Assembly (NCBI RefSeq): GCF_003051005.1
Contig: NZ_QAOW01000002.1
Location: 124,001 to 188,000, forward strand
Reading direction: 5' to 3'
Length of the DNA: 64,000 bases
Source of the DNA: Rhodococcus sp. OK519
GTDB lineage: Bacteria; Actinomycetota; Actinomycetes; Mycobacteriales; Mycobacteriaceae
Part shown: positions 1 through 64,000 of the stretch, in pieces
Position numbering within the stretch: the first letter of the stretch is position 1
How the letters are laid out: every line of letters starts with the position of its first letter
Program-made: the position numbers and the translations under genes
Notes under the pieces: model-generated
The model's input: the letters and a program-made list of their open reading frames with translations, nothing else
Told to the model about the DNA's origin: nothing
The model's database searches: none

Positions 1-334
1 CCACCGGGAGGGCGGTCGCGGACACCAGCACGGAGGCGTCCGGCACCCACTGGGTCGCGCCGGGCCGCGCCGGATCCGAGACCGGACGGAACGGGCTGGG
101 CAATACCAGGGCGCTGACCGCGGAATTCACGGGCGACTGGTCCGCCAGAAGATGCGGGTTGAATCCGATGCCCACGTCGTCGATCGCAACGGCGACAGTG
201 TTCTTGGTGGGAACCGCGGTCGTCGGCTTGGGGCTGTCGGTGCTCTCGACCGGCGGCGGCGGGTTCGCGGTGCAGGCCGTGAGGGCCAGCAGCGAGGCCG
301 CGGCGGCGGCCCCGAATACCTGTCGGCTCGACAT
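1..334 (-). CDS. lpqW: LpqW-like lipoprotein, N-terminal part (runs off the left edge)
   Basis: Only the first 111 codons are present, read leftwards from ATG 332-334; the rest lies outside the window. The product starts with a short basic stretch, a hydrophobic core and a lipobox LLALTAC, then a Pro/Thr-rich linker, so it is an exported lipoprotein. The next part (AIDDVGIGFNPHLLADQ and following) resembles the start of family 5 solute-binding proteins. Position directly beside typA matches the mycobacterial typA-lpqW pair. LpqW is known there as a regulator of lipoarabinomannan versus PIM synthesis, and pimE lies 4 kb away. The identification rests on synteny plus this fragment; an ordinary peptide-binding lipoprotein remains possible. 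Confidence 0.7.
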   Translation of the reverse strand, partial: MSSRQVFGAAAAASLLALTACTANPPPPVESTDSPKPTTAVPTKNTVAVAIDDVGIGFNPHLLADQSPVNSAVSALVLPSPFRPVSDPARPGATQWVPDASVLVSATALPV

Positions 335-414
335 CGATCGACCGAGTGCACGGAAAGATCCGCGCCGTACGTGCGCCACTACCGGTCCTCCCCTCCGCGA
401 GCGGCTCCCCCGCC

Positions 415-456
415 CGTGCGCGTTGCGCGAGTGTTCAGACTCGCACAACGCGCACG
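415..456 (-). terminator. Hairpin downstream of typA
   Basis: An inverted repeat with an 11-bp outer stem (CGTGCGCGTTG paired with CAACGCGCACG) and a further inner stem closes on the loop GTTCAG. It lies 15 nt past the typA stop codon, between typA and lpqW. There is no U-tract, which is common in actinobacteria. Confidence 0.6.
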
Positions 457-471
457 GAACGCGTCACGCAC

Positions 472-2367
<1,896 letters not shown>

Positions 2368-2719
2368 GCGGGGCGTTCTCCTGGCTGCTGACGGGGCCAC
2401 ACGAATTTGGGGTCGCACGGCTTCTGGCTGCCGCTACGCGCATGCGTGAATCCCATTCGCGATCCCCCGAACAGCGGAACGCACTGAACGTCGTACGAAG
2501 TACTACGACACGTGCACCGAAGGAGGGACTGCGGCCAGCGAATACCCTACCCGCTCGCCATGGCGCAGTCCGCATCGCCCACCCCGATCAACGCCTGTGA
2601 CCAGGCAATAGTGATATGCACCACTACCTGGCCGCCTGCATGAAAGCCGCATGAGGTTACGCTAACTCCGTGGGGTGGCGATCCGGGCGCCGCACGCGGG
2701 AGGAAGGCCGGGCACACGC
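2368..2719. other. Intergenic region between typA and a divergent small gene
   Basis: About 350 bp without a credible gene; it must hold the promoters of typA and of the gene at 2720. Two inverted repeats are visible: GTCGTA (2490-2495) with TACGAC (2504-2509), and an interrupted one at about 2601-2631 (CCAGG...TAGTG...CACTA...CCTGG). Either could be an operator or RNA hairpin. No further assignment is possible. Confidence 0.5.
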
Positions 2720-2902
2720 ATGGGCAAGGGGAAGGTGAAGGCCAGCAAGGTCTCTGGCCTCAAGCCCAAGAAGAAGTGCTGCCGAAAGAAGACCCGGTGC
2801 CTCAAGTGCCCGGTCGTGATCATGCGCATGAAGAAGCTCGAGAACGAGGGCGCGAGCAAGAAGGAACTGAAGAAGGGCCTCAAGAAGGCGCGCGCCGCCT
2901 GA
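2720..2902 (+). CDS. Lys/Cys-rich 60-residue protein of unknown function
   Basis: A very basic microprotein (about 20 Lys and several Arg residues) with three cysteines in CCRKKTRCLKC and a lysine-rich C-terminal helix (KKELKKGLKKARAA). ATG 2720 is preceded by GGGAGGAAGG; the frame is open 15 codons further upstream without a better site. The composition suggests nucleic-acid or ribosome binding, and the cysteine cluster could bind metal, but both are inferences. Small lysine-rich proteins like this recur in actinobacterial genomes; I do not recognise a named family. It converges on mutT2, with 9 nt between the two stop codons. Confidence 0.8.
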   Translation: MGKGKVKASKVSGLKPKKKCCRKKTRCLKCPVVIMRMKKLENEGASKKELKKGLKKARAA

Positions 2903-2911
2903 GGGGCCGAG

Positions 2912-3304
2912 TCACTCGCCGAGCAGAACCGACAGCTCCGGCAACCAGCCGCGATCGTTGCCGACGAGCGCGATCTCGCGTAGCTCCCCCGCATCGACCC
3001 AGCGCAGCGCCGCGTGATCGAGCGCCTGCGGCGTCCCGCTGATCAGTTCGGCACGATAGGCGCGCAGCACCAGACCGTCGTGCAACGGAACGTCTGCGCC
3101 GATCCGCTCCCCCGCGACCACCTCGACGCCCAGCTCCTCACGGAGCTCGCGCCGCACCGCGTCGGCCGGTGATTCACCGGGCTCGACCTTGCCCCCGGGC
3201 AACTCCCACAGCCCGGCGAGCTCCACCGGCCTGGTCCGCTGCGCGAGGAGCAGCCGCCCGTCGCGAATCACCGCGGCCGCGACCACCTCGCGTGCGCCGC
3301 TCAT
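2912..3304 (-). CDS. mutT2: NUDIX hydrolase, 8-oxo-dGTP / nucleotide pool sanitising (MutT2-like)
   Basis: Hydrolyses oxidised or modified nucleoside triphosphates to monophosphates, which lowers mutation. The 130-residue protein carries a complete Nudix box, from [10 protein letters not shown] to [10 protein letters not shown] (about residues 37-59), with the catalytic REELG core. ATG 3302-3304 has an AGGGGGA site. It is divergent from the pterin dehydratase (33-bp gap) and lies one gene from pimE, matching the order of Rv1160 (mutT2), Rv1159A and Rv1159 (pimE). The exact substrate (8-oxo-dGTP, dCTP or methyl-dCTP) cannot be read from sequence. Confidence 0.9.
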
Positions 3305-3337
3305 TGCGGTCCCCCTGCCACGGCACCATCATGAGGT

Positions 3338-3628
3338 ATGGCCGAGTTGCTGTCCGACACAGAGATCGACTCCGCGCTCGCGACGCTTTCCACCTGGCGG
3401 CGTGACGGGGACGCGCTGGTCCGCACCGTCGAATCCGCCACCTTTCCTGCCGCGATCACGTTGGTGGATCGCGTCGCGGAGGCCGCGGAATCGATGAACC
3501 ACCATCCCGACATGGACATCCGCTGGCGGAAGGTGACGTTCACCCTGGCCACGCACTCCGCCGGCGGACTCACGTCGCTGGATCTGGAGCTGGCTCATCG
3601 GATCGACGAGCTGGCAGGCCCTGCGTGA
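3338..3628 (+). CDS. 4a-hydroxytetrahydrobiopterin dehydratase (PCD/DCoH)
   Basis: Pterin-4-alpha-carbinolamine dehydratase fold, 96 residues, the usual size. The family signature E-x3-[HN]HP-x5-W is present as ESMNHHPDMDIRW. The enzyme dehydrates 4a-hydroxy-pterins; in organisms without an obvious aromatic hydroxylase it may serve molybdopterin or folate metabolism. The start ATG 3338 has no well-spaced Shine-Dalgarno sequence, so leaderless translation is possible. Its 3' end overlaps the convergent pimE gene by 59 bp. Position next to pimE matches Rv1159A. Confidence 0.9.
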   Translation: MAELLSDTEIDSALATLSTWRRDGDALVRTVESATFPAAITLVDRVAEAAESMNHHPDMDIRWRKVTFTLATHSAGGLTSLDLELAHRIDELAGPA

Positions 3629-4838
3629 CGCGGTGCCGACGACCGGCGTAGGCGACCCACACGAAAACGATCAGGGCGCCGACGACGTTGACCGTCCCGG
3701 CCCACGCCAGGCCGCCCGGACGGGAGATGGCCTCGTCCTCGATCTGCTCGAGGACCCACGGCACACCGATGACCGTGACCACGAGCCACCCCGCCGCGAC
3801 GATCCGTGTTCCGAGCAGACTCCGGTACGGGCCGTGCACCAGCCACACCAGCATCGGGAGCACCCACACCCAGTGGTGGACCCACGAGATCGGGGACACC
3901 AGTAGTCCGAAGAGTTGGACGAGCACCAGCGTGCCCAGCCGGTCGTCCCGCGCGAGTGCGCGCCACGCGACGAACGCGAGAGCGGCTGCGACGACGACAG
4001 CCGCGATCCACACCGCACCGGATTCGACGTCGTGGCCGGCGAGGCGGCTCAGTGCCCCGCGCAGCGACTGATTCCACGCCGACCCGACCGGTCCGATCCG
4101 GTCGGCGTCCCCGAACTTGGACGAGAAGTAGTCACGTGCCTGCTCGCCGATCACGAGGTAGCTGACGGCGACCGTGCCGAAGAAGGCGACAGCGGAGAAC
4201 ACCGCGGCGCGCCAGCGTCGTTGCGCGACGAAGTACAGGCCGGTCACCGCCGGGGTCAGCTTGATGCCCGCGAGGACGCCGACGATGCCGCCGGACACCC
4301 ACCATCGGGTGCTGCGGACGGCGAGCATCGCCCCCAGCACCAGGAAGACGTTGACCTGCCCGTAGTCCAGCGTCGTCCGCACCGGTTCGGTCCAGACCCC
4401 GATCGCCGTCCACGCCGCGGCGACGTACTGCCAGTGGCGGTCGCGGGCGGCGTCGCCGAGCAGCAACTCCAGGCTGATCCGAATGACCCAGAACAGCGCC
4501 AGAACGGTGCCCAGTTGCCAGCAGAACCCCACGAGCCCGAAGGGCACGTAGTGCAGCGGCAGGAAGACGAGCGCCGCGAACGGCGGGTAGGTGAACGGGA
4601 GCGGGAACTCGGGCGTCTCCTCGGAGTACGTGAAGCCGTACAGGTCGCCGCGCAGCAGCGCCGCCGAGCCGTCGACGTAGACGTGCAGGTCGACGAAGTT
4701 CGCGCCGTTGGACGTCAGGTAGGTCCACAGCAGTCGGGCGAGAACCGACAGGGCGAGGAGCAACGGCGCCCACCGGAGAAGTCCGCGCTCGGCGGCAAAC
4801 GCGCGCGGCCACCGGGCGGCGCGGGAAAGCTGGGACAC
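3570..4838 (-). CDS. pimE: Polyprenol-phosphate-mannose-dependent alpha-(1,2)-mannosyltransferase PimE
   Basis: GT-C fold glycosyltransferase (GT87) that adds the fifth mannose in higher phosphatidylinositol mannosides from polyprenyl-phosphomannose at the outer face of the plasma membrane. The 422-residue protein has about ten hydrophobic membrane segments. The conserved acidic residue of the first extracytoplasmic loop is D50 in NFVDLHVYVD, corresponding to the catalytic Asp58 of M. tuberculosis PimE. The C-terminus is a basic cytoplasmic tail. Neighbours (pterin dehydratase, mutT2) match the mycobacterial pimE locus, which supports the specific assignment over other GT87 enzymes. Confidence 0.92.
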   Translation of the reverse strand: MSQLSRAARWPRAFAAERGLLRWAPLLLALSVLARLLWTYLTSNGANFVDLHVYVDGSAALLRGDLYGFTYSEETPEFPLPFTYPPFAALVFLPLHYVPFGLVGFCWQLGTVLALFWVIRISLELLLGDAARDRHWQYVAAAWTAIGVWTEPVRTTLDYGQVNVFLVLGAMLAVRSTRWWVSGGIVGVLAGIKLTPAVTGLYFVAQRRWRAAVFSAVAFFGTVAVSYLVIGEQARDYFSSKFGDADRIGPVGSAWNQSLRGALSRLAGHDVESGAVWIAAVVVAAALAFVAWRALARDDRLGTLVLVQLFGLLVSPISWVHHWVWVLPMLVWLVHGPYRSLLGTRIVAAGWLVVTVIGVPWVLEQIEDEAISRPGGLAWAGTVNVVGALIVFVWVAYAGRRHRVTQGLPARRSDEPAPDPAT

Positions 4839-5218
4839 TGGCTGGCGCTCTCCATCGTGAACTGGCAGGACGCACCCAGTGTGGCGCGGCAGCGGGAAGG
4901 ACCAGGTGTGGCGTCAGCCTAACCCGCCACCCTGATGGGCCGAAAATACCTTGCTCATCCGTAACAGTTGCATCAAGGTTCACATTTTCCGCATTCGTCA
5001 CAGATATTGTCACCAGGCGATGGCAGTTGCGTCACAGCTTGCATAGACTCCGCTGGGTCGCGGATCACGAATGCGACGTGCAGAACAGTCTGTACACATC
5101 GGGGGGTCGATCCATAGAGTGACCCGCGACGCACGACCCGCGACCACGAAGGACGTGGGTGCCCACGCGGCAGACCGACGCTGCACCGCATGCGTCTGAA
5201 CGACAAGGATGGGGAAAC
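4839..5218. other. 380-bp intergenic region upstream of pimE and a secreted-protein gene
   Basis: A gene-free divergent promoter region, less GC-rich than its surroundings around 4940-5060. It contains several copies of a GTCACA/GTAACA element, listed separately, and a run of six G at 5101-5106. I see no small reading frame with a ribosome binding site in it. Confidence 0.55.
4961..5036. promoter_or_regulatory. Cluster of GTCAC/GTAAC direct repeats
   Basis: Copies are GTAACA 4961-4966, GTCACA 4997-5002, GTCACC 5009-5014 and GTCACA 5031-5036. The pair at 4997 and 5009 is spaced 12 bp, in the manner of tandem-binding response regulators. MtrA of actinobacteria is known to bind such direct repeats ahead of cell-wall genes; applying that here is inference. 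Confidence 0.4.
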
Positions 5219-5974
5219 GTGATTCGTAACCGAGGAATGCGACGAGCAATTACTGCCTGCGCAGTCGCGGCCGCCGCTGCGCTCGCTGTTCCGGCCAACG
5301 CGGCCGCACAGCCGACGCCTCCCGGGCTCCCCGAGGGCGTCTCCATCGACGCGTTGACGTCGCTCGCTCCGGCCATCCTGGGCGCCGCAGCGGCCCCCGC
5401 GGACATGCAGGACATCGACGCCAAGAACGACCTGCTGGCGCAGGCCCGCATCCTGCTCGAGGGCGCGAACCTGCCGCCCGAACTGAAGTCGACGCTCGAG
5501 CGCGTGATCACGTTCCTCGACGGCAGTGGCGGCGGCGGCCCGGAGATCCCCCAGGACGGACCGGTCATCGCGCAGTTCCTGTACCCGACCGTGGGCAAGG
5601 GCTGCATCGCTCCGTCGAGCGACTCGGTCGGCACCGCGCTCGCGGTTCCCGGTCCGGCTCACCTCCCCCCGCCGGGACCGGCCGCCGGCCAGGCAGGTTT
5701 CGTGTTCACCGCGCTCGGCACCGAGAAGGCCGCCCAGAACCAGGGCATGACGGTGTCGTGGATCAACGTCGACAACGGTCGCCGTGAGACGCAGAACCTC
5801 ACCACCGAGGCGCGCATCAACCCGGACGGCCCCGCAACACTGTCGGTGATCGCGAACACCGGCCCGGGTCGCGTACTGGCGGTCATCTCGGGCGACCTCA
5901 CCACCGAGCCCGAGGGCTCCGCACCGATCACGTGCAGCTTCCTGCCGACGGTCGGAATGTTCACCGTCGCGTAG
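5219..5974 (+). CDS. Secreted protein of unknown function (Rv1157c/Rv1158c-like position)
   Basis: A 251-residue protein with a clear Sec signal peptide (MRRAITACAVAAAAALAVP, cleavage near ANAAA-QP), an Ala/Pro-rich segment, a Gly-rich hinge (GSGGGG) and a compact C-terminal domain with one cysteine near its start (GKGCIAPS) and one near its end (ITCSF), probably a disulphide. GTG 5219 is chosen because AAGGA lies 9 nt upstream; the frame is open 20 codons further. In M. tuberculosis the genes beside pimE encode Ala/Pro-rich exported proteins, so this is probably the counterpart. Its function is unknown. The upstream GTCAC repeats suggest envelope-linked control. Confidence 0.85.
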   Translation: MIRNRGMRRAITACAVAAAAALAVPANAAAQPTPPGLPEGVSIDALTSLAPAILGAAAAPADMQDIDAKNDLLAQARILLEGANLPPELKSTLERVITFLDGSGGGGPEIPQDGPVIAQFLYPTVGKGCIAPSSDSVGTALAVPGPAHLPPPGPAAGQAGFVFTALGTEKAAQNQGMTVSWINVDNGRRETQNLTTEARINPDGPATLSVIANTGPGRVLAVISGDLTTEPEGSAPITCSFLPTVGMFTVA

Positions 5975-5986
5975 TTCGCCCGTTCC

Positions 5987-6025
5987 ACAGTGAAGGCCCC
6001 ACCGATCCGGTGGGGCCTTCACTGT
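5987..6025 (+). terminator. Rho-independent terminator
   Basis: A perfect 18-bp stem (ACAGTGAAGGCCCCACCG and its complement) with a 3-nt loop begins 12 nt after the stop codon of the secreted-protein gene. Confidence 0.85.
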
Positions 6026-6057
6026 TCACGGACCAGGTTCGCGTGGTAGACCGAGGA

Positions 6058-6396
6058 ATGGCCGACACGACGCAGTCGATTCGTTCGCGAAGCTCCCGGC
6101 GGTCGATCCTGTCGATCCGCTCGGAGGGTTCGATCCTCTCGATCGGCAGCGTGGGCTCGATCCTGTCGATCGGATCCGTCGGTTCGATCGGCTCGATCGG
6201 CTCGATCGGTTCCGCAGGCTCGTTGATGTCCTCGCTGTCGTTCGCGAGTGTCGGTTCCGCGCTGTCCGGACTGTCTCGCTGGTCGCTGCTGACCTGGCGC
6301 GGCATCGGGGATTCCCCCGACGAGCGTCCGATGCTGGTCGTCGTGCCGGACGAACCGGATCTGGCCGAGTCGCCGACGCGGCACGTCCAGTCCTAG
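6058..6396 (+). CDS. Serine-triplet repeat protein, unknown function
   Basis: A 112-residue protein in which serine occupies every third position without interruption from residue 7 to 78 (24 triplets). The commonest triplets are SIG, SIL and SVG. An acidic, Pro-containing tail follows (VVVPDEPDLAESP). The hydrophobic/glycine alternation between serines approximates hexads of the form [IV]-G-S-[IV]-x-S, compatible with a small beta-solenoid or an extended surface-binding rod. ATG 6058 follows a GAGG sequence closely. There is no signal peptide. It overlaps the stop of the convergent marR gene by 3 bp. I do not recognise a named family. Confidence 0.75.
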   Translation: MADTTQSIRSRSSRRSILSIRSEGSILSIGSVGSILSIGSVGSIGSIGSIGSAGSLMSSLSFASVGSALSGLSRWSLLTWRGIGDSPDERPMLVVVPDEPDLAESPTRHVQS

Positions 6397-6857
6397 CTCG
6401 GCTCCGGCCGGGGCCACTGCCTGCCCTCGATGGCCTCGACGCCTCGGTTGAAGCGGACGAGCAGGCTTTGGAGCAACTCGACCTCGTCCGGGGTCCACTC
6501 TTCGAGTACCCGGCCGACGCCGCTGCGGTTGAGGTCCCGGTCGGCGCGCATCTGCGCCATGCCCTTCTCCGTGGGCCGGACCTTGCGCGCAACCCCACCA
6601 CCGGGATCGGCGACGCGTTCGACCAGTCCATTGCGTTCGAGCGCACCCACCTGCCGGTTGATCGTCGAAATGTCGAGTAGGAATGCCTCCGCGAGTTCCT
6701 TGAGACTCATCAGTCGGTCGAGTTCGAGGCGCGCAAGGATCAGATACGCGGACCTGTCGAGCGTCTGCCTGCCGCGCTGCCACGCCAGGGCGTGGTATCG
6801 GGACAGTAGCGTCAGTTCGTACTCGATGCCCGCCTGTACTCGGTCTTGGTCGGACAA
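6393..6857 (-). CDS. MarR-family transcriptional regulator
   Basis: A 154-residue winged-helix protein: an N-terminal dimerisation helix, recognition region SLKELAEAFLLDISTINRQV, a wing around VADPGGGVARKV, and C-terminal helices. TTG 6855-6857 (LSDQDRVQ) is chosen because GGAAGGGG lies 6 nt upstream; the frame is open further back but that would cover the operator region. It is divergent from an MFS exporter, with two palindromes between the genes. It therefore probably represses the exporter and itself, relieved by a small lipophilic ligand. Confidence 0.88.
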   Translation of the reverse strand: MSDQDRVQAGIEYELTLLSRYHALAWQRGRQTLDRSAYLILARLELDRLMSLKELAEAFLLDISTINRQVGALERNGLVERVADPGGGVARKVRPTEKGMAQMRADRDLNRSGVGRVLEEWTPDEVELLQSLLVRFNRGVEAIEGRQWPRPEPS

Positions 6858-6900
6858 GCCGCACCCCTTCCACTTTCCCACTGCCCGCAATGTCCGCATT

Positions 6901-6915
6901 GTGTGCCATGCACAC
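6901..6915. promoter_or_regulatory. Palindrome 1, putative MarR operator
   Basis: GTGTGC-CAT-GCACAC, a perfect inverted repeat in the marR/MFS intergenic region. Confidence 0.6.
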
Positions 6916-6916
6916 G

Positions 6917-6933
6917 ATGTGTACCGTACACAT
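6917..6933. promoter_or_regulatory. Palindrome 2, putative MarR operator
   Basis: ATGTGTA-CCG-TACACAT, a perfect 7-3-7 inverted repeat one base after palindrome 1. Both share a GTGT(G/A)C half-site core. Confidence 0.7.
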
Positions 6934-6976
6934 TTCTTCCAATTTGATCTTTGAGCAGTTTTTCCTAGGAGTTTCC

Positions 6977-8413
6977 TTGTCAACACCCGTCGCGTCCTCG
7001 ACGGTGGAGACGACCAGATCCACATCCGGCAACGCCATCGTCGCAGTCCTCGGATTCTGCGGCATCGTCGTCTCGCTGATGCAGACCCTCGTCGTCCCGA
7101 TCATTCCCCAACTGCCACACCTAATTTCGGCATCCCCGGCCGACGCGTCATGGGCTGTCACCGCCACCCTCCTCGCGGCCGCAGTGGTCACCCCCATCAG
7201 CGGTCGCCTCGGCGACATGTTCGGCAAGAAGAAGATCCTGATCGCCAGCCTCGGCCTCGTCGTGGCCGGATCCGTGGTGTGTGCGTTCGCGAACTCACTG
7301 ATTCCACTCATCGTCGGCCGCGCCCTGCAGGGCGCTTCGGTGGGCGTCATCCCACTGGGCATCAGCATTCTGCGCGACGAATTGCCCCCCAAGAAGGTGG
7401 CCGGCGCGATGGCGATCGTCAGCGCCACTCTCGGCGTCGGCGGCGCGATCGGACTGCCGATCGCGGCGGCTGTCGCTCAGGTGGCCGACTGGCACGTGCT
7501 GTTCTGGATGTCCGCCGGACTGGGCCTGGCCTGCGCCGCACTCGCTGCCGTCATGATCCCCGAATCGACCGTCCGAAACCCCGGCCGGTTCGACTTCGTC
7601 GGCGCGGTCGGACTCAGCGCGGCACTGATCCTGTTCCTGCTCCCGATCACCAAGGGCGGCACCTGGGGTTGGGGCGATCCGCTCACGCTCGGCCTGCTCG
7701 CCGCGTCTCTCGCGGTGTTCCTGATGTGGGGATTCCTCCAACTGCGAACGGCGCGGCCGCTCGTGGATCTGCGGGTGTCCGCCCGCCCGCACGTCCTGTT
7801 CACCAACCTGGCGTCGATCGCCATCGGTTTCGCGATGTACGGCAACTCGCTCACACTGCCTCAGTTGCTCATGGCACCCGAGTCGACCGGATACGGACTC
7901 GGCCTCTCGATGATCACGGCCGGTATCGCACTGGCACCCGGCGGCCTGGTGATGATGGCGCTCTCGCCCGTCTCCGCCAAGATCTCGGCCCTGCGCGGCC
8001 CGCGGTTCACCCTCATGGTGGGTTCGGTCGTGGTCGGTCTGGGCTACACCTTCGTGTTGTTCCTGTCGTCGTCGGTGTGGATGATCGTCGTCGGCGGCAT
8101 GATCATCGGAGCGGGTGTCGGCCTGTCGTATTCGTCGATGCCGGCCCTGATCATCGGCGCGGTCCCCGTGTCGGAGACGGCAGCAGCGAACGGCCTCAAC
8201 TCGCTGATGCGCTCGGTCGGAACGTCGAGTGCGGCGGCCGTCGTCAGCGTCGTCCTCGCGAGCATGACGGTCACCCTGGGTGCCGTCGCAATTCCGTCGT
8301 TCGACGCGTTCCGCGCGACGTTCGTCATCGCGATCGTCGCCGCCCTGGTGTCGCTGGTGTTCGCCTTCCTCATCCCGAAGGCTCGGCCGGCGCCCGCGGG
8401 CCGGCACGCCTGA
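6977..8413 (+). CDS. MFS drug/metabolite exporter (DHA2-like)
   Basis: A proton-driven efflux protein of 478 residues with 12-14 predicted membrane segments. The MFS motif A GRLGDMFGKKK lies between TM2 and TM3, and GRALQGASVG occupies the motif B position in TM4. TTG 6977 is chosen because AGGAG lies 6 nt upstream and because an upstream start would place the operators inside the gene. It is paired with a divergent MarR repressor, so inducible efflux of a toxic substrate is likely. The substrate cannot be told. Confidence 0.88.
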   Translation: MSTPVASSTVETTRSTSGNAIVAVLGFCGIVVSLMQTLVVPIIPQLPHLISASPADASWAVTATLLAAAVVTPISGRLGDMFGKKKILIASLGLVVAGSVVCAFANSLIPLIVGRALQGASVGVIPLGISILRDELPPKKVAGAMAIVSATLGVGGAIGLPIAAAVAQVADWHVLFWMSAGLGLACAALAAVMIPESTVRNPGRFDFVGAVGLSAALILFLLPITKGGTWGWGDPLTLGLLAASLAVFLMWGFLQLRTARPLVDLRVSARPHVLFTNLASIAIGFAMYGNSLTLPQLLMAPESTGYGLGLSMITAGIALAPGGLVMMALSPVSAKISALRGPRFTLMVGSVVVGLGYTFVLFLSSSVWMIVVGGMIIGAGVGLSYSSMPALIIGAVPVSETAAANGLNSLMRSVGTSSAAAVVSVVLASMTVTLGAVAIPSFDAFRATFVIAIVAALVSLVFAFLIPKARPAPAGRHA

Positions 8414-8429
8414 CGGCGCCTCGGACGCA

Positions 8430-8463
8430 GAAGGCCCGCACCGACGATTCGGTGCGGGCCTTC
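8430..8463. terminator. Bidirectional terminator
   Basis: A perfect 15-bp stem (GAAGGCCCGCACCGA and complement) with loop CGAT, between the convergent MFS gene and the 29-residue microprotein gene. Confidence 0.85.
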
Positions 8464-8478
8464 GCGGTTCTGCCGCCG

Positions 8479-8568
8479 TTACTGCTGGCCGCCGCCCGAG
8501 GAGCCGTCCGAGGAACCCAGGTACAGGTTGGCCGCGAGGGCATAGAACAAGTTGATGAGGAATTCCAC
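8479..8568 (-). CDS. 29-residue hydrophobic microprotein A
   Basis: Start GTG 8566-8568 is preceded by a strong GGAGG with a 5-nt gap; the stop is followed by a strong terminator. The product (VEFLINLFYALAANLYLGS then a Ser/Gly/Gln tail) has one amphipathic or membrane-length hydrophobic segment and no signal peptide. A second 29-residue frame at 62678-62767 shares LI[NS]LFx[AS]L at the same place, so the two look like members of one family. Leaderless hydrophobic peptides of the mycomembrane (PorA/PorH of Corynebacterium) are a functional analogy only. Confidence 0.6.
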   Translation of the reverse strand: MEFLINLFYALAANLYLGSSDGSSGGGQQ

Positions 8569-8735
8569 GAGAGCCTCCGAGTCGTAGCTGTTTTCGGACC
8601 GCTTAGGGTAGCCGAACGGTCCGATGCCCGGACCATTACGGGGCATATCGGAACATCCGTCCAACTTGTTTCACCTCGGCGCCGCGGTAGCGTTGAGGGC
8701 ACATCGTGAAGCCACTCCAGACAGGAGCCACGACC

Positions 8736-8978
8736 ATGAGCAGAGAGAAATGGTGGGTGGTCGCGGGCATGAACAGCGACTGGTCGCTCGAACAACGCGC
8801 CAACGGGGATCACGTGGTCGTCAATGCGTCCACCACCGAGGAACACGTCCTCAACGGCTACCAGTGGATGCACGTCAAGCACGCCGATGCCGCGACCGGC
8901 ACACCCGAGCACGCCCTCACGGTGCTTGGGGAGGGTCCTCCGCCATTCGGTCGGTGGACCGAACTGCACGGCGCCTGA
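8736..8978 (+). CDS. Small conserved-looking protein of unknown function
   Basis: An 80-residue soluble protein rich in Trp and His (MSREKWWVVAGMNSDW at the start). ATG 8736 is preceded by AGGAGC at good spacing; the frame is open ten codons further. It has no signal peptide or membrane segment. It is divergent from microprotein A and sits just upstream of the KstR-controlled SnoaL-like gene, but the KstR box lies after it. No function is recognised. Confidence 0.7.
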   Translation: MSREKWWVVAGMNSDWSLEQRANGDHVVVNASTTEEHVLNGYQWMHVKHADAATGTPEHALTVLGEGPPPFGRWTELHGA

Positions 8979-9002
8979 CGCCCGCCGATTCCGACAAATA
9001 AC

Positions 9003-9016
9003 TGAAACACGTTCCA
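9003..9016. promoter_or_regulatory. KstR-type operator
   Basis: TGAAACACGTTCCA fits the KstR consensus TNNAACNNGTTNNA at every fixed position. It lies 71 bp upstream of the SnoaL-like gene at 9088. KstR is the TetR-family repressor of cholesterol catabolism in Rhodococcus and Mycobacterium. Binding here is inferred. Confidence 0.65.
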
Positions 9017-9087
9017 GTCGTGCGTTAGGTTGCAGGTGAGTCCGCGGGCGACGCGGGCGACCGCAATCGACCGCGAGGAGCACAGCC

Positions 9088-9588
9088 ATGGGGTGGACCC
9101 GGGAGGAGCTCGAAGGAGCCTTCGAGAACTACCAGAAGACCGTCGTGCAGGCGACACAGACCGGCGACTGGAACCTCTTCGCCGACCAGTTCACCGAGGA
9201 CGCGACATACGACGAGCACGCGTTCGGCCGCTTCGACGGGCGCGAAGAGATCCGCCGATGGGTCACCCGCACCATGACGGCGTTCCCCGGCAAACGCATG
9301 CCCGAGTTCCCCGTCTCGTGGTACGTCATCGACGAGGACCGCGGCTGGGTCGTCTGCGAGGTTCAGAACCCGATGGAGGACCCCGGCGACGGCACCGAGC
9401 ACGGCGCCGCGAACATCACGATCCTCCATTACGCAGGCGACAACCTGTGGTCGCACGAGGAGGACGCCTACAACCCGATGAACTTCCTCTCGATGGCGAA
9501 GAAGTGGTGCAAGCACGCCGAGGCGGCCGGGAATCTGCCCGAGGACGCACGCGTGTGGCTCGAGAAGATGTCCAGACTGCCCGGCTGA
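9088..9588 (+). CDS. SnoaL/NTF2-like protein, putative steroid-pathway gene
   Basis: A 166-residue cone-shaped alpha+beta barrel protein of the SnoaL/NTF2 superfamily, which contains ketosteroid isomerase, polyketide cyclases and dehydratases. The N-terminal core (TGDWNLFADQFTEDATYDEH) clearly resembles that of the SnoaL-like protein encoded at 24851-25402. ATG 9088 has GAGGAG 8 nt upstream. The KstR-like box ahead of it suggests induction by a steroid CoA-thioester. The reaction is not known. Confidence 0.85.
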   Translation: MGWTREELEGAFENYQKTVVQATQTGDWNLFADQFTEDATYDEHAFGRFDGREEIRRWVTRTMTAFPGKRMPEFPVSWYVIDEDRGWVVCEVQNPMEDPGDGTEHGAANITILHYAGDNLWSHEEDAYNPMNFLSMAKKWCKHAEAAGNLPEDARVWLEKMSRLPG

Positions 9589-9603
9589 TCGCCCCCCGAA
9601 CGA

Positions 9604-9641
9604 CGAATCGGGCGCCCTCCGTGCGGAGGGCGCCCGATTCG
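9604..9641. terminator. Bidirectional terminator
   Basis: A perfect 18-bp stem (CGAATCGGGCGCCCTCCG and complement) with a 2-nt nominal loop, between the convergent SnoaL-like gene and the membrane-protein gene at 9659. Confidence 0.85.
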
Positions 9642-9658
9642 TGTGCACGAGGCGTAGG

Positions 9659-10021
9659 TCAGTAGCTCGTCCAGAGCACCGCGATGAGCGCGTTCACGAT
9701 CGCCAGAATGCCGACGATGTGCGCGAAGTTCGGGTTGCCCTCGCCGCGCTTCTGGCGCGCGCGGCCGATCTCGGCAACGGCCACGATGACGAGGGCGATC
9801 ACCATCTTGACGCCGATCTTCGCCATGTCGTAGTCCTTGCCGAGCGACTCGACAGCCTCGCCGAGGCCGACGATGACCAGACCCGACAGAAGCTGGATGC
9901 GCGCGCCCCAGACCATCACCTCGCTGACGCGGGGCGCCTTCAGGACCGAGAGGTAACCACCGACGATCGCGGCCATGCCCAGCAGGTGCACGGCGACGAG
10001 GATGTTGTAGACGACAGACAT
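9659..10021 (-). CDS. Four-helix membrane protein, unknown function
   Basis: A 120-residue integral membrane protein with four hydrophobic segments (near residues 4-26, 38-56, 70-86 and 100-118). TM1 carries HLLGMAAIVGGY, similar in style to the heme or copper-associated helices of CopD-like and cytochrome-b561-like proteins, but the ligand set is incomplete. ATG 10021 has AAGG 8 nt upstream. It is probably a single-gene unit. No specific function is assigned. Confidence 0.75.
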   Translation of the reverse strand: MSVVYNILVAVHLLGMAAIVGGYLSVLKAPRVSEVMVWGARIQLLSGLVIVGLGEAVESLGKDYDMAKIGVKMVIALVIVAVAEIGRARQKRGEGNPNFAHIVGILAIVNALIAVLWTSY

Positions 10022-10114
10022 GCCATTACCTTAGCTTTACAGATCCGGTGGCTTCACAATTCCGCGCGTGAAATCAATCCTTGGATGGATTCCGGACGCC
10101 GCGGCCTCTTCCGA

Positions 10115-10849
10115 CTATGACAGGAAGAATGGCCTCTGCGCCGCCCATTGGCCATACTGCGGCTTGAGGATCGAGTTGAGGTCGATGCCGACGCCCTCGA
10201 TCTGCCGCTTGTCGATCTCGAACTGGTGCAGGTGCGCGGCCGGATGCACGTAGCCCGCCGGGGTACCCCAGTTGTGCTGCCAGAACAGCGCTCCCACTCC
10301 GGACCGCAGACACCGGTCGATCGTCGGCGAGTTCGCGTACACCCCGACGTTCTCCCGTCCGACCACCGCGTCCCAGCCGCGCAGGTAGGGCGCGATCTGG
10401 TTGTCGAACTCCCACGCCGACGGGTTGTCGTCGATGGACGCGTAGATCGGGCAGTTCTCGGGGCCGCCGGCGGCCCGGTGCAGTTCGAGTCCGCGCTGCG
10501 CGTGGCGAATGCCGGCGTCGTATCCCCCACGCCAGTCCGACGTCTGCCCCTTGCCGAGCTGGTAACACGAGACGATCTGCAGGCCGAAAGCCGCCATCGC
10601 CGCGGCCTCGCCGAACTGCATGGGCTTGCCGAGCATCCACTCGGCCCCCGGCCTCCGGTCCGACACGTAGCGGATCGCGCCCACGTGTCCTGCCGCGCGG
10701 ATCCCCAGCGGGGAGGGCACACCGGCCGAGTAGTCGATCAGGGTCGCGGGTCCCGCGTTTGCGACCGACGGACCGGCCACCGCCGCGAACCCTGCCGCCG
10801 CCGTGCCCGCCGCCGCGAACTTGAACAGCTGTCGTCTCGAAACCTGCAC
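10115..10849 (-). CDS. Tat-exported DUF1906 glycoside-hydrolase-like protein (Rv2525c-like)
   Basis: The product has a twin-arginine signal (SRRQLFKFAAAG) followed by a hydrophobic region and VANA, then a TIM-barrel-like DUF1906 domain that begins IDYSAGVPSP. The domain retains the family acidic motif YASIDDNPSAWEF and a late HQFEID. DUF1906 proteins resemble GH25 lysozymes and act in the cell wall; Rv2525c of M. tuberculosis is a Tat substrate of this type whose loss alters beta-lactam susceptibility. GTG 10847-10849 (VQVSRRQ) has GAGG 7 nt upstream; the frame remains open to 10921. The 244-residue length is normal. Confidence 0.85.
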   Translation of the reverse strand: MQVSRRQLFKFAAAGTAAAGFAAVAGPSVANAGPATLIDYSAGVPSPLGIRAAGHVGAIRYVSDRRPGAEWMLGKPMQFGEAAAMAAFGLQIVSCYQLGKGQTSDWRGGYDAGIRHAQRGLELHRAAGGPENCPIYASIDDNPSAWEFDNQIAPYLRGWDAVVGRENVGVYANSPTIDRCLRSGVGALFWQHNWGTPAGYVHPAAHLHQFEIDKRQIEGVGIDLNSILKPQYGQWAAQRPFFLS

Positions 10850-10991
10850 TGCAAAACCTCGCATCGCCGGAGATTCCGGCATCGCCGGGATGTGGTGCCG
10901 CAACGGATTCACCGCTGGCACTGTTTGATTCGAGAGCTATTCCACCACAGTCACTCTGGTTCCGTCAGTCACATCGGTGACTTCGGCACCA

Positions 10992-11948
10992 TCAGCTCGA
11001 TTCGAGACCGGCGAAGAATCCGGCGTTGACGGTGACATCCTCGACGACGCGAGTCCGGGTCTGTACACCCAGCGCATGCTCCTTGAGCAGATCACACAGC
11101 CGATCTCCGTCGATCAGATCGACGGGCGGCGCTCCGTCACGTCGCGACTCCGCCCGCGCCTCGCTCGTGAACGTGCCCGTCGTGATCAGCAAGCCCTTCT
11201 CACCTCGGCCGGCCATCGCGCCACGCAGGTCCCGGACCGCGCCGGCCCCGACGCTGCCACTGACCCGCTTGCACTGGAAAGCGACAGGAAAGCTCAGCAG
11301 CGAGATCTGGCACATTCCGATGCCGTCAACCCCGCCGTCCGCAGTCCGTCCGGTGATCGTCGCCGTCGAGAATCCCGCTTCGCGGAGCAGTCTTTGCGTC
11401 AGGCGCTCGAACGCCGTGGACGACATGCCGAGCACCGACTCGAGCAACGTCGACTTCCACGCGGACACCTCGGCATCGCTGTATGCCGCGTCCGTCGCGG
11501 ATTCCGCCTCGGCATCACTGAGCGGAAGAACCTGCGCATCAGGTGTATTGGCCTTGCGACTGAGCCGCTGACGGCGCTTGTCGGCGGTGAAGGACAGCAG
11601 TAGCGGCCGCAATTCCGGTTCGGTGACGGCCCGCCCCTGCTTGGTGACGGTCCAGACCGCGCGCCGACTGTTGGCGAGCAACCCCATCCCCTTGAGATAG
11701 GTTCGCGCCCAAGCCAATCGATACTCGACCTCGGTGCCGGGCCCGTCCCCGTGCAGGACGCCCTGCAGTTCGGGGGACCAGCCCTGGCGCTCCACCACGG
11801 CACCGTCGAGTTCGTTGTTCGACGCCGATCCGCCCAGCGCGATGAGCGCCCGGAGAGTGGGCCACAGCAGTTCGGTGTAGGGCGGCAGCTGGGCGATCAG
11901 CTCCTGCTGACCGGCGACGTCGTCACGCCGTGGCTCCTGCTCCTGCAC
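10992..11948 (-). CDS. mrr: Mrr-type restriction endonuclease (type IV-like)
   Basis: About 318 residues. The N-terminal Mrr_N winged helix (from LPPYTELLWPTLRALIALGG) is followed by a C-terminal PD-(D/E)XK nuclease: FERLTQRLLREAGFS, the acid in GGVDGIG and the Q-x-K element in AFQCKR. Mrr enzymes cut methylated foreign DNA, and no methyltransferase is nearby, as expected for a modification-dependent enzyme. GTG 11946-11948 has GGGAG upstream; ATG 11960 and GTG 11990 are alternatives in the same frame. It is monocistronic. Confidence 0.87.
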   Translation of the reverse strand: MQEQEPRRDDVAGQQELIAQLPPYTELLWPTLRALIALGGSASNNELDGAVVERQGWSPELQGVLHGDGPGTEVEYRLAWARTYLKGMGLLANSRRAVWTVTKQGRAVTEPELRPLLLSFTADKRRQRLSRKANTPDAQVLPLSDAEAESATDAAYSDAEVSAWKSTLLESVLGMSSTAFERLTQRLLREAGFSTATITGRTADGGVDGIGMCQISLLSFPVAFQCKRVSGSVGAGAVRDLRGAMAGRGEKGLLITTGTFTSEARAESRRDGAPPVDLIDGDRLCDLLKEHALGVQTRTRVVEDVTVNAGFFAGLESS

Positions 11949-12082
11949 AACCGCTCCCATCCGCGCCGTCCATCGGTGGCCGCTCGACACCGGATCGGCC
12001 AGCCGACCTGGATGTTATCCGGTGTCGCGTCCTGCCCCGAATCCGGTGGTTCCGCCGGAGCGGCGGGACCACCGGTGCGCGG

Positions 12083-13519
12083 TCAGGCGCGGGCCGCCGC
12101 GTCGCGGCCGGCCACGCGGCCGAACGCGAGGGCGTCGCCGATGTGGAATCCACCGTCCTTACACCAGCTGTAGGTCGAGCTCACCTCGCCGGCGGCGTAC
12201 AGGCCTTCGATTACGTCTCCGCGCGTGTCGAGGACGCGGGCCCGCCCGTCACGACGAGGACCACCGTTGCTCCACCCCAGGAGCGGCGCAACCTCGAGGA
12301 CATAGAACGGCGCCCGCGCCACCGAACCGAGAGTGCCGGGATCCCGGCCGAACTGGTCGTCGTGGCCGGCCGAGCACGCGGCGTTGTACTGCTCGACGGT
12401 CCGCTCGAGCGTCGCCGCGTCGACTCCGATGATCCCCGCGAGTTCGGCGATCGAGTCGGCGCGCGCAATCCAGCCCTTCGCGACCTCCTCGCTGTTGTCG
12501 AGACTCCACCGGGATCCCTTCATCAGCAGGTTCCACCCCACCGGCAGCACATCCGGTGTCGGACTCAGAGGGCCCGCGGTGCGCATCTGCTCGTCGAAGA
12601 TCAGGTGGAACGGGCGCAGCGGAAACAGCTCGTAGGCTCCTCCGCGATTGATGTGGCCGTGCTTGGGTTCGGCGGCCTCGTCGACGAATCGCCGCCCGTC
12701 ACCGGACACCCAGAGATAGTTGTTCGCGTTCCACAGCGCGAGATAGTGACCGAACTCGTCATCACCGCGGACACCGGTGATGGTCATCATGTTGTCCATG
12801 TGCCACAGGTCGGCACCCACCGCCTGGGCCATGCGGTGGCCGTCGCCGGTCGACGCGGGCGAGCCCCACAGGACGTGGTCCTCGACACGCAGATAGTCAC
12901 GCACCATCTGAGAATCGGCCGCGAATCCGCCGGTGGCGAGAACAACGCCGCCCCGCGCGCCGATCCGGCGGCGTCCACCGGCGCCCTCGACCACGACACC
13001 CACAACCGCTGCGTCCTCGACGATCAGCTCGACGGCGGGCGTATCGAACCGCGTCTCGATCCCGCGCTCGGCCAGTGCCCGACAAAGGAAGCCGTGGAGC
13101 AGCCCGTTGCCCATTCGGCCCTCGACCGTGTCCATCCCGGCGTAACAGTCACTTCCCTCGAGCTCCAGATACTCCGGCGCCGTGTGGTAGTCGCCGCTCA
13201 TCGCGACGTCGGCCCCCAATTCCTTGAGCCACGGCGAGATCTCGGCGGTCTCGGTGGCCCAGGCCTCGACGACGTCGTCTGCCACCGGATACGCGCCGTT
13301 GAGTGACCGCAGGAAGGTACGGGCTCGCTCCGGATCGCGATTGACCCACCAGCCACTGCCGGACACTCGCGTGTTGCCGCCCGCCGTGGCCTCGTCGCAC
13401 TTCTCGACTACCAGCACCGCCGTGTCGGCCTGGTGCGCCGCGAGCGCGGCCGCCGAACCGGCGGCCCCCGCGCCCACCACCACCACGTCGAATTCCTCGT
13501 CGAAGCCCGCAACGCTCAC
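12083..13519 (-). CDS. FAD-dependent oxidoreductase, fumarate reductase / ketosteroid dehydrogenase-like family
   Basis: A 478-residue FAD_binding_2 flavoprotein. The N-terminal FAD motif is GAGAAG (residues 16-21), the second glycine-rich region is GGVVLATGGFAAD, and the C-terminal FAD site is GLYAAGEVSSTYSW. The fold is shared by fumarate reductases, urocanate reductases and 3-ketosteroid dehydrogenases. I do not see the typical active-site signatures of delta1-KstD, so the substrate is open. GTG 13517-13519 has GAGAGGGG upstream. A TetR gene lies upstream on the same strand, and two TGTGATCCAC elements sit in the promoter. Confidence 0.85.
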   Translation of the reverse strand: MSVAGFDEEFDVVVVGAGAAGSAAALAAHQADTAVLVVEKCDEATAGGNTRVSGSGWWVNRDPERARTFLRSLNGAYPVADDVVEAWATETAEISPWLKELGADVAMSGDYHTAPEYLELEGSDCYAGMDTVEGRMGNGLLHGFLCRALAERGIETRFDTPAVELIVEDAAVVGVVVEGAGGRRRIGARGGVVLATGGFAADSQMVRDYLRVEDHVLWGSPASTGDGHRMAQAVGADLWHMDNMMTITGVRGDDEFGHYLALWNANNYLWVSGDGRRFVDEAAEPKHGHINRGGAYELFPLRPFHLIFDEQMRTAGPLSPTPDVLPVGWNLLMKGSRWSLDNSEEVAKGWIARADSIAELAGIIGVDAATLERTVEQYNAACSAGHDDQFGRDPGTLGSVARAPFYVLEVAPLLGWSNGGPRRDGRARVLDTRGDVIEGLYAAGEVSSTYSWCKDGGFHIGDALAFGRVAGRDAAARA

Positions 13520-13537
13520 GTTCGCCCCTCTCAGGTT

Positions 13538-13576
13538 ATGTGATCCACATCGCCATTCGCAATCAATGTGATCCAC
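13538..13576. promoter_or_regulatory. Two direct copies of ATGTGATCCAC
   Basis: Copies at 13538-13548 and 13566-13576, 28 bp apart, precede the flavoprotein gene. The first extends to the palindrome TGTG-ATC-CACA. The form resembles operators of GntR/FadR-type regulators; no such gene is adjacent. Confidence 0.45.
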
Positions 13577-13642
13577 GACATCTTTCAGCGAGGGAGGGGT
13601 CGGTCGCGCCAGTCTTCCCACCCAGCGGAACAGCCCTCCGCG

Positions 13643-14227
13643 TCAGCTGTCGACGAGGACCTGCAGCGCGGCGCCGTAACGTTCGACAATGTCGCCGATG
13701 GGCGCGGCGCGCAGCCACGGACTCTCCATCACGTACAGCGCCGCCATCAGCCCGGACAGCTGCGCCGCGAGCAGGTGAGCGCGCAATTCCACGTCTTCGC
13801 CCAGCAGTCGGGGCGCCAGGGGCGCGACGATCATCTGGTCGATCGCCTCTTGGAGGTGCTCACGCACGGCCGGGCGGTCCGACGCACGAATCAGGGCGGC
13901 ATAGACGGCGGTGGGCTTGTCCGCCTGCCGGCGACGAGTCCGGCGGACGACGAAATCCACCAACGCCCCGCCCAGTCCGTCCAGCGGGCCCTCGACCACC
14001 TCGACGAACGCGTCGGACATGGTCATCGTCCGGACGAACAGCTTTTCCTTCGACCCGAAGTAACGGATGACGAGCGCCGGGTCCACTCCGGCGCGCCGGG
14101 CGATGTCGCGCACACCGGTGGCAGCGAATCCCTGTTCGGCGAACAACTCCGTGGCGGCGGCCTGCACCGCCTCACGGTTGTGTGCGCTGCCGGCGCGGGC
14201 GTGGGGTTCGGGTGTCTCGACGGTCAT
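13643..14227 (-). CDS. TetR/AcrR-family repressor
   Basis: A 194-residue regulator. The N-terminal helix-turn-helix is ATELFAEQGFAATGVRDIA with recognition helix GVDPALVIRYFGSKEKL; the C-terminal ligand domain is helical and divergent. ATG 14225-14227 has AAGGA 7 nt upstream. The 145-bp gap to the divergent membrane-protein gene contains three copies of one 15-bp palindrome, so it almost certainly represses both itself and that gene. Confidence 0.92.
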   Translation of the reverse strand: MTVETPEPHARAGSAHNREAVQAAATELFAEQGFAATGVRDIARRAGVDPALVIRYFGSKEKLFVRTMTMSDAFVEVVEGPLDGLGGALVDFVVRRTRRRQADKPTAVYAALIRASDRPAVREHLQEAIDQMIVAPLAPRLLGEDVELRAHLLAAQLSGLMAALYVMESPWLRAAPIGDIVERYGAALQVLVDS

Positions 14228-14278
14228 CGATCGTCCTTCGCTCGGAGGTGGCCGCACCAACCTTGCCGCACAGTCTAC

Positions 14279-14340
14279 GTCAACAGTGTTGACAACCGGC
14301 CGTCAACACTGTTGACTGACGCCCCGTCAACACTGTTGAC
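14279..14340. promoter_or_regulatory. Triple palindromic operator of the adjacent TetR
   Basis: Three 15-bp sites: GTCAACAGTGTTGAC 14279-14293, GTCAACACTGTTGAC 14302-14316 and 14326-14340. Centre-to-centre spacing is 23 and 24 bp, close to two helical turns plus a small offset. Each is a 7-1-7 inverted repeat. Confidence 0.85.
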
Positions 14341-14372
14341 GATGATTCGACGATTCAGGAAGGCCGTTGCGT

Positions 14373-15479
14373 ATGCCCAACGCTCACGACCAGCGCCACC
14401 AGGAGTGGACCGAGGCCATCGCGGCCGACACCGAAGCGGTCGCCCCCGCGCTGCACCTCGACCACGGCACACCCGACGGGACCACTCCCGGTGGGACGCC
14501 GTGGCGCACCGTCGTGGAGTCGATGGTTTTTCCGCTGTTCTTCGCGGTGATGTTCGCCCTCTGCTATGTCAGCGCCTTCCACGATCCGGCGCCGCGCGAC
14601 GTCGAGGTCGTCGTGGTCGGGCCGGAGACGGCCAGCACCGCGCTCGTCGAGCGCCTCGCGCCCACCGTCGGTGACAAGTTCGCGCTCGAGACCGCTACCG
14701 ACGCGTCCGGAGCGCTCGATCGTCTGCAGAACCGCGAGATCGCCGGCGTCATCGAGCTGGGTCCGACCATGAACCTCCATATCGCGTCGGCCGAGGGCAC
14801 GATGCGTGTGCAGGCGGTGGAGGGGCTCGCCGAGCCGCTCGCTGCGGCCCAAGGCGTCGACCTGAATGTCGTCGACCATGCTCCGCTCGCGGCCGACGAC
14901 CCCACCGGAACCGGACTGTTCTATCTCGTGATGGTCAGCACGATCGTCGGGTACCTCACGATCACCGTGCTCTCACAGGTGGCACCGCGGATGCGCTTGC
15001 GGCAGCAGCTCGGCGTGCTGGGTGCGATGTCGGTGATCGGTGTGCTGGCGGCGTACCTGGTCTCGGCGCTCTTCGTCGGCTTCTACGGGGCCTCGTTCGC
15101 GACCAGCTTGGCCATGCTGGCGGTGGTGATCGCCTACACGATCGTTGTGGGGCTGGTGAGCATCCTGGTCAACCGGGTGTTCGGCAAGGCCGCGATCATG
15201 GTGGTGATGGTCCTGATGATCTTCGTGAACTTCCCGAGCGCCGGCGGCGCCTTCCCGGCCGACTTCCTGCCGGGATTCTGGTCGGCGCTGAGCCACTTCT
15301 GGATCGGCGCGGGAGCCGTCGATGCGGTGCGTTCGATCATCTACTTCGGTGGCACCGGGGTGGGCCACGGTCTGCTCGTGATCGCCGGATGGTTCGTCGT
15401 CGCGGCGGCGCTGCTGGGCCTCACCCAGATGCGCAAGCCCAAGGCCGCGGAGCCCCAGCCCCAGCACCTGGCGAGCTGA
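14373..15479 (+). CDS. ABC-2/YhgE-like (DUF3533-type) membrane protein
   Basis: A 368-residue protein with a cytoplasmic N-terminus, TM1 at about residues 50-65 (FPLFFAVMFALCYVSAF), a roughly 130-residue extracytoplasmic domain and five further membrane segments. This topology matches YhgE/Pip and DUF3533 proteins and the permeases of ABC-2 exporters, but no ATPase gene is adjacent. ATG 14373 has AGGAAGG 8 nt upstream. The triple operator and divergent TetR suggest a tightly inducible export or envelope-stress function. The substrate is unknown. Confidence 0.78.
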   Translation: MPNAHDQRHQEWTEAIAADTEAVAPALHLDHGTPDGTTPGGTPWRTVVESMVFPLFFAVMFALCYVSAFHDPAPRDVEVVVVGPETASTALVERLAPTVGDKFALETATDASGALDRLQNREIAGVIELGPTMNLHIASAEGTMRVQAVEGLAEPLAAAQGVDLNVVDHAPLAADDPTGTGLFYLVMVSTIVGYLTITVLSQVAPRMRLRQQLGVLGAMSVIGVLAAYLVSALFVGFYGASFATSLAMLAVVIAYTIVVGLVSILVNRVFGKAAIMVVMVLMIFVNFPSAGGAFPADFLPGFWSALSHFWIGAGAVDAVRSIIYFGGTGVGHGLLVIAGWFVVAAALLGLTQMRKPKAAEPQPQHLAS

Positions 15480-15510
15480 CACCACCTGCCGACAGCTCGG
15501 CCCGAAAACG

Positions 15511-15543
15511 AGAACGCCGCCCGGAGATCCCGGGCGGCGTTCT
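15511..15543. terminator. Bidirectional terminator
   Basis: A perfect 14-bp stem (AGAACGCCGCCCGG and complement) with a 5-nt loop, between the convergent membrane-protein and amidohydrolase genes. Confidence 0.85.
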
Positions 15544-15557
15544 TGCGTTCTCGTCTG

Positions 15558-17174
15558 TCAGCCCAGGCTGCCGTGCACCGTCTCCCCCGCGAACACCGTC
15601 GCCTTCACCTCGATGTCCGCGAGCCGTTCGGGGTCCACGGCGAGCGGATTCGCCGACAGCACAACCATGTCCGCGTGCATCCCCGGCTTCAACGACCCGA
15701 TGGAATCGTCACTGAACAGCTGCCATGCAGCATTGACCGTCTGCGCGCGCAACGCCGCTTCCACCGGGATCCGCTCGTCCGGCGCGAGCACCCGTCCGCC
15801 ACGAGAGCGGCGATTGACGGCATCCGCGATGTTGCGCAGTGGATTCGTCGGGGTGACCGGACCGTCGTTGTGGAACGAGATGCGGTGGCCGGCGGCGAGG
15901 GCCGAACCGGCTGCGGCCCAGTGCCCCCCGTGCTCGGAGCCGAACAGATCGTCGACCAGGACATCGCCCCAGTAGTACAGGTGGTCGACGAACAGACTGC
16001 ACGTGACACCCAGCGCGGCCGCACGACGGAACTGGTCGGGACGCATCGCACCGACATGTTCGAGCCGCAGGCGGTGATCCTTGCGGGGGTTGGCGGTGAG
16101 CATCTTCTCCCACGCGTCGAGAACCATCGTGATCGCCTCGTCGCCGTGGGCGTGGCACGCGATCTGCCAGCCCCGCTCGTAGTACGGCGCGCTGACGTCG
16201 TGGATCTGCTCGGTCGTGTAGTTCGCCTCACCGTGGCTGCAGGCCATGCCGAGCGCGCGCGTCGCAGGGGTGTCCAAGTAGGTGAAGGTGAGCGCGATGT
16301 TGCCGATCCACGGCGAGCCGTCGGACCAGATCTTGATCCCGACCTGCCGCACCAGATCGTCGCCCGTGCCCGGAACGACGTCGGACGCCCGCTTCGGCCC
16401 CGACATCTCGTAGAGACGCAGTCGTGTGGTGAGCGACCCGGCTTCGACGGCCGCGGCCAGCGGTGCCCGCATCGCCGGGTCGAACGCCATCTCGCTCACC
16501 GTGGTGACGCCCACGGCGTTCATGCGGGCAGATTCGGCCGCGATCAGCTCGGGGAACCGTTCCGCGGCCGACGCCAGGACCGGACCCGCGATCGCGATGA
16601 CCGCCGCCGACTCGAATGCGACTCCGTCGAGTTCGCCGGTCTCGCTGTCACGCCCGAATCGAGCACCCTCCGGATCGGGAGTGTCGCGGGTGACCCCGGC
16701 GGCCGCCGCGGCGAGCGAGTTGAAGTAGGCCGCGTGGCCCGAGTTGTGCATGATGATCAACGGCTTGTCCGGAGACAGCTCGTTCATCCACTGCAACGTC
16801 GGATCTGCAAGCCCCTTCTGCAGCAGCGGATCCCATCCGTTGAGCACCGCCCCCTCGGGGCCGGCGAGGGCGACGGCCTTGTCGATCGCGGCGAGCACAC
16901 CGTCGGCGTCGGGGACCGTGACGGGCCGGATGTCGACGACGGGCTCCCCCAGCAGGACGGCCTCGTTCAACGGATGACCGTGTGCCTCGATGAATCCCGG
17001 CATGATGCAAGCATTCCCGACGTCGTGCACGACGGTCCGGGGGCCGATGAGGGACGCGACGTCGGCGTCGGAGCCCACCGCGACGATGCGACCGTCCTCG
17101 ATCGCGACCGCGGCTGCCCGCGGGTTGGCGTCGTCCATCGTCAGCACATCACCGAACAAGACCAGGTCAGCCAT
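15558..17174 (-). CDS. Metal-dependent amidohydrolase, YtcJ-like (Amidohydro_3)
   Basis: A 538-residue TIM-barrel amidohydrolase. The metal ligand motif GFIEAHGHPL follows the N-terminal beta-sandwich; KIWSDGSPWIG, ACHAHGDEAI, RLEHVGAM and SFHNDGPVTP supply the remaining metal and catalytic positions in the usual order. The family hydrolyses amide, N-formyl or related C-N bonds; the substrate is unknown. ATG 17172-17174 (MADLVLFGD) has GGAG upstream, and the longer open frame is rejected. It is monocistronic. Confidence 0.9.
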   Translation of the reverse strand: MADLVLFGDVLTMDDANPRAAAVAIEDGRIVAVGSDADVASLIGPRTVVHDVGNACIMPGFIEAHGHPLNEAVLLGEPVVDIRPVTVPDADGVLAAIDKAVALAGPEGAVLNGWDPLLQKGLADPTLQWMNELSPDKPLIIMHNSGHAAYFNSLAAAAAGVTRDTPDPEGARFGRDSETGELDGVAFESAAVIAIAGPVLASAAERFPELIAAESARMNAVGVTTVSEMAFDPAMRAPLAAAVEAGSLTTRLRLYEMSGPKRASDVVPGTGDDLVRQVGIKIWSDGSPWIGNIALTFTYLDTPATRALGMACSHGEANYTTEQIHDVSAPYYERGWQIACHAHGDEAITMVLDAWEKMLTANPRKDHRLRLEHVGAMRPDQFRRAAALGVTCSLFVDHLYYWGDVLVDDLFGSEHGGHWAAAGSALAAGHRISFHNDGPVTPTNPLRNIADAVNRRSRGGRVLAPDERIPVEAALRAQTVNAAWQLFSDDSIGSLKPGMHADMVVLSANPLAVDPERLADIEVKATVFAGETVHGSLG

Positions 17175-17372
17175 CGACTCTCTCCGCTCCATTCCGGCGA
17201 CCGACGGCCGGTTCTCGCACGACAGGCTACAGACCGACCGCCCGTTCCGCGCGCTGTACAGACCAGGGACGACCTCGTCGTGTCGTCGTCGGGTAGGAAG
17301 GAACCATGCGTCCGAGCGTGGTCGGGCGTGCAGGCAAGGACCCACAGGTCAAGGATGCGAAAGGGATGCACT

Positions 17373-17594
17373 ATGGCGAAGCGGAAGTGGGCAGAGCGGA
17401 GCCCGGTCCAGCGCGCGATCATCATCGCCCTGGGCTCGGTCCAGTTGAGTCTGGCGGCCAGCGCGTGGGCAGATCTCGCGACGCGGCGCCGTGAAGAGGT
17501 CAACGGCAGCAAGGGAAAGTGGGCCGCGATCATCGCCGTGAACTTCGTCGGTCCACTGTCGTACTTCCGGTGGGGCCGCCGCAAGTCGGCGTAG
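17373..17594 (+). CDS. Small PLDc_N-like membrane protein
   Basis: A 73-residue protein with two hydrophobic segments (AIIIALGSVQLSLAASAWA and WAAIIAVNFVGPLSYFRWG). The second matches the cardiolipin-synthase N-terminal type domain (PLDc_N) with the characteristic GPLxYFxxGR ending. ATG 17373 is preceded by AAAGGG. It is a free-standing small membrane protein of a type common in actinobacteria, and its function is unknown. It converges on the sortase gene. Confidence 0.8.
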   Translation: MAKRKWAERSPVQRAIIIALGSVQLSLAASAWADLATRRREEVNGSKGKWAAIIAVNFVGPLSYFRWGRRKSA

Positions 17595-17614
17595 CTCGTT
17601 CTGCCGTTCGGCGT

Positions 17615-18268
17615 CTATTGCTCGACGAGCTCGGCGTAAACGACAGTGTTGTCGCGGTAACTGCGTGCGGCGGTGTCGAATTCACCGCCGCAGGTGATCA
17701 ACCTGAGGCCGGGATAGTCGATGTCTCCATACACCGCCGCGGTCGGAAACGCGGCCTTGGCGTAGCGCTCGACCCGCGCGACGCGGAACCTGGCTGTGAC
17801 CCCATCGGATCGGACGGCGTCGACCCGATCACCCGGGGACAGTTCGTGGAGGCGGAGGAACACGCCGGGTTCGCCGTCCCAGTCGACGTGTCCGGCGACG
17901 ATGGCAGGTCCGATTTCCCCGGGGACGGGTGAGCCGGAATACCATCCGGCGGGAAAGGCTCCCGGAGGCACCTGCAGAGCTCCGTCAGGCTCCAGTCCGA
18001 GGTCCACGAGGTCGGAGTCGACCCCGATGGCAGGGATGACTATGCGGGCCGGACGAAGTGCGGTGGACATCGCGGGGCCCGGGGCGGCGGTGGCTACGAG
18101 ATCCGAGGCGGGCGTCGGGGTGAGTGTCGTGGTCGGCGGGGTGCGACTTTCGGATGCTGTTGTGGCGCAACCGGCCAGGAGCATCACGGTGGCAGCGCAG
18201 GCGCCCAGGACCACCGACAGGCCGTTGCCGAATGGTCTCCGGCAACGGCCTGTCGATACTTCATTCAC
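17615..18268 (-). CDS. Class F sortase
   Basis: Cysteine transpeptidase that attaches surface proteins to the cell envelope or joins proteins. The 217-residue protein has a lipobox-like N-terminal hydrophobic segment (VMLLAGC, residues 28-34), a Thr/Pro-rich linker and a sortase beta-barrel. The catalytic triad is visible as H127 in VAGHVDW, C193 in LRLITCGG and R202 in AARSYRDN. GTG 18266-18268 is weakly supported. The gene begins 15 nt after the stop of the giant repeat protein, so the two are almost certainly co-transcribed and the repeat protein is the obvious candidate substrate. Confidence 0.92.
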   Translation of the reverse strand: MNEVSTGRCRRPFGNGLSVVLGACAATVMLLAGCATTASESRTPPTTTLTPTPASDLVATAAPGPAMSTALRPARIVIPAIGVDSDLVDLGLEPDGALQVPPGAFPAGWYSGSPVPGEIGPAIVAGHVDWDGEPGVFLRLHELSPGDRVDAVRSDGVTARFRVARVERYAKAAFPTAAVYGDIDYPGLRLITCGGEFDTAARSYRDNTVVYAELVEQ

Positions 18269-18283
18269 AGTTGGATGCGGTCC

Positions 18284-21200
18284 CTACTGCTTGCGGCGGT
18301 GTCGCCCGGTGGCCGCGGCGGCGCCGGCCGTGGCCGCCAGAAGCAGTGCGGTCCCGAGGAGCACTCCGCGTCCTGCCGTGTCATCCGATGCACCCTTGTC
18401 GCCGGCCTCGACACCGCCGACGGGCACCGCGGAGATCTGAGCGCCCGCCTGACCCGCGGTGGGTGAGGTGACGGGCGCACTGATGTTCTGCGCTGTGGCC
18501 GCTGCGATTGCGGTCGGCTTGGCGATGTTGCCTCCCACCTCGCCTTCGCCCTCCCCTTGGCCTTCTGCGACCGCGCCGCCGCCGGCGTTCCCGTCGGATG
18601 CGAGCGTGCTTCCGAGTGCGGCTCCGCCGGCGAGTGCACTGCCGAGGGCCGCGCTTCCGAGCGTTCCGCCTCCGACGAGTGTGCTGCCGAGCGCGATGCC
18701 ACCGACCGCCGCGCTGCCAAGTGCGGCGCTGCCCAGCGCGGGAAGTGCCAGGCTGCCGAGGTCTGTTCCGCCGATGCTGCCGGTTTCGGAGCTGCCCGCG
18801 TCGGTTCCACCGGTGCTGCCGAGTCCGAGGCTGCCCAGCGCGAGGTCCGTGAGGCTGCCCAGATCCAGATCGCCACTGCCGGCCGTGAGGTCACCGCTGC
18901 CCGAGCTGCCCGCGTCGGTTCCGCCGGTGCTGCCCGCCTCACCCGTCGAACCGAGTGCAGCCGCACTGCCGAGCACCGGCAGGGCCAGGCTGCCCAGTGG
19001 AAGTGCGAGGCTACCCAACGCCACTTCGCCGAGGCTGCCCAGATCCAGATCGCCGCTTCCGGCGCTACCCGACTCGCCACCGCTACCGGAGTCACTGCCA
19101 GTGCCGAGATCGGCCAGGCTTCCCGGGGCCACTTCGGCGCCGCTTCCGGTGCCGGTGCTGCCCAGCCCGAGGCTACCCAGCGCGAGGTCCGTGAGGCTGC
19201 CCAGATCCAGATCGCCACTGCCGGCCGTGAGGTCACCGCTGCCCGAGCTGCCCGCGTCGGTTCCGCCGGTGCTGCCCGCCTCACCCGTCGAACCGAGTGC
19301 AGCCGCACTGCCGAGCACCGGCAGGGCCAAGCTACCGAACGGAAGCGCCAAGCTACCCAACACAGCCTCACCGACGCTGCCCAGATCCAGATCACCGCTA
19401 CCGACGGTCAGATCACCGAGACTGCCGGAATCCGCACTGCCCGAATCACTACCCGTGCCGAGATCAGCCAGGCTACCCAGATCCAGATCCGCACCACTGC
19501 CCGTGCCAGTGCTGCCCAAACCGAGACTGCCCAACGCCAGATCCGCGAGGCTACCCAAATCCAGATCACCACTGCCAGCGGTCAGATCACCGAGACTGCC
19601 GGAATCCGCACTGCCCGAATCACTACCGGAATCACTACCGGAATCACTACCCGTGCCGAGATCGGCCAGGCTGCCCAAGTCCAGATCCGAGGAACCCACA
19701 TCGGTACCACCGGTGCTGCCCGCCTCACCCGTCGAACCGAGTGCAGCCGCACTGCCGAGCACCGGCAGGGCCAAGCTACCGAACGGAAGCGCCAAGCTAC
19801 CCAACACAGCCTCACCGACGCTGCCCAGATCCAGATCACCGCTACCGACGGTCAGATCACCGAGACTGCCGGAATCCGCACTGCCCGAATCACTACCGGA
19901 ATCACTACCCGTGCCGAGATCGGCCAGGCTACCCAGATCCAGATCCGCACCACTGCCCGTGCCAGTGCTGCCCAAACCGAGACTGCCCAACGCCAGGTCC
20001 GCGAGGCTACCCAAATCCAGATCACCACTGCCGACGGTCAGATCACCGAGACTGCCGGAATCCGCACTGCCCGAATCACTACCGGAATCACTACCCGTGC
20101 CGAGATCGGCCAGGCTACCCAAGTCCAGATCCGAGGAACCGGCCGACGGCAACGCCAGGCTGCCCAACAAGGTCTCCCCCAGGCTGCCCAGATCCAGATC
20201 ACCACTACCCGCAGTCAGATCGGTAAGACTGCCCAAGTCCAGATCCGCGGAACCCACATCGGTACCACCGGTGCTTCCCGCCTCACCCGTCGAACCGAGT
20301 GCAGCCGCACTGCCGAGCACCGGCAACGCCAAGCTACCGAACGGAAGCGCCAAGCTACCCAACACAGCCTCACCGACGCTGCCGAGATTCAGCTCGCCAC
20401 TACCCGCACCCAAATCGGTAAGACTCCCGGCGGACTCGCTACCCGAATCACTACCCGTGCCGAGATCGGCCAGGCTACCCAGATCCAGATCACCGCTCCC
20501 GGCAGTCAGATCAGCGAGGCTTCCGGTGGGGAGATCGACGCTCCCCAGCGCCAATTCGGCCAGGCTGCCGAGATCGAGGGCCGGATTCGCGCTTCCCGCT
20601 GTCAGGTCGGTGCTGCCCGAGCTACCCGTGTCGCCAACGCTGCCCGCACCCAGATCGGCGAGGCTGCCGAGGTCGAGCGCGGCGCTGCCGACGGGCAATC
20701 CGAGGCTGCCGAGGGCCAGATCAGCCAGGCTCCCCAGGTCGATACCGCCACCGGCCGCGCTACCGAGCGCCAGCTGCGCCAGGGCGCCCAGGTCGAGTTC
20801 ACCGCTGCCCGTACTGCCGGGCGCGGAGCCGCCCCCTGCGCTGCCCGCGCCGAGGTCGGTCAGGCTGCCGAGGCCGACGTCGCTGCTCCCTGACGCATCG
20901 CTGCCCGTGTCGGCGCTACCCGCATCCGCCTGGCCCGCACTACCCGTCGCCAACTGAACCAGGGCGCCGAGCCCGAGTTCGACACTGCCCGAATCACTTC
21001 CGGTTTCTCCCAGACTGCCGGCGCCGGCGTCCCCGAGGCTGCCCAGGCCAAGGTCGGGGGCGGCCTCCGCCAGGCTGCCGGCATCCACGCCACCTCCACC
21101 GAAACTGCCGGCCCCGAGGTTCGCGAGGCTGCCCAGTGCCATCTGTGCAAGGTTCGCCAGGTCGAGGTTGCCGGCGCTTCCGGCATCCACGCCACCGTTG

Positions 21201-21445
21201 GCGCCACCCGGTCCAGCGGCGCTTCCGAGGCCGGCCTCGCCGTTGCCTCCGACGCTGCTGCCGAGCCCGGATAGCCCGCCGTTGGCACCACCGTTCGCGC
21301 TGCTGCCCAGTCCGTTCTGCGGAGCGGGCTGAGCCTGACTCACCGCCGGCGTGGCAATGGTCAAGGCCCCGACTGCAGTAGCAGCGACCATGATTCGGCT
21401 CTTCATCCGCAGCGTTCTCAGATTTCTGGCCCTATGGGTAGACAT
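18284..21445 (-). CDS. Giant Gly/Ser/Leu/Asp repeat surface protein, putative sortase partner
   Basis: A 1,053-residue secreted protein. After ATG 21443-21445 (GAGGAGG 10 nt upstream) come a basic region, a signal peptide ending near VSQAQP, about 880 residues of imperfect repeats, a Gly/Glu hinge (EGQGEGEGEVGG) and a C-terminal hydrophobic segment (GVLLGTALLLAATAGAAAA) with basic tail GRHRRKQ. Repeats are built from LDLGSLADL-type units and Asp-Ser stretches (DSGSDSGSADSG). Only a membrane-plus-basic-tail sorting end is visible; no LPxTG is present. It sits upstream of the class F sortase. Structural guess: a beta-solenoid stalk or adhesin. Confidence 0.85.
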   Translation of the reverse strand: MSTHRARNLRTLRMKSRIMVAATAVGALTIATPAVSQAQPAPQNGLGSSANGGANGGLSGLGSSVGGNGEAGLGSAAGPGGANGGVDAGSAGNLDLANLAQMALGSLANLGAGSFGGGGVDAGSLAEAAPDLGLGSLGDAGAGSLGETGSDSGSVELGLGALVQLATGSAGQADAGSADTGSDASGSSDVGLGSLTDLGAGSAGGGSAPGSTGSGELDLGALAQLALGSAAGGGIDLGSLADLALGSLGLPVGSAALDLGSLADLGAGSVGDTGSSGSTDLTAGSANPALDLGSLAELALGSVDLPTGSLADLTAGSGDLDLGSLADLGTGSDSGSESAGSLTDLGAGSGELNLGSVGEAVLGSLALPFGSLALPVLGSAAALGSTGEAGSTGGTDVGSADLDLGSLTDLTAGSGDLDLGSLGETLLGSLALPSAGSSDLDLGSLADLGTGSDSGSDSGSADSGSLGDLTVGSGDLDLGSLADLALGSLGLGSTGTGSGADLDLGSLADLGTGSDSGSDSGSADSGSLGDLTVGSGDLDLGSVGEAVLGSLALPFGSLALPVLGSAAALGSTGEAGSTGGTDVGSSDLDLGSLADLGTGSDSGSDSGSDSGSADSGSLGDLTAGSGDLDLGSLADLALGSLGLGSTGTGSGADLDLGSLADLGTGSDSGSADSGSLGDLTVGSGDLDLGSVGEAVLGSLALPFGSLALPVLGSAAALGSTGEAGSTGGTDAGSSGSGDLTAGSGDLDLGSLTDLALGSLGLGSTGTGSGAEVAPGSLADLGTGSDSGSGGESGSAGSGDLDLGSLGEVALGSLALPLGSLALPVLGSAAALGSTGEAGSTGGTDAGSSGSGDLTAGSGDLDLGSLTDLALGSLGLGSTGGTDAGSSETGSIGGTDLGSLALPALGSAALGSAAVGGIALGSTLVGGGTLGSAALGSALAGGAALGSTLASDGNAGGGAVAEGQGEGEGEVGGNIAKPTAIAAATAQNISAPVTSPTAGQAGAQISAVPVGGVEAGDKGASDDTAGRGVLLGTALLLAATAGAAAATGRHRRKQ
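18930..20420. repeat. Long direct DNA repeats inside the repeat-protein gene
   Basis: A module encoding LGSLALPxGSLALPVLGSAA and the following GSTGEAGSTGGTD recurs four times, at about 18.94-19.03, 19.28-19.38, 19.72-19.82 and 20.28-20.38 kb. About 145 bp from 19321 is identical in the copy beginning near 19765. The central copies use less GC-biased codons than both flanks of the gene. Confidence 0.85.
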
Positions 21446-21939
21446 CGTTCTTCGACCTCCTCGATCGGCATGCCAGCAACGCACAACAAACGCCCAAACC
21501 GCATGAAGGCAGAAAAAAACTGGCGAAGAACGCCCCCCGAAAAATCCGTCAGACCCCCGTCTGAGCGGATAGCAAAACCCCCGGCCACATGCATACAGGC
21601 ATGATCAAGATAGCATCTCGAACCGATATCGATCACCGACTGCATTCGATGAAGATCCGCGAATTCCCTTCGCGCAGCTAATCAATCAGATCTCATACCT
21701 GCCCGATCTGCGGGTTTCAATCAGGAAGGGCGGGTCACCGATCCGGAATTCACCCCGGGAATCACCCTCGAGTCGGGGGCGTTCGCATAGCCGCAGCAAG
21801 ACGGCCAAATTTACCGGTAACGAAGACGCCCCGAACAGCGATTGCCTGCGCGCATGAAAGCCCGAACGCCGCCGATGAATCCTGCGGCCATTCAGCCGGC
21901 ATGGGAATGCAACATGCTCCTTCGATCGCCGAACGCGGT
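21446..21939. other. 494-bp AT-richer upstream region of the repeat-protein operon
   Basis: No credible gene. The GC content is visibly lower than in the rest of the window, with runs such as AGAAAAAAACT. A perfect palindrome TCAGAC-CCCC-GTCTGA lies at 21549-21564, about 105 bp upstream of the start codon. The size and composition suggest a regulated promoter or a long untranslated leader, possibly with acquired DNA. Confidence 0.5.
21549..21564. promoter_or_regulatory. Palindrome upstream of the repeat-protein/sortase operon
   Basis: TCAGAC-CCCC-GTCTGA, a perfect 6-4-6 inverted repeat, placed as an operator or leader hairpin. Confidence 0.45.
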
Positions 21940-23565
21940 CTAGTCGATCCGGTGGGCAGGGCCGTTCGCGGCCGCGAGCGCCTTCGCCCACCCGTAGTCG
22001 GGTTTGCCGCTCGGGGTCCGAATAACCTCGTCGGCGACCCAGAAGGTGCGCGGGATCTTGTAGCCGGCGAGCTGGCTGCGGGCGTGCTTCTCGACGGACT
22101 CGAAGTCCGGCTCGACACCATCACGCACTCGGATCACCGTCGCCACCCTGTTGCCCCACCGGTCGTCGGGGACACCGATCACGATGGCGTCGTAGATGTC
22201 GGGGTGCGCCTTGACGACGGCCTCGACCTCCTCCGCGAAGACCTTCTCGCCGCCAGTATTGATGACCATGTTCCCGCGGCCCAGCAGCGTGATCGACCCG
22301 TCGTTCTCGATGCGTGCTCGGTCACCGGTGACGACCGCGCGCTGCCCGTCGACCACGCGGAAGATCTCCGCGGACTTGACGGGATCGTTGTAGTAGCCGA
22401 CGGGCACGTTGCCGAGCTTCGCCAACCATCCCTCGGCCCCCGAACCCGGGGCGAGCAATCGGTTCTCGTCATCGACTACGACGGAGTACTTGTTGGCCCC
22501 CACCTTCGGACCACCGTGTTGCCCGAACCCTTTGGTGGCGAATCCGATTCCGCCGAAACCGGTTTCGGACGATCCGACCGAGTCGGAGATCATCAGGTTC
22601 GGCATGACATCGAAGAACGCGTCCTTGACCGTAGCGGAGAACAGCGCGGCACCGGACGCGAGGACGGCCAGGCTCGACGTGTCGCGGTCCTGCTCGCGAT
22701 AGGCCTCGACCAGTGGCCGGCCCATGGCGTCGCCGGTGATGACCATGACCTGCGGCCGGTACTGCGCGACGACTGCCCACACCCGGTCGGCATCGAACTT
22801 CGGCTCCATGATGACGGTGTTTCCCGAGAAGAACGCAGTGAACGTCGGCATCATCGCCGAGGTGTGGATCAACGGCGGCAGCATCACCCAGCGCATCGCC
22901 TCGCCCGCGGCCACCCCGTTGCGGGACTGTTGGAGCTCGTCGGCGATCGGCTCGCCCGTATAGAAGTCCAGCCCGCCGCCCAGCACCCGCCAGATGTCCT
23001 CGTGCCGCCAAACCACCCCCTTCGGCCGCCCCGTGGTGCCACCGGTGTAGAAGATGTAGTGGTCGTCCGGGCTGCGCGCCTCGAAGTCGCGGCCCGGGGC
23101 ACCGCTCCCGACGGCGTCCGCGTAGCCGACCGCGCCCGGCACGTCCATCTCGGATCCGGTTGCGAGCGCGTCCGGTACGGAGATCAGGTGCCGGATGCGC
23201 GGCACCTCGGGTAGGACCTGCGCGACCCGGTCGGCGAACCCCTGATGGAACACCAGCCCGTCCAGGTCTGCGTTGTCGTAGAGGTACCGCAACTCGTCGG
23301 AGGTGTAGCGATAGTTGACGGTCACCGGGACCGCGCGGAGTTTGAACGCCGCGATGATGACGACCATCGTCTCGATCGAGTTGTGCATGTGGACGCCGAT
23401 GTGGTCACCCAGCCCGAAACCCGCGTCCCGCAAGTGGTGCGCGAAGCGGTTTGCGCGCTCGTCCAACTCGCGATAGGTGACCTCCTCGCCGGTGACGATC
23501 ATGGCTAGCCTGTCGGGCATTGCGTCCACCGAATGCTCGAAGAGATCAGCGAAGGTATAGGCCAT
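21940..23565 (-). CDS. FadD19-like acyl-CoA synthetase
   Basis: ATP-dependent acyl-CoA ligase of the ANL superfamily, 541 residues. AMP-binding motif YTGGTTGRPKGVVW, adenylate motif GSSETGFGG, hinge region TGDRARIENDG and the catalytic lysine in TPSGKPDYGWAK are all present. The overall sequence closely follows FadD19, which activates branched C24 steroid side chains in Rhodococcus and mycobacteria, so a sterol or isoprenoid acid is the likely substrate. ATG 23565 has AGGGGA upstream. It is the last gene of the cyp123-cyp51 operon, 29 nt after the preceding gene. Confidence 0.88.
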   Translation of the reverse strand: MAYTFADLFEHSVDAMPDRLAMIVTGEEVTYRELDERANRFAHHLRDAGFGLGDHIGVHMHNSIETMVVIIAAFKLRAVPVTVNYRYTSDELRYLYDNADLDGLVFHQGFADRVAQVLPEVPRIRHLISVPDALATGSEMDVPGAVGYADAVGSGAPGRDFEARSPDDHYIFYTGGTTGRPKGVVWRHEDIWRVLGGGLDFYTGEPIADELQQSRNGVAAGEAMRWVMLPPLIHTSAMMPTFTAFFSGNTVIMEPKFDADRVWAVVAQYRPQVMVITGDAMGRPLVEAYREQDRDTSSLAVLASGAALFSATVKDAFFDVMPNLMISDSVGSSETGFGGIGFATKGFGQHGGPKVGANKYSVVVDDENRLLAPGSGAEGWLAKLGNVPVGYYNDPVKSAEIFRVVDGQRAVVTGDRARIENDGSITLLGRGNMVINTGGEKVFAEEVEAVVKAHPDIYDAIVIGVPDDRWGNRVATVIRVRDGVEPDFESVEKHARSQLAGYKIPRTFWVADEVIRTPSGKPDYGWAKALAAANGPAHRID

Positions 23566-23594
23566 GCGGGTGGTCCCCTGTCTGGGTCGGCAGA

Positions 23595-24854
23595 TCAGAT
23601 CACATAGAGAGGCAACGGAATTCCACGGTCTTCGAATACGAATGCAGCGCCGGTACTCACCTTGGTGATCGCCACCTCGACGCATTCGGGGGCCGGTTCG
23701 TCGGTCGCGACGACCTCGACGATCAGCCCGGAGTCGTCGTCTCCGACGACACGCACAGTGAAATACGGGTCGACACCGCGCACCAGCGCCTGCAGTGCCT
23801 CGAGATGGTCGCCGTCGATCAGCGTCGGCCAGCCACCGTCGACGTCCACGAGACCCCTGCGTCCGATGCGAAGCTGCAGGCACTGTCCGTCGAAGCGGAT
23901 CTCGTTGTCGACGTACTGCTTCGGATTCAACAGCGGATGCAGCGACAGCACCGTGGCCAGCGCTTCCAGATCGTGCGGCAGCCCGAGCGCATCACGGATC
24001 CTCTGCGCGGTGACGCCGGCGATGCCGGTCAACTGCTTACGGGTGATCTCCCGGGCCTTGTCTTCGTCCACCCGTTTGCGGACCGCGATCAGGAAGCCGA
24101 GAGCGAGCAGGTGTTGCTGGAGGCACACCTCCTCGGCGATCCGCACCAGCGCGGACCGCGAGAAGTCCTGGAACCGCAGATCCGACAGCAGCGGACCCGA
24201 GTAGTCGTGATTGCCGTCACCGGTGGTGTCGATCGCGCTGAGCTCGACTGTGTACGCGGCGGTTCGGCCGATCTGCTCGGTGTGTGGCTGCATCGTCGGA
24301 GGGACGTGAGCGTCGTCGATGATCACCGTCCATGCGCAATGCGGCTGACGATCGGCGGGCCGGCGCGGAGGACGATGTATCGGACGGACCTGTGCGTGCG
24401 GGTTGGTCGCCAACGCCGTCGCGTCGAACGTGGGGTCCTCGATGTCGTGGCACATCGCGGTCACGTACTCGTCGCCCAGCGGTTCGACGTCCATCAGCGC
24501 GCCACAGTGGTCGAGCCAGAACTCGCCGTGTGTCGGGTCGTCGACCCGGTAGCGGAAATCCATGAACTGCGGCGGTGCCCCGATATCGAGTTGCAGGCCC
24601 TTGAAGATCGTCACGACATCGTCGCCCTCGTACCGCAGCGCCTTCTGCATGCGCATCGTGTACCAGGGGCTCGAGGCCTGCCACTCCTCGATCGCGACCT
24701 GGGCCATCCCGTCGCGGCCGAACTCGACGATGAGATGGGCCATGCCGGACCGGTCGATGAGCTGACCGCACAGGAGCAGTTCCGGAACCAGGGTGGCGAG
24801 ATCCGCGCGCGACAGTGCGCCGAACGACCGCGACAGGTGTGCGCTGGTGCTCAC
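23595..24854 (-). CDS. Unknown 419-residue protein of the CYP51 operon
   Basis: A soluble protein with no signal peptide, no membrane segment and no motif I recognise. A central Arg/Pro/His-rich stretch (RPIHRPPRRPADRQPHCAW) separates two more regular halves. GTG 24852-24854 overlaps the stop codon of the SnoaL-like gene (GTGA), so translation is coupled and the long upstream frame is a shadow. Its place between a SnoaL-like protein and an acyl-CoA ligase points to a role in the same catabolic route, but no reaction can be proposed. Confidence 0.8.
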   Translation of the reverse strand: MSTSAHLSRSFGALSRADLATLVPELLLCGQLIDRSGMAHLIVEFGRDGMAQVAIEEWQASSPWYTMRMQKALRYEGDDVVTIFKGLQLDIGAPPQFMDFRYRVDDPTHGEFWLDHCGALMDVEPLGDEYVTAMCHDIEDPTFDATALATNPHAQVRPIHRPPRRPADRQPHCAWTVIIDDAHVPPTMQPHTEQIGRTAAYTVELSAIDTTGDGNHDYSGPLLSDLRFQDFSRSALVRIAEEVCLQQHLLALGFLIAVRKRVDEDKAREITRKQLTGIAGVTAQRIRDALGLPHDLEALATVLSLHPLLNPKQYVDNEIRFDGQCLQLRIGRRGLVDVDGGWPTLIDGDHLEALQALVRGVDPYFTVRVVGDDDSGLIVEVVATDEPAPECVEVAITKVSTGAAFVFEDRGIPLPLYVI

Positions 24855-25402
24855 CACAGCGGTACCGGGGCCTGCCCGGCCGGGAACCAGCCCGGCAACT
24901 TCTCGCCCGAGATCGAGCGCTGGATGCGCGCCTGCATCCCCTGCGACAGCGCGTTGTTCTTGATCATCTCCATGAACAGTGCCGAGACGTTGCCGAAGTC
25001 GAAGAAGTCGCGCTGCCACGACCACTGGAAGTCACCGCCGTAGCGGAACCAGCTCCCACCGATGCCGTAGACCGAATAGTTGGTGCCGTCGGGGCGCTTG
25101 GCATCGGAGATCTGCTTCCACAGCCCGATCACGTTGCCGCTGACCGCATCGATCACGAACTCCTGGTAGGGGTACTCCCACCCCTCGAGCCCCTGCATCT
25201 CCAGCCCCAGCGCGACGTCGCGGATCTCGTCCCGGCCGACCGCCATGAAGTCCTGCTTGGGGCCGTAGTTCCAGCCGTAGGTCGCGTCCTCGGTGTAGAA
25301 GTCCGCCAACGGCTTCCAGTCACCGGCGGCCTCTGCCTTCTTGTTGCCGTCCACCCAGCGCTGGACCATCTCGTCCAGCTCGGCGCGATCGAATCCGGTC
25401 AT
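24851..25402 (-). CDS. SnoaL/NTF2-like protein of the CYP51 operon
   Basis: A 183-residue SnoaL/NTF2-superfamily protein. The core AGDWKPLADFYTEDATYGW aligns with the KstR-box-controlled protein at 9088. ATG 25402 follows GAAGGAGA. The 3' end overlaps the next gene by 4 bp. In steroid and isoprenoid pathways such folds act as isomerases, dehydratases or cyclases; which of these applies here is not visible. Located 51 nt after the ferredoxin gene. Confidence 0.87.
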   Translation of the reverse strand: MTGFDRAELDEMVQRWVDGNKKAEAAGDWKPLADFYTEDATYGWNYGPKQDFMAVGRDEIRDVALGLEMQGLEGWEYPYQEFVIDAVSGNVIGLWKQISDAKRPDGTNYSVYGIGGSWFRYGGDFQWSWQRDFFDFGNVSALFMEMIKNNALSQGMQARIQRSISGEKLPGWFPAGQAPVPLW

Positions 25403-25453
25403 GCTGTCGTCTCCTTCGAAAGTCTTCGTTGGGGTGCTGCTTTCGGAAACTTT

Positions 25454-27068
<1,615 letters not shown>

Positions 27069-27072
<4 letters not shown>

Positions 27073-27869
27073 TTCGTCTCCTCCGTGTTCGGAACGGGAG
27101 CGAGCGGTGCCTCGGGCTGGACCTCGACGAGCACCAGGTGGACTCCGCGGGGTGCGCCCACCACCGCGATGACGGCGTTCGCCATGTCGGACGCACGGAG
27201 CATGTAGCCGTGCCGGGCGAAGCCCCACTTGGACCACGACTCGGCGACAGGCGCGAGGATCTCGGGGGTGGAGTTCATGCCCATTCCGGTGGAGGTGGGG
27301 CCGGGCCGCACGATGGACGCGCGAATTCCGGTTCCCTCGAGTTCCATTCGCATCTGACGGCCCATCGCTTCGAGGCCGGCCTTGGCGGCGTCGTAGGCAC
27401 CCATCATGGGTCGCTGACGGTCGGCGCAGTCCGAGCCGATCAGTACGAAGTCGCCTCGGCGGCGCTCACGCATCCCGGGCAGGACACGGTGCGCCAGTCG
27501 CTGTGCGCCGACGAGGTGGACGTCGATCTGCCTCGCGAAGCTGGCCGTGTCCATCTGGTCGGCGGCCCCGAACTCGAGGTCGCCTGCGCCGGAGACCACG
27601 ATCTCCGTGGGGCCCAGCGCCTGCTCCGCGGCCGTGACGAAGGCATCCACGGACTCGTCGTCGGTGACATCGAGATAGTGGGCGAACGCTTCTCCCCCGT
27701 TGCTGCGGATCTTCTCCGCGATCGCCTCGGTCTCCGCCACCCGGCGGGCCCCGAGCGCGACCGGATGCCCCAGTTCAGCGAGCGCGTACGCGGCGGCCTC
27801 GCCGATTCCGGAGGACGCGCCGCTGATCAGCGTCGGTCTGCGGGTGGGGTTGGGCTCGAAACGGGGCAT
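27069..27869 (-). CDS. Short-chain dehydrogenase/reductase (Rv0765c-like)
   Basis: A 266-residue NAD(P)-binding Rossmann enzyme. The cofactor motif SGASSGIG lies near residues 16-23, and the active-site Tyr/Lys lie in GAYDAAKAGLEAMG. It oxidises or reduces a hydroxyl/keto group on an unknown substrate. It lies between cyp123 (1-bp overlap, TGATG) and cyp51 (4-bp overlap), exactly as Rv0765c does, so it probably handles the product of one of the two P450s. Confidence 0.92.
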
Positions 27870-29098
27870 CAGCGCACCTGCACCTTCATCGGGAGGGCCG
27901 CGAAGCCCCGCACGTTCGTGGAATGGACTCGTTCGATACCGGACTCGTCGACCTCGTACTGCTCGACGCGCTTGGCGAATTCGGCGAGGGCGATGTTCGC
28001 TTCGAGGCGCGCGAGGTGCGCGCCGAGGCAGAAGTGCACGCCGCCACCGAAGCTGACGAGCTTGTTGGTGGAGTCCCGGCCGATCCGGTACTCGTCACCG
28101 TCCTCGAACACCGACTCGTCCCGGTTGGCGGACCCCATCAGCAGCAGCATCTTCTCGCCCGCGGGGACCGTTCGGCCGTGGTATTCGAGGTCGACCGCGG
28201 TGGTGCGGGCCACGATCTGGCTGGAGGTGTCGAATCGCAGGGTCTCCTCGACCCAGTCGGCCACCCGGCCCGGGTCGTCGAGCACCTGCGCCACCTGGTC
28301 GGGGTTGCGGGCACCCCAGTACGCGGCGTTCCCGAGCAGTTTGGTCGTGGTCTCGTTGCCGGCGACCACCATCAGGAACAGGAAGCCCAGGACCTCCTGG
28401 TCCGACAGCTTGTCGCCGTCGATCTCGGCATCGAGCAGTGCGGACGTGAGGTCCTCGGTGCGCGAGCGGCGGCGCTGCTCGATCATGTCCTTGTAGTAGG
28501 TCATCAGGCTGATCGACGCCTCCACCGACGGCTGCGGTACGTCGAGGACGCCGTCCTCGCGGTGCACCACGAGGTCCGCGAGCCGACGCAGTTCGGCGCG
28601 GTCGGCCTCCGGAACGCCGATCAATTCGGAGATCACGTCCATCGGCAGCTTGCCCGCCACCTCGGAGATCCAGTCGAACTCGCCGGCATCCAACGCGGGC
28701 TCGAGGTAACGCTGGGTGAGTTCGAGAATCCGTCCGTCGAGTTCGGCGACACGGCGCGGAGTGAAGCCGCGAGAGACCAACTGGCGCAGGCGCGCGTGCC
28801 GCGGATCGTCCATCGCGAGGAACGACATCACCAGGTGCGCGTGCGGCCCGTATGCAGCGGGATCGAGCGAGACACCGTTAGCGCTCGACAGCCGGTTGTG
28901 ATCACGGAATGCCCGCAGGACGTCGGAGTGACGCGAGAGCGCCCAGAACCCGATGTCCGGATTGTGGTACAGCGGAGACTCATTACGCAGCCACGCATAC
29001 GTCGGATACGGGTCGTCGTGGAAGTCGTAGTCGTACGGATTGAAGACCGCCGGGTCGATCGGCGTTTCGGCGCGGGTCGCGCCCACTGGATCCAGCAT
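27869..29098 (-). CDS. cyp123: Cytochrome P450 CYP123
   Basis: A 409-residue P450. I-helix VVAGNETTTKLLG, ExxR VEETLRFDT and heme-binding FGGGVHFCLGAHLA are complete. The gene order TetR-P450-SDR-CYP51-ferredoxin is that of Rv0767c-Rv0763c, identifying it as the CYP123 counterpart. The natural substrate is unknown. It begins 4 nt after the TetR stop codon, so it is the second gene of the operon. Confidence 0.9.
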   Translation of the reverse strand: MLDPVGATRAETPIDPAVFNPYDYDFHDDPYPTYAWLRNESPLYHNPDIGFWALSRHSDVLRAFRDHNRLSSANGVSLDPAAYGPHAHLVMSFLAMDDPRHARLRQLVSRGFTPRRVAELDGRILELTQRYLEPALDAGEFDWISEVAGKLPMDVISELIGVPEADRAELRRLADLVVHREDGVLDVPQPSVEASISLMTYYKDMIEQRRRSRTEDLTSALLDAEIDGDKLSDQEVLGFLFLMVVAGNETTTKLLGNAAYWGARNPDQVAQVLDDPGRVADWVEETLRFDTSSQIVARTTAVDLEYHGRTVPAGEKMLLLMGSANRDESVFEDGDEYRIGRDSTNKLVSFGGGVHFCLGAHLARLEANIALAEFAKRVEQYEVDESGIERVHSTNVRGFAALPMKVQVR

Positions 29099-29102
29099 GT
29101 GT

Positions 29103-29663
29103 TCACTCCAGAATCATTGTGGCGGAACGCTCCAACTGACCGGCCAGGTCTTGGTAGGAGCCGTAGCCGATGCCGGCCCGGAGCAGCGCTCCGGCGTACA
29201 GGAGGTCGAGGGTCTCGAGAACTTCAGGATCGGCGGGCTGCCCCAGCGCCTCTTCGAGTCGCCCACGGATCTCGATACCGATCCGTACCCGCAGATGCTC
29301 GACATCGGGGTCGCTCCCGAGGAGGGCGTTCGTGACGGCACTCGACAGGCCCGGCTCGTCGGCGAGCAGGAGAGCGATGCCGCGGAGGACGGCGACGACG
29401 CGACCGGTCCGGTCGAGTCCGTCGGACTCGGGTCGTGGCGACTGCGACAGCCTGCGCCAGAAGACCTCGGCGACGAGGTGTTCCTTGGACGAGAAGTACG
29501 TGTAGGCGGTGGCCGGTCCGACACCGGCCTTCGAGGCGACCGCGCGGACGGTGAGGCCCGCGAAGTCTCCCTCGCGAAGCACCTGCACCGCAGACTCGCA
29601 CAGTCGATCGACGGTATCGGCCTGCTTCGGCGTCAAGCGCCGACGCGTGGACTCGAAACTCAT
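29103..29663 (-). CDS. TetR-family regulator of the CYP51/aldA cluster (Rv0767c-like)
   Basis: A 186-residue repressor with helix-turn-helix GDFAGLTVRAVASKAGVGPA and TAYTYFSSKEHLVAEVF, and a helical ligand domain. ATG 29661-29663 is chosen by family length. AGACACATGTCC lies immediately upstream of its start, and a near copy (AGACACCTGTCC) lies upstream of the divergent aldA gene. It therefore very likely controls both operons. The ligand is probably a sterol- or isoprenoid-derived intermediate. Confidence 0.9.
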   Translation of the reverse strand: MSFESTRRRLTPKQADTVDRLCESAVQVLREGDFAGLTVRAVASKAGVGPATAYTYFSSKEHLVAEVFWRRLSQSPRPESDGLDRTGRVVAVLRGIALLLADEPGLSSAVTNALLGSDPDVEHLRVRIGIEIRGRLEEALGQPADPEVLETLDLLYAGALLRAGIGYGSYQDLAGQLERSATMILE

Positions 29664-29666
29664 ACT

Positions 29667-29683
29667 AGACACATGTCCGGACA
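29667..29683. promoter_or_regulatory. Putative operator of the Rv0767c-like TetR, site 1
   Basis: AGACACATGTCC at 29667-29678, merging into the palindrome TGTCCGGACA (29674-29683). It lies 4 bp from the tetR start codon. Confidence 0.65.
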
Positions 29684-29797
29684 TTACATCAGATTTGTGT
29701 CCAGCGGGACCCATTCGACACCCCCTTCCGATTTAGCGAATCGAAAATCATTACGCCAGAACAGCATTGTCAGCGGCCGCTGTCCGTACTATATTCC

Positions 29798-29809
29798 AGA
29801 CACCTGTCC
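29798..29809. promoter_or_regulatory. Putative operator of the Rv0767c-like TetR, site 2
   Basis: AGACACCTGTCC, 11 of 12 bases identical to site 1, 20 bp before the aldA start. Confidence 0.65.
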
Positions 29810-29828
29810 AGCAGAAAGGTTCTGCGCA

Positions 29829-31301
29829 ATGACGCTTCGACCTATCGACAGTTCTTCCCTCCTCGTCGACGGGAAGCTCGTTCCGGGCGCCGGCGGCGTG
29901 TTCGAGGTGATCGATCCCGCCACCGAGCAGGTCATCGGCCACGCGGCGGAGGGCACGGCGTCCGACATGGATGCGGCGATCGCCGCGGCCCGACGTGCAT
30001 TCGACAACACCTCCTGGTCGCGCGACCACAGCTTCCGCGCGCACTGCCTGCGGCAACTGCGCGACGCCCTGCAGTCACACATCGAGGAACTGCGGGAGAT
30101 CACGATCGCCGAGGTGGGCGCGCCCGCGATGCTCACGGCCGGCCCGCAACTCGAGGGGCCGATTGCCGACCTCGGCTACTTCGCCGACCTCGCCGAGTCG
30201 TACGCGTGGGAGACCGACCTGGGCGTCGCCGCACCGATGGGCATCAAGACCCGCCGCCGGGTCCTCCGGGAAGCCGTCGGCGTGGTCGGTGCGATCACGC
30301 CGTGGAACTTCCCCCACCAGATCAACTTCGCGAAGATCGGCCCCGCACTCGCCGCGGGCAGCACCGTCGTCCTCAAGCCGGCGCCGGACACCCCGTGGTG
30401 CGCGGCGCTGGTCGGCAAGGTCATCGCCGAGGAGACCGACATTCCGGCCGGCGTGATCAACATCGTCACCTCGACCGACCACCGACTCGGCGCTCAGCTC
30501 GCCCGCGATCCACGCGTCGACCTGATCTCGTTCACCGGATCCACCGCGACGGGGAAGGCCGTCATGGCCACCGCGTCGGAGTCACTCAAGAAGGTCTTCC
30601 TGGAACTGGGAGGCAAATCGGCCTTCATCGTCCTCGACGACGCCGATCTCGCCGCGGGGTGCGCGATCGCGGCCTTCACGGTGTGCACGCACGCCGGTCA
30701 GGGCTGCGCGATCACCACGCGCCTACTGGTGCCGCGCGAGCGCTACGACGAAGCGGTCGAGGCCACCGCCCGCACGATGGCCGGGATCCGCCCCGGGGAT
30801 CCGAACCGGCGCGGAACCGTCTGCGGCCCCCTGATCTCCGCGCGGCAACGCGAGCGGGTCGAGGACTACCTGAAGCTCGCAGTCGAAGAGGGCGGAACGA
30901 TCGTCGTGGGCGGCGGTCGTCCCGCCGAGCACGAGCGCGGATTCTTCGTCGAGCCCACTCTGATCTCCGGGCTCGACAACACTGCTCGCGTGGCGCAAGA
31001 GGAGATCTTCGGTCCGGTGCTGGTGATCCTCCCCCACGACGGCGACGACGACGCGATCCGCATCGCGAACGATTCGCCGTACGGCCTCTCCGGATCGGTA
31101 TGGGGCAGTGACCCGGACCGCGTCCGGCACGTCGTGGAGGGCGTCCGCACCGGAACTCTCGCCGTCAACGGCGGCGTCTGGTACTCGGCCGATGCCCCGT
31201 TCGGCGGCTACAAGCAGTCCGGAATCGGACGCGAGATGGGCGTCGCCGGCTTCGAGGAATACCTGGAGACCAAGCTCGTCGCGGAACCCGCGACCGACTA
31301 G
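29829..31301 (+). CDS. aldA: Aldehyde dehydrogenase (AldA, Rv0768-like)
   Basis: NAD(P)-dependent aldehyde dehydrogenase, 490 residues. Cofactor motifs TPWNFP and FTGSTATG, the general base in LELGGKSAF and the catalytic cysteine in HAGQGCAITTR are in order, with EEIFGPVL near the end. It oxidises an aldehyde to the acid. ATG 29829 follows AAAGG. First gene of a plus-strand operon that continues with SDR, HIBADH-like and CMD genes, the order of Rv0768-Rv0771. Confidence 0.93.
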   Translation: MTLRPIDSSSLLVDGKLVPGAGGVFEVIDPATEQVIGHAAEGTASDMDAAIAAARRAFDNTSWSRDHSFRAHCLRQLRDALQSHIEELREITIAEVGAPAMLTAGPQLEGPIADLGYFADLAESYAWETDLGVAAPMGIKTRRRVLREAVGVVGAITPWNFPHQINFAKIGPALAAGSTVVLKPAPDTPWCAALVGKVIAEETDIPAGVINIVTSTDHRLGAQLARDPRVDLISFTGSTATGKAVMATASESLKKVFLELGGKSAFIVLDDADLAAGCAIAAFTVCTHAGQGCAITTRLLVPRERYDEAVEATARTMAGIRPGDPNRRGTVCGPLISARQRERVEDYLKLAVEEGGTIVVGGGRPAEHERGFFVEPTLISGLDNTARVAQEEIFGPVLVILPHDGDDDAIRIANDSPYGLSGSVWGSDPDRVRHVVEGVRTGTLAVNGGVWYSADAPFGGYKQSGIGREMGVAGFEEYLETKLVAEPATD

Positions 31302-31328
31302 CCGAATTCGACGACAGGAGACAAGCAG

Positions 31329-32078
31329 ATGGGACGTTTCGACGGACGCACCGCCATCGTCACGGGCGCCGCGCAGGGCATCGGTGAGGGGTATGCCCGG
31401 GCACTCGCCACCGAGGGCGCCGACGTGGTGGTGGCCGACCTCAACCGTGAACTCGGCGAGACCGTCGCCAAGCAGATCACTTCCGACGGCGGATCCGCCG
31501 TATTCAAGGAAGTCGATGTGGCCGAGCCGGACTCGGCGCTGGATCTGGCGGCATTCACGATCGAGAAGTTCGGCCGCATCGACCACCTCGTGAACAACGC
31601 GGCGATCTACGGCGGGATGAAGCTCGACTCGCTGCTGACGGTGCCGTGGGACTACTACAAGAAGTTCATGAGCGTGAACATGGACGGCGCGCTCAACGTG
31701 TGCCGGGCCGTGGTGCCGCACATGCGCGCGGGCGGCGGGTCGATCGTCAACCAGTCGTCCACCGCCGCATGGGTTTACTCCAACTTCTACGGTCTCGCCA
31801 AGGTCGGCATCAACGGTCTCACCCAGCAACTCGCGTTCGAGCTCGGCTGGTCCAACATCCGGATCAACGCGATAGCTCCCGGGCCGATCGACACCGAGGC
31901 CACCCGGACGGTGACACCCGGCAACATAGTCGCGGACATGGTCAAGCGGATTCCGCTACAGCGCATGGGTACTCCCGACGACTTGGTGGGCATGTGCCTG
32001 TTCCTGCTGTCCGACGAGGCCGGCTGGATCACGGGGCAGATCTTCAACGTCGACGGCGGTCAGGTGATCCGGTCGTGA
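31329..32078 (+). CDS. Short-chain dehydrogenase/reductase (Rv0769-like)
   Basis: A 249-residue classical SDR with cofactor motif TGAAQGIG near residues 13-20, NNAA, active-site Ser in NQSSTAAW and Tyr/Lys in YGLAKVG. ATG 31329 follows CAGGAGA. It overlaps the next gene by 4 bp (GTGA). It may act with AldA on alcohol/aldehyde or beta-hydroxyacyl intermediates; the substrate is unknown. Confidence 0.92.
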   Translation: MGRFDGRTAIVTGAAQGIGEGYARALATEGADVVVADLNRELGETVAKQITSDGGSAVFKEVDVAEPDSALDLAAFTIEKFGRIDHLVNNAAIYGGMKLDSLLTVPWDYYKKFMSVNMDGALNVCRAVVPHMRAGGGSIVNQSSTAAWVYSNFYGLAKVGINGLTQQLAFELGWSNIRINAIAPGPIDTEATRTVTPGNIVADMVKRIPLQRMGTPDDLVGMCLFLLSDEAGWITGQIFNVDGGQVIRS

Positions 32079-32974
32079 GCGAACCCATCCGCGCGGGCGG
32101 CTACATCGGTCTCGGCAACATGGGCGCACCCATGGCCACGCGACTGCTGGAACGCCCGGGCACGCTGGTGGTCTGCGACGCGCGCGCCGAGGCTGTCGAG
32201 CCGTTCGCGAAGGCGGGTGCCACGGCGCTGTCGACACCGGCCGAAGTCGCGGACCGCACCTCGGTGATCTCGGTGACCGTGCTCGACGACGACCAGGTCC
32301 GCGACGTCGTTGCCGGTCCGGACGGCATCCTGTCGAGCGCCCGGCCCGGCACCGTGATCGCGGTCCACTCGACGATCAGCGACGTGACGGCAACCGAATT
32401 GGCCGCAACCTGCCGGGCCAAGGGTGTCGACCTGGTCGACGCGCCCGTCAGCGGCGGTGCGCCCGGAGCCCAGCAGGGCCGTCTGGCCGTCATGGTCGGC
32501 GGCAGCGACGACGCGTTCGAAGCCGTCCGAGAGCCCTTCGGGTACTTCGCCGAACTCGTGATCCACGCGGGCCCGGTGGGCGCCGGGACGCGGATGAAGC
32601 TGGCACGCAACCTGCTTCACTTCGTGTCGTTCACTGCGGCCTGCGAGGCACAGCGACTGGCCGAGGCCGCGGGACTCGACATTCGCAAGCTCGGCAAAGT
32701 GGTCCGGCACACCGATGCGATCACCGGAGGCGCCGGCGCGATCATGCTGCGCGAGACCACCGAGCCCGTCGCAGAGGAGGATCCGTGGTTCTCGATCCTC
32801 TCCCACGTCCGCAATCTCGGCGAGAAGGATCTCACGCTCGCACTCGATCTCGGCGGCAGGTTCGACGTCGACCTCCCGCTCGCAACCCGGGCACTCACCG
32901 GCCTCGGCCCCGGACTCGGTGTCGGCACGGGAACTCTCGCCGACCAGTCCACCCACCGGAAGGAAAACGTATGA
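32075..32974 (+). CDS. 3-hydroxyisobutyrate dehydrogenase-like NAD(P)-binding protein (Rv0770-like)
   Basis: A 299-residue member of the beta-hydroxyacid dehydrogenase family. N-terminal GLGNMGAPMA binds the nucleotide, APVSGGAPGA is the substrate motif, and the conserved catalytic lysine sits in RMKLARNLL. GTG 32075 overlaps the SDR stop, and the 3' end overlaps the next start (ATGA). It oxidises a 2- or 3-hydroxyacid of unknown identity. Confidence 0.9.
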   Translation: MSEPIRAGGYIGLGNMGAPMATRLLERPGTLVVCDARAEAVEPFAKAGATALSTPAEVADRTSVISVTVLDDDQVRDVVAGPDGILSSARPGTVIAVHSTISDVTATELAATCRAKGVDLVDAPVSGGAPGAQQGRLAVMVGGSDDAFEAVREPFGYFAELVIHAGPVGAGTRMKLARNLLHFVSFTAACEAQRLAEAAGLDIRKLGKVVRHTDAITGGAGAIMLRETTEPVAEEDPWFSILSHVRNLGEKDLTLALDLGGRFDVDLPLATRALTGLGPGLGVGTGTLADQSTHRKENV

Positions 32975-33387
32975 CGCACGAGAACGGCGACGCCGCCGCA
33001 TCGGAGCGGCGCCAGCGGGGTGTCGCGATGATGAACCAGGTGTACGGCTGGGAGATGCCGTCGGACGTGCCCGGCGACTTCTTCGCCGTCACCGCCGACC
33101 ATCTGTTCGCCGACATCTGGACCCGGCCCGGACTCAGCGTCCGTGACCGACGTCTGCTGCTCCTCGGTGCCATCGCCGCGCAGGGTCAGAGCGATGTCGC
33201 GAAGATCCAGATCAACGCCGCCCTGCACAACGAGGAGTTGACCGAACAACAGGTGGAGGAGGCTGCGATCTTCCTCTGCCACTACGTCGGCTGGCCGCTC
33301 GGCACCGGACTGAACAACGCTTTGATCTCCGTCAAGGCCGATCGGCGCAAGGCGGCGCGGGCCGCGGAGAAGCAACCGTCCGAGTAG
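32971..33387 (+). CDS. Carboxymuconolactone decarboxylase-family protein (Rv0771-like)
   Basis: A 138-residue all-helical CMD/AhpD-fold protein (RDRRLLLLGAIAAQGQ, then ALHNEELTEQQVEEA). There is no CxxC, so it is not an AhpD-type peroxidase, and resemblance to gamma-carboxymuconolactone decarboxylase is only at fold level. It is last in the aldA operon, coupled to the preceding gene by a 4-bp overlap. Confidence 0.88.
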   Translation: MTHENGDAAASERRQRGVAMMNQVYGWEMPSDVPGDFFAVTADHLFADIWTRPGLSVRDRRLLLLGAIAAQGQSDVAKIQINAALHNEELTEQQVEEAAIFLCHYVGWPLGTGLNNALISVKADRRKAARAAEKQPSE

Positions 33388-33435
33388 TCCGGCGATTCGG
33401 GCACGCTACGCGTCCGCTACGCGAATACTGATTTA

Positions 33436-33449
33436 TAGAACACGTTCTA
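33436..33449. promoter_or_regulatory. KstR operator
   Basis: TAGAACACGTTCTA matches TNNAACNNGTTNNA at all fixed positions and has symmetrical outer arms (TAGAAC/GTTCTA). It lies 29 bp upstream of the ketosteroid dehydrogenase start, where bound repressor would block transcription. Confidence 0.8.
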
Positions 33450-33478
33450 CCTGTTGCACGTCGAAAGGATCCACGTCC

Positions 33479-34948
33479 ATGTCCGAGGCCACTCCCGTTC
33501 GCCCCCTGTCAGCCGAAGACATCGACACCTGGGATTACGAGGCCGACGTCGTCATTGCCGGTTACGGCATCGCGGGCGTGAGTGCCGCGGTCGAGGCGGC
33601 CCGCGCGGGTGCCGAGGTCCTCGTCCTCGAGCGTGCGGGCGGCTGGGGCGGCGCGGCATCCCTGGCCGGCGGGTTCATCTACATGGGCGGCGGCACGCCG
33701 CTGCAGAAGGCGCTCGGGTTCGACGACACCCCCGAGAACATGAAGACGTTCATGATGGCCGCGCTCGGGCCCGGCGCCGACGAAGCCAAGATCACCGAGT
33801 ACTGCGAGGGCAGCGTCGACCACTACAACTGGCTGGTCGAGTGTGGTGTGCCGTTCAAGGAGAGCTTCTACGGTCAGCCCGGCTGGGAGACGCCGTTCGA
33901 CGACGGCCTCATGTACTCGGGCGGCGAGAACGCGGCGCCCTTCAACGCGATCGCCACCCCCGCCCCGCGCGGCCACGTACCGCAGATGGCGGACAAGAAG
34001 GTGGGTGAGAAGGGCGGCGGCTACATGCTCATGAAGCCGCTGGTCGAGACCGCCGAGCAGCTGGGCGTGCAGGCCCAGTACGACATGCGCGTACAGACTC
34101 TCGTCACCGACGCCACCGGCCGTGTGGTCGGCGTGCAGGCCAAGCAGTACGGCAAGGACGTCGTCATCCGGGCCCGTAGGGGCGTCGTGCTGGCCACCGG
34201 CAGTTTCGCCTACAACAAGGACATGGTCGAGGCCTTCGCGCCGCGGCTCATCGGACGTCCGGGCGCGGCGATCGAGGAGCACGACGGCCGGTCGATCCGG
34301 ATGGCGCAGGCGCTCGGTGCCGACCTGGCGCACATGGACGCCACGGAGGTCGCGTTCTTCGGGGATCCGCAGATGATGGTCCGCGGCATCCTGGTCAACG
34401 GTCGCGGCCAGCGCTACGTCAACGAGGACACCTACCCGGGCCGCATCGGCCAGCTCACGTTGCTGCAGAACGACAACCAGTCGTACCTGATCATCGACGA
34501 GGACGCGTACGAGGAGGCCAAGACCACCCCGAGTTCGACGCCGTTCTTCCGCTTCCAGCCCAAGTGGGTGGCCGAAACAGTCGAGGAACTCGAGTCCGAG
34601 ATGGGGCTGCCGGAGGGGACGCTGCAAGCCACCGTCGAGGTCTACAACAAGCACGCAGCGAACGGACAGGATCCGGTCCTCGGCAAGAAGCCGGAGTGGG
34701 TCAAGCCCATCGGGTCGCCGATCGCCGCACTGGATCTGCGTAACTTCACCGCAGGCTTCACGCTCGGCGGCCTGCGCACCAACACCGCGTCGGAGGTCCT
34801 GCACGTGTCCGGCGACCCCATCCCCGGACTGTTCGCAGCGGGCCGCTGCACCGCCGGCGTGTGTGCGTGGGGCTACGCGTCGGGCACGTCTCTCGGTGAC
34901 GGCAGCTTCTACGGCCGTCGAGCGGGCATCAGCGCCGCGAAAGGCTGA
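33479..34948 (+). CDS. 3-ketosteroid delta4-(5alpha)-dehydrogenase
   Basis: FAD enzyme that introduces the C4-C5 double bond into 5alpha-3-ketosteroids, feeding them into ring degradation. The 489-residue protein has the FAD motif GYGIAG, a long segment GGFIYMGGGTPLQKA, catalytic-region YSGGENAAPFN and C-terminal GYASGTSLGDGSFYGRRAG. To my recollection this closely follows the Rhodococcus jostii enzyme of known structure. ATG 33479 has AAAGG upstream. A good KstR box precedes it, so induction by cholesterol-type metabolites is expected. Confidence 0.88.
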   Translation: MSEATPVRPLSAEDIDTWDYEADVVIAGYGIAGVSAAVEAARAGAEVLVLERAGGWGGAASLAGGFIYMGGGTPLQKALGFDDTPENMKTFMMAALGPGADEAKITEYCEGSVDHYNWLVECGVPFKESFYGQPGWETPFDDGLMYSGGENAAPFNAIATPAPRGHVPQMADKKVGEKGGGYMLMKPLVETAEQLGVQAQYDMRVQTLVTDATGRVVGVQAKQYGKDVVIRARRGVVLATGSFAYNKDMVEAFAPRLIGRPGAAIEEHDGRSIRMAQALGADLAHMDATEVAFFGDPQMMVRGILVNGRGQRYVNEDTYPGRIGQLTLLQNDNQSYLIIDEDAYEEAKTTPSSTPFFRFQPKWVAETVEELESEMGLPEGTLQATVEVYNKHAANGQDPVLGKKPEWVKPIGSPIAALDLRNFTAGFTLGGLRTNTASEVLHVSGDPIPGLFAAGRCTAGVCAWGYASGTSLGDGSFYGRRAGISAAKG

Positions 34949-35088
34949 CCGGAACCGACGCTGCGGACATGCCGGACGAACCGGTCCAGCGTGTCCGCGG
35001 CTGCTGACCCACAGCCCCCTCGAGGGGCATACTCGGAGGAGACCGTCGCCCCGCGCGGGGTGAAGTCCAACCGTCCGGGGATGAGTAC

Positions 35089-36771
35089 ATGACCGACGTC
35101 GAGACCGCCGACGGGAATGATCTCGTCGTCGATGCACTCCAAAACAACGGAATCACAACGATCTACGGCGTCGTCGGGATTCCGATCACCGATCTCGCGC
35201 GAACTGCGCAACGCCGGGGCATTCGCTATCTCGGGTTCCGCAACGAGCAGGCCGCCGGTCACGCGGCCGCCGCCGCCGGGTTTCTCACCGGACGGCCCGG
35301 GGTCTGCCTCACGGTTTCCGCGCCGGGCTACCTCAACGGACTGGTGGCGCTCGCGAACGCGACCACCGACTGCTTTCCGATGATCCAGATCAGTGGATCC
35401 AGCGAACGGTCGATCATCGATCTCCGGCAGGGCGACTACGAGGAACTCGACCAGCTCGCCGCCGCGCGCCCCTTCGCGAAAGCCGCATACCGCATCGACT
35501 CCCCCGATCTCATCGACGTCGGCGTCGCACGTGCTGTCCGCGCGGCCGTTTCGGGACGGCCCGGGGGCGTGTACCTGGATCTACCGGCACGAGTGCTCAC
35601 CGGCGAGGGGCCGCGTGAGCGGCGCCCTGCGATCGTCGATCCCGCACCACGCCAGATCCCCGCGCCCGACGCGGTTCAGCGGGCGGCAGATCTGTTGACG
35701 CGGGCCGAGCGTCCGCTGATCGTGCTCGGCAAGGGTGCCGCCTACGCCCGCGCCGACAACGAGATCCGCGCGTTGGTCGAGACGACCGGCGCCCCCTTCC
35801 TCCCGATGTCGATGGCGAAGGGGCTGTTGCCCGACGACCACCCGCAGTCCGCCGCGGCAGCACGCTCACTCGTCCTCGGCAGCGCCGACGTCGTCGTGCT
35901 GATCGGAGCACGGCTCAATTGGATGCTCCGACACGGCTGCCCGCCACAATGGTCCGCCGATGCACAATTCGTCCAACTCGACATCTGCCCCACGGAGTTC
36001 GACAGCAACCGGCCGATCGCCGCCCCGGTGACCGGGGACATCACGTCCTCGGTATCGGCGCTGCGCGCGGCTCTCGAGTCGCGCGCGGTCACGCCGTCGC
36101 GAGAGTGGCTGTCCGAGATCGTGTCGAAGAAGCAGTCGAACGCCGCGAAGATGGAGTCGCGACTGCACGCCGACGTGCACCCGATGAACTTCGCGACCGC
36201 GCTTCGTGGTGTTTGTGACGCTCTCGCCGCGCACCCCGACACGATCATCGTGAGCGAGGGCGCCAACACACTGGACAACGCGCGCAACATCATTCCGATC
36301 CTCCGCCCGCGTCACCGGCTCGACACCGGAACGTGGGGCGTGATGGGCGTCGGGCTCGGTTACGCGATCGCGGCGGCCGTCGAGACCGGCCAACCGGTCG
36401 TTGCGATCGAGGGCGACAGCGCCTTCGGTTTCAGTGGCATGGAGATCGAGACGATCTGCAGATATCGGCTACCGATCGTCGTGGTCGTGTTCAACAACGG
36501 CGGAATCTACCGCGGCGACGAGGTCGACGCGAACTCGGCAGACCCTGCACCGACGGTGCTGCTGCACTCGAGCAGGTACGACACCCTGATCGAGGCGTTC
36601 GGTGGAGTCGGCTATCACGCCGAGACACCGGACGGGGTCGAGGCGGCGCTGCGCTCGGCGCTCTCGTCGGCCGAGCCGGCGCTGATCAATTGCGTCATCG
36701 ATCCGGCCGTCGGAACCGAGAGCGGACATCTGCAGAAGCTCAATCGTCCTGCACACGAGGAGGAAACATGA
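35089..36771 (+). CDS. oxc: Oxalyl-CoA decarboxylase
   Basis: ThDP- and Mg-dependent enzyme converting oxalyl-CoA to formyl-CoA and CO2. The 560-residue protein shows the ThDP glutamate in GFRNEQAAGHAAAAAGF, the oxalyl-CoA-decarboxylase segment ANTLDNARNIIP, the ThDP motif EGDSAFGFSGME...FNNGG and a C-terminal region consistent with the family. ATG 35089 is the only sensible start. Its 3' end overlaps the CoA-transferase start (ATGA), so the two form an oxalate-degradation operon. Confidence 0.94.
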   Translation: MTDVETADGNDLVVDALQNNGITTIYGVVGIPITDLARTAQRRGIRYLGFRNEQAAGHAAAAAGFLTGRPGVCLTVSAPGYLNGLVALANATTDCFPMIQISGSSERSIIDLRQGDYEELDQLAAARPFAKAAYRIDSPDLIDVGVARAVRAAVSGRPGGVYLDLPARVLTGEGPRERRPAIVDPAPRQIPAPDAVQRAADLLTRAERPLIVLGKGAAYARADNEIRALVETTGAPFLPMSMAKGLLPDDHPQSAAAARSLVLGSADVVVLIGARLNWMLRHGCPPQWSADAQFVQLDICPTEFDSNRPIAAPVTGDITSSVSALRAALESRAVTPSREWLSEIVSKKQSNAAKMESRLHADVHPMNFATALRGVCDALAAHPDTIIVSEGANTLDNARNIIPILRPRHRLDTGTWGVMGVGLGYAIAAAVETGQPVVAIEGDSAFGFSGMEIETICRYRLPIVVVVFNNGGIYRGDEVDANSADPAPTVLLHSSRYDTLIEAFGGVGYHAETPDGVEAALRSALSSAEPALINCVIDPAVGTESGHLQKLNRPAHEEET

Positions 36772-37952
36772 CCGCGCACGATCCCGGAGGACATCTCGAT
36801 CCCACCAAACCGCAAGCGCTCGACGGCATCACGGTCGTCGACTTCACGCACGTCCTCGCGGGTCCGACGTGCACACGCATGCTCGCCGACGCGGGTGCAC
36901 GGGTGATCAAGATCGAGCGGCCCGGGACCGGCGACGACACCCGGCAGATGGGGCCGTTCGCGGACGACGGCAGTTCCGAGTACTACCGTCTCGCGAACAT
37001 CGGGAAGGAGAGCATCGCGCTCAACCTCAAGGACGCCGACGACTTGGCGCTGGTGCGGAACATGATCGCGCACGCGGACGTGGTGGTGGAGAACTTCCGG
37101 CCCGGAGTGATGGCGCATCTCGGGCTGGCGCTGGAAGACCTCGTCGCGCAGCATCCACGACTGGTCGCGTGTTCGGTGTCCGGGTTCGGCCAGTACGGTC
37201 CGATGCATCAGGAGTCGGCCTACGACACCGTGATTCAGGCGCTGTCGGGAATCATGGATGCCACCGGTTGGCCGGACGGACCGGCGACCCGGGTGGGAAC
37301 GTCCATCTCGGATATCACTGCCGGGATCATGGGCTACTGCGGCATCGTCACCGCGCTCGTCGCCCGCGAGCGCACCGGACGCGGCACGACGGTGGACATC
37401 GCGATGCTCGACAGCACGTTCTCGCTCATGGAGCACGGCCTGATGGATGCCCTCGGCCCGCGGGTTCGCCCGACGCGCCTGGGCAACCGGCATCCGTTCA
37501 TGTATCCGTTCGACACGTTCAACTGCAGCGACCGCCCCATCGCCATTGCCGTCGGCAACGATCACCTCTTCGAACTCATGTGTGGGGCAATGGGGCTCAC
37601 CGATCTTCCGTCGGACAGCCGGTTCGCCACGAACGTCGATCGCTGCGCCAATCATGCCGACCTCAAGACCGCGATGGAGAACGTGCTGGGTACCGACACC
37701 GGGGAGGCGTGGCGCGGACGCTTGATCGAGGCCGGTGTGCCGGTCGGTATCGTGCTCAACGTCGACGACACCCGCAAACTCGACCAGATCGCAGTACGCG
37801 GAATGATCAAGAACGTCGGAGGTTTCGACGTGCCGGGCACACCGCTCAAATTCGGCACGTGGGATTCGCTCGGATCCACCATCCCTTCACCGGAACTCGA
37901 CGACTGCGGCGACGCTATCCGCCGCGAGTTCGCAAACCGTCCCGATGCGTAA
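36768..37952 (+). CDS. frc: Class III CoA-transferase, probable formyl-CoA:oxalate CoA-transferase
   Basis: A 394-residue CAIB/BAIF family enzyme. N-terminal DFTHVLAGPTCTRMLAD and VIKIERPGTGDDTR are family signatures; the catalytic aspartate is in SAYDTVIQALSG. It transfers CoA from formyl-CoA to oxalate, supplying oxalyl-CoA to Oxc. ATG 36768 overlaps the oxc stop. Family members act on many acids, so the substrate rests on coupling to oxc. Confidence 0.85.
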   Translation: MTAHDPGGHLDPTKPQALDGITVVDFTHVLAGPTCTRMLADAGARVIKIERPGTGDDTRQMGPFADDGSSEYYRLANIGKESIALNLKDADDLALVRNMIAHADVVVENFRPGVMAHLGLALEDLVAQHPRLVACSVSGFGQYGPMHQESAYDTVIQALSGIMDATGWPDGPATRVGTSISDITAGIMGYCGIVTALVARERTGRGTTVDIAMLDSTFSLMEHGLMDALGPRVRPTRLGNRHPFMYPFDTFNCSDRPIAIAVGNDHLFELMCGAMGLTDLPSDSRFATNVDRCANHADLKTAMENVLGTDTGEAWRGRLIEAGVPVGIVLNVDDTRKLDQIAVRGMIKNVGGFDVPGTPLKFGTWDSLGSTIPSPELDDCGDAIRREFANRPDA

Positions 37953-37955
37953 TTG

Positions 37956-39392
37956 TCAACCGCGGGGTATCACGGTGACCGTGGCTTCCTGGCGGGCGTC
38001 CGGTGCACGCAACGTCAGGATGCGGGTGTCCGGGTTCCAGTCCGCGACACGCGCACCGTCGACGGTCGCGCCGTTCGGGAAGGTCCTTGCGGGGATGTAG
38101 ATCTCGGTGGGCGCCGTGATCGACAGGTTCGGTACGTAGGAGAACTCGAGGCGGCCGGCGGTCGCAGCCCAGGACGTGAATTCGCCCGCGATTGCCCGCG
38201 GATACGGCTTGTCAAGCGTCGCAACGAGGTTGCGCTCCGCGCCGTCCTCAGCGTAGGGGCCCCACGGGCCCGGATCGCGCGACCAGTAAGAGACACCCGC
38301 ACCCATCTCGCGGGCGGTGTCGTAGATCCGCTCGACGTAATCCAGGGCCCCGGGCAGCGTGGTGTCGAGTCCGAACTCCCCCAGAATGATCGGCGTGTTC
38401 CCCAGGTCTGCCGCAGTGCGCAGGACGTTGCCGCGCCAGGCGTCGATCGTCGCATCCACCTGAGTCCGGGAACTGCCGGTGTATCCGCCACCCAGGTCCA
38501 TCGGCAGCGGATAGATGTGCGGGCAGTATGCGATCCGCTGCTCGCCGTCGCGGGCGTCGTCGATCGGGCGCAGTCCGCTGGGCGTACCCCAGTTGGTGCC
38601 CATCGCCTGGGGCGCGACGCACACCCACGTGTCCTGGTCGACGGTACGGATCGCGTCGGACGTCTTCTGGTACAGAGCCGTCAGGGGCCCCGCCTCGAAC
38701 CCGGGGCCCTGCAGTGTGCCGCCGTACGGTTCGTTCATCAGATCGTAGGCCACCACCGCGGAATTGTCGGCGAATCGTTCGGCAACCGCGCGCCACGCGT
38801 TCGCGTAGTGGTCGGTGAGTTCGGGGTGTGCCCCGGTGGTGTTCCAGAAGTTGTCGAAGGCCCGCATCACGCCTGGCTCGAGGTAGTACATCTCCCACAT
38901 GTCGTTGTCGCCCACGGGAAGACCGTCGAGATAGGTCGCCCATGCCGGCGCGCCGTTACCGTTCTGCCCGCTCGGTGTGATCGCGCCCGAGTACAGGTCC
39001 TGATGCATGTCGAGCATGACGCTGTAGCCGCGGTCTGCATACCAGCCGACACGTTCCGCGACCCGGTCCAAGTACTCCTGGCTGTAAACGCCCGGCGCCG
39101 GTTCCACCGACCGCCACGAAATGAGGAACCGCACGAAGTTGGTGCCCATGTCGGTGTGCTCACGGTCGAGGTCGGCCTCGGTGAACGTCGGCATTCCGTC
39201 CGGCGTGCTCTTGGCGCTCGACGCGGTGTTGAACCCGTTGAGGATCAGCGATCGTCCAGCGTCGTCGGTGAGATACGCAGTGGCCGGCGCCGGGTCCGCG
39301 CGCAGCGCCGCACCGATTCCGCCGGCGAGAACCAGTGCCCCGACGGCCGCCAACGACAGCACCCACACACGCCCCACCGCTTCACCATTCAC
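37956..39392 (-). CDS. Endoglycoceramidase (GH5), EGCase II-like, secreted
   Basis: Hydrolyses the bond between the oligosaccharide and ceramide of glycosphingolipids. The 478-residue protein has an N-terminal hydrophobic signal region (VLSLAAVGALVLAGGIGAAL), a GH5 TIM barrel and a C-terminal beta-sandwich. The acid/base is the Glu of YDLMNEPYGG and the nucleophile the Glu of ILGEFGLDTT. Segments such as GFNTASSAKS and DMHQDLYSG match Rhodococcus EGCase II closely from memory. GTG 39390-39392 is chosen, TTG 39404 being an alternative. It stands alone, 3 nt from the convergent frc gene, with a palindromic element upstream. Confidence 0.92.
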   Translation of the reverse strand: MNGEAVGRVWVLSLAAVGALVLAGGIGAALRADPAPATAYLTDDAGRSLILNGFNTASSAKSTPDGMPTFTEADLDREHTDMGTNFVRFLISWRSVEPAPGVYSQEYLDRVAERVGWYADRGYSVMLDMHQDLYSGAITPSGQNGNGAPAWATYLDGLPVGDNDMWEMYYLEPGVMRAFDNFWNTTGAHPELTDHYANAWRAVAERFADNSAVVAYDLMNEPYGGTLQGPGFEAGPLTALYQKTSDAIRTVDQDTWVCVAPQAMGTNWGTPSGLRPIDDARDGEQRIAYCPHIYPLPMDLGGGYTGSSRTQVDATIDAWRGNVLRTAADLGNTPIILGEFGLDTTLPGALDYVERIYDTAREMGAGVSYWSRDPGPWGPYAEDGAERNLVATLDKPYPRAIAGEFTSWAATAGRLEFSYVPNLSITAPTEIYIPARTFPNGATVDGARVADWNPDTRILTLRAPDARQEATVTVIPRG

Positions 39393-39408
39393 TTTCGTAC
39401 GCAAACCT

Positions 39409-39420
39409 GGACGATCGTCC
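39409..39420. promoter_or_regulatory. Palindrome GGACGATCGTCC
   Basis: A perfect 12-bp palindrome 16 bp upstream of the endoglycoceramidase start and 24 bp upstream of the divergent gene at 39445. The same 12-mer occurs at 62568-62579. It is probably a TetR-type operator. Confidence 0.55.
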
Positions 39421-39444
39421 TATTTCCTGGGCTAATGTTGCGCC

Positions 39445-40032
39445 ATGTCTGTCCAGTCCGGGGCGTTTTCGGCAAGGCCATCGATTCAGCGGATCGGCGC
39501 GGGTCCGTGGCCCGCGACCGCAACCCTCGTCCTCGCGTCGATCGTCTTCGGCGTCTGGTCGATCACCGGCCGTATCCTGACGTTCAACCCGGAGTTACTG
39601 ATTCCCAGCGCGATCGGCCTGCCGTTCGGTATCCCCCCGTTGCGCCTGTACCCGCTCGGTGACACGACGTGGTCGTTCTGGTTGGTGGATGTCGTGGCCG
39701 CACTCGTGATGGTCGCGGTGGCGTGGGCCCAGTTGATCGGCGGCCGGCGGCGGCCATTCCTCGTGGGCCTGCTCGCGGCGGTCCTCGGCGTCGTGGTCGG
39801 CAACCTGATTCGAGTCGTGTTCCTCAGCTTCGAGACCCATCAGGGCCTGGGCACGTATGCGCTCGCGGTGCTGCTGGGCACAATCGTGTCAGCGCTATGG
39901 GGTGCGGTTGTCGGCCTGCCGGTCGGGCTGGCGCATCTGCTCGACCGGCGTCTGCGGCGGCCCGCAGAGCCGGCTCCGCCGGCTCCGCCGGCCCGCCCCG
40001 CACGACGTCCAGCGAGGGCCGGAGCGCGCTGA
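39445..40032 (+). CDS. Four-helix membrane protein with Pro/Ala/Arg tail
   Basis: A 195-residue membrane protein with hydrophobic segments near residues 24-42, 78-96, 103-122 and 134-156, and a basic Pro/Ala tail (PAPPAPPARPARRPARAG). No family is recognised. It is divergent from the endoglycoceramidase gene with a shared 50-bp promoter region, so it may be co-regulated through the palindrome at 39409. ATG 39445 lacks a clear Shine-Dalgarno sequence, so leaderless translation is possible. Confidence 0.72.
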   Translation: MSVQSGAFSARPSIQRIGAGPWPATATLVLASIVFGVWSITGRILTFNPELLIPSAIGLPFGIPPLRLYPLGDTTWSFWLVDVVAALVMVAVAWAQLIGGRRRPFLVGLLAAVLGVVVGNLIRVVFLSFETHQGLGTYALAVLLGTIVSALWGAVVGLPVGLAHLLDRRLRRPAEPAPPAPPARPARRPARAGAR

Positions 40033-40037
40033 TCAGT

Positions 40038-40352
40038 TCAGCGGCCGTCCAGGACGTCGAGCAGTGCCCGAAGCACCTCGATCTCGTCCCGCAACTTGTC
40101 GATGCCGCTGTCGGTGATCCGGATCCACGATCGGGTACGCCGCCCCGTGTACTCCCGGTGCACCTCGATGCACCCCGCGCCGATCAGGACGTCGAGGTGG
40201 CGCCCGAGGTTGCCGTCGGTGAGACCCAGACCGTCTCGTATGAAGACGAAACTGACCTCCTCGGCGTCACCGAGCATCGACAGGATGGCGAGTCGCGTCT
40301 TCTGGTGAACGATTTCGTCGAGTCCGACGACACGACGTTGAGCGCTATCCAA
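40038..40352 (-). CDS. Winged-helix transcriptional regulator
   Basis: A 104-residue regulator of the ArsR/MarR-like HTH_34 type: recognition region FIRDGLGLTDGNLGRHLDVL, wing EVHREYTGRRTRSWIRIT, and a C-terminal helix likely to form the dimer. TTG 40350-40352 overlaps the upstream membrane-protein gene by 8 bp, so the two are translationally coupled. A 23-bp palindrome at the head of this operon is its likely operator. Confidence 0.85.
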   Translation of the reverse strand: MDSAQRRVVGLDEIVHQKTRLAILSMLGDAEEVSFVFIRDGLGLTDGNLGRHLDVLIGAGCIEVHREYTGRRTRSWIRITDSGIDKLRDEIEVLRALLDVLDGR

Positions 40353-40946
40353 CCCGCGCCAACTCCTCCGACTCGGCGAGATAGCCGAGAACTCCGATCG
40401 CCGACACGATTGCCCCGAACGACGCCGTCACTACGCCCGTGACTACGGGATCTTCGATCATGTTGACGGACAACACCAAACGGATCGGCTCCGGAGCGAC
40501 GACCAGCCCGAGCACCGATCCCGCCGCTGCCGTCACCCACAGGCGTTGGCGACGCTCCCGCCAGCCGAACACCCCGAATCCCGCAGCGAGCAGTGGCAGA
40601 GCGCCGACGACGGACGCGGCGACGAGGATCCACGGGATCGCGACGACCGACACAACGGCCGCGGCCGTGTGTACCCGATCCGCCTGCCCCGCAAACCGAT
40701 CCGGTCAGCGCGCCGGGACATCACTACCGCCAGCAGCACGAAGGCGATCGGAATCGCAAGCCCGGACACGAGCACCGGCGGACTGCTACCGCCGAACATC
40801 TGCCCCAGCCCGATCACCGACGCCGCGGCACCCAGGATCAGCAGATTCGTCGAATCGACTCGGCGGCGCAGAGTTCCGGCGCGGGTGGCATCCGCCGTCG
40901 CGAGAACCGACGGGATCGGGCAGTAGTCCGCTCCTTGTCCGGTCAT
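40345..40946 (-). pseudogene. Frameshifted membrane-protein gene (two overlapping frames)
   Basis: The first part starts at ATG 40944-40946 (MTGQGADYCPIP) and encodes two hydrophobic segments, then loses its character after MSRRADR. The natural continuation (FAGQADRVHTAAAVVSVVAIPW onward, with three further hydrophobic segments) is in another frame ending at 40345. The switch falls near 40705-40720, around a repeated CGG-AT-CGG sequence; removing 5 nt there or adding 1 restores one continuous protein of about 200 residues. It may be a real lesion, phase variation or a sequencing error. A fully functional pair of overlapping genes is less likely. Confidence 0.65.
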
Positions 40947-40949
40947 GGC

Positions 40950-40972
40950 ATCACTCTGCAGTGCAGAGTGAT
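40950..40972. promoter_or_regulatory. 23-bp perfect palindrome, operator of the membrane-protein/regulator operon
   Basis: Arms ATCACTCTGCA and TGCAGAGTGAT flank a single central G. It begins 3 bp before the ATG at 40946 and ends about 50 bp before the divergent gene at 41022, so it can control both. Confidence 0.8.
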
Positions 40973-41021
40973 GGTTGTCAATGATCGCGTCAGGCCACCC
41001 GAGCATGAGAGCCTCACGTGC

Positions 41022-41966
41022 ATGGGGAGAAATATCAGTTGGCCGATACTCGATCGCGGCACACGCTTGTGGTGGCGCACCGTCGGCAGGCGGATCGATC
41101 TCGATGCCGAGCACGCGTGGCTGGCCGCGCCGGTCTCGGCTCGCGGCGCCGTCGGCGATCGTTGGCTTCCCGCCGAGGCGGAACGCATCGGCGGCGGGCT
41201 CATCCGCGACGGAGAATCTGAGAACGGTGGATCCGAGAACGGTGGATCCGAGAACGGTGGATCCGAGAACGGACTGTTGCCGAGCCTGGATGCCCTGGCC
41301 GGCCCGGGCTTCGATCCGACAGCCGTGCATCCAGCCATCCGCGGCTTCTACGAGCACACGTCGTCGTGGCGGATGGATGCCTGGACCAAGTGGTCGCGCG
41401 GTTTCGCCGGACCGGGCGCGCTGATCGAGTCGATGTACGGCAAACGGCTACAACAACTTGCGCTGCCGGTCGACTCGCTGGCGGTAGCCCACGGGGTGGA
41501 CAGTGAGATCGTTGCGATCGTCGGCCCCGACGGCACACACGCCGGATCCGCCTGGCTTCGCACCCTCCGACGAACCGGCGACTTCATGTTCAGCGGCTAC
41601 TACCGCGTCGGCAGGTTGCCCGGACACGAACAACCCAGCGTGCACGTCAGCTTCCCGCTCGAGCAGGGCAACGTGCAGGTGTACCTCCGCCCGACCAACG
41701 GGCCGGACGGTTCCATGACACTGTCGTCGCCGCCGGGCGATTTCGGCGACGACGGCGCATACGTGACCGTGATCGACGGAGGACGCACCTACGCCGCCCG
41801 CGTGCCGGTCCATGAGGAGTTCCACCTCTATGTCGACGACGAGGGGGTTGCCCGCACCGATCATGTCCTGAAGATGTGGGGTGCCACGGCCGTTCGATTG
41901 CACTACCGACTGGTGCCCGCCGATGCCGACCGACCCCGGACGCCGCGGACGCTCATCGCCGATTGA
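41022..41966 (+). CDS. Protein of unknown function with ENGGS minisatellite
   Basis: A 314-residue soluble protein of no recognised family. The N-terminal part is Trp/Arg-rich, then comes SENGG repeated almost four times (residues 67-84) as a hydrophilic linker, then a beta-rich domain (VQVYLRPTNGPDGSMTLSSP and onward). ATG 41022 has only a weak binding site; the frame is open upstream. It is divergent from the frameshifted membrane-protein gene across the 23-bp palindrome. Confidence 0.7.
   Translation: MGRNISWPILDRGTRLWWRTVGRRIDLDAEHAWLAAPVSARGAVGDRWLPAEAERIGGGLIRDGESENGGSENGGSENGGSENGLLPSLDALAGPGFDPTAVHPAIRGFYEHTSSWRMDAWTKWSRGFAGPGALIESMYGKRLQQLALPVDSLAVAHGVDSEIVAIVGPDGTHAGSAWLRTLRRTGDFMFSGYYRVGRLPGHEQPSVHVSFPLEQGNVQVYLRPTNGPDGSMTLSSPPGDFGDDGAYVTVIDGGRTYAARVPVHEEFHLYVDDEGVARTDHVLKMWGATAVRLHYRLVPADADRPRTPRTLIAD
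41220..41272 (+). repeat. 15-bp in-frame minisatellite
   Basis: Three exact copies of GAGAACGGTGGATCC followed by eight bases of a fourth. Each unit encodes ENGGS, so copy-number change alters linker length without frameshift. Confidence 0.92.
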
Positions 41967-42042
41967 CGACGAGCGTTCGCGTGCTGGTGCCGGGGAAGAG
42001 AGCCCCGGTGCCGCAGCCGACAGATCCGGCCATCGAATCAGA

Positions 42043-42987
42043 TCAGATTGTGCGCGCGAGAGCCCTTTTCAAGCCGAGATGCATGTCCTCACGCGTGCGA
42101 TCCGACACCGGCACCCCGGGAAATCCGTTGGATCCGTGGAAGGTTCCCGGACGGTGATGCAACTCGACGGGGACACCCGCTCGCATCAGACGCAGGGCGT
42201 ACTCGATGGCCTCGTCGCGCAGCGGATCCAGTTCGTTGGCCGAGATCCACGCCGGCGGGAGTCCCGAGACGTCGACAGCGCGCGCTGCGGCCGCGTACGG
42301 GGGTGTCTCCGCCGATCGATCCCCGAGGTAGAAATCCCATCCGAGGACTGCCTGCCCGTGCGTCCACAGCGGCGTATCGACGAATTCGCGGACCGAATGC
42401 GTCTCCAAGCGGTCGTCGAGCATCGGGTTGTCCAGCAGCTGGTACGCGAGCCGCGGGCCGTCCTCGTCGCGCACCCGGAGCGCGAGGGCCGCCGCGAGTC
42501 CGGCGCCGGCGCTGATACCTCCGACGGCCAGCCGCGCGGGATCCACGCCCAGTTCGTCGCCGTGCGCCGCTACCCACGTCAGCGCGGCGAAGCAGTCGTC
42601 GAGTCCGGCCGGGTAGGGGTGCTCGGGCGCCAGCCGATACTCGACGCTGACGACGACGCAACCGACGACGTCCGCGATCTCGACGCAGGCGCGCTCGGAC
42701 GCCTCGATCTCGCCGAAGACGTAGCCACCCCCGTGGAACCACACCAGCGCACCTGCCCCCGACTGCGCCGCGCCGGGGGTATAGATGCGGACGGGCACAT
42801 TCGGTGCGCCCGCGGGACCCGCAACGAGCCGGTCGACAACGGCCATGTCGCGCGGCCGCACGACCGCCGCAGCGAGCTCGCGCGCGCGAATCCGCTGCCG
42901 CTCGCGGAAGGCGACCGGTTCGGCGATGTCCACCTGAGGGAGCGCCGGGATCAGCGTACGAAGCTCGGGGTGGATGCGATCGATCAA
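42043..42987 (-). CDS. Alpha/beta-hydrolase, HSL-family esterase
   Basis: A 314-residue esterase of the hormone-sensitive-lipase family. The oxyanion-hole motif HGGGYVFG, nucleophile elbow GISAGAG, a catalytic Asp in ANELDPLRDE and His in PGTFHGSNG are in place. TTG 42985-42987 has AGGAG 6 nt upstream. It lies downstream of the BVMO gene on the same strand (163-bp gap) and may cleave the ester or lactone that the BVMO makes. Confidence 0.9.
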   Translation of the reverse strand: MIDRIHPELRTLIPALPQVDIAEPVAFRERQRIRARELAAAVVRPRDMAVVDRLVAGPAGAPNVPVRIYTPGAAQSGAGALVWFHGGGYVFGEIEASERACVEIADVVGCVVVSVEYRLAPEHPYPAGLDDCFAALTWVAAHGDELGVDPARLAVGGISAGAGLAAALALRVRDEDGPRLAYQLLDNPMLDDRLETHSVREFVDTPLWTHGQAVLGWDFYLGDRSAETPPYAAAARAVDVSGLPPAWISANELDPLRDEAIEYALRLMRAGVPVELHHRPGTFHGSNGFPGVPVSDRTREDMHLGLKRALARTI

Positions 42988-43150
42988 CGCAGGCTCCTGG
43001 TGTCTCGGAACGGCACATACTGAGCGATGACGCTGCAGTTCGACATGATCCAGGGTAAGAACGGACATCGCGACGCGGAACCGGTGCGCCCACCGAGCGG
43101 GACGGCCGGGCGGCAGCGCTGGCGTGCGGAACCCACCCGGCTCACGGGGA

Positions 43151-45085
43151 CTATCGAAGAACGAAGTGCTCCTCGATCGGCGTCCGGTGCTGCTGCCACA
43201 CGTCGACCAGTCGCCACGGGCTGGCGACGATCACCCGTCCGCTGCCGTTGCGGTAGTAGGTGTGTGCGTTCGGGGTGTGCCGCCACACGGTGTCCTCCAT
43301 CGCCCGGTCGATGTCGGCGATGTACGCGTCGTAGGCCTCCCGGGTCGGTTCGAGCGTGCGGGCGCCGCGTTCGGCGAGCAGGTGCAGGCACTCGACGATG
43401 TAGTGCACGGCCACCTCGATGCCGAAGTTGTTGCCGGCGCCGTGGCTCGGATTGGTGTTGGGCGCCGACGTGATGAACAGGTTCGGGAAGCCCGGGACGG
43501 TGCCACCGCGGTACGCCCTCGGGTTGCCGGACCACTCGTCGACCAGGGTGCGGCCGTCGCGTCCGCGAATGTCCATGGTGGACAGAAAGTCCAGATGGAA
43601 CCCGGTGGCGTACACGATGACGTCCACCTCGACCAGATCGCCGTCCGGGGTGACGATGCCCTCCGGGACGATACGGGCGGGCTCCGCGACCAGGACGTCG
43701 ACGTGCTCGCGCGCGAGCGCCGGGTAGTAGCCGCCGGGATCTCGGATGATGCGCTTACCGAACGGCGCGAAGTCCGGTGTTACCTTCGCGGCCAGTTCGG
43801 ATCCGGCACCGAACGTCCGGTCGATGTAGGCGAGGCAGTCCTGCAGCAGCATGTCGTTGGCACGCGAGATCGACAGGTGCGTCGACGCCCACTCGGGGTC
43901 CACGATCACCACCGGGTAGGCGCTGTCCGCCGATCCCCAGAACGCCTTGAGACGCAGCCAGTTCGCGTAAAACGGCACGTGCCGCGAGAGCCACCGGTGG
44001 TACTCGGGAACGTCGTCACTGTCCCGCTTGCGTGGCGCCACCCAATGCGGCTGACGCTGGAACAGCGTCAGGTGCGCGACGTCGCCGGCTATCGAGTCGA
44101 CGATCTGCGCCGAGGTGCATCCGGCGCCGATCACCGCGACCCGCTTGCCGGTGAGGTCGAGCGCCGGGTCCCACTCACCCGAGTGGACGCTGATCCCGGC
44201 GAAGGACTCTCGGCCCTCGACCCGGGGAAACTGCGGGCGGTTGAGGTAGCCCAGCGCGGTGATCACGGCCGCGGCATGCGTCACCGATCTAGTGCCGTCC
44301 GTAGACCGCGTGTGGACATTCCAGCGGTATGCCTTTTCGTCCCAGACGAGCGACTCGACCTCGGTGCCGAACCGGGTGTGCTCCCGGATCCCGTGTCTGT
44401 CGGCGACGTCACGCAGGTAGTCCTCGTACTCACCACCCTTGGGGTAGTAACTGGTCCAATCGGGGTTCAGCTCGGAGGAAAGCGAGTAGTACGACGACGG
44501 GGTGTCGACACCGACGCCCGGATAGTTCTGGATGAGCCAGGTGCCGCCGAGATCGTCGTTACGCTCGAGGAGCTCGTACGAAATCCCCTCGCGCGCAGCC
44601 GTGAGCGCGGCTGCGATGCCCGCAAGACCACCTCCGACGATGGCCAGATCGAGGGTGGCCGGGAGCGGCGTCGTACGGGGAAGGACGGGCTGCGCGGGGT
44701 GGAAGCCACCCTGCTCGGCCAGCATCGGCAGGAACTCGTCACCGAGCACTACGCCCAGCGCCAGCGGAACGAGTCGCGCGAACAGGTCCGAATCGTCCGG
44801 CGCGAGGCCTGCGACCTGCTCGTCCGCGGCGAGCGCCGCGGCGAGTTCGCCGACGATCGCGTCGACGGTGTCGGAATCGGCGACGCCCGCCATTTCGGGC
44901 GCGTCCGGGACGTGTGAGATCGCGTCGGCGTAGCGGTCGAGGACGCCGGTGTCCCCGGTGACCTGCGCGAGGACGGCCAGCAGGACGCCCGGATCGGCTC
45001 GTCGAAGATGGTTGACCAGCAGGTCGGGGTCCACCCGAGACCGATCGTCGCCATCGATCAGCGGGACAGCGGTACTGGAAGTCAT
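43151..45085 (-). CDS. Flavin-containing Baeyer-Villiger monooxygenase (large form)
   Basis: A 644-residue class B flavoprotein monooxygenase converting ketones to esters or lactones with NADPH and O2. It has an N-terminal extension of about 140 residues, then FAD motif GGGLAG, the BVMO fingerprint as FAGISVHSGEWDP (residue D where P is usual), and NADPH motif GAGCTSAQ. Size and extension resemble steroid/cyclic-ketone BVMOs. ATG 45085 has AAGGAGA upstream. It is divergent from an SDR; a TetR-type motif lies in the intergenic region. Confidence 0.92.
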   Translation of the reverse strand: MTSSTAVPLIDGDDRSRVDPDLLVNHLRRADPGVLLAVLAQVTGDTGVLDRYADAISHVPDAPEMAGVADSDTVDAIVGELAAALAADEQVAGLAPDDSDLFARLVPLALGVVLGDEFLPMLAEQGGFHPAQPVLPRTTPLPATLDLAIVGGGLAGIAAALTAAREGISYELLERNDDLGGTWLIQNYPGVGVDTPSSYYSLSSELNPDWTSYYPKGGEYEDYLRDVADRHGIREHTRFGTEVESLVWDEKAYRWNVHTRSTDGTRSVTHAAAVITALGYLNRPQFPRVEGRESFAGISVHSGEWDPALDLTGKRVAVIGAGCTSAQIVDSIAGDVAHLTLFQRQPHWVAPRKRDSDDVPEYHRWLSRHVPFYANWLRLKAFWGSADSAYPVVIVDPEWASTHLSISRANDMLLQDCLAYIDRTFGAGSELAAKVTPDFAPFGKRIIRDPGGYYPALAREHVDVLVAEPARIVPEGIVTPDGDLVEVDVIVYATGFHLDFLSTMDIRGRDGRTLVDEWSGNPRAYRGGTVPGFPNLFITSAPNTNPSHGAGNNFGIEVAVHYIVECLHLLAERGARTLEPTREAYDAYIADIDRAMEDTVWRHTPNAHTYYRNGSGRVIVASPWRLVDVWQQHRTPIEEHFVLR

Positions 45086-45226
45086 AGGAATCTCCTTGCA
45101 GGCCCGGCATTCCGAGGCCGGGAGTCGGGAAAGTGCCGATGAAGCTCGCGCATCCGGTGCACGGCGATGTGTTCCGGGACAGTAGGCGACCAAACCGAGC
45201 CTGTCCATACCGATATCCCATTTAGC

Positions 45227-45244
45227 AGACTCTCAGTCTAGTTG
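45227..45244. promoter_or_regulatory. Putative TetR operator between the BVMO and SDR genes
   Basis: AGACTCTCAGTCTAGTTG contains the inverted repeat AGACT-CTC-AGTCT and matches the site at 47843-47860 in 14 of 18 positions. Confidence 0.6.
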
Positions 45245-45361
45245 TTTGCTCAAACGTCTACCGGAGACTGCTTCCGTGAGCTACCGTCCGACTCGTCCCC
45301 GCTGCACCGGACGCGCGACGCACACCTTTGCGCGCCACCCCGACGAAAGGCGTTGCCGGCC

Positions 45362-46297
45362 ATGGATCCACTACGTTTCGACGGGCAAGTCGCCCTCATC
45401 ACCGGGGTGTCCACATTCGGACTGGGCCTGACGTACGCCCGCCTGCTGGCCAGCCGCGGATGTTCGGTGGTGGTCAACGACCTCGGCCGAGACTGGGCAG
45501 GCGGAGCCACTGTTCCCGGAACCGACGAGGCTGTCCACCTGATCGAGGCCGACGGCGGCACCGCGGTCGGGGTGACCGGCGATGTGCTCACCGAGGCCGA
45601 GCGCATCGTGCAGAACGCGATCGACGCCTTCGGCCGCCTCGACGTCGTCATCAACAACGCCGGCGCCGGCGGCGACTTCGATACCCTCGTCGACGTGCAC
45701 TTGCGCGGCGCCAACCGGATCACCGAGGCCGCGTGGCCGCATCTCTCCGCCACCGGGAGCGGCCGGATCCTCAACATCTCGTCGAACGGGAGTTTCGGCG
45801 CCCCAGCGATGCCGGGCTACGCCGCCGCCAAGGGTGCGATCCTCTCGCTCACCCGGACGCAGGCGATCCTCGGCAAGCGAATCGGCGTGCGTTCCAACGC
45901 GATCCTTCCAGCCGCGTGGACCCGCTCCACCGCCGGAATCGAACAGCCCGGATTCGGCGAATTCATGCAGGTGCACTTCCCGCCCGAGGCGGTCGCGGCG
46001 TTCGCCGCGTACCTCCTGCACGCCGACACCACCCTCACCGGCGAGGTGTTCACGGTGGGCGGCGGACTGGTCTCCCGCGTCGTGCAGGCCGAAACGCCGG
46101 GCGCACTGACCGACGACCACTCGCCCGAGACCTGGTCGGGCCTGATCGACCAGGTGATGGCACCCGGCGACATGACCGTGTCCAAATCGCTGTGGGCCCA
46201 GCTCGATTCGTTCGTATCCCGAATGAGCCCGCAGACCCGCGCGGACTGGGACGCCATCCGGGTCGCGCCCGACGTCGACGGCAAGGTCACGGCCTGA
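45362..46297 (+). CDS. Short-chain dehydrogenase (peroxisomal MFE-like SDR)
   Basis: A 311-residue SDR. Cofactor motif TGVSTFGLGLTYA, NNAGAGG, active-site Ser in ISSNGSFG and Tyr/Lys in GYAAAKGA are present. The form resembles the hydroxysteroid/3-hydroxyacyl dehydrogenases of the MFE-2 group. ATG 45362 follows AAAGG at a long spacing. First gene of a plus-strand pair with an esterase; it probably supplies the ketone substrate of the divergent BVMO. Confidence 0.9.
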   Translation: MDPLRFDGQVALITGVSTFGLGLTYARLLASRGCSVVVNDLGRDWAGGATVPGTDEAVHLIEADGGTAVGVTGDVLTEAERIVQNAIDAFGRLDVVINNAGAGGDFDTLVDVHLRGANRITEAAWPHLSATGSGRILNISSNGSFGAPAMPGYAAAKGAILSLTRTQAILGKRIGVRSNAILPAAWTRSTAGIEQPGFGEFMQVHFPPEAVAAFAAYLLHADTTLTGEVFTVGGGLVSRVVQAETPGALTDDHSPETWSGLIDQVMAPGDMTVSKSLWAQLDSFVSRMSPQTRADWDAIRVAPDVDGKVTA

Positions 46298-46317
46298 ATC
46301 CCGAGAGGACACCGAAC

Positions 46318-47244
46318 ATGCTCGAACTCGACCCCGATGTCGCCGCCTACCTCGGCACCCGCGCGGACTGGGTCCCCATGCACGTGGCGGGAGTGCACGC
46401 CGCCCGCGCAGCCTTCGAGGCGGTTCCGCAACGCCCCGGACCGGATATGCACCACGTACAGGACCGCGTCGTCGACGGCCCGCACGGCCCGGTGCGCCTG
46501 CGGATCTACCGCCCCGTCGACGCGCGCGATCTCCCCGCGATCGTCTACTTCCACGGCGGCGGCCTGGTGATCGGCAGCATCGACACGTTCGACCGACTCG
46601 CCCGCCTCCTGGCCGAGGCGTCCGGTGCGGTGGTGGTGAGCGTCGACTATCGTCTCGCCCCCGAACATCCATACCCGGTGGCGACCGACGAGGCGTACTT
46701 CGCGACGCAGTGGGTGGACGCCAATTCCGCCGACCTCGGCATCGATCGCGAGCGGATCGCCGTCGCCGGGGACAGCGCCGGCGCGACCCTCGCGGCCGGC
46801 GTGACGCTGCAGACCCGCGACCAGGGCGGTGTGCCACTGGTGTTCCAGTTGCACATCTACGCGGGTATCGACCGCGACGACACCAAGCCGTCGGTGCTCG
46901 AGTTCGCGGACGGCCCGATCATCACGGCCGGCGACTTCGCGTGGACGAAGAACCTGTATCTCGGCGACGACCCGAGCCGGGACCACCCGTACGGCGTGCC
47001 GAGCCTGGCGGACGATCTGTCGGGGTTGCCGGCGGCGATCGTCGTCACGGCATCGCACGATCCGAGTCGGGACGGCGCCGAGGACTACGCGCATCGCCTG
47101 CGCGATGCCGGTGTCCAGACTGCAGTGCTGCGGTATCCCGGTGTGGCGCACGGCTTCCTGATGCACGCCGATCTGCACGCACGAGCGCGTATCGCGCTGG
47201 CCGAGATCGGAGGTCTCATGCGGGCCAAGTTCACGTACTGCTGA
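46318..47244 (+). CDS. Alpha/beta-hydrolase, HSL-family esterase
   Basis: A 308-residue HSL-family esterase. HGGGLVIGS is the oxyanion hole, GDSAGAT the nucleophile elbow, and VAHGFLMH carries the catalytic His. ATG 46318 follows GAGG. It is 20 nt downstream of the SDR gene and distinct in sequence from the esterase at 42043. Together with BVMO and SDR it completes a Baeyer-Villiger degradation set. Confidence 0.9.
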   Translation: MLELDPDVAAYLGTRADWVPMHVAGVHAARAAFEAVPQRPGPDMHHVQDRVVDGPHGPVRLRIYRPVDARDLPAIVYFHGGGLVIGSIDTFDRLARLLAEASGAVVVSVDYRLAPEHPYPVATDEAYFATQWVDANSADLGIDRERIAVAGDSAGATLAAGVTLQTRDQGGVPLVFQLHIYAGIDRDDTKPSVLEFADGPIITAGDFAWTKNLYLGDDPSRDHPYGVPSLADDLSGLPAAIVVTASHDPSRDGAEDYAHRLRDAGVQTAVLRYPGVAHGFLMHADLHARARIALAEIGGLMRAKFTYC

Positions 47245-47247
47245 GGA

Positions 47248-47844
47248 TTACTCCGACCGCAGTGCGGCGCACCAGACGTCGGTGATCGTGTCGATCGCGC
47301 CCGCGCGGTCGGCACGCCACCCGCGCACCATCCACGTGTTCAGGAACAGCTCGAGCCCGCTGATCAGCAGCAGCGCGCGCCGCTCGGCCTCCGCCGCGTC
47401 GAAACGCCCCCACAGTTCGTCGTTCGCGGTGAGCGCGTCGACGAAGCGATGGTGGTAGTCGAGATAGAACTCGTCGTAGCGAACCAGGCCCGCGGCCTGA
47501 ACACGCAGCTTGTCGCGGCTGGCCTCCCACATCTCGACCACGCTCGTCACCCAGGCTCGGATCGTGGCACGCGACCAATCCGGGAGCCGACCGAAGTTCA
47601 CGTACGTGACCTCGGCCCGATCCCACATCGTCACGACGACGGCCTGGACGATTGCATCCTTACTCGGAAAGTACGAGTACACGGTGGCCCTGCTCGCACC
47701 GGCCGCCTTGGCGATGTCGTCGATCGTCGTCTCGCGGAAGCCCCGCTCCCCGATCAGACGCGCCGCGGCGTCCATCAGGTGCTCCCGGCTCCTCTGCTTC
47801 TGCAACGCGCGCAGTGACAGCTTCTCGCCGGGTTCGGTTTCCAT
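47248..47844 (-). CDS. TetR-family regulator of the first BVMO module
   Basis: A 198-residue repressor with helix-turn-helix RLIGERGFRETTIDDIAKAA and GASRATVYSYFPSKDAI, and a helical ligand domain with several aromatic residues. The start codon at 47844 overlaps the motif ATACTCGCAGTCTAGTAT, and a related site lies in the BVMO/SDR promoter region. Autoregulation plus control of the degradation genes is the simplest reading. It converges with the esterase gene, 3 nt between stops. Confidence 0.92.
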   Translation of the reverse strand: METEPGEKLSLRALQKQRSREHLMDAAARLIGERGFRETTIDDIAKAAGASRATVYSYFPSKDAIVQAVVVTMWDRAEVTYVNFGRLPDWSRATIRAWVTSVVEMWEASRDKLRVQAAGLVRYDEFYLDYHHRFVDALTANDELWGRFDAAEAERRALLLISGLELFLNTWMVRGWRADRAGAIDTITDVWCAALRSE

Positions 47845-47860
47845 ACTCGCAGTCTAGTAT
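47843..47860. promoter_or_regulatory. Putative autoregulatory operator of the TetR at 47248
   Basis: ATACTCGCAGTCTAGTAT, with outer arms ATACT/AGTAT and inner ACT-CGC-AGT, at the regulator start codon. Confidence 0.6.
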
Positions 47861-47899
47861 CCGCGCACGTTTGTCTGTGACCGCCCTTACACTCGCGTC

Positions 47900-49024
47900 A
47901 TGACGGTGGATGTGACCCGCGCCCAGGTGCTCTCGTACCGCTGGCACGCCCAGCAACTCGATCGCGCCGCAGGCGCCGCGTCCGGCCCCACCGACTGCGA
48001 TGTCCTCGATCTCGGCGTCCAGAACACCGGCCCCGACGGCGCAGCCTGGGCGCTTCGCCTCCGCGGCACGCCAGCCGACACGGGAGGCGATCTCGCACTC
48101 GCCTGGACCGTGCGCGGGGCGCCGCACAGCTACCGACGTGCCGATCTGCCGGCGATCGCGACCGCCACCGCCCCGCTGTCCGACGCGGATGCGGCCAAGC
48201 GAATCTACGATGCCAACCGGCCGCTGAAGGCCGCCGGGATTCCGACGCTGGACGCACTGCGGGCGGTGGCCACCGAGATGCGCGACATCGTCCGCGAACC
48301 CACCGTCAAGGGCGCGATGTCGGGGGCGCTCACCGCCCGCATGAGCGATCCCTATCTCCGGTTCTGCCGTCCCTGCAATGCGACGCACATGTACGAGATG
48401 CCGTTCCGGCTCGCGGCACTGCAGGCCGGGCTGGAACTGCGACCGAACACGTCACCGCCGGTGCTCGAGCGAATCCCGGGGTGGCGCGGCAAGCCCTACA
48501 TGCGATCCGGCACCGACGCCGAGCGACGATTCGACGTGATTCGCGGCTATCTGAGGTTCTTCGGACCGTCCGATCCGAAAGCCGTCGCCGCGTACCTCGA
48601 CGCACCGGTCAAAGACGTCAAGGCGCACTGGCCGACGGACGCAACCGAGGTCTCGGTCGACGGCACACCCGGGTGGATCCTGGCCGACGATCTGGACGCG
48701 CTGCTCGGCCCACCCACCGACGGCTCGGTCCGCCTCCTCGGCCCGTTCGATCCGTATCTGCAACTCAAGGATCGCGGACTGTTGGTCGCCGACGAGTCGC
48801 ACCTCAAGGCGCAGTGGCCCACACTGGGCCGACCGGGCGCGGTCGCGGTCGGCGGCGAGATCGTCGGTCTGTGGCGGCCGCGGACGTCGGGGAAGAAGCT
48901 CAGCGTCGAGCTGACACCATGGACGCGTCTACCGAAACCGGTGCGGGCGGGCATCGATGCTCAGGCGAACCTGCTCGCCGACTTCCGCGGCGGGACGCTT
49001 GCCGGAGTGGTCGAGGCGTCCTGA
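47900..49024 (+). CDS. Winged-helix DNA-binding protein, AlkZ/HTH_42-like
   Basis: A 374-residue protein with the tandem winged-helix architecture of HTH_42 proteins (AlkZ/YcaQ DNA glycosylases): N-terminal ARAQVLSYR-type helix, a middle FRGYLRFFGPSDPKAVAAYL-type winged helix (here VIRGYLRFFGPSDP) and a beta-rich end (LLGPFDPYLQLKDR). The catalytic QxQ/QxD element is not clear (nearest is GVQNT), so glycosylase activity is uncertain. GTG/ATG choice: ATG 47900. Confidence 0.82.
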   Translation: MTVDVTRAQVLSYRWHAQQLDRAAGAASGPTDCDVLDLGVQNTGPDGAAWALRLRGTPADTGGDLALAWTVRGAPHSYRRADLPAIATATAPLSDADAAKRIYDANRPLKAAGIPTLDALRAVATEMRDIVREPTVKGAMSGALTARMSDPYLRFCRPCNATHMYEMPFRLAALQAGLELRPNTSPPVLERIPGWRGKPYMRSGTDAERRFDVIRGYLRFFGPSDPKAVAAYLDAPVKDVKAHWPTDATEVSVDGTPGWILADDLDALLGPPTDGSVRLLGPFDPYLQLKDRGLLVADESHLKAQWPTLGRPGAVAVGGEIVGLWRPRTSGKKLSVELTPWTRLPKPVRAGIDAQANLLADFRGGTLAGVVEAS

Positions 49025-49032
49025 CGGACGCG

Positions 49033-49686
49033 TCACCGCCGCGCGACCCGCGCCGGTCCCGTTCTCATGACACCGGATTCGATGACGATGCCGGGATGCA
49101 CTCCCGGCAGCATCCAGTCTCCCAGGGTGGGGCCCGTGGCGCCCACCCTCACACGTGCCACGCGGAACCTCCCCCGCAGCCATGCTCGGGCATTTCCGAG
49201 GCTCCCGTCGGGCAGGGGCTGTGCGAAGCCGAGCGCGCCCACGATCGGTAGCCGCGGGCCGAACGGGTGTGCTGTGGTCTCCACACGCCACCCGTCACCG
49301 GCCGCCGCGCCGGTCCCCGTCACGTCCCCCTCGAAGTCCGCGAGCACCTTCGGCAGGGACCAGTGCTCGCGCCCGCCGTGCACCGACGGAGCCGAATCGA
49401 CCGCGATGAACGGGACCGCCATCGCGGGCAGCGCGCCGACGAGCCGGGACGGTGCCCGGAGAACGGGGCTGGCGAGGATTTCCCGGTACGGACCGACGGG
49501 TGAATCCAGGTAGTCGACCATCATCGCGAGTGTCACCGGGATAGTCCTCCCGCCCGGCCCGAATGCCGACGCTGCGGGTGCGGCGCGATGCCACCACAAC
49601 GTTGCGCGGACCGTCGCCGGCCACGGCGGCGGCGGACTCGTCGGCCAGTCGTCCCGGACATGCTCGCTCTCACGCACGCTCCACAC
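49033..49686 (-). CDS. Acetoacetate decarboxylase-family protein
   Basis: A 217-residue ADC-fold protein. The Schiff-base lysine of the family is visible in HWSLPKVLADFEG, with MVDYLDSPVGPYREIL near the start. GTG 49684-49686 has AAGGGG 6 nt upstream and overlaps the GMC gene by 17 bp. It may decarboxylate a beta-keto acid or act as an aldolase/dehydratase, as several ADC-like enzymes do. Last gene of the tetR-BVMO-GMC-ADC operon. Confidence 0.82.
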   Translation of the reverse strand: MWSVRESEHVRDDWPTSPPPPWPATVRATLWWHRAAPAASAFGPGGRTIPVTLAMMVDYLDSPVGPYREILASPVLRAPSRLVGALPAMAVPFIAVDSAPSVHGGREHWSLPKVLADFEGDVTGTGAAAGDGWRVETTAHPFGPRLPIVGALGFAQPLPDGSLGNARAWLRGRFRVARVRVGATGPTLGDWMLPGVHPGIVIESGVMRTGPARVARR

Positions 49687-51412
49687 GGGCGTCCCCTTCT
49701 GTCGTGTCGGCCGGCGCGGCCGTCGATCGGCCCGTCGGAATGAGCGGCAGACGCAACGCTCCCGGCGCGTCGGCAGGAACGGTCGGACACGCCGGAGCGA
49801 CCGCCCCCACCGCCGCATACGGGGACCCGAGCACGGGCCGAGGGTCCGCCTCTCCCCTGTTGGGCCACAACGCCATCGCACGCTCGGCCTGCGCAGTGAT
49901 CGTCAGCGACGGATTGACCCCGAGGTTGGCGCTGACGACCGAACCGTCCACGACGTGAAGCCCGTCGTGCCCGTACGCCCGCAGGTACGGATCGACCACC
50001 CCGGTTGCAGGGCTGTCACCGATGGTGCAGCCGCCGAGGAAATGTGCGGTCATCGGGATGTTCACCAAATCGAGAACCGAACCACCGGCGTCGCCCCCGA
50101 TACGCTCGGCGACCTTGCGAATCACTTTGTGTCCGATCGGTATCCATTCGGGTGGCGGCGTTCCCGGTCCCGGTCGGCTGGTCAGTCGACGGCGGCCGAA
50201 CAGCGTCTTCCGGCTGGTGAGCTCGAGTGAGTTGTCGTCGGTCTGCATCACCAGCGCGATGACCGTGCGCTCGGACCAGTGCCGCACCGACAGCGTTCGC
50301 AGGAAGGCGCCCGGGTTCCGCAGCGCGACGCCGACCGCCTTCAGCGGGCGCGGGACGCGGCCGCCACCGTCGGTGAGGAGCGCCTGAAGCAGACCGATAG
50401 CGTTGCTGCCCTTGCCGTACCGGACCGGCTCGACATGGGTGTGGTCGTCCGGATGGAACGACGACGTGATCGCGACGCCGCGGGTGAAGTCGACCGACCG
50501 ATCCCGCGCGGCCGCCGCCAGTACGGCTTCGGAGTTGGTCCGCACCACGGTGCCCAGCCGCGACGACAGGCGTGGCAACGCACCCGCCTCCCGCATCGAC
50601 AGCAGGAGGCGTCCGGTCCCGTATGTCCCCGCCGCGACCACCACCTGGTCCGCGGTGAATATGGTTCGGCGCTTGCGTATCCGATCGGTGTTGCGTGCCG
50701 TGATCGTGTAGCCGCCGTTCGTCCGAGGCCGCACCTCTTCGACCGTCGTCATCGGATGGATCACCGCCCCGGCGTGTTCGGCGAGGTGTAGATAGTTCTT
50801 GACCAGGGTGTTCTTGGCGCCGACGCGGCATCCGGTCATACAGCTGCCACACTCGGTGCAGCCGGTGCGTTCGGGGCCGACCCCCCCGAAGTACGGATCC
50901 GGCACCCGCGCGCCCGGTTCGCCGAAGAACACCCCCACAGGCGTCGATGTGAACGTCTCGCCCACCCCCAGGTCGTCGGCCACCGCCCGCATGACGTCGT
51001 CGGCCGGCGTGACCGTCGGGTTCGTCCGCACGCCGAGCATCCGCTTCGCCTGTTCGTAGTACGGACCGAGTTCGGTCTCCCAGTCGGTGATGTGCCCCCA
51101 CTGCGGGTCCCGGTAGAACGGGGAGGGCGGCTGGTAGAGCGTGTTGGCGTAGTTGAGTGATCCACCGCCCACGCCGGCGCCGGCCATCACCAGGACGTCC
51201 GGAAGCAGGTGCATGCGCTGGACGCCGTAACAACCGATCCACGGCGCCCACAGGTACTTTCGCAGCCGCCACGACGTCTTCGGCAGTTCGTCGTCCGCGA
51301 AGCGCCGACCCGCCTCGAGGACGCCGACTCGATAGCCCTTCTCCGTCAGACGCAACGCGGCGACACTGCCCCCGAAGCCCGATCCGATGACCACGACGTC
51401 GTAGTGCGTCAT
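49670..51412 (-). CDS. GMC-family oxidoreductase, cholesterol oxidase-like
   Basis: A 580-residue GMC flavoprotein: FAD motif GSGFGG near the N-terminus, a Cys cluster CTECGSCMTGCRVGAKNT, GGGSLNYANTLYQPP, and C-terminal NPSLTITAQAERA with a preceding catalytic-region GGCTIG. It is closest in style to the ChoD-type (Rv3409c) cholesterol oxidase-like proteins, which oxidise a hydroxyl to a ketone. ATG 51412 overlaps the BVMO stop (ATGA). In the operon it could supply ketone to the BVMO. Confidence 0.88.
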   Translation of the reverse strand: MTHYDVVVIGSGFGGSVAALRLTEKGYRVGVLEAGRRFADDELPKTSWRLRKYLWAPWIGCYGVQRMHLLPDVLVMAGAGVGGGSLNYANTLYQPPSPFYRDPQWGHITDWETELGPYYEQAKRMLGVRTNPTVTPADDVMRAVADDLGVGETFTSTPVGVFFGEPGARVPDPYFGGVGPERTGCTECGSCMTGCRVGAKNTLVKNYLHLAEHAGAVIHPMTTVEEVRPRTNGGYTITARNTDRIRKRRTIFTADQVVVAAGTYGTGRLLLSMREAGALPRLSSRLGTVVRTNSEAVLAAAARDRSVDFTRGVAITSSFHPDDHTHVEPVRYGKGSNAIGLLQALLTDGGGRVPRPLKAVGVALRNPGAFLRTLSVRHWSERTVIALVMQTDDNSLELTSRKTLFGRRRLTSRPGPGTPPPEWIPIGHKVIRKVAERIGGDAGGSVLDLVNIPMTAHFLGGCTIGDSPATGVVDPYLRAYGHDGLHVVDGSVVSANLGVNPSLTITAQAERAMALWPNRGEADPRPVLGSPYAAVGAVAPACPTVPADAPGALRLPLIPTGRSTAAPADTTEGDARVERA

Positions 51413-52935
51413 GCGCGAGCCTCCGCACCAGCGGTGTCTCGGCTGCCTTCGCCTGCCGCCGTGAGCCGATAGTTCTCCGGATCGAACCGCTTCGTCCGTC
51501 TGCGGAACCGCCACGTGAAGGTCGGCCACATCACCGAGTTGCGCCCGCTGCTGTCGAGGTACCAACTGTCGCACCCGCCGGCGTTCCAGACCGTGCGGGC
51601 GAGTTGCGGATCCAGTCCGTCGTTGTAGCGCTGTTGCGCGTCTTCGGTGACCTCGACGGTCGCCGCCCGCTCGGCTCGCATCACCCGCAAGGCGTCCGCG
51701 ATGTACGCGGCCTGCGATTCGAGCATGTACACGATCGAACTGTGGCCGAGGTTGGTGTTCGGGCCGTACATGAGGAACAGATTCGGGAACCCGTGCACGG
51801 TGGTGCCGAGATGTGCCGACGGGCTTCCCGTCCAGTGCTCGGCCAGGGTGCGACCGTCCGCGCCGCGGATGTGTCGCGCGACCGGCGGCTCGGTCGGAGT
51901 GAACCCGGTGGCGAAAATGATTGCGTCGACCGGATACTCGTTGCCGGCGTCGTCGACCACGCCGGTCTCGGTGACCGCTGTGAGCCCCGACGCGACCACC
52001 GAGACGTCGGGTCGCGTCAGCGTCCGCAACCAGTCGTTGGAGAGCAGGATCCGCTTGCACGTGATGGTGAACGTCGGTGTCAGCGCGGCCCGCAACCCGT
52101 CGTCGGGCACCTGCGCGCGCAGGTAGGCCTCCGCCCGCCGCTGGAACAGCCGCAGCAACCAGAGTTGATGCGCCATACCGACGACGTAGCCCTCCTTCTG
52201 CGCGTACACCACACCCCGCACCAACTTCTGGGTGACCGGAAGCGTGCGGAACAGTGTGCGTTCGAACCGTGAGACGAGCCGATCGTGCTTCGGAAGCACC
52301 CACGACGCCGTTCGCTGGAACAGCGTCAGGTGCTCGACCTGATCGACGATCTCCGGAACGAACTGGATGGCCGACGCTCCAGTGCCGATCACCGCGACTC
52401 GTTTACCGGTCAGGTCGAACCCGTGGTCCCACGTCGCGGAGTGGAACGCGGCGCCGGTGAACGAATCCACCCCCGACACCTCCGGAAGCTTCGGCGCCGA
52501 CAGCGCACCCGTGGCGGCGATCAGTACGGTCGCGGTGAGGCTTCCCAGTCCCGTGCGCACGCGCCATTGCCGGACTCCCGCGTCCCACTGCGCCTCGATC
52601 AGGTCGCATCCCGTCACTGTCCGGCTCGTCACGCCGGTCTCGTCCGCAACGCGACGCAGGTAGGAGTGGATCTCGCTCTGCTTGCCGTAGGCGTATCGCC
52701 AGTTCGGATCCGGAGCGAACGAGTAGGAATACAGGGCGCTGGGCACGTCGCAGGCACACCCGGGATAGGTGTTGTCCCGCCAGGTTCCGCCGACGTCGTC
52801 GGCGCGTTCGATGACCAGCAGATCCGCGGCCGGGTCCTCCCGCAGGAGCGTGGCCGCCAAGCCGATACCGCCGAAGCCCGCGCCCACGACCAGCGTGTGG
52901 ACGTGAGGAGGTAGTGAAGTCGGTCCGGATTTCAC
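51409..52935 (-). CDS. Baeyer-Villiger monooxygenase (EthA/MymA-like size class)
   Basis: A 508-residue class B monooxygenase. FAD motif GAGFGG at residues 18-23, the FxGxxxHxxxW fingerprint as FTGAAFHSATWDH, NADPH motif GTGASAIQ and C-terminal ATG motif FATGFTPTEP. GTG 52935 overlaps the TetR stop (GTGA). It oxidises ketones to esters; homologues of this size activate thioamide drugs. Second gene of its operon. Confidence 0.92.
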   Translation of the reverse strand: MKSGPTSLPPHVHTLVVGAGFGGIGLAATLLREDPAADLLVIERADDVGGTWRDNTYPGCACDVPSALYSYSFAPDPNWRYAYGKQSEIHSYLRRVADETGVTSRTVTGCDLIEAQWDAGVRQWRVRTGLGSLTATVLIAATGALSAPKLPEVSGVDSFTGAAFHSATWDHGFDLTGKRVAVIGTGASAIQFVPEIVDQVEHLTLFQRTASWVLPKHDRLVSRFERTLFRTLPVTQKLVRGVVYAQKEGYVVGMAHQLWLLRLFQRRAEAYLRAQVPDDGLRAALTPTFTITCKRILLSNDWLRTLTRPDVSVVASGLTAVTETGVVDDAGNEYPVDAIIFATGFTPTEPPVARHIRGADGRTLAEHWTGSPSAHLGTTVHGFPNLFLMYGPNTNLGHSSIVYMLESQAAYIADALRVMRAERAATVEVTEDAQQRYNDGLDPQLARTVWNAGGCDSWYLDSSGRNSVMWPTFTWRFRRRTKRFDPENYRLTAAGEGSRDTAGAEARA

Positions 52936-53507
52936 TCGGTCACCATCGCCTTCCAGACGGGCAGCAGGCGGTCGCGCAGCTGCCGATCGGCTTCGGGAGT
53001 GCGGAACAGGGCGGAGACCGCCAGTCCCCGGGCGATCTCGATACTCAGGTCGACGGCATCGGCGCTCATGCGATCGCCTACGACCTCGGCGAAGCCCAGA
53101 CGCAGGGCGTCACCCACCTTGCGTTCGAGCGGAATCATCGCGGCGTGCAGCGCCGGATCGGTGCGGGCGGCGACCCACAACTCGAGCGCTGCGTCGAAGA
53201 GGGGCCCGGTGAACGCATCGCAGAGTGTCTCGAGACCACGCTCGGGGTCGGGACGCGCGCGGAGAAGCTCGGCCATGCGCTTGTCCACCAGGTGGCCCAC
53301 CGCTGCCACGACGAGCGACTCCTTCGTGGGGAACTGGTGCAGTTGCGCACCGCGCGATACCCCCGCCCGCTTGCTCACGGCCTGGCTGCTGGTACCGGCG
53401 TAGCCGACCTCGACCAACAGGTCGACGGTCGCGTCGAGGAGCTTTCCGCGCGTCGCCGCACTGCGCTCGGCCTGCGTACGCGAACTGGATGCTGTGCTCT
53501 GAGTCAC
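52932..53507 (-). CDS. TetR-family regulator of the second BVMO module
   Basis: A 191-residue repressor with helix-turn-helix DLLVEVGYAGTSSQAVSKRA and GVSRGAQLHQFPTKESLV. First gene of the tetR-BVMO-GMC-ADC operon, so it controls its own operon. The palindrome ACAGTC-CA-GACTGT lies 28 bp upstream and is the likely operator. Confidence 0.92.
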   Translation of the reverse strand: MTQSTASSSRTQAERSAATRGKLLDATVDLLVEVGYAGTSSQAVSKRAGVSRGAQLHQFPTKESLVVAAVGHLVDKRMAELLRARPDPERGLETLCDAFTGPLFDAALELWVAARTDPALHAAMIPLERKVGDALRLGFAEVVGDRMSADAVDLSIEIARGLAVSALFRTPEADRQLRDRLLPVWKAMVTE

Positions 53508-53534
53508 ATGTCGACCGTAGCGGGGAACTTACAA

Positions 53535-53548
53535 ACAGTCCAGACTGT
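53535..53548. promoter_or_regulatory. Operator of the second BVMO operon
   Basis: ACAGTC-CA-GACTGT, a perfect 6-2-6 inverted repeat upstream of the tetR start. Confidence 0.7.
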
Positions 53549-53619
53549 CGGCAAATTTCCTTCGAAACGACACCGGCCGCCCCGCGCAATGCGGAGCGGG
53601 CCGGTCGAGACGAGTCGGA

Positions 53620-54381
53620 TCAGGCCAGCGAGGCGTGCCAGACGAGGGCCGCGGCCAGCGCGCCGATGCCGTTGAGGGACCAGTGCAGCGCGATGGGCGC
53701 CAGCAGGCTGCCACTGCGGCGACGCAGCCACGTGAAGACGAATCCGGCGGCCGCGGTGGCCGCAACTGCACCCGCGATGCCGAGGATCTGGCCCATCAGC
53801 CCGCCGCCGAGGATCCCGGTCAGGCCGCGATTGCCCGTCGTGAGCCCCAGCGACGACGCGATGTGCCACAGACCGAACAGCAACGATCCGGCCGCGAAGA
53901 CACCGCGGGCTCCCGAGACCCGCGACAGCGTGCCCTGCAGGACGCCGCGGAACGCGAGCTCCTCGGGGATCACGGTCTGCAGCGGGATGACGATCATCGA
54001 CGCGATGAGGGCACCGGAGATGGTGGCGTAGCGATCGGCCATGAAGAACTGTCGCGTGATGGGCAGCGCTATACCGATCGCGACCACCGCGAGCACGAGA
54101 CCGACGGACGCCAGGGCGTACAGCGTCCCCTTCTTCCAGTGCCGCGGCGACAGACCCAACTCCGACCAGCCCAGACCGCGGCGACGAGTGAGTCCGACGA
54201 GAACTACTGCTGCGATCGGGACGGTCGCGATGCTCGCCCACACCGTGGTGAAATGCGCGACGAGATTGGTCGAGATCAGCACTGCGATGACGACGGCCAC
54301 GTCGAGCCAGGCGTGCGCGGCACGTATGCGGTGAATGCCTGTCGACGAGCCGGCACCGGCGTTCGCGGTTGCGGTATTCAT
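53620..54381 (-). CDS. CPBP-family intramembrane glutamic metalloprotease-like protein
   Basis: A 253-residue membrane protein with about seven segments and the CPBP motifs in order: EExxxR as PEELAFRGVLQ, FxxxH as FGLWHIAS, and HxxxN as HWSLNGIG. Homologues process CAAX-type substrates or act in bacteriocin self-immunity. No bacteriocin gene is nearby. ATG 54381. It is monocistronic. Confidence 0.9.
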   Translation of the reverse strand: MNTATANAGAGSSTGIHRIRAAHAWLDVAVVIAVLISTNLVAHFTTVWASIATVPIAAVVLVGLTRRRGLGWSELGLSPRHWKKGTLYALASVGLVLAVVAIGIALPITRQFFMADRYATISGALIASMIVIPLQTVIPEELAFRGVLQGTLSRVSGARGVFAAGSLLFGLWHIASSLGLTTGNRGLTGILGGGLMGQILGIAGAVAATAAAGFVFTWLRRRSGSLLAPIALHWSLNGIGALAAALVWHASLA

Positions 54382-54611
54382 ACGGTGAGGAGCCCCCGTC
54401 CGTCCGATCTACCCGATACCGGGAGACAGCAGTTCGTTATCTTCTTGTTATCCAATTGAGGGTACGCCTGTCGGCATCCGACGCCCGGTGAGCTTTCGCA
54501 CACCCTGCGGCCACCCTCGATGCTACGGACTCCCCTACGCCCCGATTCGGACGGAGATTCCGCCGCCGTTAGCCTGAATGCGAACTCAACAGCCCGTGTT
54601 CAGGAGAAACG

Positions 54612-56309
<1,698 letters not shown>

Positions 56310-56338
56310 GCTGACGGCCCGGACACTCCGGCCCCGAG

Positions 56339-56369
56339 GGCCCGGTGGAGCATTCGCTCCGCCGGGCCT
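56339..56369 (+). terminator. Terminator of the fumarase gene
   Basis: GGCCCGGTGGAGC, loop ATTC region, GCTCCGCCGGGCC: a 13-bp stem with one G-U type pair, starting 29 nt after the stop codon. Confidence 0.8.
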
Positions 56370-56411
56370 TCACCGTTTCCATGTGCCCGCGACGACTCAA
56401 CCAGCGGCGGT

Positions 56412-56449
56412 CCGGTGCTACCGGTGCTACCGGTGCTGCCGGTGCTGCG
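56412..56449. repeat. Four tandem 9-bp repeats
   Basis: GGTGCTACC, GGTGCTACC, GGTGCTGCC and GGTGCTGCG in tandem between the fumarase and methyltransferase genes. No supported gene covers them; on the minus strand they would read Ser-Thr-Gly repeats. Confidence 0.8.
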
Positions 56450-56518
56450 CGCGAATTGACGCCCCGCGCGCACGATTGCGCGCGCGGGAGACGAATCTGC
56501 GCGCGGCACCGCGCCGGG

Positions 56519-57121
56519 TTACAGCACGAACGGGATCAGCCGCCGGGTCCTGTGCATGTACTGCCGATACGGCTCGCCCAGACCCTCGACGAGGACGCGC
56601 TCCTCGTGGGGGATCCGCACGACGTATGCCGCCGCGAGACCCAGAACAGTCAGCGGTGCAAGCCAATTCGTGTAGGCGATGGTGAAGCCGAGCACACAGA
56701 TCAGCGCTCCCGTGTACGACGGATGCCGCACCAACCGGTACAGGCCCGTGTCCACGACGCCCTGTCCCTCCACGGTCTGGACCTGGAACGTGAACGCCTC
56801 CCCCAGTTCGTGGACGGCCCGAAGGCGCAGCGCCTGCCCCGCCGCCGCCACGGCCAGTCCCACCCAGAAGAACCACCACGCACCGGACGTGATCACCGCG
56901 CCCGACGCGAGCACGGCGACCACCGCACCGCCGACGTACGCCGCCAGCAAACCGAGACCCACCAGCAGTCCTGTCCACCCGTCCCGATGCGAACCCTCGC
57001 CCGGGTGCGTTCGCCCGATCCGGAACTCGGCGAGCAGGACGGCGAGGAACGCGACGGCCAGGATCGCCGCCGCGACCGGGTCGGTCGCGAACAGCGGAAG
57101 AGCCTCACCGTTGGCAGCCAC
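56519..57121 (-). CDS. ICMT/PEMT-family membrane methyltransferase-like protein
   Basis: A 200-residue membrane protein of the isoprenylcysteine carboxylmethyltransferase superfamily. The SAM-binding motif region shows TGLYRLVRHPSYTGAL and the distal EERVLVEGLGEPY pair. Bacterial members methylate small lipophilic substrates; the substrate here is unknown. GTG 57121 has a GAAGG sequence almost adjacent, so the start is uncertain. Confidence 0.85.
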   Translation of the reverse strand: MAANGEALPLFATDPVAAAILAVAFLAVLLAEFRIGRTHPGEGSHRDGWTGLLVGLGLLAAYVGGAVVAVLASGAVITSGAWWFFWVGLAVAAAGQALRLRAVHELGEAFTFQVQTVEGQGVVDTGLYRLVRHPSYTGALICVLGFTIAYTNWLAPLTVLGLAAAYVVRIPHEERVLVEGLGEPYRQYMHRTRRLIPFVL

Positions 57122-57373
57122 CCTTCGAGTGTGCCGCGATCACCCGGAGCGCACGACGGGAACGGGTGGCGCGCTCCCGAATCGGCGCACCATACCGGAC
57201 AGTTGCGCAACGGACCCGGCGTGCGGTTATTCTGCACGAGCACAATGCCGGAAATCCGGACATTTGCCCAATGCTGCGCCCACGATCACCCCGGAGAATT
57301 GAACGGTTGTTCGACGATCAGTGTCGACGGCGTCACCCACCGCGTCACTGAGAACCGAAAGGCTCGACCGAAG

Positions 57374-58246
57374 ATGACTCTGCCCGCCGTCGACCTCGAC
57401 GACTACCGATCCAGGGTGGACGACATCGCGGAGACGATTGCTCGCACCGCCCCGTCGACGGCGCAGTCGGTCACGAGTTTGCTGCTGGACGACGGGATGA
57501 TCCGCGAGGTTCTGTCGGGAAATCCGCGAGGGGCCGACCATGCCGCCACCGAACTGGGGGCGCAGGTCGTGGGATTCGTGCCGAGCGCACGCAGTTCCGC
57601 GGCGGATCTCCGCGCGCTGGTGCGGGTCGCATTGCTCCACCAGATCGACGTGCTGTGGTGGGGGCACCTGCCGGCGTTCGAGTCGTCCGCGGACGTCCTG
57701 TCCTCGCCCGCCCTCGTCGACCTCGACCCCCTGCGGGCGGCCGGCAAACTGCGATTCCGGTACCGCACCCAACCCACGTCGTTCGCCGGACGGGTCACTC
57801 GTGCCGTAGAACGTCGGGTGCGCCCGAATGCGGGACCTCCGAGCGCCGGACTGCGGTATGCGCGGGCAGCACCGGAATCGATCGCACTGCTGAACCAGAT
57901 CGCCGACGAGTTCGGACAGCGCTGCGCCGCCGCGCATCCGGAGGCAGCGCGAGCGGGCATCTGGCTCAACAGCGCCGTCCGGAGCAAGGACCACCAGGCC
58001 CACCTCGCGAGCCTCGGCTACGCCGCCCTCGAACCCAGCACCCACTGCAGCGGACTTGCAGTCGACATCGCCTTCGCGTGGCTACGCAAGACCGGCGGGG
58101 ACCGGATCCTCGAGGAGATCCTGGTCGCTCGACGCGACGCCGGAGAGGTCAACGTCATCGACGAGGGCCACGCCTGGCACGTGTGCCCCAGTCCCGCGAG
58201 CATGACGGGGCTGCAGCAGGCCTACAACCAACGGATCGGATTCTGA
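57374..58246 (+). CDS. M15-type (VanY-like) peptidase-fold protein without signal peptide
   Basis: A 290-residue protein. The C-terminal half carries the M15 metallopeptidase signature: SxHxxGxAxD with H224 and D231 (STHCSGLAVDI) and HxWH with H269 (EGHAWHV). The N-terminal half is unrelated and all-helical. There is no signal peptide or membrane anchor, unusual for a D-Ala-D-Ala carboxypeptidase, so a cytoplasmic substrate is likely. ATG 57374 follows GAAAGG; the frame is open to ATG 57245, adding 43 residues with three Cys. It is 4 nt from the asparagine synthetase gene. Confidence 0.78.
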   Translation: MTLPAVDLDDYRSRVDDIAETIARTAPSTAQSVTSLLLDDGMIREVLSGNPRGADHAATELGAQVVGFVPSARSSAADLRALVRVALLHQIDVLWWGHLPAFESSADVLSSPALVDLDPLRAAGKLRFRYRTQPTSFAGRVTRAVERRVRPNAGPPSAGLRYARAAPESIALLNQIADEFGQRCAAAHPEAARAGIWLNSAVRSKDHQAHLASLGYAALEPSTHCSGLAVDIAFAWLRKTGGDRILEEILVARRDAGEVNVIDEGHAWHVCPSPASMTGLQQAYNQRIGF

Positions 58247-58250
58247 AACC

Positions 58251-59846
58251 ATGTGCGGCATAGCTCTTGTCATCGGCGACCACGGCCGCAGCGACGAGCT
58301 CGACACGATGGTCACCGGAATCTCCACCCGCGGTGAGGTGACCGAGACCTTCGACGCCCCCGGCGTTTTCGCGGCCACCCGGCGGCTGCGAATCGTCGAC
58401 CGCGAGAATGCCGTCCAGCCGTGGCGCTCGGACGACGGCCGGTGGGTCCTCTGCTACAACGGCGAGGTCTACAACCACGCCAAGCTGCGCGACGAACTGC
58501 GCACGCTCGGACACGAGTTCCGTTCGGAGTCGGACACCGAGGTGGTCCTCCACGCGTTCCTCGAGTGGAAGGACGCGGCGGCCGATCGGCTGCGCGGCGA
58601 GTTCGCCTTCGCGATCGTCGACCTCGAGTCGCTCGACACCTACGTCGCACGTGATCCCCTCGGTGTGCGTCCGCTGCACTATTCGTTCGTCGACGGCACC
58701 CTGTACGTCGCGTCGGAGGTCAAGGCCCTCGTCCCGATCGGTGCCGACATCCGGACCGTGACCCCCGGCCACCACGGCTGGGCCCGGCGCGGCCACGACA
58801 TCGTTCAGCTGTCCTACTTCGATCCGTTCGCGGAACTGCACCGCCTCGGGCCGATCACCGACGGGGCGGACGCGGTCGCGCAGGTTCGCGCGATGCTGAC
58901 CGAGTCGATCCGGATCCGCATCGACACCGATCTGCCTGTCGGCGTTGTGCTCTCGGGAGGTCTCGACAGTTCACTGGTCCTCACCCAGGTGGCGGCGCAG
59001 CACCCCGACGTCGTCGCGTTCACGATCGGCACCGACGACAGCCCGGATCTCGCATACGCCCGGCGGCTGACCCGCGAACTCGGCGTCCAGCACGAGGTCG
59101 TCGACGTCGACCCGCGCCGGATCGGGATGGCGGAGATTCGTGAGGCCGTCCGGGTCGGCGAACTCGACGAGTACGGCGACATCATCAACGCCGTCGTGTC
59201 GATCCCGCTGTTCCAGCGCGTCCACGAACTGGGCCTGAAAGTGATTCTCACCGGGGACGGTTCGGACGAACTGTTCGGCGGGTACGCGATGTATCACGAC
59301 ATCGGCACCGCGCAGGCCGAGCAACTGTTCACCCACAAGCTCCTCAACCTGGGACGGACCGAACTGCAGCGCGTGGATCGCAGTGCGATGGCGTTCGGCG
59401 TCGAGACCCGAGTTCCGTTCCTGGATCGCGAGCTGGTGCAGCTGGCTATGCGGATTCCGTTGAGCCTGAAGACGTCCGGCGATCAGGAGAAGTGGATCGT
59501 CAGGGCTGCCGCCGAGGGGCTTCTCCCCGAGTACATCCGGACTCGACCGAAGGCTGGGCTGTCGTACTCGTCGGGTCTGCACGATCGGGCCCGCCTGTTC
59601 AAGCCGTGGTTCCCGCGGATCCACCGCTCGTTCGGATACCACCTGCACGCGCCGATCCGACGCGACTTCGACTCGGTCCTGCGGCGCGCGGACCACGATC
59701 TCGATCGCGCCCTCGCCGACGGTCGGCACGAACTCGACCACACAGTGTGGGAGAAGAGCAAGGACATGCTGGGCGCCCTTCGGTGGAACGCCCAACCCGC
59801 AGTCCGTCGGATGATGGCGCGCAAGCCGCGCGAGATCGCCAGCTGA
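58251..59846 (+). CDS. asnB: Glutamine-hydrolysing asparagine synthetase-family enzyme
   Basis: A 531-residue class II glutamine amidotransferase. Cys2 is the glutaminase nucleophile (MCGIALVIGD), CYNGEVYNH belongs to the glutaminase site, and SGGLDSS (235-241) is the ATP pyrophosphatase loop of the synthetase domain. It transfers glutamine ammonia to an aspartyl or another carboxylate. It is shorter than LtsA/AsnB enzymes that amidate peptidoglycan. Coupling to an M15-like protein 4 nt upstream suggests a specialised amidation substrate rather than plain asparagine supply. Confidence 0.9.
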   Translation: MCGIALVIGDHGRSDELDTMVTGISTRGEVTETFDAPGVFAATRRLRIVDRENAVQPWRSDDGRWVLCYNGEVYNHAKLRDELRTLGHEFRSESDTEVVLHAFLEWKDAAADRLRGEFAFAIVDLESLDTYVARDPLGVRPLHYSFVDGTLYVASEVKALVPIGADIRTVTPGHHGWARRGHDIVQLSYFDPFAELHRLGPITDGADAVAQVRAMLTESIRIRIDTDLPVGVVLSGGLDSSLVLTQVAAQHPDVVAFTIGTDDSPDLAYARRLTRELGVQHEVVDVDPRRIGMAEIREAVRVGELDEYGDIINAVVSIPLFQRVHELGLKVILTGDGSDELFGGYAMYHDIGTAQAEQLFTHKLLNLGRTELQRVDRSAMAFGVETRVPFLDRELVQLAMRIPLSLKTSGDQEKWIVRAAAEGLLPEYIRTRPKAGLSYSSGLHDRARLFKPWFPRIHRSFGYHLHAPIRRDFDSVLRRADHDLDRALADGRHELDHTVWEKSKDMLGALRWNAQPAVRRMMARKPREIAS

Positions 59847-59864
59847 TCGACCCTGTCCCCGAGA

Positions 59865-60434
59865 TCAGGACGGCACGACACCGGCCTCGACCGCCGCAGC
59901 CCGATACGCCTGGGCAAGCGAATCAACGGTGTCGTGCGCGTTGAGGCCGCTGGGGTTGGGCACCACCCACAGTGGCGTTTCCGCGAATTCCTCGGGCTGA
60001 CGCCCCGTCACTGCCGTCCGCATCCCGAACGCCTTCCGGTATGCGGTGATCCCGGCGACCGCGATCACATTCGGCCGTACTCGCGCGACCGTCTCGCGCA
60101 GGTCGGTGCCGCCCGACCGCAGTTCGTCCGCCGTGAGTTCGTCGGCGCGTGCCGTCGCCCGCCGGACGAGATTCGTGATCCCGACGCCACGGGAGACGAG
60201 CAGGTCACGGTCGGCGGTGGACATTCCCGCGGAGGGGTCGATCCGCCGGTCGACGATGCCGGCTCGCAGCAACGCCGGGTAGAAGCGGTTGCCGGGCCGC
60301 GCGAAGTGCGCCCCGGTGGCCGCAGTCCACAGGCCCGGGTTGATCCCCACGAACAGCAGGCGGCACTCCGGGCCGATCAGGTCCGGCACCTCCGCATTGC
60401 GAAAGGCCTCGAGTTCGGCACGACTGAATCCCAT
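59865..60434 (-). CDS. mug: G/U(T) mismatch-specific DNA glycosylase Mug
   Basis: A 189-residue uracil-DNA-glycosylase superfamily protein. GINPGLWTA is the catalytic motif I of Mug/TDG (Asn as the key residue) and NPSGLNAH is motif II. It removes uracil or ethenocytosine opposite G. ATG 60434. Length is typical; it converges with the asnB gene. Confidence 0.92.
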   Translation of the reverse strand: MGFSRAELEAFRNAEVPDLIGPECRLLFVGINPGLWTAATGAHFARPGNRFYPALLRAGIVDRRIDPSAGMSTADRDLLVSRGVGITNLVRRATARADELTADELRSGGTDLRETVARVRPNVIAVAGITAYRKAFGMRTAVTGRQPEEFAETPLWVVPNPSGLNAHDTVDSLAQAYRAAAVEAGVVPS

Positions 60435-60474
60435 GGGCTACAGCGAACCGCACCGATCGGGCGCGACCAAACCG

Positions 60475-60951
60475 TCACGCGTTCTCGTACGCCTCGCGGA
60501 TGACGTCGATGTCCAGTTTGCGCATCGCGAGCATCGCCTGCGTGGCGCGCTGCGCACCGGCCGGATCCGGTCCTCCGATGTACGAGCCGAGCGCCTCCGG
60601 GACGATCTGCCACGACACACCCCAGCGATCCTTCAGCCAGCCGCACTGGCTTTCCTGTCCACCGTCGGCCGTGAGCTGCGACCAGTACTCGTCGACCTCG
60701 GCCTGGTCGGCGCAACTCACCTGGAACGAGACGGCCTCGGTGAACGGGAACTCGGGCCCGCCGTTGAGGGCGGTGAACTTCTGCCCGTTCAGTTCGAATT
60801 CGACCGTCAGCGCCAGGCCCTCCGGGCGGTGCATGCCGGGCCCGTAGCGGGAGATGTTCAGGATCTTGGAGTCCTTGAAGAGCGCGACATAGAAATTCGC
60901 GGCTTCCTCGCCCTCGGTGTCGAACCACAGGCACGGGGTGATCTTCTGCAT
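60475..60951 (-). CDS. VOC-family (PhnB-like) protein
   Basis: A 158-residue vicinal-oxygen-chelate fold protein of the PhnB / 3-demethylubiquinone methyltransferase-like group: ITPCLWFDTEGEEAANFYVALF at the start, WGVSWQIVPEALG near the end. Metal-binding residues of glyoxalases are only partly conserved, so the activity is unknown. It is a single gene upstream of mug on the same strand. Confidence 0.85.
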   Translation of the reverse strand: MQKITPCLWFDTEGEEAANFYVALFKDSKILNISRYGPGMHRPEGLALTVEFELNGQKFTALNGGPEFPFTEAVSFQVSCADQAEVDEYWSQLTADGGQESQCGWLKDRWGVSWQIVPEALGSYIGGPDPAGAQRATQAMLAMRKLDIDVIREAYENA

Positions 60952-61134
60952 GGCGGGGCCCTTCCGATCGTCGTGTTCCTCTTCGGGACAGACCGTGGCG
61001 GCGACCGAAAATCATCGGCCACCGGTCGCGAGCGTACGGCGCCGCTACGTCAACCGGCCGGGCGTCGACCGCTCCGGCGGTAGATTGGGATGCGAACGAA
61101 CCCGCGCATCATCGATCGCCGAGGTGGTTCCACC

Positions 61135-62055
61135 ATGTATCAGGTTCCCGACATGACGGGCCGGTACGTCGTCGTCACCGGCGCCGACAGCGGCACCGGC
61201 AAGGAGGCCACCCGGCGGCTGGCGGCGGCAGGCGCACACGTCGTGATGGCCGTCCGAACTCCGGGCAAGGGCGAGGCCGCGTGCGCCGAGATCATGCACG
61301 AGAACCCGGACGCCCGACTGGAGATCCGGCGGATCGACCTCGCCGACCTCGGATCCGTGCGGGAGTTCGCGGCCGGATTCCTCGACGACGGCAGACCGAT
61401 CGATCTGCTGGTCAACAATGCCGGCGTGATGTCGCCTCCGAGCAGGTTCGAGACCGTGGACGGATTCGAGTTGCAGTTCGGCAGCAACTTTCTGGGCCCG
61501 TTCGCCCTCACCAACCTGCTGCTGCCGCTGCTGTTGGACGCGCCCGTGCCACGGGTGGCGACGATGACCAGCGGCACAGCCCACTACGGGCGGATCAACT
61601 TTCGCGATCTGCAGTCCCGCCACCGATACAGTCCGGCGCTCAGCTACGCGCAGTCCAAACTCGCCGACATGCTCATGGCACAGCACCTTGCCCGCGAGGC
61701 CGACGAGCGCGGCTGGAACCTGGTCAGTACCTACGCACATCCCGGCTACACCCGCACCAACCTGCAGACCGCCGGCGCGAGTCTGGGGCGCGACCGACCT
61801 CGGCACGGCATGTTCTCCGGCAGCGACCGCACGATGTTGCCGTCGCAGGACGTGCGCGACGGCGTCGAACCGATCCTGTTCGCGGCCACCGGTCCGGGCG
61901 CCGTGCAGGGTGGGTACTACGGCCCGGGTGGCCGGATGGCGCTGGTCGGTCCGACGCGACGCTATGACCCGCCGCGAAGCTCGCGCGGAGTGGACCTTGC
62001 GCCCTCGCTGTGGGCGGTCGCCGAAAAGCTGACCGACACAACACTTCCCTCTTGA
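61135..62055 (+). CDS. Short-chain dehydrogenase (retinol-dehydrogenase-like)
   Basis: A 306-residue [14 protein letters not shown] is the cofactor motif, NNAGVM follows, and [10 protein letters not shown] carries the active-site Tyr/Lys. This is the extended retinol dehydrogenase/WWOX-like group. ATG 61135 has GAGGTGG upstream. It is followed 15 nt later by the SRPBCC gene, probably one transcript. Confidence 0.9.
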
Positions 62056-62070
62056 ACGCCAGGAGGACCG

Positions 62071-62550
62071 ATGACCAGTGAGACTTCCGCCGCAACCGTG
62101 ACCGCGCCGGGCGACCGCGGCCTGCACATCGAACGCGCCGTTGCCGCACCCCTCGACCGTGTGTGGGCGGCCTACACGGAACCGGACCTCCTCGCGCAGT
62201 GGTGGGGACGAGGAAACCCCCTCGACGTCGAGAAGTGGGAACTCGAACGGGGCGGGCACTGGCGCTTCGTCGAGCACCACGAAGGTGGCACCGCCGGCTT
62301 CGAAGGGCGGTTCCGGGAAGTGACACCGATGGAGCGCATCGTCTGGTCGTTCGAGTGGGACGGCATGCCCACCCACACCTCCGTCGAGACGATCGAGTTC
62401 GTCGACCTCGGCGACGGACGGACGAAACTGGTGATGGACTCGATCTTCATGACTGCGGAGGACCGCGACGGCATGCTCGAGTCGGGTATGGAAGCGGGCA
62501 TGAATGCCAGCTTCGCGGCCCTCGACGCACTGCTCACACGGACGGCCTGA
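62071..62550 (+). CDS. SRPBCC/AHSA1-domain protein
   Basis: A 159-residue START/Bet v1-like lipid or ligand-binding fold of the AHSA1 type (VWAAYTEPDLLAQWWG at the start of the cavity, MTAEDRDGMLESGMEAGM in the C-terminal helix). ATG 62071 has AGGAGG upstream. Stress-related or accessory role; no enzymatic motif. Confidence 0.88.
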   Translation: MTSETSAATVTAPGDRGLHIERAVAAPLDRVWAAYTEPDLLAQWWGRGNPLDVEKWELERGGHWRFVEHHEGGTAGFEGRFREVTPMERIVWSFEWDGMPTHTSVETIEFVDLGDGRTKLVMDSIFMTAEDRDGMLESGMEAGMNASFAALDALLTRTA

Positions 62551-62566
62551 CCGCTCGCGTCGATAC

Positions 62567-62580
62567 TGGACGATCGTCCA
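62567..62580. promoter_or_regulatory. Palindrome TGGACGATCGTCCA
   Basis: A perfect 14-bp palindrome containing the same 12-mer found upstream of the endoglycoceramidase gene. It lies about 43 bp upstream of a TATATT sequence (62623-62628) that could be the -10 box for microprotein B. Confidence 0.6.
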
Positions 62581-62677
62581 CATCGGTTTCGGCAAAATGC
62601 CTCTCACCTGATACTCGTGGGCTATATTTCGGTCGCATAACGCCTCGAGCGCCGGTCTCGCCCTGGAAAGGTCCACG

Positions 62678-62767
62678 ATGAACCTCAATCTCATCTCGTT
62701 GTTCCCGTCACTGATCGGAACGATCGGGAACCTCGTGAACTTCGGCAGCACAATCGAGTTCAGCTGA
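62678..62767 (+). CDS. 29-residue hydrophobic microprotein B
   Basis: ATG 62678 is preceded by GGAAAGG with a 6-nt gap, and the stop is followed 20 nt later by a strong terminator. The product (MNLNLISLFPSLIGTIGNL, then VNFGSTIEFS) is hydrophobic, has no charged residue except the late Glu and no signal peptide. It shares LI[NS]LFx[AS]L and exact length with microprotein A (8479-8568). The gene has its own promoter-like sequence and palindrome upstream. Function unknown; a mycomembrane or plasma-membrane peptide is a guess. Confidence 0.65.
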   Translation: MNLNLISLFPSLIGTIGNLVNFGSTIEFS

Positions 62768-62787
62768 GCACGACGGTCTCGTCACGC

Positions 62788-62824
62788 AAGAGCGCCCCGG
62801 GATGCACCTTCCCGGGGCGCTCTT
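62788..62824. terminator. Bidirectional terminator
   Basis: A perfect 15-bp stem (AAGAGCGCCCCGGGA and complement) with a 7-nt loop, between microprotein B and the convergent rtcB gene. Confidence 0.88.
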
Positions 62825-62839
62825 CGAATTTCAGGACCA

Positions 62840-64000
62840 CTATGTGCCCTTGACGTTGAGAATCTGCCGCAACCGATGCCGGACCTCCACGAGATCGCGG
62901 GCATCGTCCATCACGACGTCGATGTCCTTGTAGGCATCCGGGATCTCGTCGACCCACTCGGCACCGTGCCGGTACTCGATCCCCTTCATGCGCTCGGCGA
63001 GGTCGTCGACCGTGAAGCGCTTGCGGGCCTGTGTACGGGAGAACCTTCGGCCGGCACCGTGCGGGGCGGAACACAACCCACGCGGATCGCCCTTGCCCCG
63101 CACCACATACGACGTGGTGCCCATCGACCCCGGAATGACGGCGTCGACGCCGGCGTGCGCATCCACCGCGCCCTTTCGTGTGAGCCACACCTTCTCGCCG
63201 TAGTGCTCCTCCTGCTCGGTGTAATTGTGGTGGCAGTTGATTCGCTCGGCCTCGGCCACCGGGGCGCCGATCCACTCGCCGCACACCGCGCTGAAGCGGT
63301 CCATCATCTCCGCCCGGTTCAGTAGCGCGAAGCGCTGCGCCCAGCGCAGTTCGCGGATGTAGTCCGAGAACTCGGGCGTGCCCTCCGCCAGGTAGGCGAG
63401 ATCCCGGTTCGACAGATCGATATGCCATGTCCGACAAAGATTCTGGGCAATCGCGATGTGCTTCTGCGCGATCTTGTTGCCCACACCGCGGCTACCGGAG
63501 TGCAGGAACAACCACACCCGGTCCTGCTCGTCGAGGCACAGTTCGATGAAGTGGTTGCCGCCGCCGAGTGAACCCAACTGCTCACGCCACTTCGGGGAAT
63601 GTGACAGGTCGACGCGGTCCCGAGCGGCCCGCTCCTCGAGTTCGGCGATCTTGGGCTCCGCGAACCACTGCCCGAGCGACGCCGTGAGGTTGTAGTTGCC
63701 CGGGGAGAGCGGGATCGCGTCCTCGATCCGCAACCGCAACAGGTGCAGTGTCCGCCCCCGCTGCTCCGCCTGTTCGATGTCCGCGAACGTGAACTGTGTT
63801 CGGGCGGCGATCATTCCGCAACCGATGTCGACGCCGACGGCGGCGGGGATCACCGCACCGCGGGTGGGGATCACCGTTCCCACCGCCGAACCCTTGCCGC
63901 TGTGCGCGTCGGGCATCAACGCCACGTGGGGAAACACGAACGGCATGGACGCCGTTTCGCGTGCCTGCGCGAGGGTTCCGTCGTCGAGGTGGCTGGCGAA
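62840..64000 (-). CDS. rtcB: RNA-splicing ligase RtcB, N-terminus cut by the right edge
   Basis: Mn/GTP-dependent ligase joining RNA 3'-phosphate (or 2',3'-cyclic phosphate) to 5'-OH ends. 386 codons plus stop are present; the reading frame stays open to base 64000 with RtcB-like residues (LDDGTLAQARETASMPFV), so the true start lies outside. The Mn ligand Cys in GVDIGCGM, GGGNHFIEL, HSGSRGVG and the guanylylated His in APHGAGR are all present. No archease or RtcA gene is visible in the window. Confidence 0.94.
   Translation of the reverse strand, partial: FASHLDDGTLAQARETASMPFVFPHVALMPDAHSGKGSAVGTVIPTRGAVIPAAVGVDIGCGMIAARTQFTFADIEQAEQRGRTLHLLRLRIEDAIPLSPGNYNLTASLGQWFAEPKIAELEERAARDRVDLSHSPKWREQLGSLGGGNHFIELCLDEQDRVWLFLHSGSRGVGNKIAQKHIAIAQNLCRTWHIDLSNRDLAYLAEGTPEFSDYIRELRWAQRFALLNRAEMMDRFSAVCGEWIGAPVAEAERINCHHNYTEQEEHYGEKVWLTRKGAVDAHAGVDAVIPGSMGTTSYVVRGKGDPRGLCSAPHGAGRRFSRTQARKRFTVDDLAERMKGIEYRHGAEWVDEIPDAYKDIDVVMDDARDLVEVRHRLRQILNVKGT

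Follow-up and report, generated by a model that had tools for sequence, protein, structure and literature searches.

Among the closest described systems to the locus analysed here is one captured by two NCBIfam models, NF033748 for class F sortases and NF058571 for the GVDTG sorting domain. In it, a protein whose gene adjoins that of a class F sortase ends in a Pro-Gly-Val-x-[TA]-Gly signal followed by a hydrophobic stretch and a basic tail. In Cutibacterium acnes, the predicted substrates of the class F sortase (Di Girolamo 2019) are reportedly LPXTG proteins. The available text on this enzyme calls it housekeeping and lists 19 predicted substrates (PMC8200545). In Actinoplanes missouriensis, a strain lacking all four class F sortases showed no phenotype, according to a 2026 paper that describes the physiological roles of the class as unknown and sets aside two proteins encoded beside class F genes because it recognised no pentapeptide motif in them (PMC13251363). 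Closer to the present organism, the 2010 genome of Rhodococcus equi 103S, from the same genus, contains two islands, srt1 and srt2, in which sortases adjoin putative secreted substrates, as stated in the available portion of that paper (PMC2947987).

We analysed a window of 64,000 nucleotides from Rhodococcus sp. OK519. A class F sortase gene and the gene of a large repeat protein lie next to each other on its minus strand, with the following features in window coordinates:

17615-18268, minus strand: class F sortase gene, 217 aa, GTG start, assigned from the open reading frame and profile matches
17690..17692, minus strand: catalytic Cys193 of the sortase
17888..17890, minus strand: catalytic His127 of the sortase
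18167..18181, minus strand: putative lipobox LLAG-C34 of the sortase, placed by eye
18284-21445, minus strand: gene of the Gly/Ser (GS)-rich repeat protein, 1,053 aa, ATG start, the proposed dedicated substrate
18287..18304, minus strand: basic tail RHRRKQ, from the sequence and the tail alignment
18305..18367, minus strand: hydrophobic C-terminal stretch, residues 1027-1047, from the sequence and the tail alignment
18401..18424, minus strand: candidate sorting motif PVGGVEAG, residues 1008-1015, from the tail alignment and an NF058571 match below cut-off
18608..21307, minus strand: GS-rich repeat region, residues 47-946, from GS dipeptides, tandem units and the substitution pattern
21332..21445, minus strand: predicted Sec-type signal peptide, residues 1-38, from the sequence, with the cleavage site placed by eye
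21446..21635, minus strand: conserved 5' leader with the ribosome-binding site GAGGAGG, from an alignment of 22 leaders and a pattern search in 14 genomes

The repeat protein gene and the downstream sortase gene are separated by 15 nt. The original prediction had placed the sortase gene at this distance after that of a 1,053-residue secreted Gly/Ser/Leu repeat protein, and the open reading frames and profile matches confirm it. The pair is quite probably a two-gene sortase–substrate cassette, in which the class F sortase fixes the repeat protein to peptidoglycan through PVGGVEAG.

The sortase scores 189.1 bits against the class_F_sortase model NF033748, above the curated cut-off of 166, and 73 bits against the Pfam family Sortase (PF04203). 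The catalytic His and Cys that class F membership calls for are present as His127 and Cys193, each conserved in 54 of 54 aligned sequences, a set that includes the window's own sortase. In NCBIfam the enzyme matches no class C model at E<=1, and no PDB sequence matches the sortase profile at E<=1e-6. Because of the LLAG-C34 lipobox, whose Cys is kept in the Prescottella sortases compared, the enzyme is probably a lipoprotein rather than a transmembrane protein. A lipobox is found by a crude rule in 25 of the 72 class F loci (of 80) that could be scored.

At the other end of the pair, PVGGVEAG is invariant in 6/6 aligned repeat protein tails, and the tail of L117 carries the variant PVGGVDAG. 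The pattern P.G.V.[TA]G occurs only once within the repeat protein, and within this fast-changing protein conservation is highest in the C-terminal part, where the motif lies. By inspection, the tail has no LPXTG before the hydrophobic stretch. When scanned alone at E<=10, it matched only NF058571 and not TIGR01167; the match of 21.9 bits (E=1.6e-4) lies under the curated cut-off of 29 bits, and 6/6 tails scanned in this way match the same model. The whole repeat protein gives no match to NF058571 at E<=1, nor does its own genome at E<=0.001 (27 of 39 candidates scored). Since the match falls below the NF058571 cut-off, we read the tail from its sequence as a variant of the NCBI-curated GVDTG sorting domain. 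The locus shows the GVDTG-type pattern as we word it, namely a C-terminal motif, a hydrophobic stretch, a basic tail and a class F gene alongside. It differs from the NF058571 systems in having GVEAG for GVDTG, with the lower score, and in its giant GS-repeat body, whose C-terminus is confined to this genus among 201 genomes of the family. The expected cleavage position of PVGGVEAG is Ala, not Thr.

The claim that the locus is an undescribed system was too strong: the sorting domain is already in NCBIfam, and the two sortase islands of R. equi appear in the available text of the 2010 paper (PMC2947987). There, srt2 with its LPVTG protein resembles a class E island of the genome studied here (L126), and the description of srt1 gives no motif, class or gene number from which a match to our pair could be told (PMC2947987). 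Compared with the C. acnes enzyme, which belongs to the same class by name, the apparent one-substrate cassette contrasts with 19 substrates predicted in the available text (PMC8200545).

The signal extends beyond this genus. P.G.[VA].[TA]G (general form P-x-G-x-[VA]-x-[TA]-G), counted in the last 75 aa, closes the same-strand open reading frame just upstream of the sortase in 69 of 78 class F loci. These loci were taken as the 80 nearest among 226 relatives, minus two dropped at a contig edge; they are interrelated and not a sample of class F as a whole, and the motif was first noticed on the loci and then counted on the same loci. The downstream open reading frame has it at 0/78 loci, control motifs (one reversed, two shuffled) occur upstream at 0–1 of 78, and LP.TG is found upstream at a single one of the 78. 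The motif in its counted form is missing at nine of the loci, and at eight of 78 it occurs on the opposite strand, over a longer stretch. An association independent of our own motif is given by the curated models over 249 genomes of the order: a class F match is present in 138 of the 142 NF058571-positive genomes and in 64 of the other 107.

Ten partner proteins were scanned and fell into four unrelated Pfam families, plus one protein without a match; the three CHRD matches are below the cut-off of that family. The partner family tracks the sortase tree, with 18 changes vs 46.3 in shuffles, the Prescottella label being set by hand for four loci, as the repeat bodies, once filtered, give no match to one another. 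In some cases the partner of a related sortase stops right after the motif and has no hydrophobic stretch, which the standard sortase mechanism does not explain.

Within the genus, the class F sortase is present in 12/14 genomes, and the N-terminus of the repeat protein, used as query, was found in the same 12. Searched across the family, its C-terminus occurs in 12 of 201 genomes, all inside the genus. The two genes are immediate neighbours in 11 of these genomes and are parted by a tandem duplication in the twelfth, G003. The genome co-occurrence survey proposed with the original prediction did not refute it in the genomes searched, where homologues of the repeat protein were found only together with a sortase. 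G009 (79% complete), which has broken frames in both genes of the pair and in its other sortase gene, was counted for presence only. The absence of the pair from G004 and G011 is weak evidence, because the flanking amidohydrolase was also not found there in a search that had no positive control.

GS-rich paralogues with the same tail and no sortase alongside are encoded elsewhere in six of the 12 genomes, and the motif recurs on them with differing bodies; the searches turned up none in the genome of the window itself. The main gene and the paralogues have the leader in common (11 leaders of the main gene, one from a tandem copy, and 11 of paralogues). RNAalifold predicts a long-range stem in it with modest support and two-sided changes in 6/20 pairs, and Rfam has no match in the window at gathering thresholds. 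We give about even chances to a broader proposal: that most Actinomycetota class F sortases form cassettes with a single substrate and recognise P-x-G-[GAS]-[VA]-x-[TA]-G instead of LPXTG; that their bodies are swapped wholesale between lineages (ice-binding-like, CHRD-like, Excalibur, DUF4397 and GS repeats); that one branch acts on substrates without a membrane tail; and that in Prescottella the cassette has become a family of GS-rich surface proteins that is specific to the genus, co-regulated and headed by a shared leader RNA.

The same observations bear on a different reading of the pair, that the repeat protein is tail-anchored in the membrane or secreted, and that the class F sortase serves other proteins and merely shares an operon with it. 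The sub-threshold NF058571 score of the tail, the partners of other class F sortases that are missing the hydrophobic tail, and the Actinoplanes quadruple deletion without a phenotype (PMC13251363) are in keeping with this. The motif-bearing C-terminus is nevertheless what the fast-changing protein conserves best, and the motif is also carried by paralogues with different bodies and by unrelated partners beside class F sortases elsewhere, which makes the operon-only reading unlikely. It is still less probable that the pairing is not exclusive and that a class E sortase, encoded in the same genome beside an LPVTG protein, also anchors the repeat protein: the two signals differ (LPVTG vs PVGGVEAG), the class F gene is kept at the locus in all 12 genomes with the repeat protein, and G003 and G007 have no second PF04203 match. 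Three such matches are found in G010.

Scanned whole, the repeat protein matches nothing in Pfam or NCBIfam at E<=1, and it has no PDB relative at E<=0.001. The protein is dominated by Gly (253), Leu (177), Ser (165), Ala (156) and Asp (91), with 128 GS dipeptides within residues 47-946 at spacings of 3–16 (modal 8) that follow no regular period. Tandem units of 342-456 nt, among others, are seen in the DNA. Repeat copies within the gene differ at 28.5% of synonymous and 7.0% of non-synonymous sites, a crude count from eight overlapping comparisons. The protein is more than a product of chance, since its N- and C-termini recur in 11 further genomes of the genus and since synonymous differences are in excess between copies. 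On the strand opposite the gene, open reading frames of 832 and 778 aa are observed, which look like by-products of the repeats.

Bearing on the solenoid that the original prediction suggested for the repeats, a Fourier analysis of hydrophobicity along the body finds no periodicity above shuffled sequences (top 1.36 at 7.5 residues, against a 95% level of 1.75 for the maxima of shuffles). Of the two moments computed, the beta-type is raised (0.748 vs 0.627 +/- 0.033) and the helical is not. A typical charged disordered protein was considered and rejected for the body, as its hydropathy of 0.536 exceeds the charge–hydropathy boundary of 0.456.

Staphylococcal Sdr adhesins combine a folded adhesin domain with a long Ser-Asp dipeptide region. 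The suggested resemblance of the Asp-Ser linkers to these proteins is weak. Short Asp-Ser-rich stretches and sortase anchoring would be shared, but by inspection no Asp-Ser-Gly run exceeds about 18 residues, far shorter than an Sdr region, and a long SD region is not seen. The repeat protein also lacks an LPXTG tail and any Pfam domain at E<=1.

Residues 41-985 contain one K/R, by inspection a Lys next to P977 whose counterpart in L003 is Gln. The original prediction had the sortase anchoring or crosslinking the repeat protein. That the sortase acts on it is well supported by comparison (the same 12/14 genomes, adjacency and a shared C-terminal signal), whereas crosslinking is disfavoured, because no conserved body lysine is seen that could accept an isopeptide bond. 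Polymerisation of the repeat protein, or its crosslinking with paralogues, into a pilus-like fibre is accordingly the most improbable reading, for although a dedicated sortase adjoins a large repeat protein and same-tail paralogues exist in six genomes, the enzyme is of class F and not the class C sortase of assembled pili, the shaft offers no conserved acceptor lysine, and the window's own genome has no detected paralogue.

For the preferred two-gene cassette, and beyond the observed gene pairing, the conserved signal and repeats and the broad link between the signal and class F sortases, we infer how the repeat protein is cleaved, what accepts it and where it lies. As its signal peptide suggests, it would be exported by Sec and held in the membrane by the C-terminal hydrophobic stretch and basic tail. 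The adjoining sortase, which as a probable lipoprotein would sit on the membrane's outer face, would recognise PVGGVEAG as a GVDTG-type variant, cut it between A1014 and G1015, by analogy with LPXT|G, and join the freed end to peptidoglycan. The product would be a brush of 900 residues, rich in Gly and Ser, acidic, hydrophobic and almost free of Lys, in extended form long enough to span the arabinogalactan and mycolate layers. The same sortase would also act on the small GS-rich paralogues that half of the genomes with the pair encode at other loci and that share this tail.

The role of the body may lie in surface hydrophobicity, aggregation or adhesion, a guess that we put forward tentatively. 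The best available model, by analogy, is provided by SrtE with CwpA and CwpB in A. missouriensis and by the long chaplins of Streptomyces, systems in which sortase-anchored hydrophobic proteins are proposed to alter the surface; SrtE itself is a class E sortase with LPVTG, and the comparison concerns the proposed role, not GS repeats (PMC13251363).

A literature search with the motif strings 'GGVETG' and 'GVDTG' returned no sortase paper recognisable by its title. Because the signal closes the upstream gene in so many of the class F loci compared, all relatives of the window's, recognition by class F sortases is now open to a direct peptide-cleavage test. If our reading is true, a covalently anchored giant surface protein would exist in a genus that bears mycolates and counts an animal pathogen among its members, and its unusual attachment tag may reveal what the little-understood class F sortases recognise.

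The original prediction placed a class F sortase gene 15 nt after that of a 1,053-residue secreted repeat protein. The ORFs bear this out, as does the fit of the sortase to the NCBIfam class F model (NF033748; 189.1 bits, passing the cut-off of 166). The window (G000:C2:124001-188000) belongs to a genome of 5.28 Mb; by sortase sequence, the named relatives closest to it are Rhodococcus hoagii and members of Prescottella. The features of the locus are as follows.

18284–21445, minus strand: repeat protein, 1,053 residues (ORF)
17615–18268, minus strand: sortase, 217 residues (ORF, 15 nt after the repeat gene)
21446–21635, minus strand: leader, one of 22 in alignment A2, common to the repeat protein and its paralogues

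The repeat protein has an N-terminal signal peptide and terminates in PVGGVEAG, a hydrophobic stretch, and RHRRKQ. The body is both acidic and hydrophobic, and its beta-type alternation is raised. It contains 128 GS dipeptides in residues 47–946 and a single K/R in residues 41–985; the protein has no Cys. The whole protein gave zero matches in Pfam and NCBIfam at E ≤ 1. Between repeat copies inside the gene, 28.5% of the synonymous sites differ versus 7.0% of the non-synonymous ones (crude count, eight overlapping comparisons). A 73-aa small protein (17373–17594, plus strand), resembling a PLDc_N-type membrane protein by eye, is encoded convergently to the sortase.

Pairing of the sortase with the repeat protein is well supported. 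A genome survey of the kind that the original prediction called for finds both genes in the same 12 of 14 genomes of the genus, probably Prescottella, by a 117-residue N-terminal query for the repeat protein and by PF04203 for sortases, with zero sortases in the remaining two (G004 and G011). A 71-residue C-terminal query detects the repeat protein in 12 of 201 family genomes, an even draw from a larger group, and every one lies within the genus. The sortase starts 3–15 nt past the repeat gene in nine of 12 loci (mechanical ORF calls on fetched regions and the window). At locus L116, the mechanical sortase ORF begins within the repeat gene and the homologous stretch starts 13 nt past it. L121, from a genome 79% complete, has broken frames, yet the sortase and repeat stretches adjoin. 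L118 (G003:C12:160000-172000) holds a tandem duplication of the cassette, with two repeat genes, one full-length sortase and one sortase fragment; the fragment and a diverged second copy separate the tail from the intact sortase. Where both ends are seen, the repeat protein spans 497 to 1,181 residues from ATG. In 10 of the 11 regions from relatives, the sortase is next to an amidohydrolase gene (none was found in L115), and an acyl-CoA synthetase lies on the opposite side of the pair in six of 11, two others stopping at a contig edge. These conserved flanks argue that the locus is resident and against a mobile island. A search without positive control did not find the amidohydrolase in G004 or G011, so the absence of the pair there is weak evidence.

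The sequence P-V-G-G-V-E-A-G is invariant in the six aligned Prescottella tails, and L117 has PVGGVDAG. We examined the best 80 class F loci of 226 relatives, less two dropped because the contig ends there, and counted the motif P.G.[VA].[TA]G after first noticing it on the same loci. In same-strand ORFs that end ≤700 nt upstream of the sortase, with only their last 75 residues considered, it occurs at 69 of 78 loci, versus 0 of 78 downstream and eight of 78 on the opposite strand, where a longer stretch was scanned. The control motifs, one reversed and two shuffled, were present upstream at 1, 0, and 0 of 78 loci, downstream at 0–4, and on the opposite strand at 1–4; LP.TG was upstream of one of 78. 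Among the nine loci lacking the upstream motif (L005, L030, L031, L036, L053, L061, L068, L073, and L075), L005 has it in a tandem copy further up, while L036 (VVPRGAPQTGDG) and L075 (VVPKGAPETGDG) have near forms. By chance, P.G.V.[TA]G arose in 72 of 20,000 shuffles of the repeat protein's last 110 residues.

This tail type is already represented in NCBIfam as NF058571, the 'GVDTG sorting domain'. It matches all six Prescottella tails, the window's with E=1.6e-4 and 21.9 bits, under the cut-off of 29, and at E ≤ 0.01 five of six class F partners scanned (the genes just upstream of the sortases), one of them over cut-off. Of 249 genomes of the order, 142 have an NF058571 match, and 138 of these also have a class F match; among the other 107, the figure is 64 (Fisher p 1.7e-14, ignoring relatedness of genomes; matches at E ≤ 0.001, over cut-offs or not). 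This test is independent of our motif. In the window's own genome, no NF058571 match was found at E ≤ 0.001 among the 27 of 39 candidates scored.

The partner bodies are mutually unrelated. Ten compared with Pfam comprise two Ice_binding, three CHRD (all under the CHRD cut-off), two Excalibur, two DUF4397, and one without match. With tails removed, 69 partners group into CHRD-like (31), Excalibur (13), Ice_binding (10), DUF4397 (4), one pair, and nine singletons, four of which are GS-repeat partners, left ungrouped because low-complexity filtering was on. Partner labels, with GS-repeat assigned by hand to L004–L007, track the sortase tree (18 changes versus a shuffled mean of 46.3; 0 of 200 shuffles as low), in which Prescottella sortases form one group (support 90/89).

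A crude rule, applicable to 72 class F loci, recognizes a lipobox in 25 of them, including the five from Prescottella and eight of 10 with ice-binding-like partners; by eye, that of the window sortase is LLAGC. In nine loci (L008, L009, L011, L013, L014, L018, L022, L024, and L082), the partner stops 5–27 residues past P-x-G-x-V-x-T-G with no clear hydrophobic stretch, and eight of the nine sortases have a lipobox by the same rule. It would be unusual for a sortase signal to lack a membrane tail. Of the 54 class F sequences in alignment A4, only 24 have Arg at the usual sortase position (205; 17654–17656). Arg189, which precedes Cys193 by four residues, is present in all of them, and Asn207 in 53. 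From this one alignment, the class F catalytic Arg may be another residue than that at the usual position.

Six of the 12 genomes (G002, G003, G006, G007, G009, and G013) also encode smaller GS-rich secreted proteins distant from the sortase, sharing the N-terminus of the repeat protein and a tail such as VVPMGGVEAGGG; the G009 gene is split into two pieces. N- and C-terminal queries found no such paralogue in the window's genome. Proteins in L140 (5430–6458), L143, L145, and L147 share the N-terminus and GSHDGS-type repeats and lack the tail. The 22 aligned leaders, of 190 nt each, contain conserved blocks (mean column identity 63%). Of 14 matches to the leader pattern in 14 genomes, 13 precede family genes, in nine of the 12 genomes with the pair; the other, in G005, lies elsewhere. 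Reversing the pattern gives zero matches. The substrates therefore look co-regulated. The alignment includes a possible long-range stem (GCCTRTATGCAT / CATGCGGTTGGGC), and Rfam has no matches in the window.

A general rule for the class F signal is countered by the C. acnes enzyme, whose predicted substrates are reportedly LPXTG proteins. PMC8200545 calls this enzyme a housekeeping sortase, for which 19 substrates are predicted. Class F roles are termed unknown in PMC13251363, where deletion of all four class F sortases of Actinoplanes missouriensis gave no phenotype; two proteins whose genes adjoin class F genes were excluded because no pentapeptide motif was found, and its authors note that they may be substrates. 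The window's genome contains a second sortase island (L126, 806–5656 and 5982–6785; G000:C1 ~1.346 Mb), in which a class E sortase adjoins a 1,616-residue LPVTG protein. It is similar in make-up to R. equi srt2, and strain 103S has two sortase islands with putative substrates (PMC2947987). The other of them, srt1, might be the pair described here. A third, class F-like sortase (L127, 5684–6472; G000:C1 ~1.385 Mb) scores 79.6 bits, under the 166 cut-off; no LPXTG or P-x-G-x-V-x-[TA]-G ORF of at least 100 aa is among the ORFs listed for the surrounding 12 kb. G010 has three PF04203 matches.

We infer a mechanism in which Sec would export the repeat protein, the C-terminal tail would hold it in the membrane, and the sortase would recognize PVGGVEAG, probably cleaving between A1014 and G1015 and transferring the product to peptidoglycan. 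Crosslinking into a fibre is unlikely because the body, with that single K/R, lacks a conserved lysine for it. The system was put forward in the original prediction as a candidate undescribed one; its kind of sorting signal is already known in NCBIfam. The open-licence literature searched yielded no paper stating a class F signal of the P-x-G-x-[VA]-x-[TA]-G kind. As far as our searches go, no description exists of the GVEAG variant, of the giant GS-repeat body under constraint, of the paralogue family, or of the shared leader. By likeness to the SrtE-anchored CwpA/CwpB, proposed to render the surface hydrophobic (PMC13251363), we suggest with low confidence that the body may serve surface hydrophobicity or aggregation.
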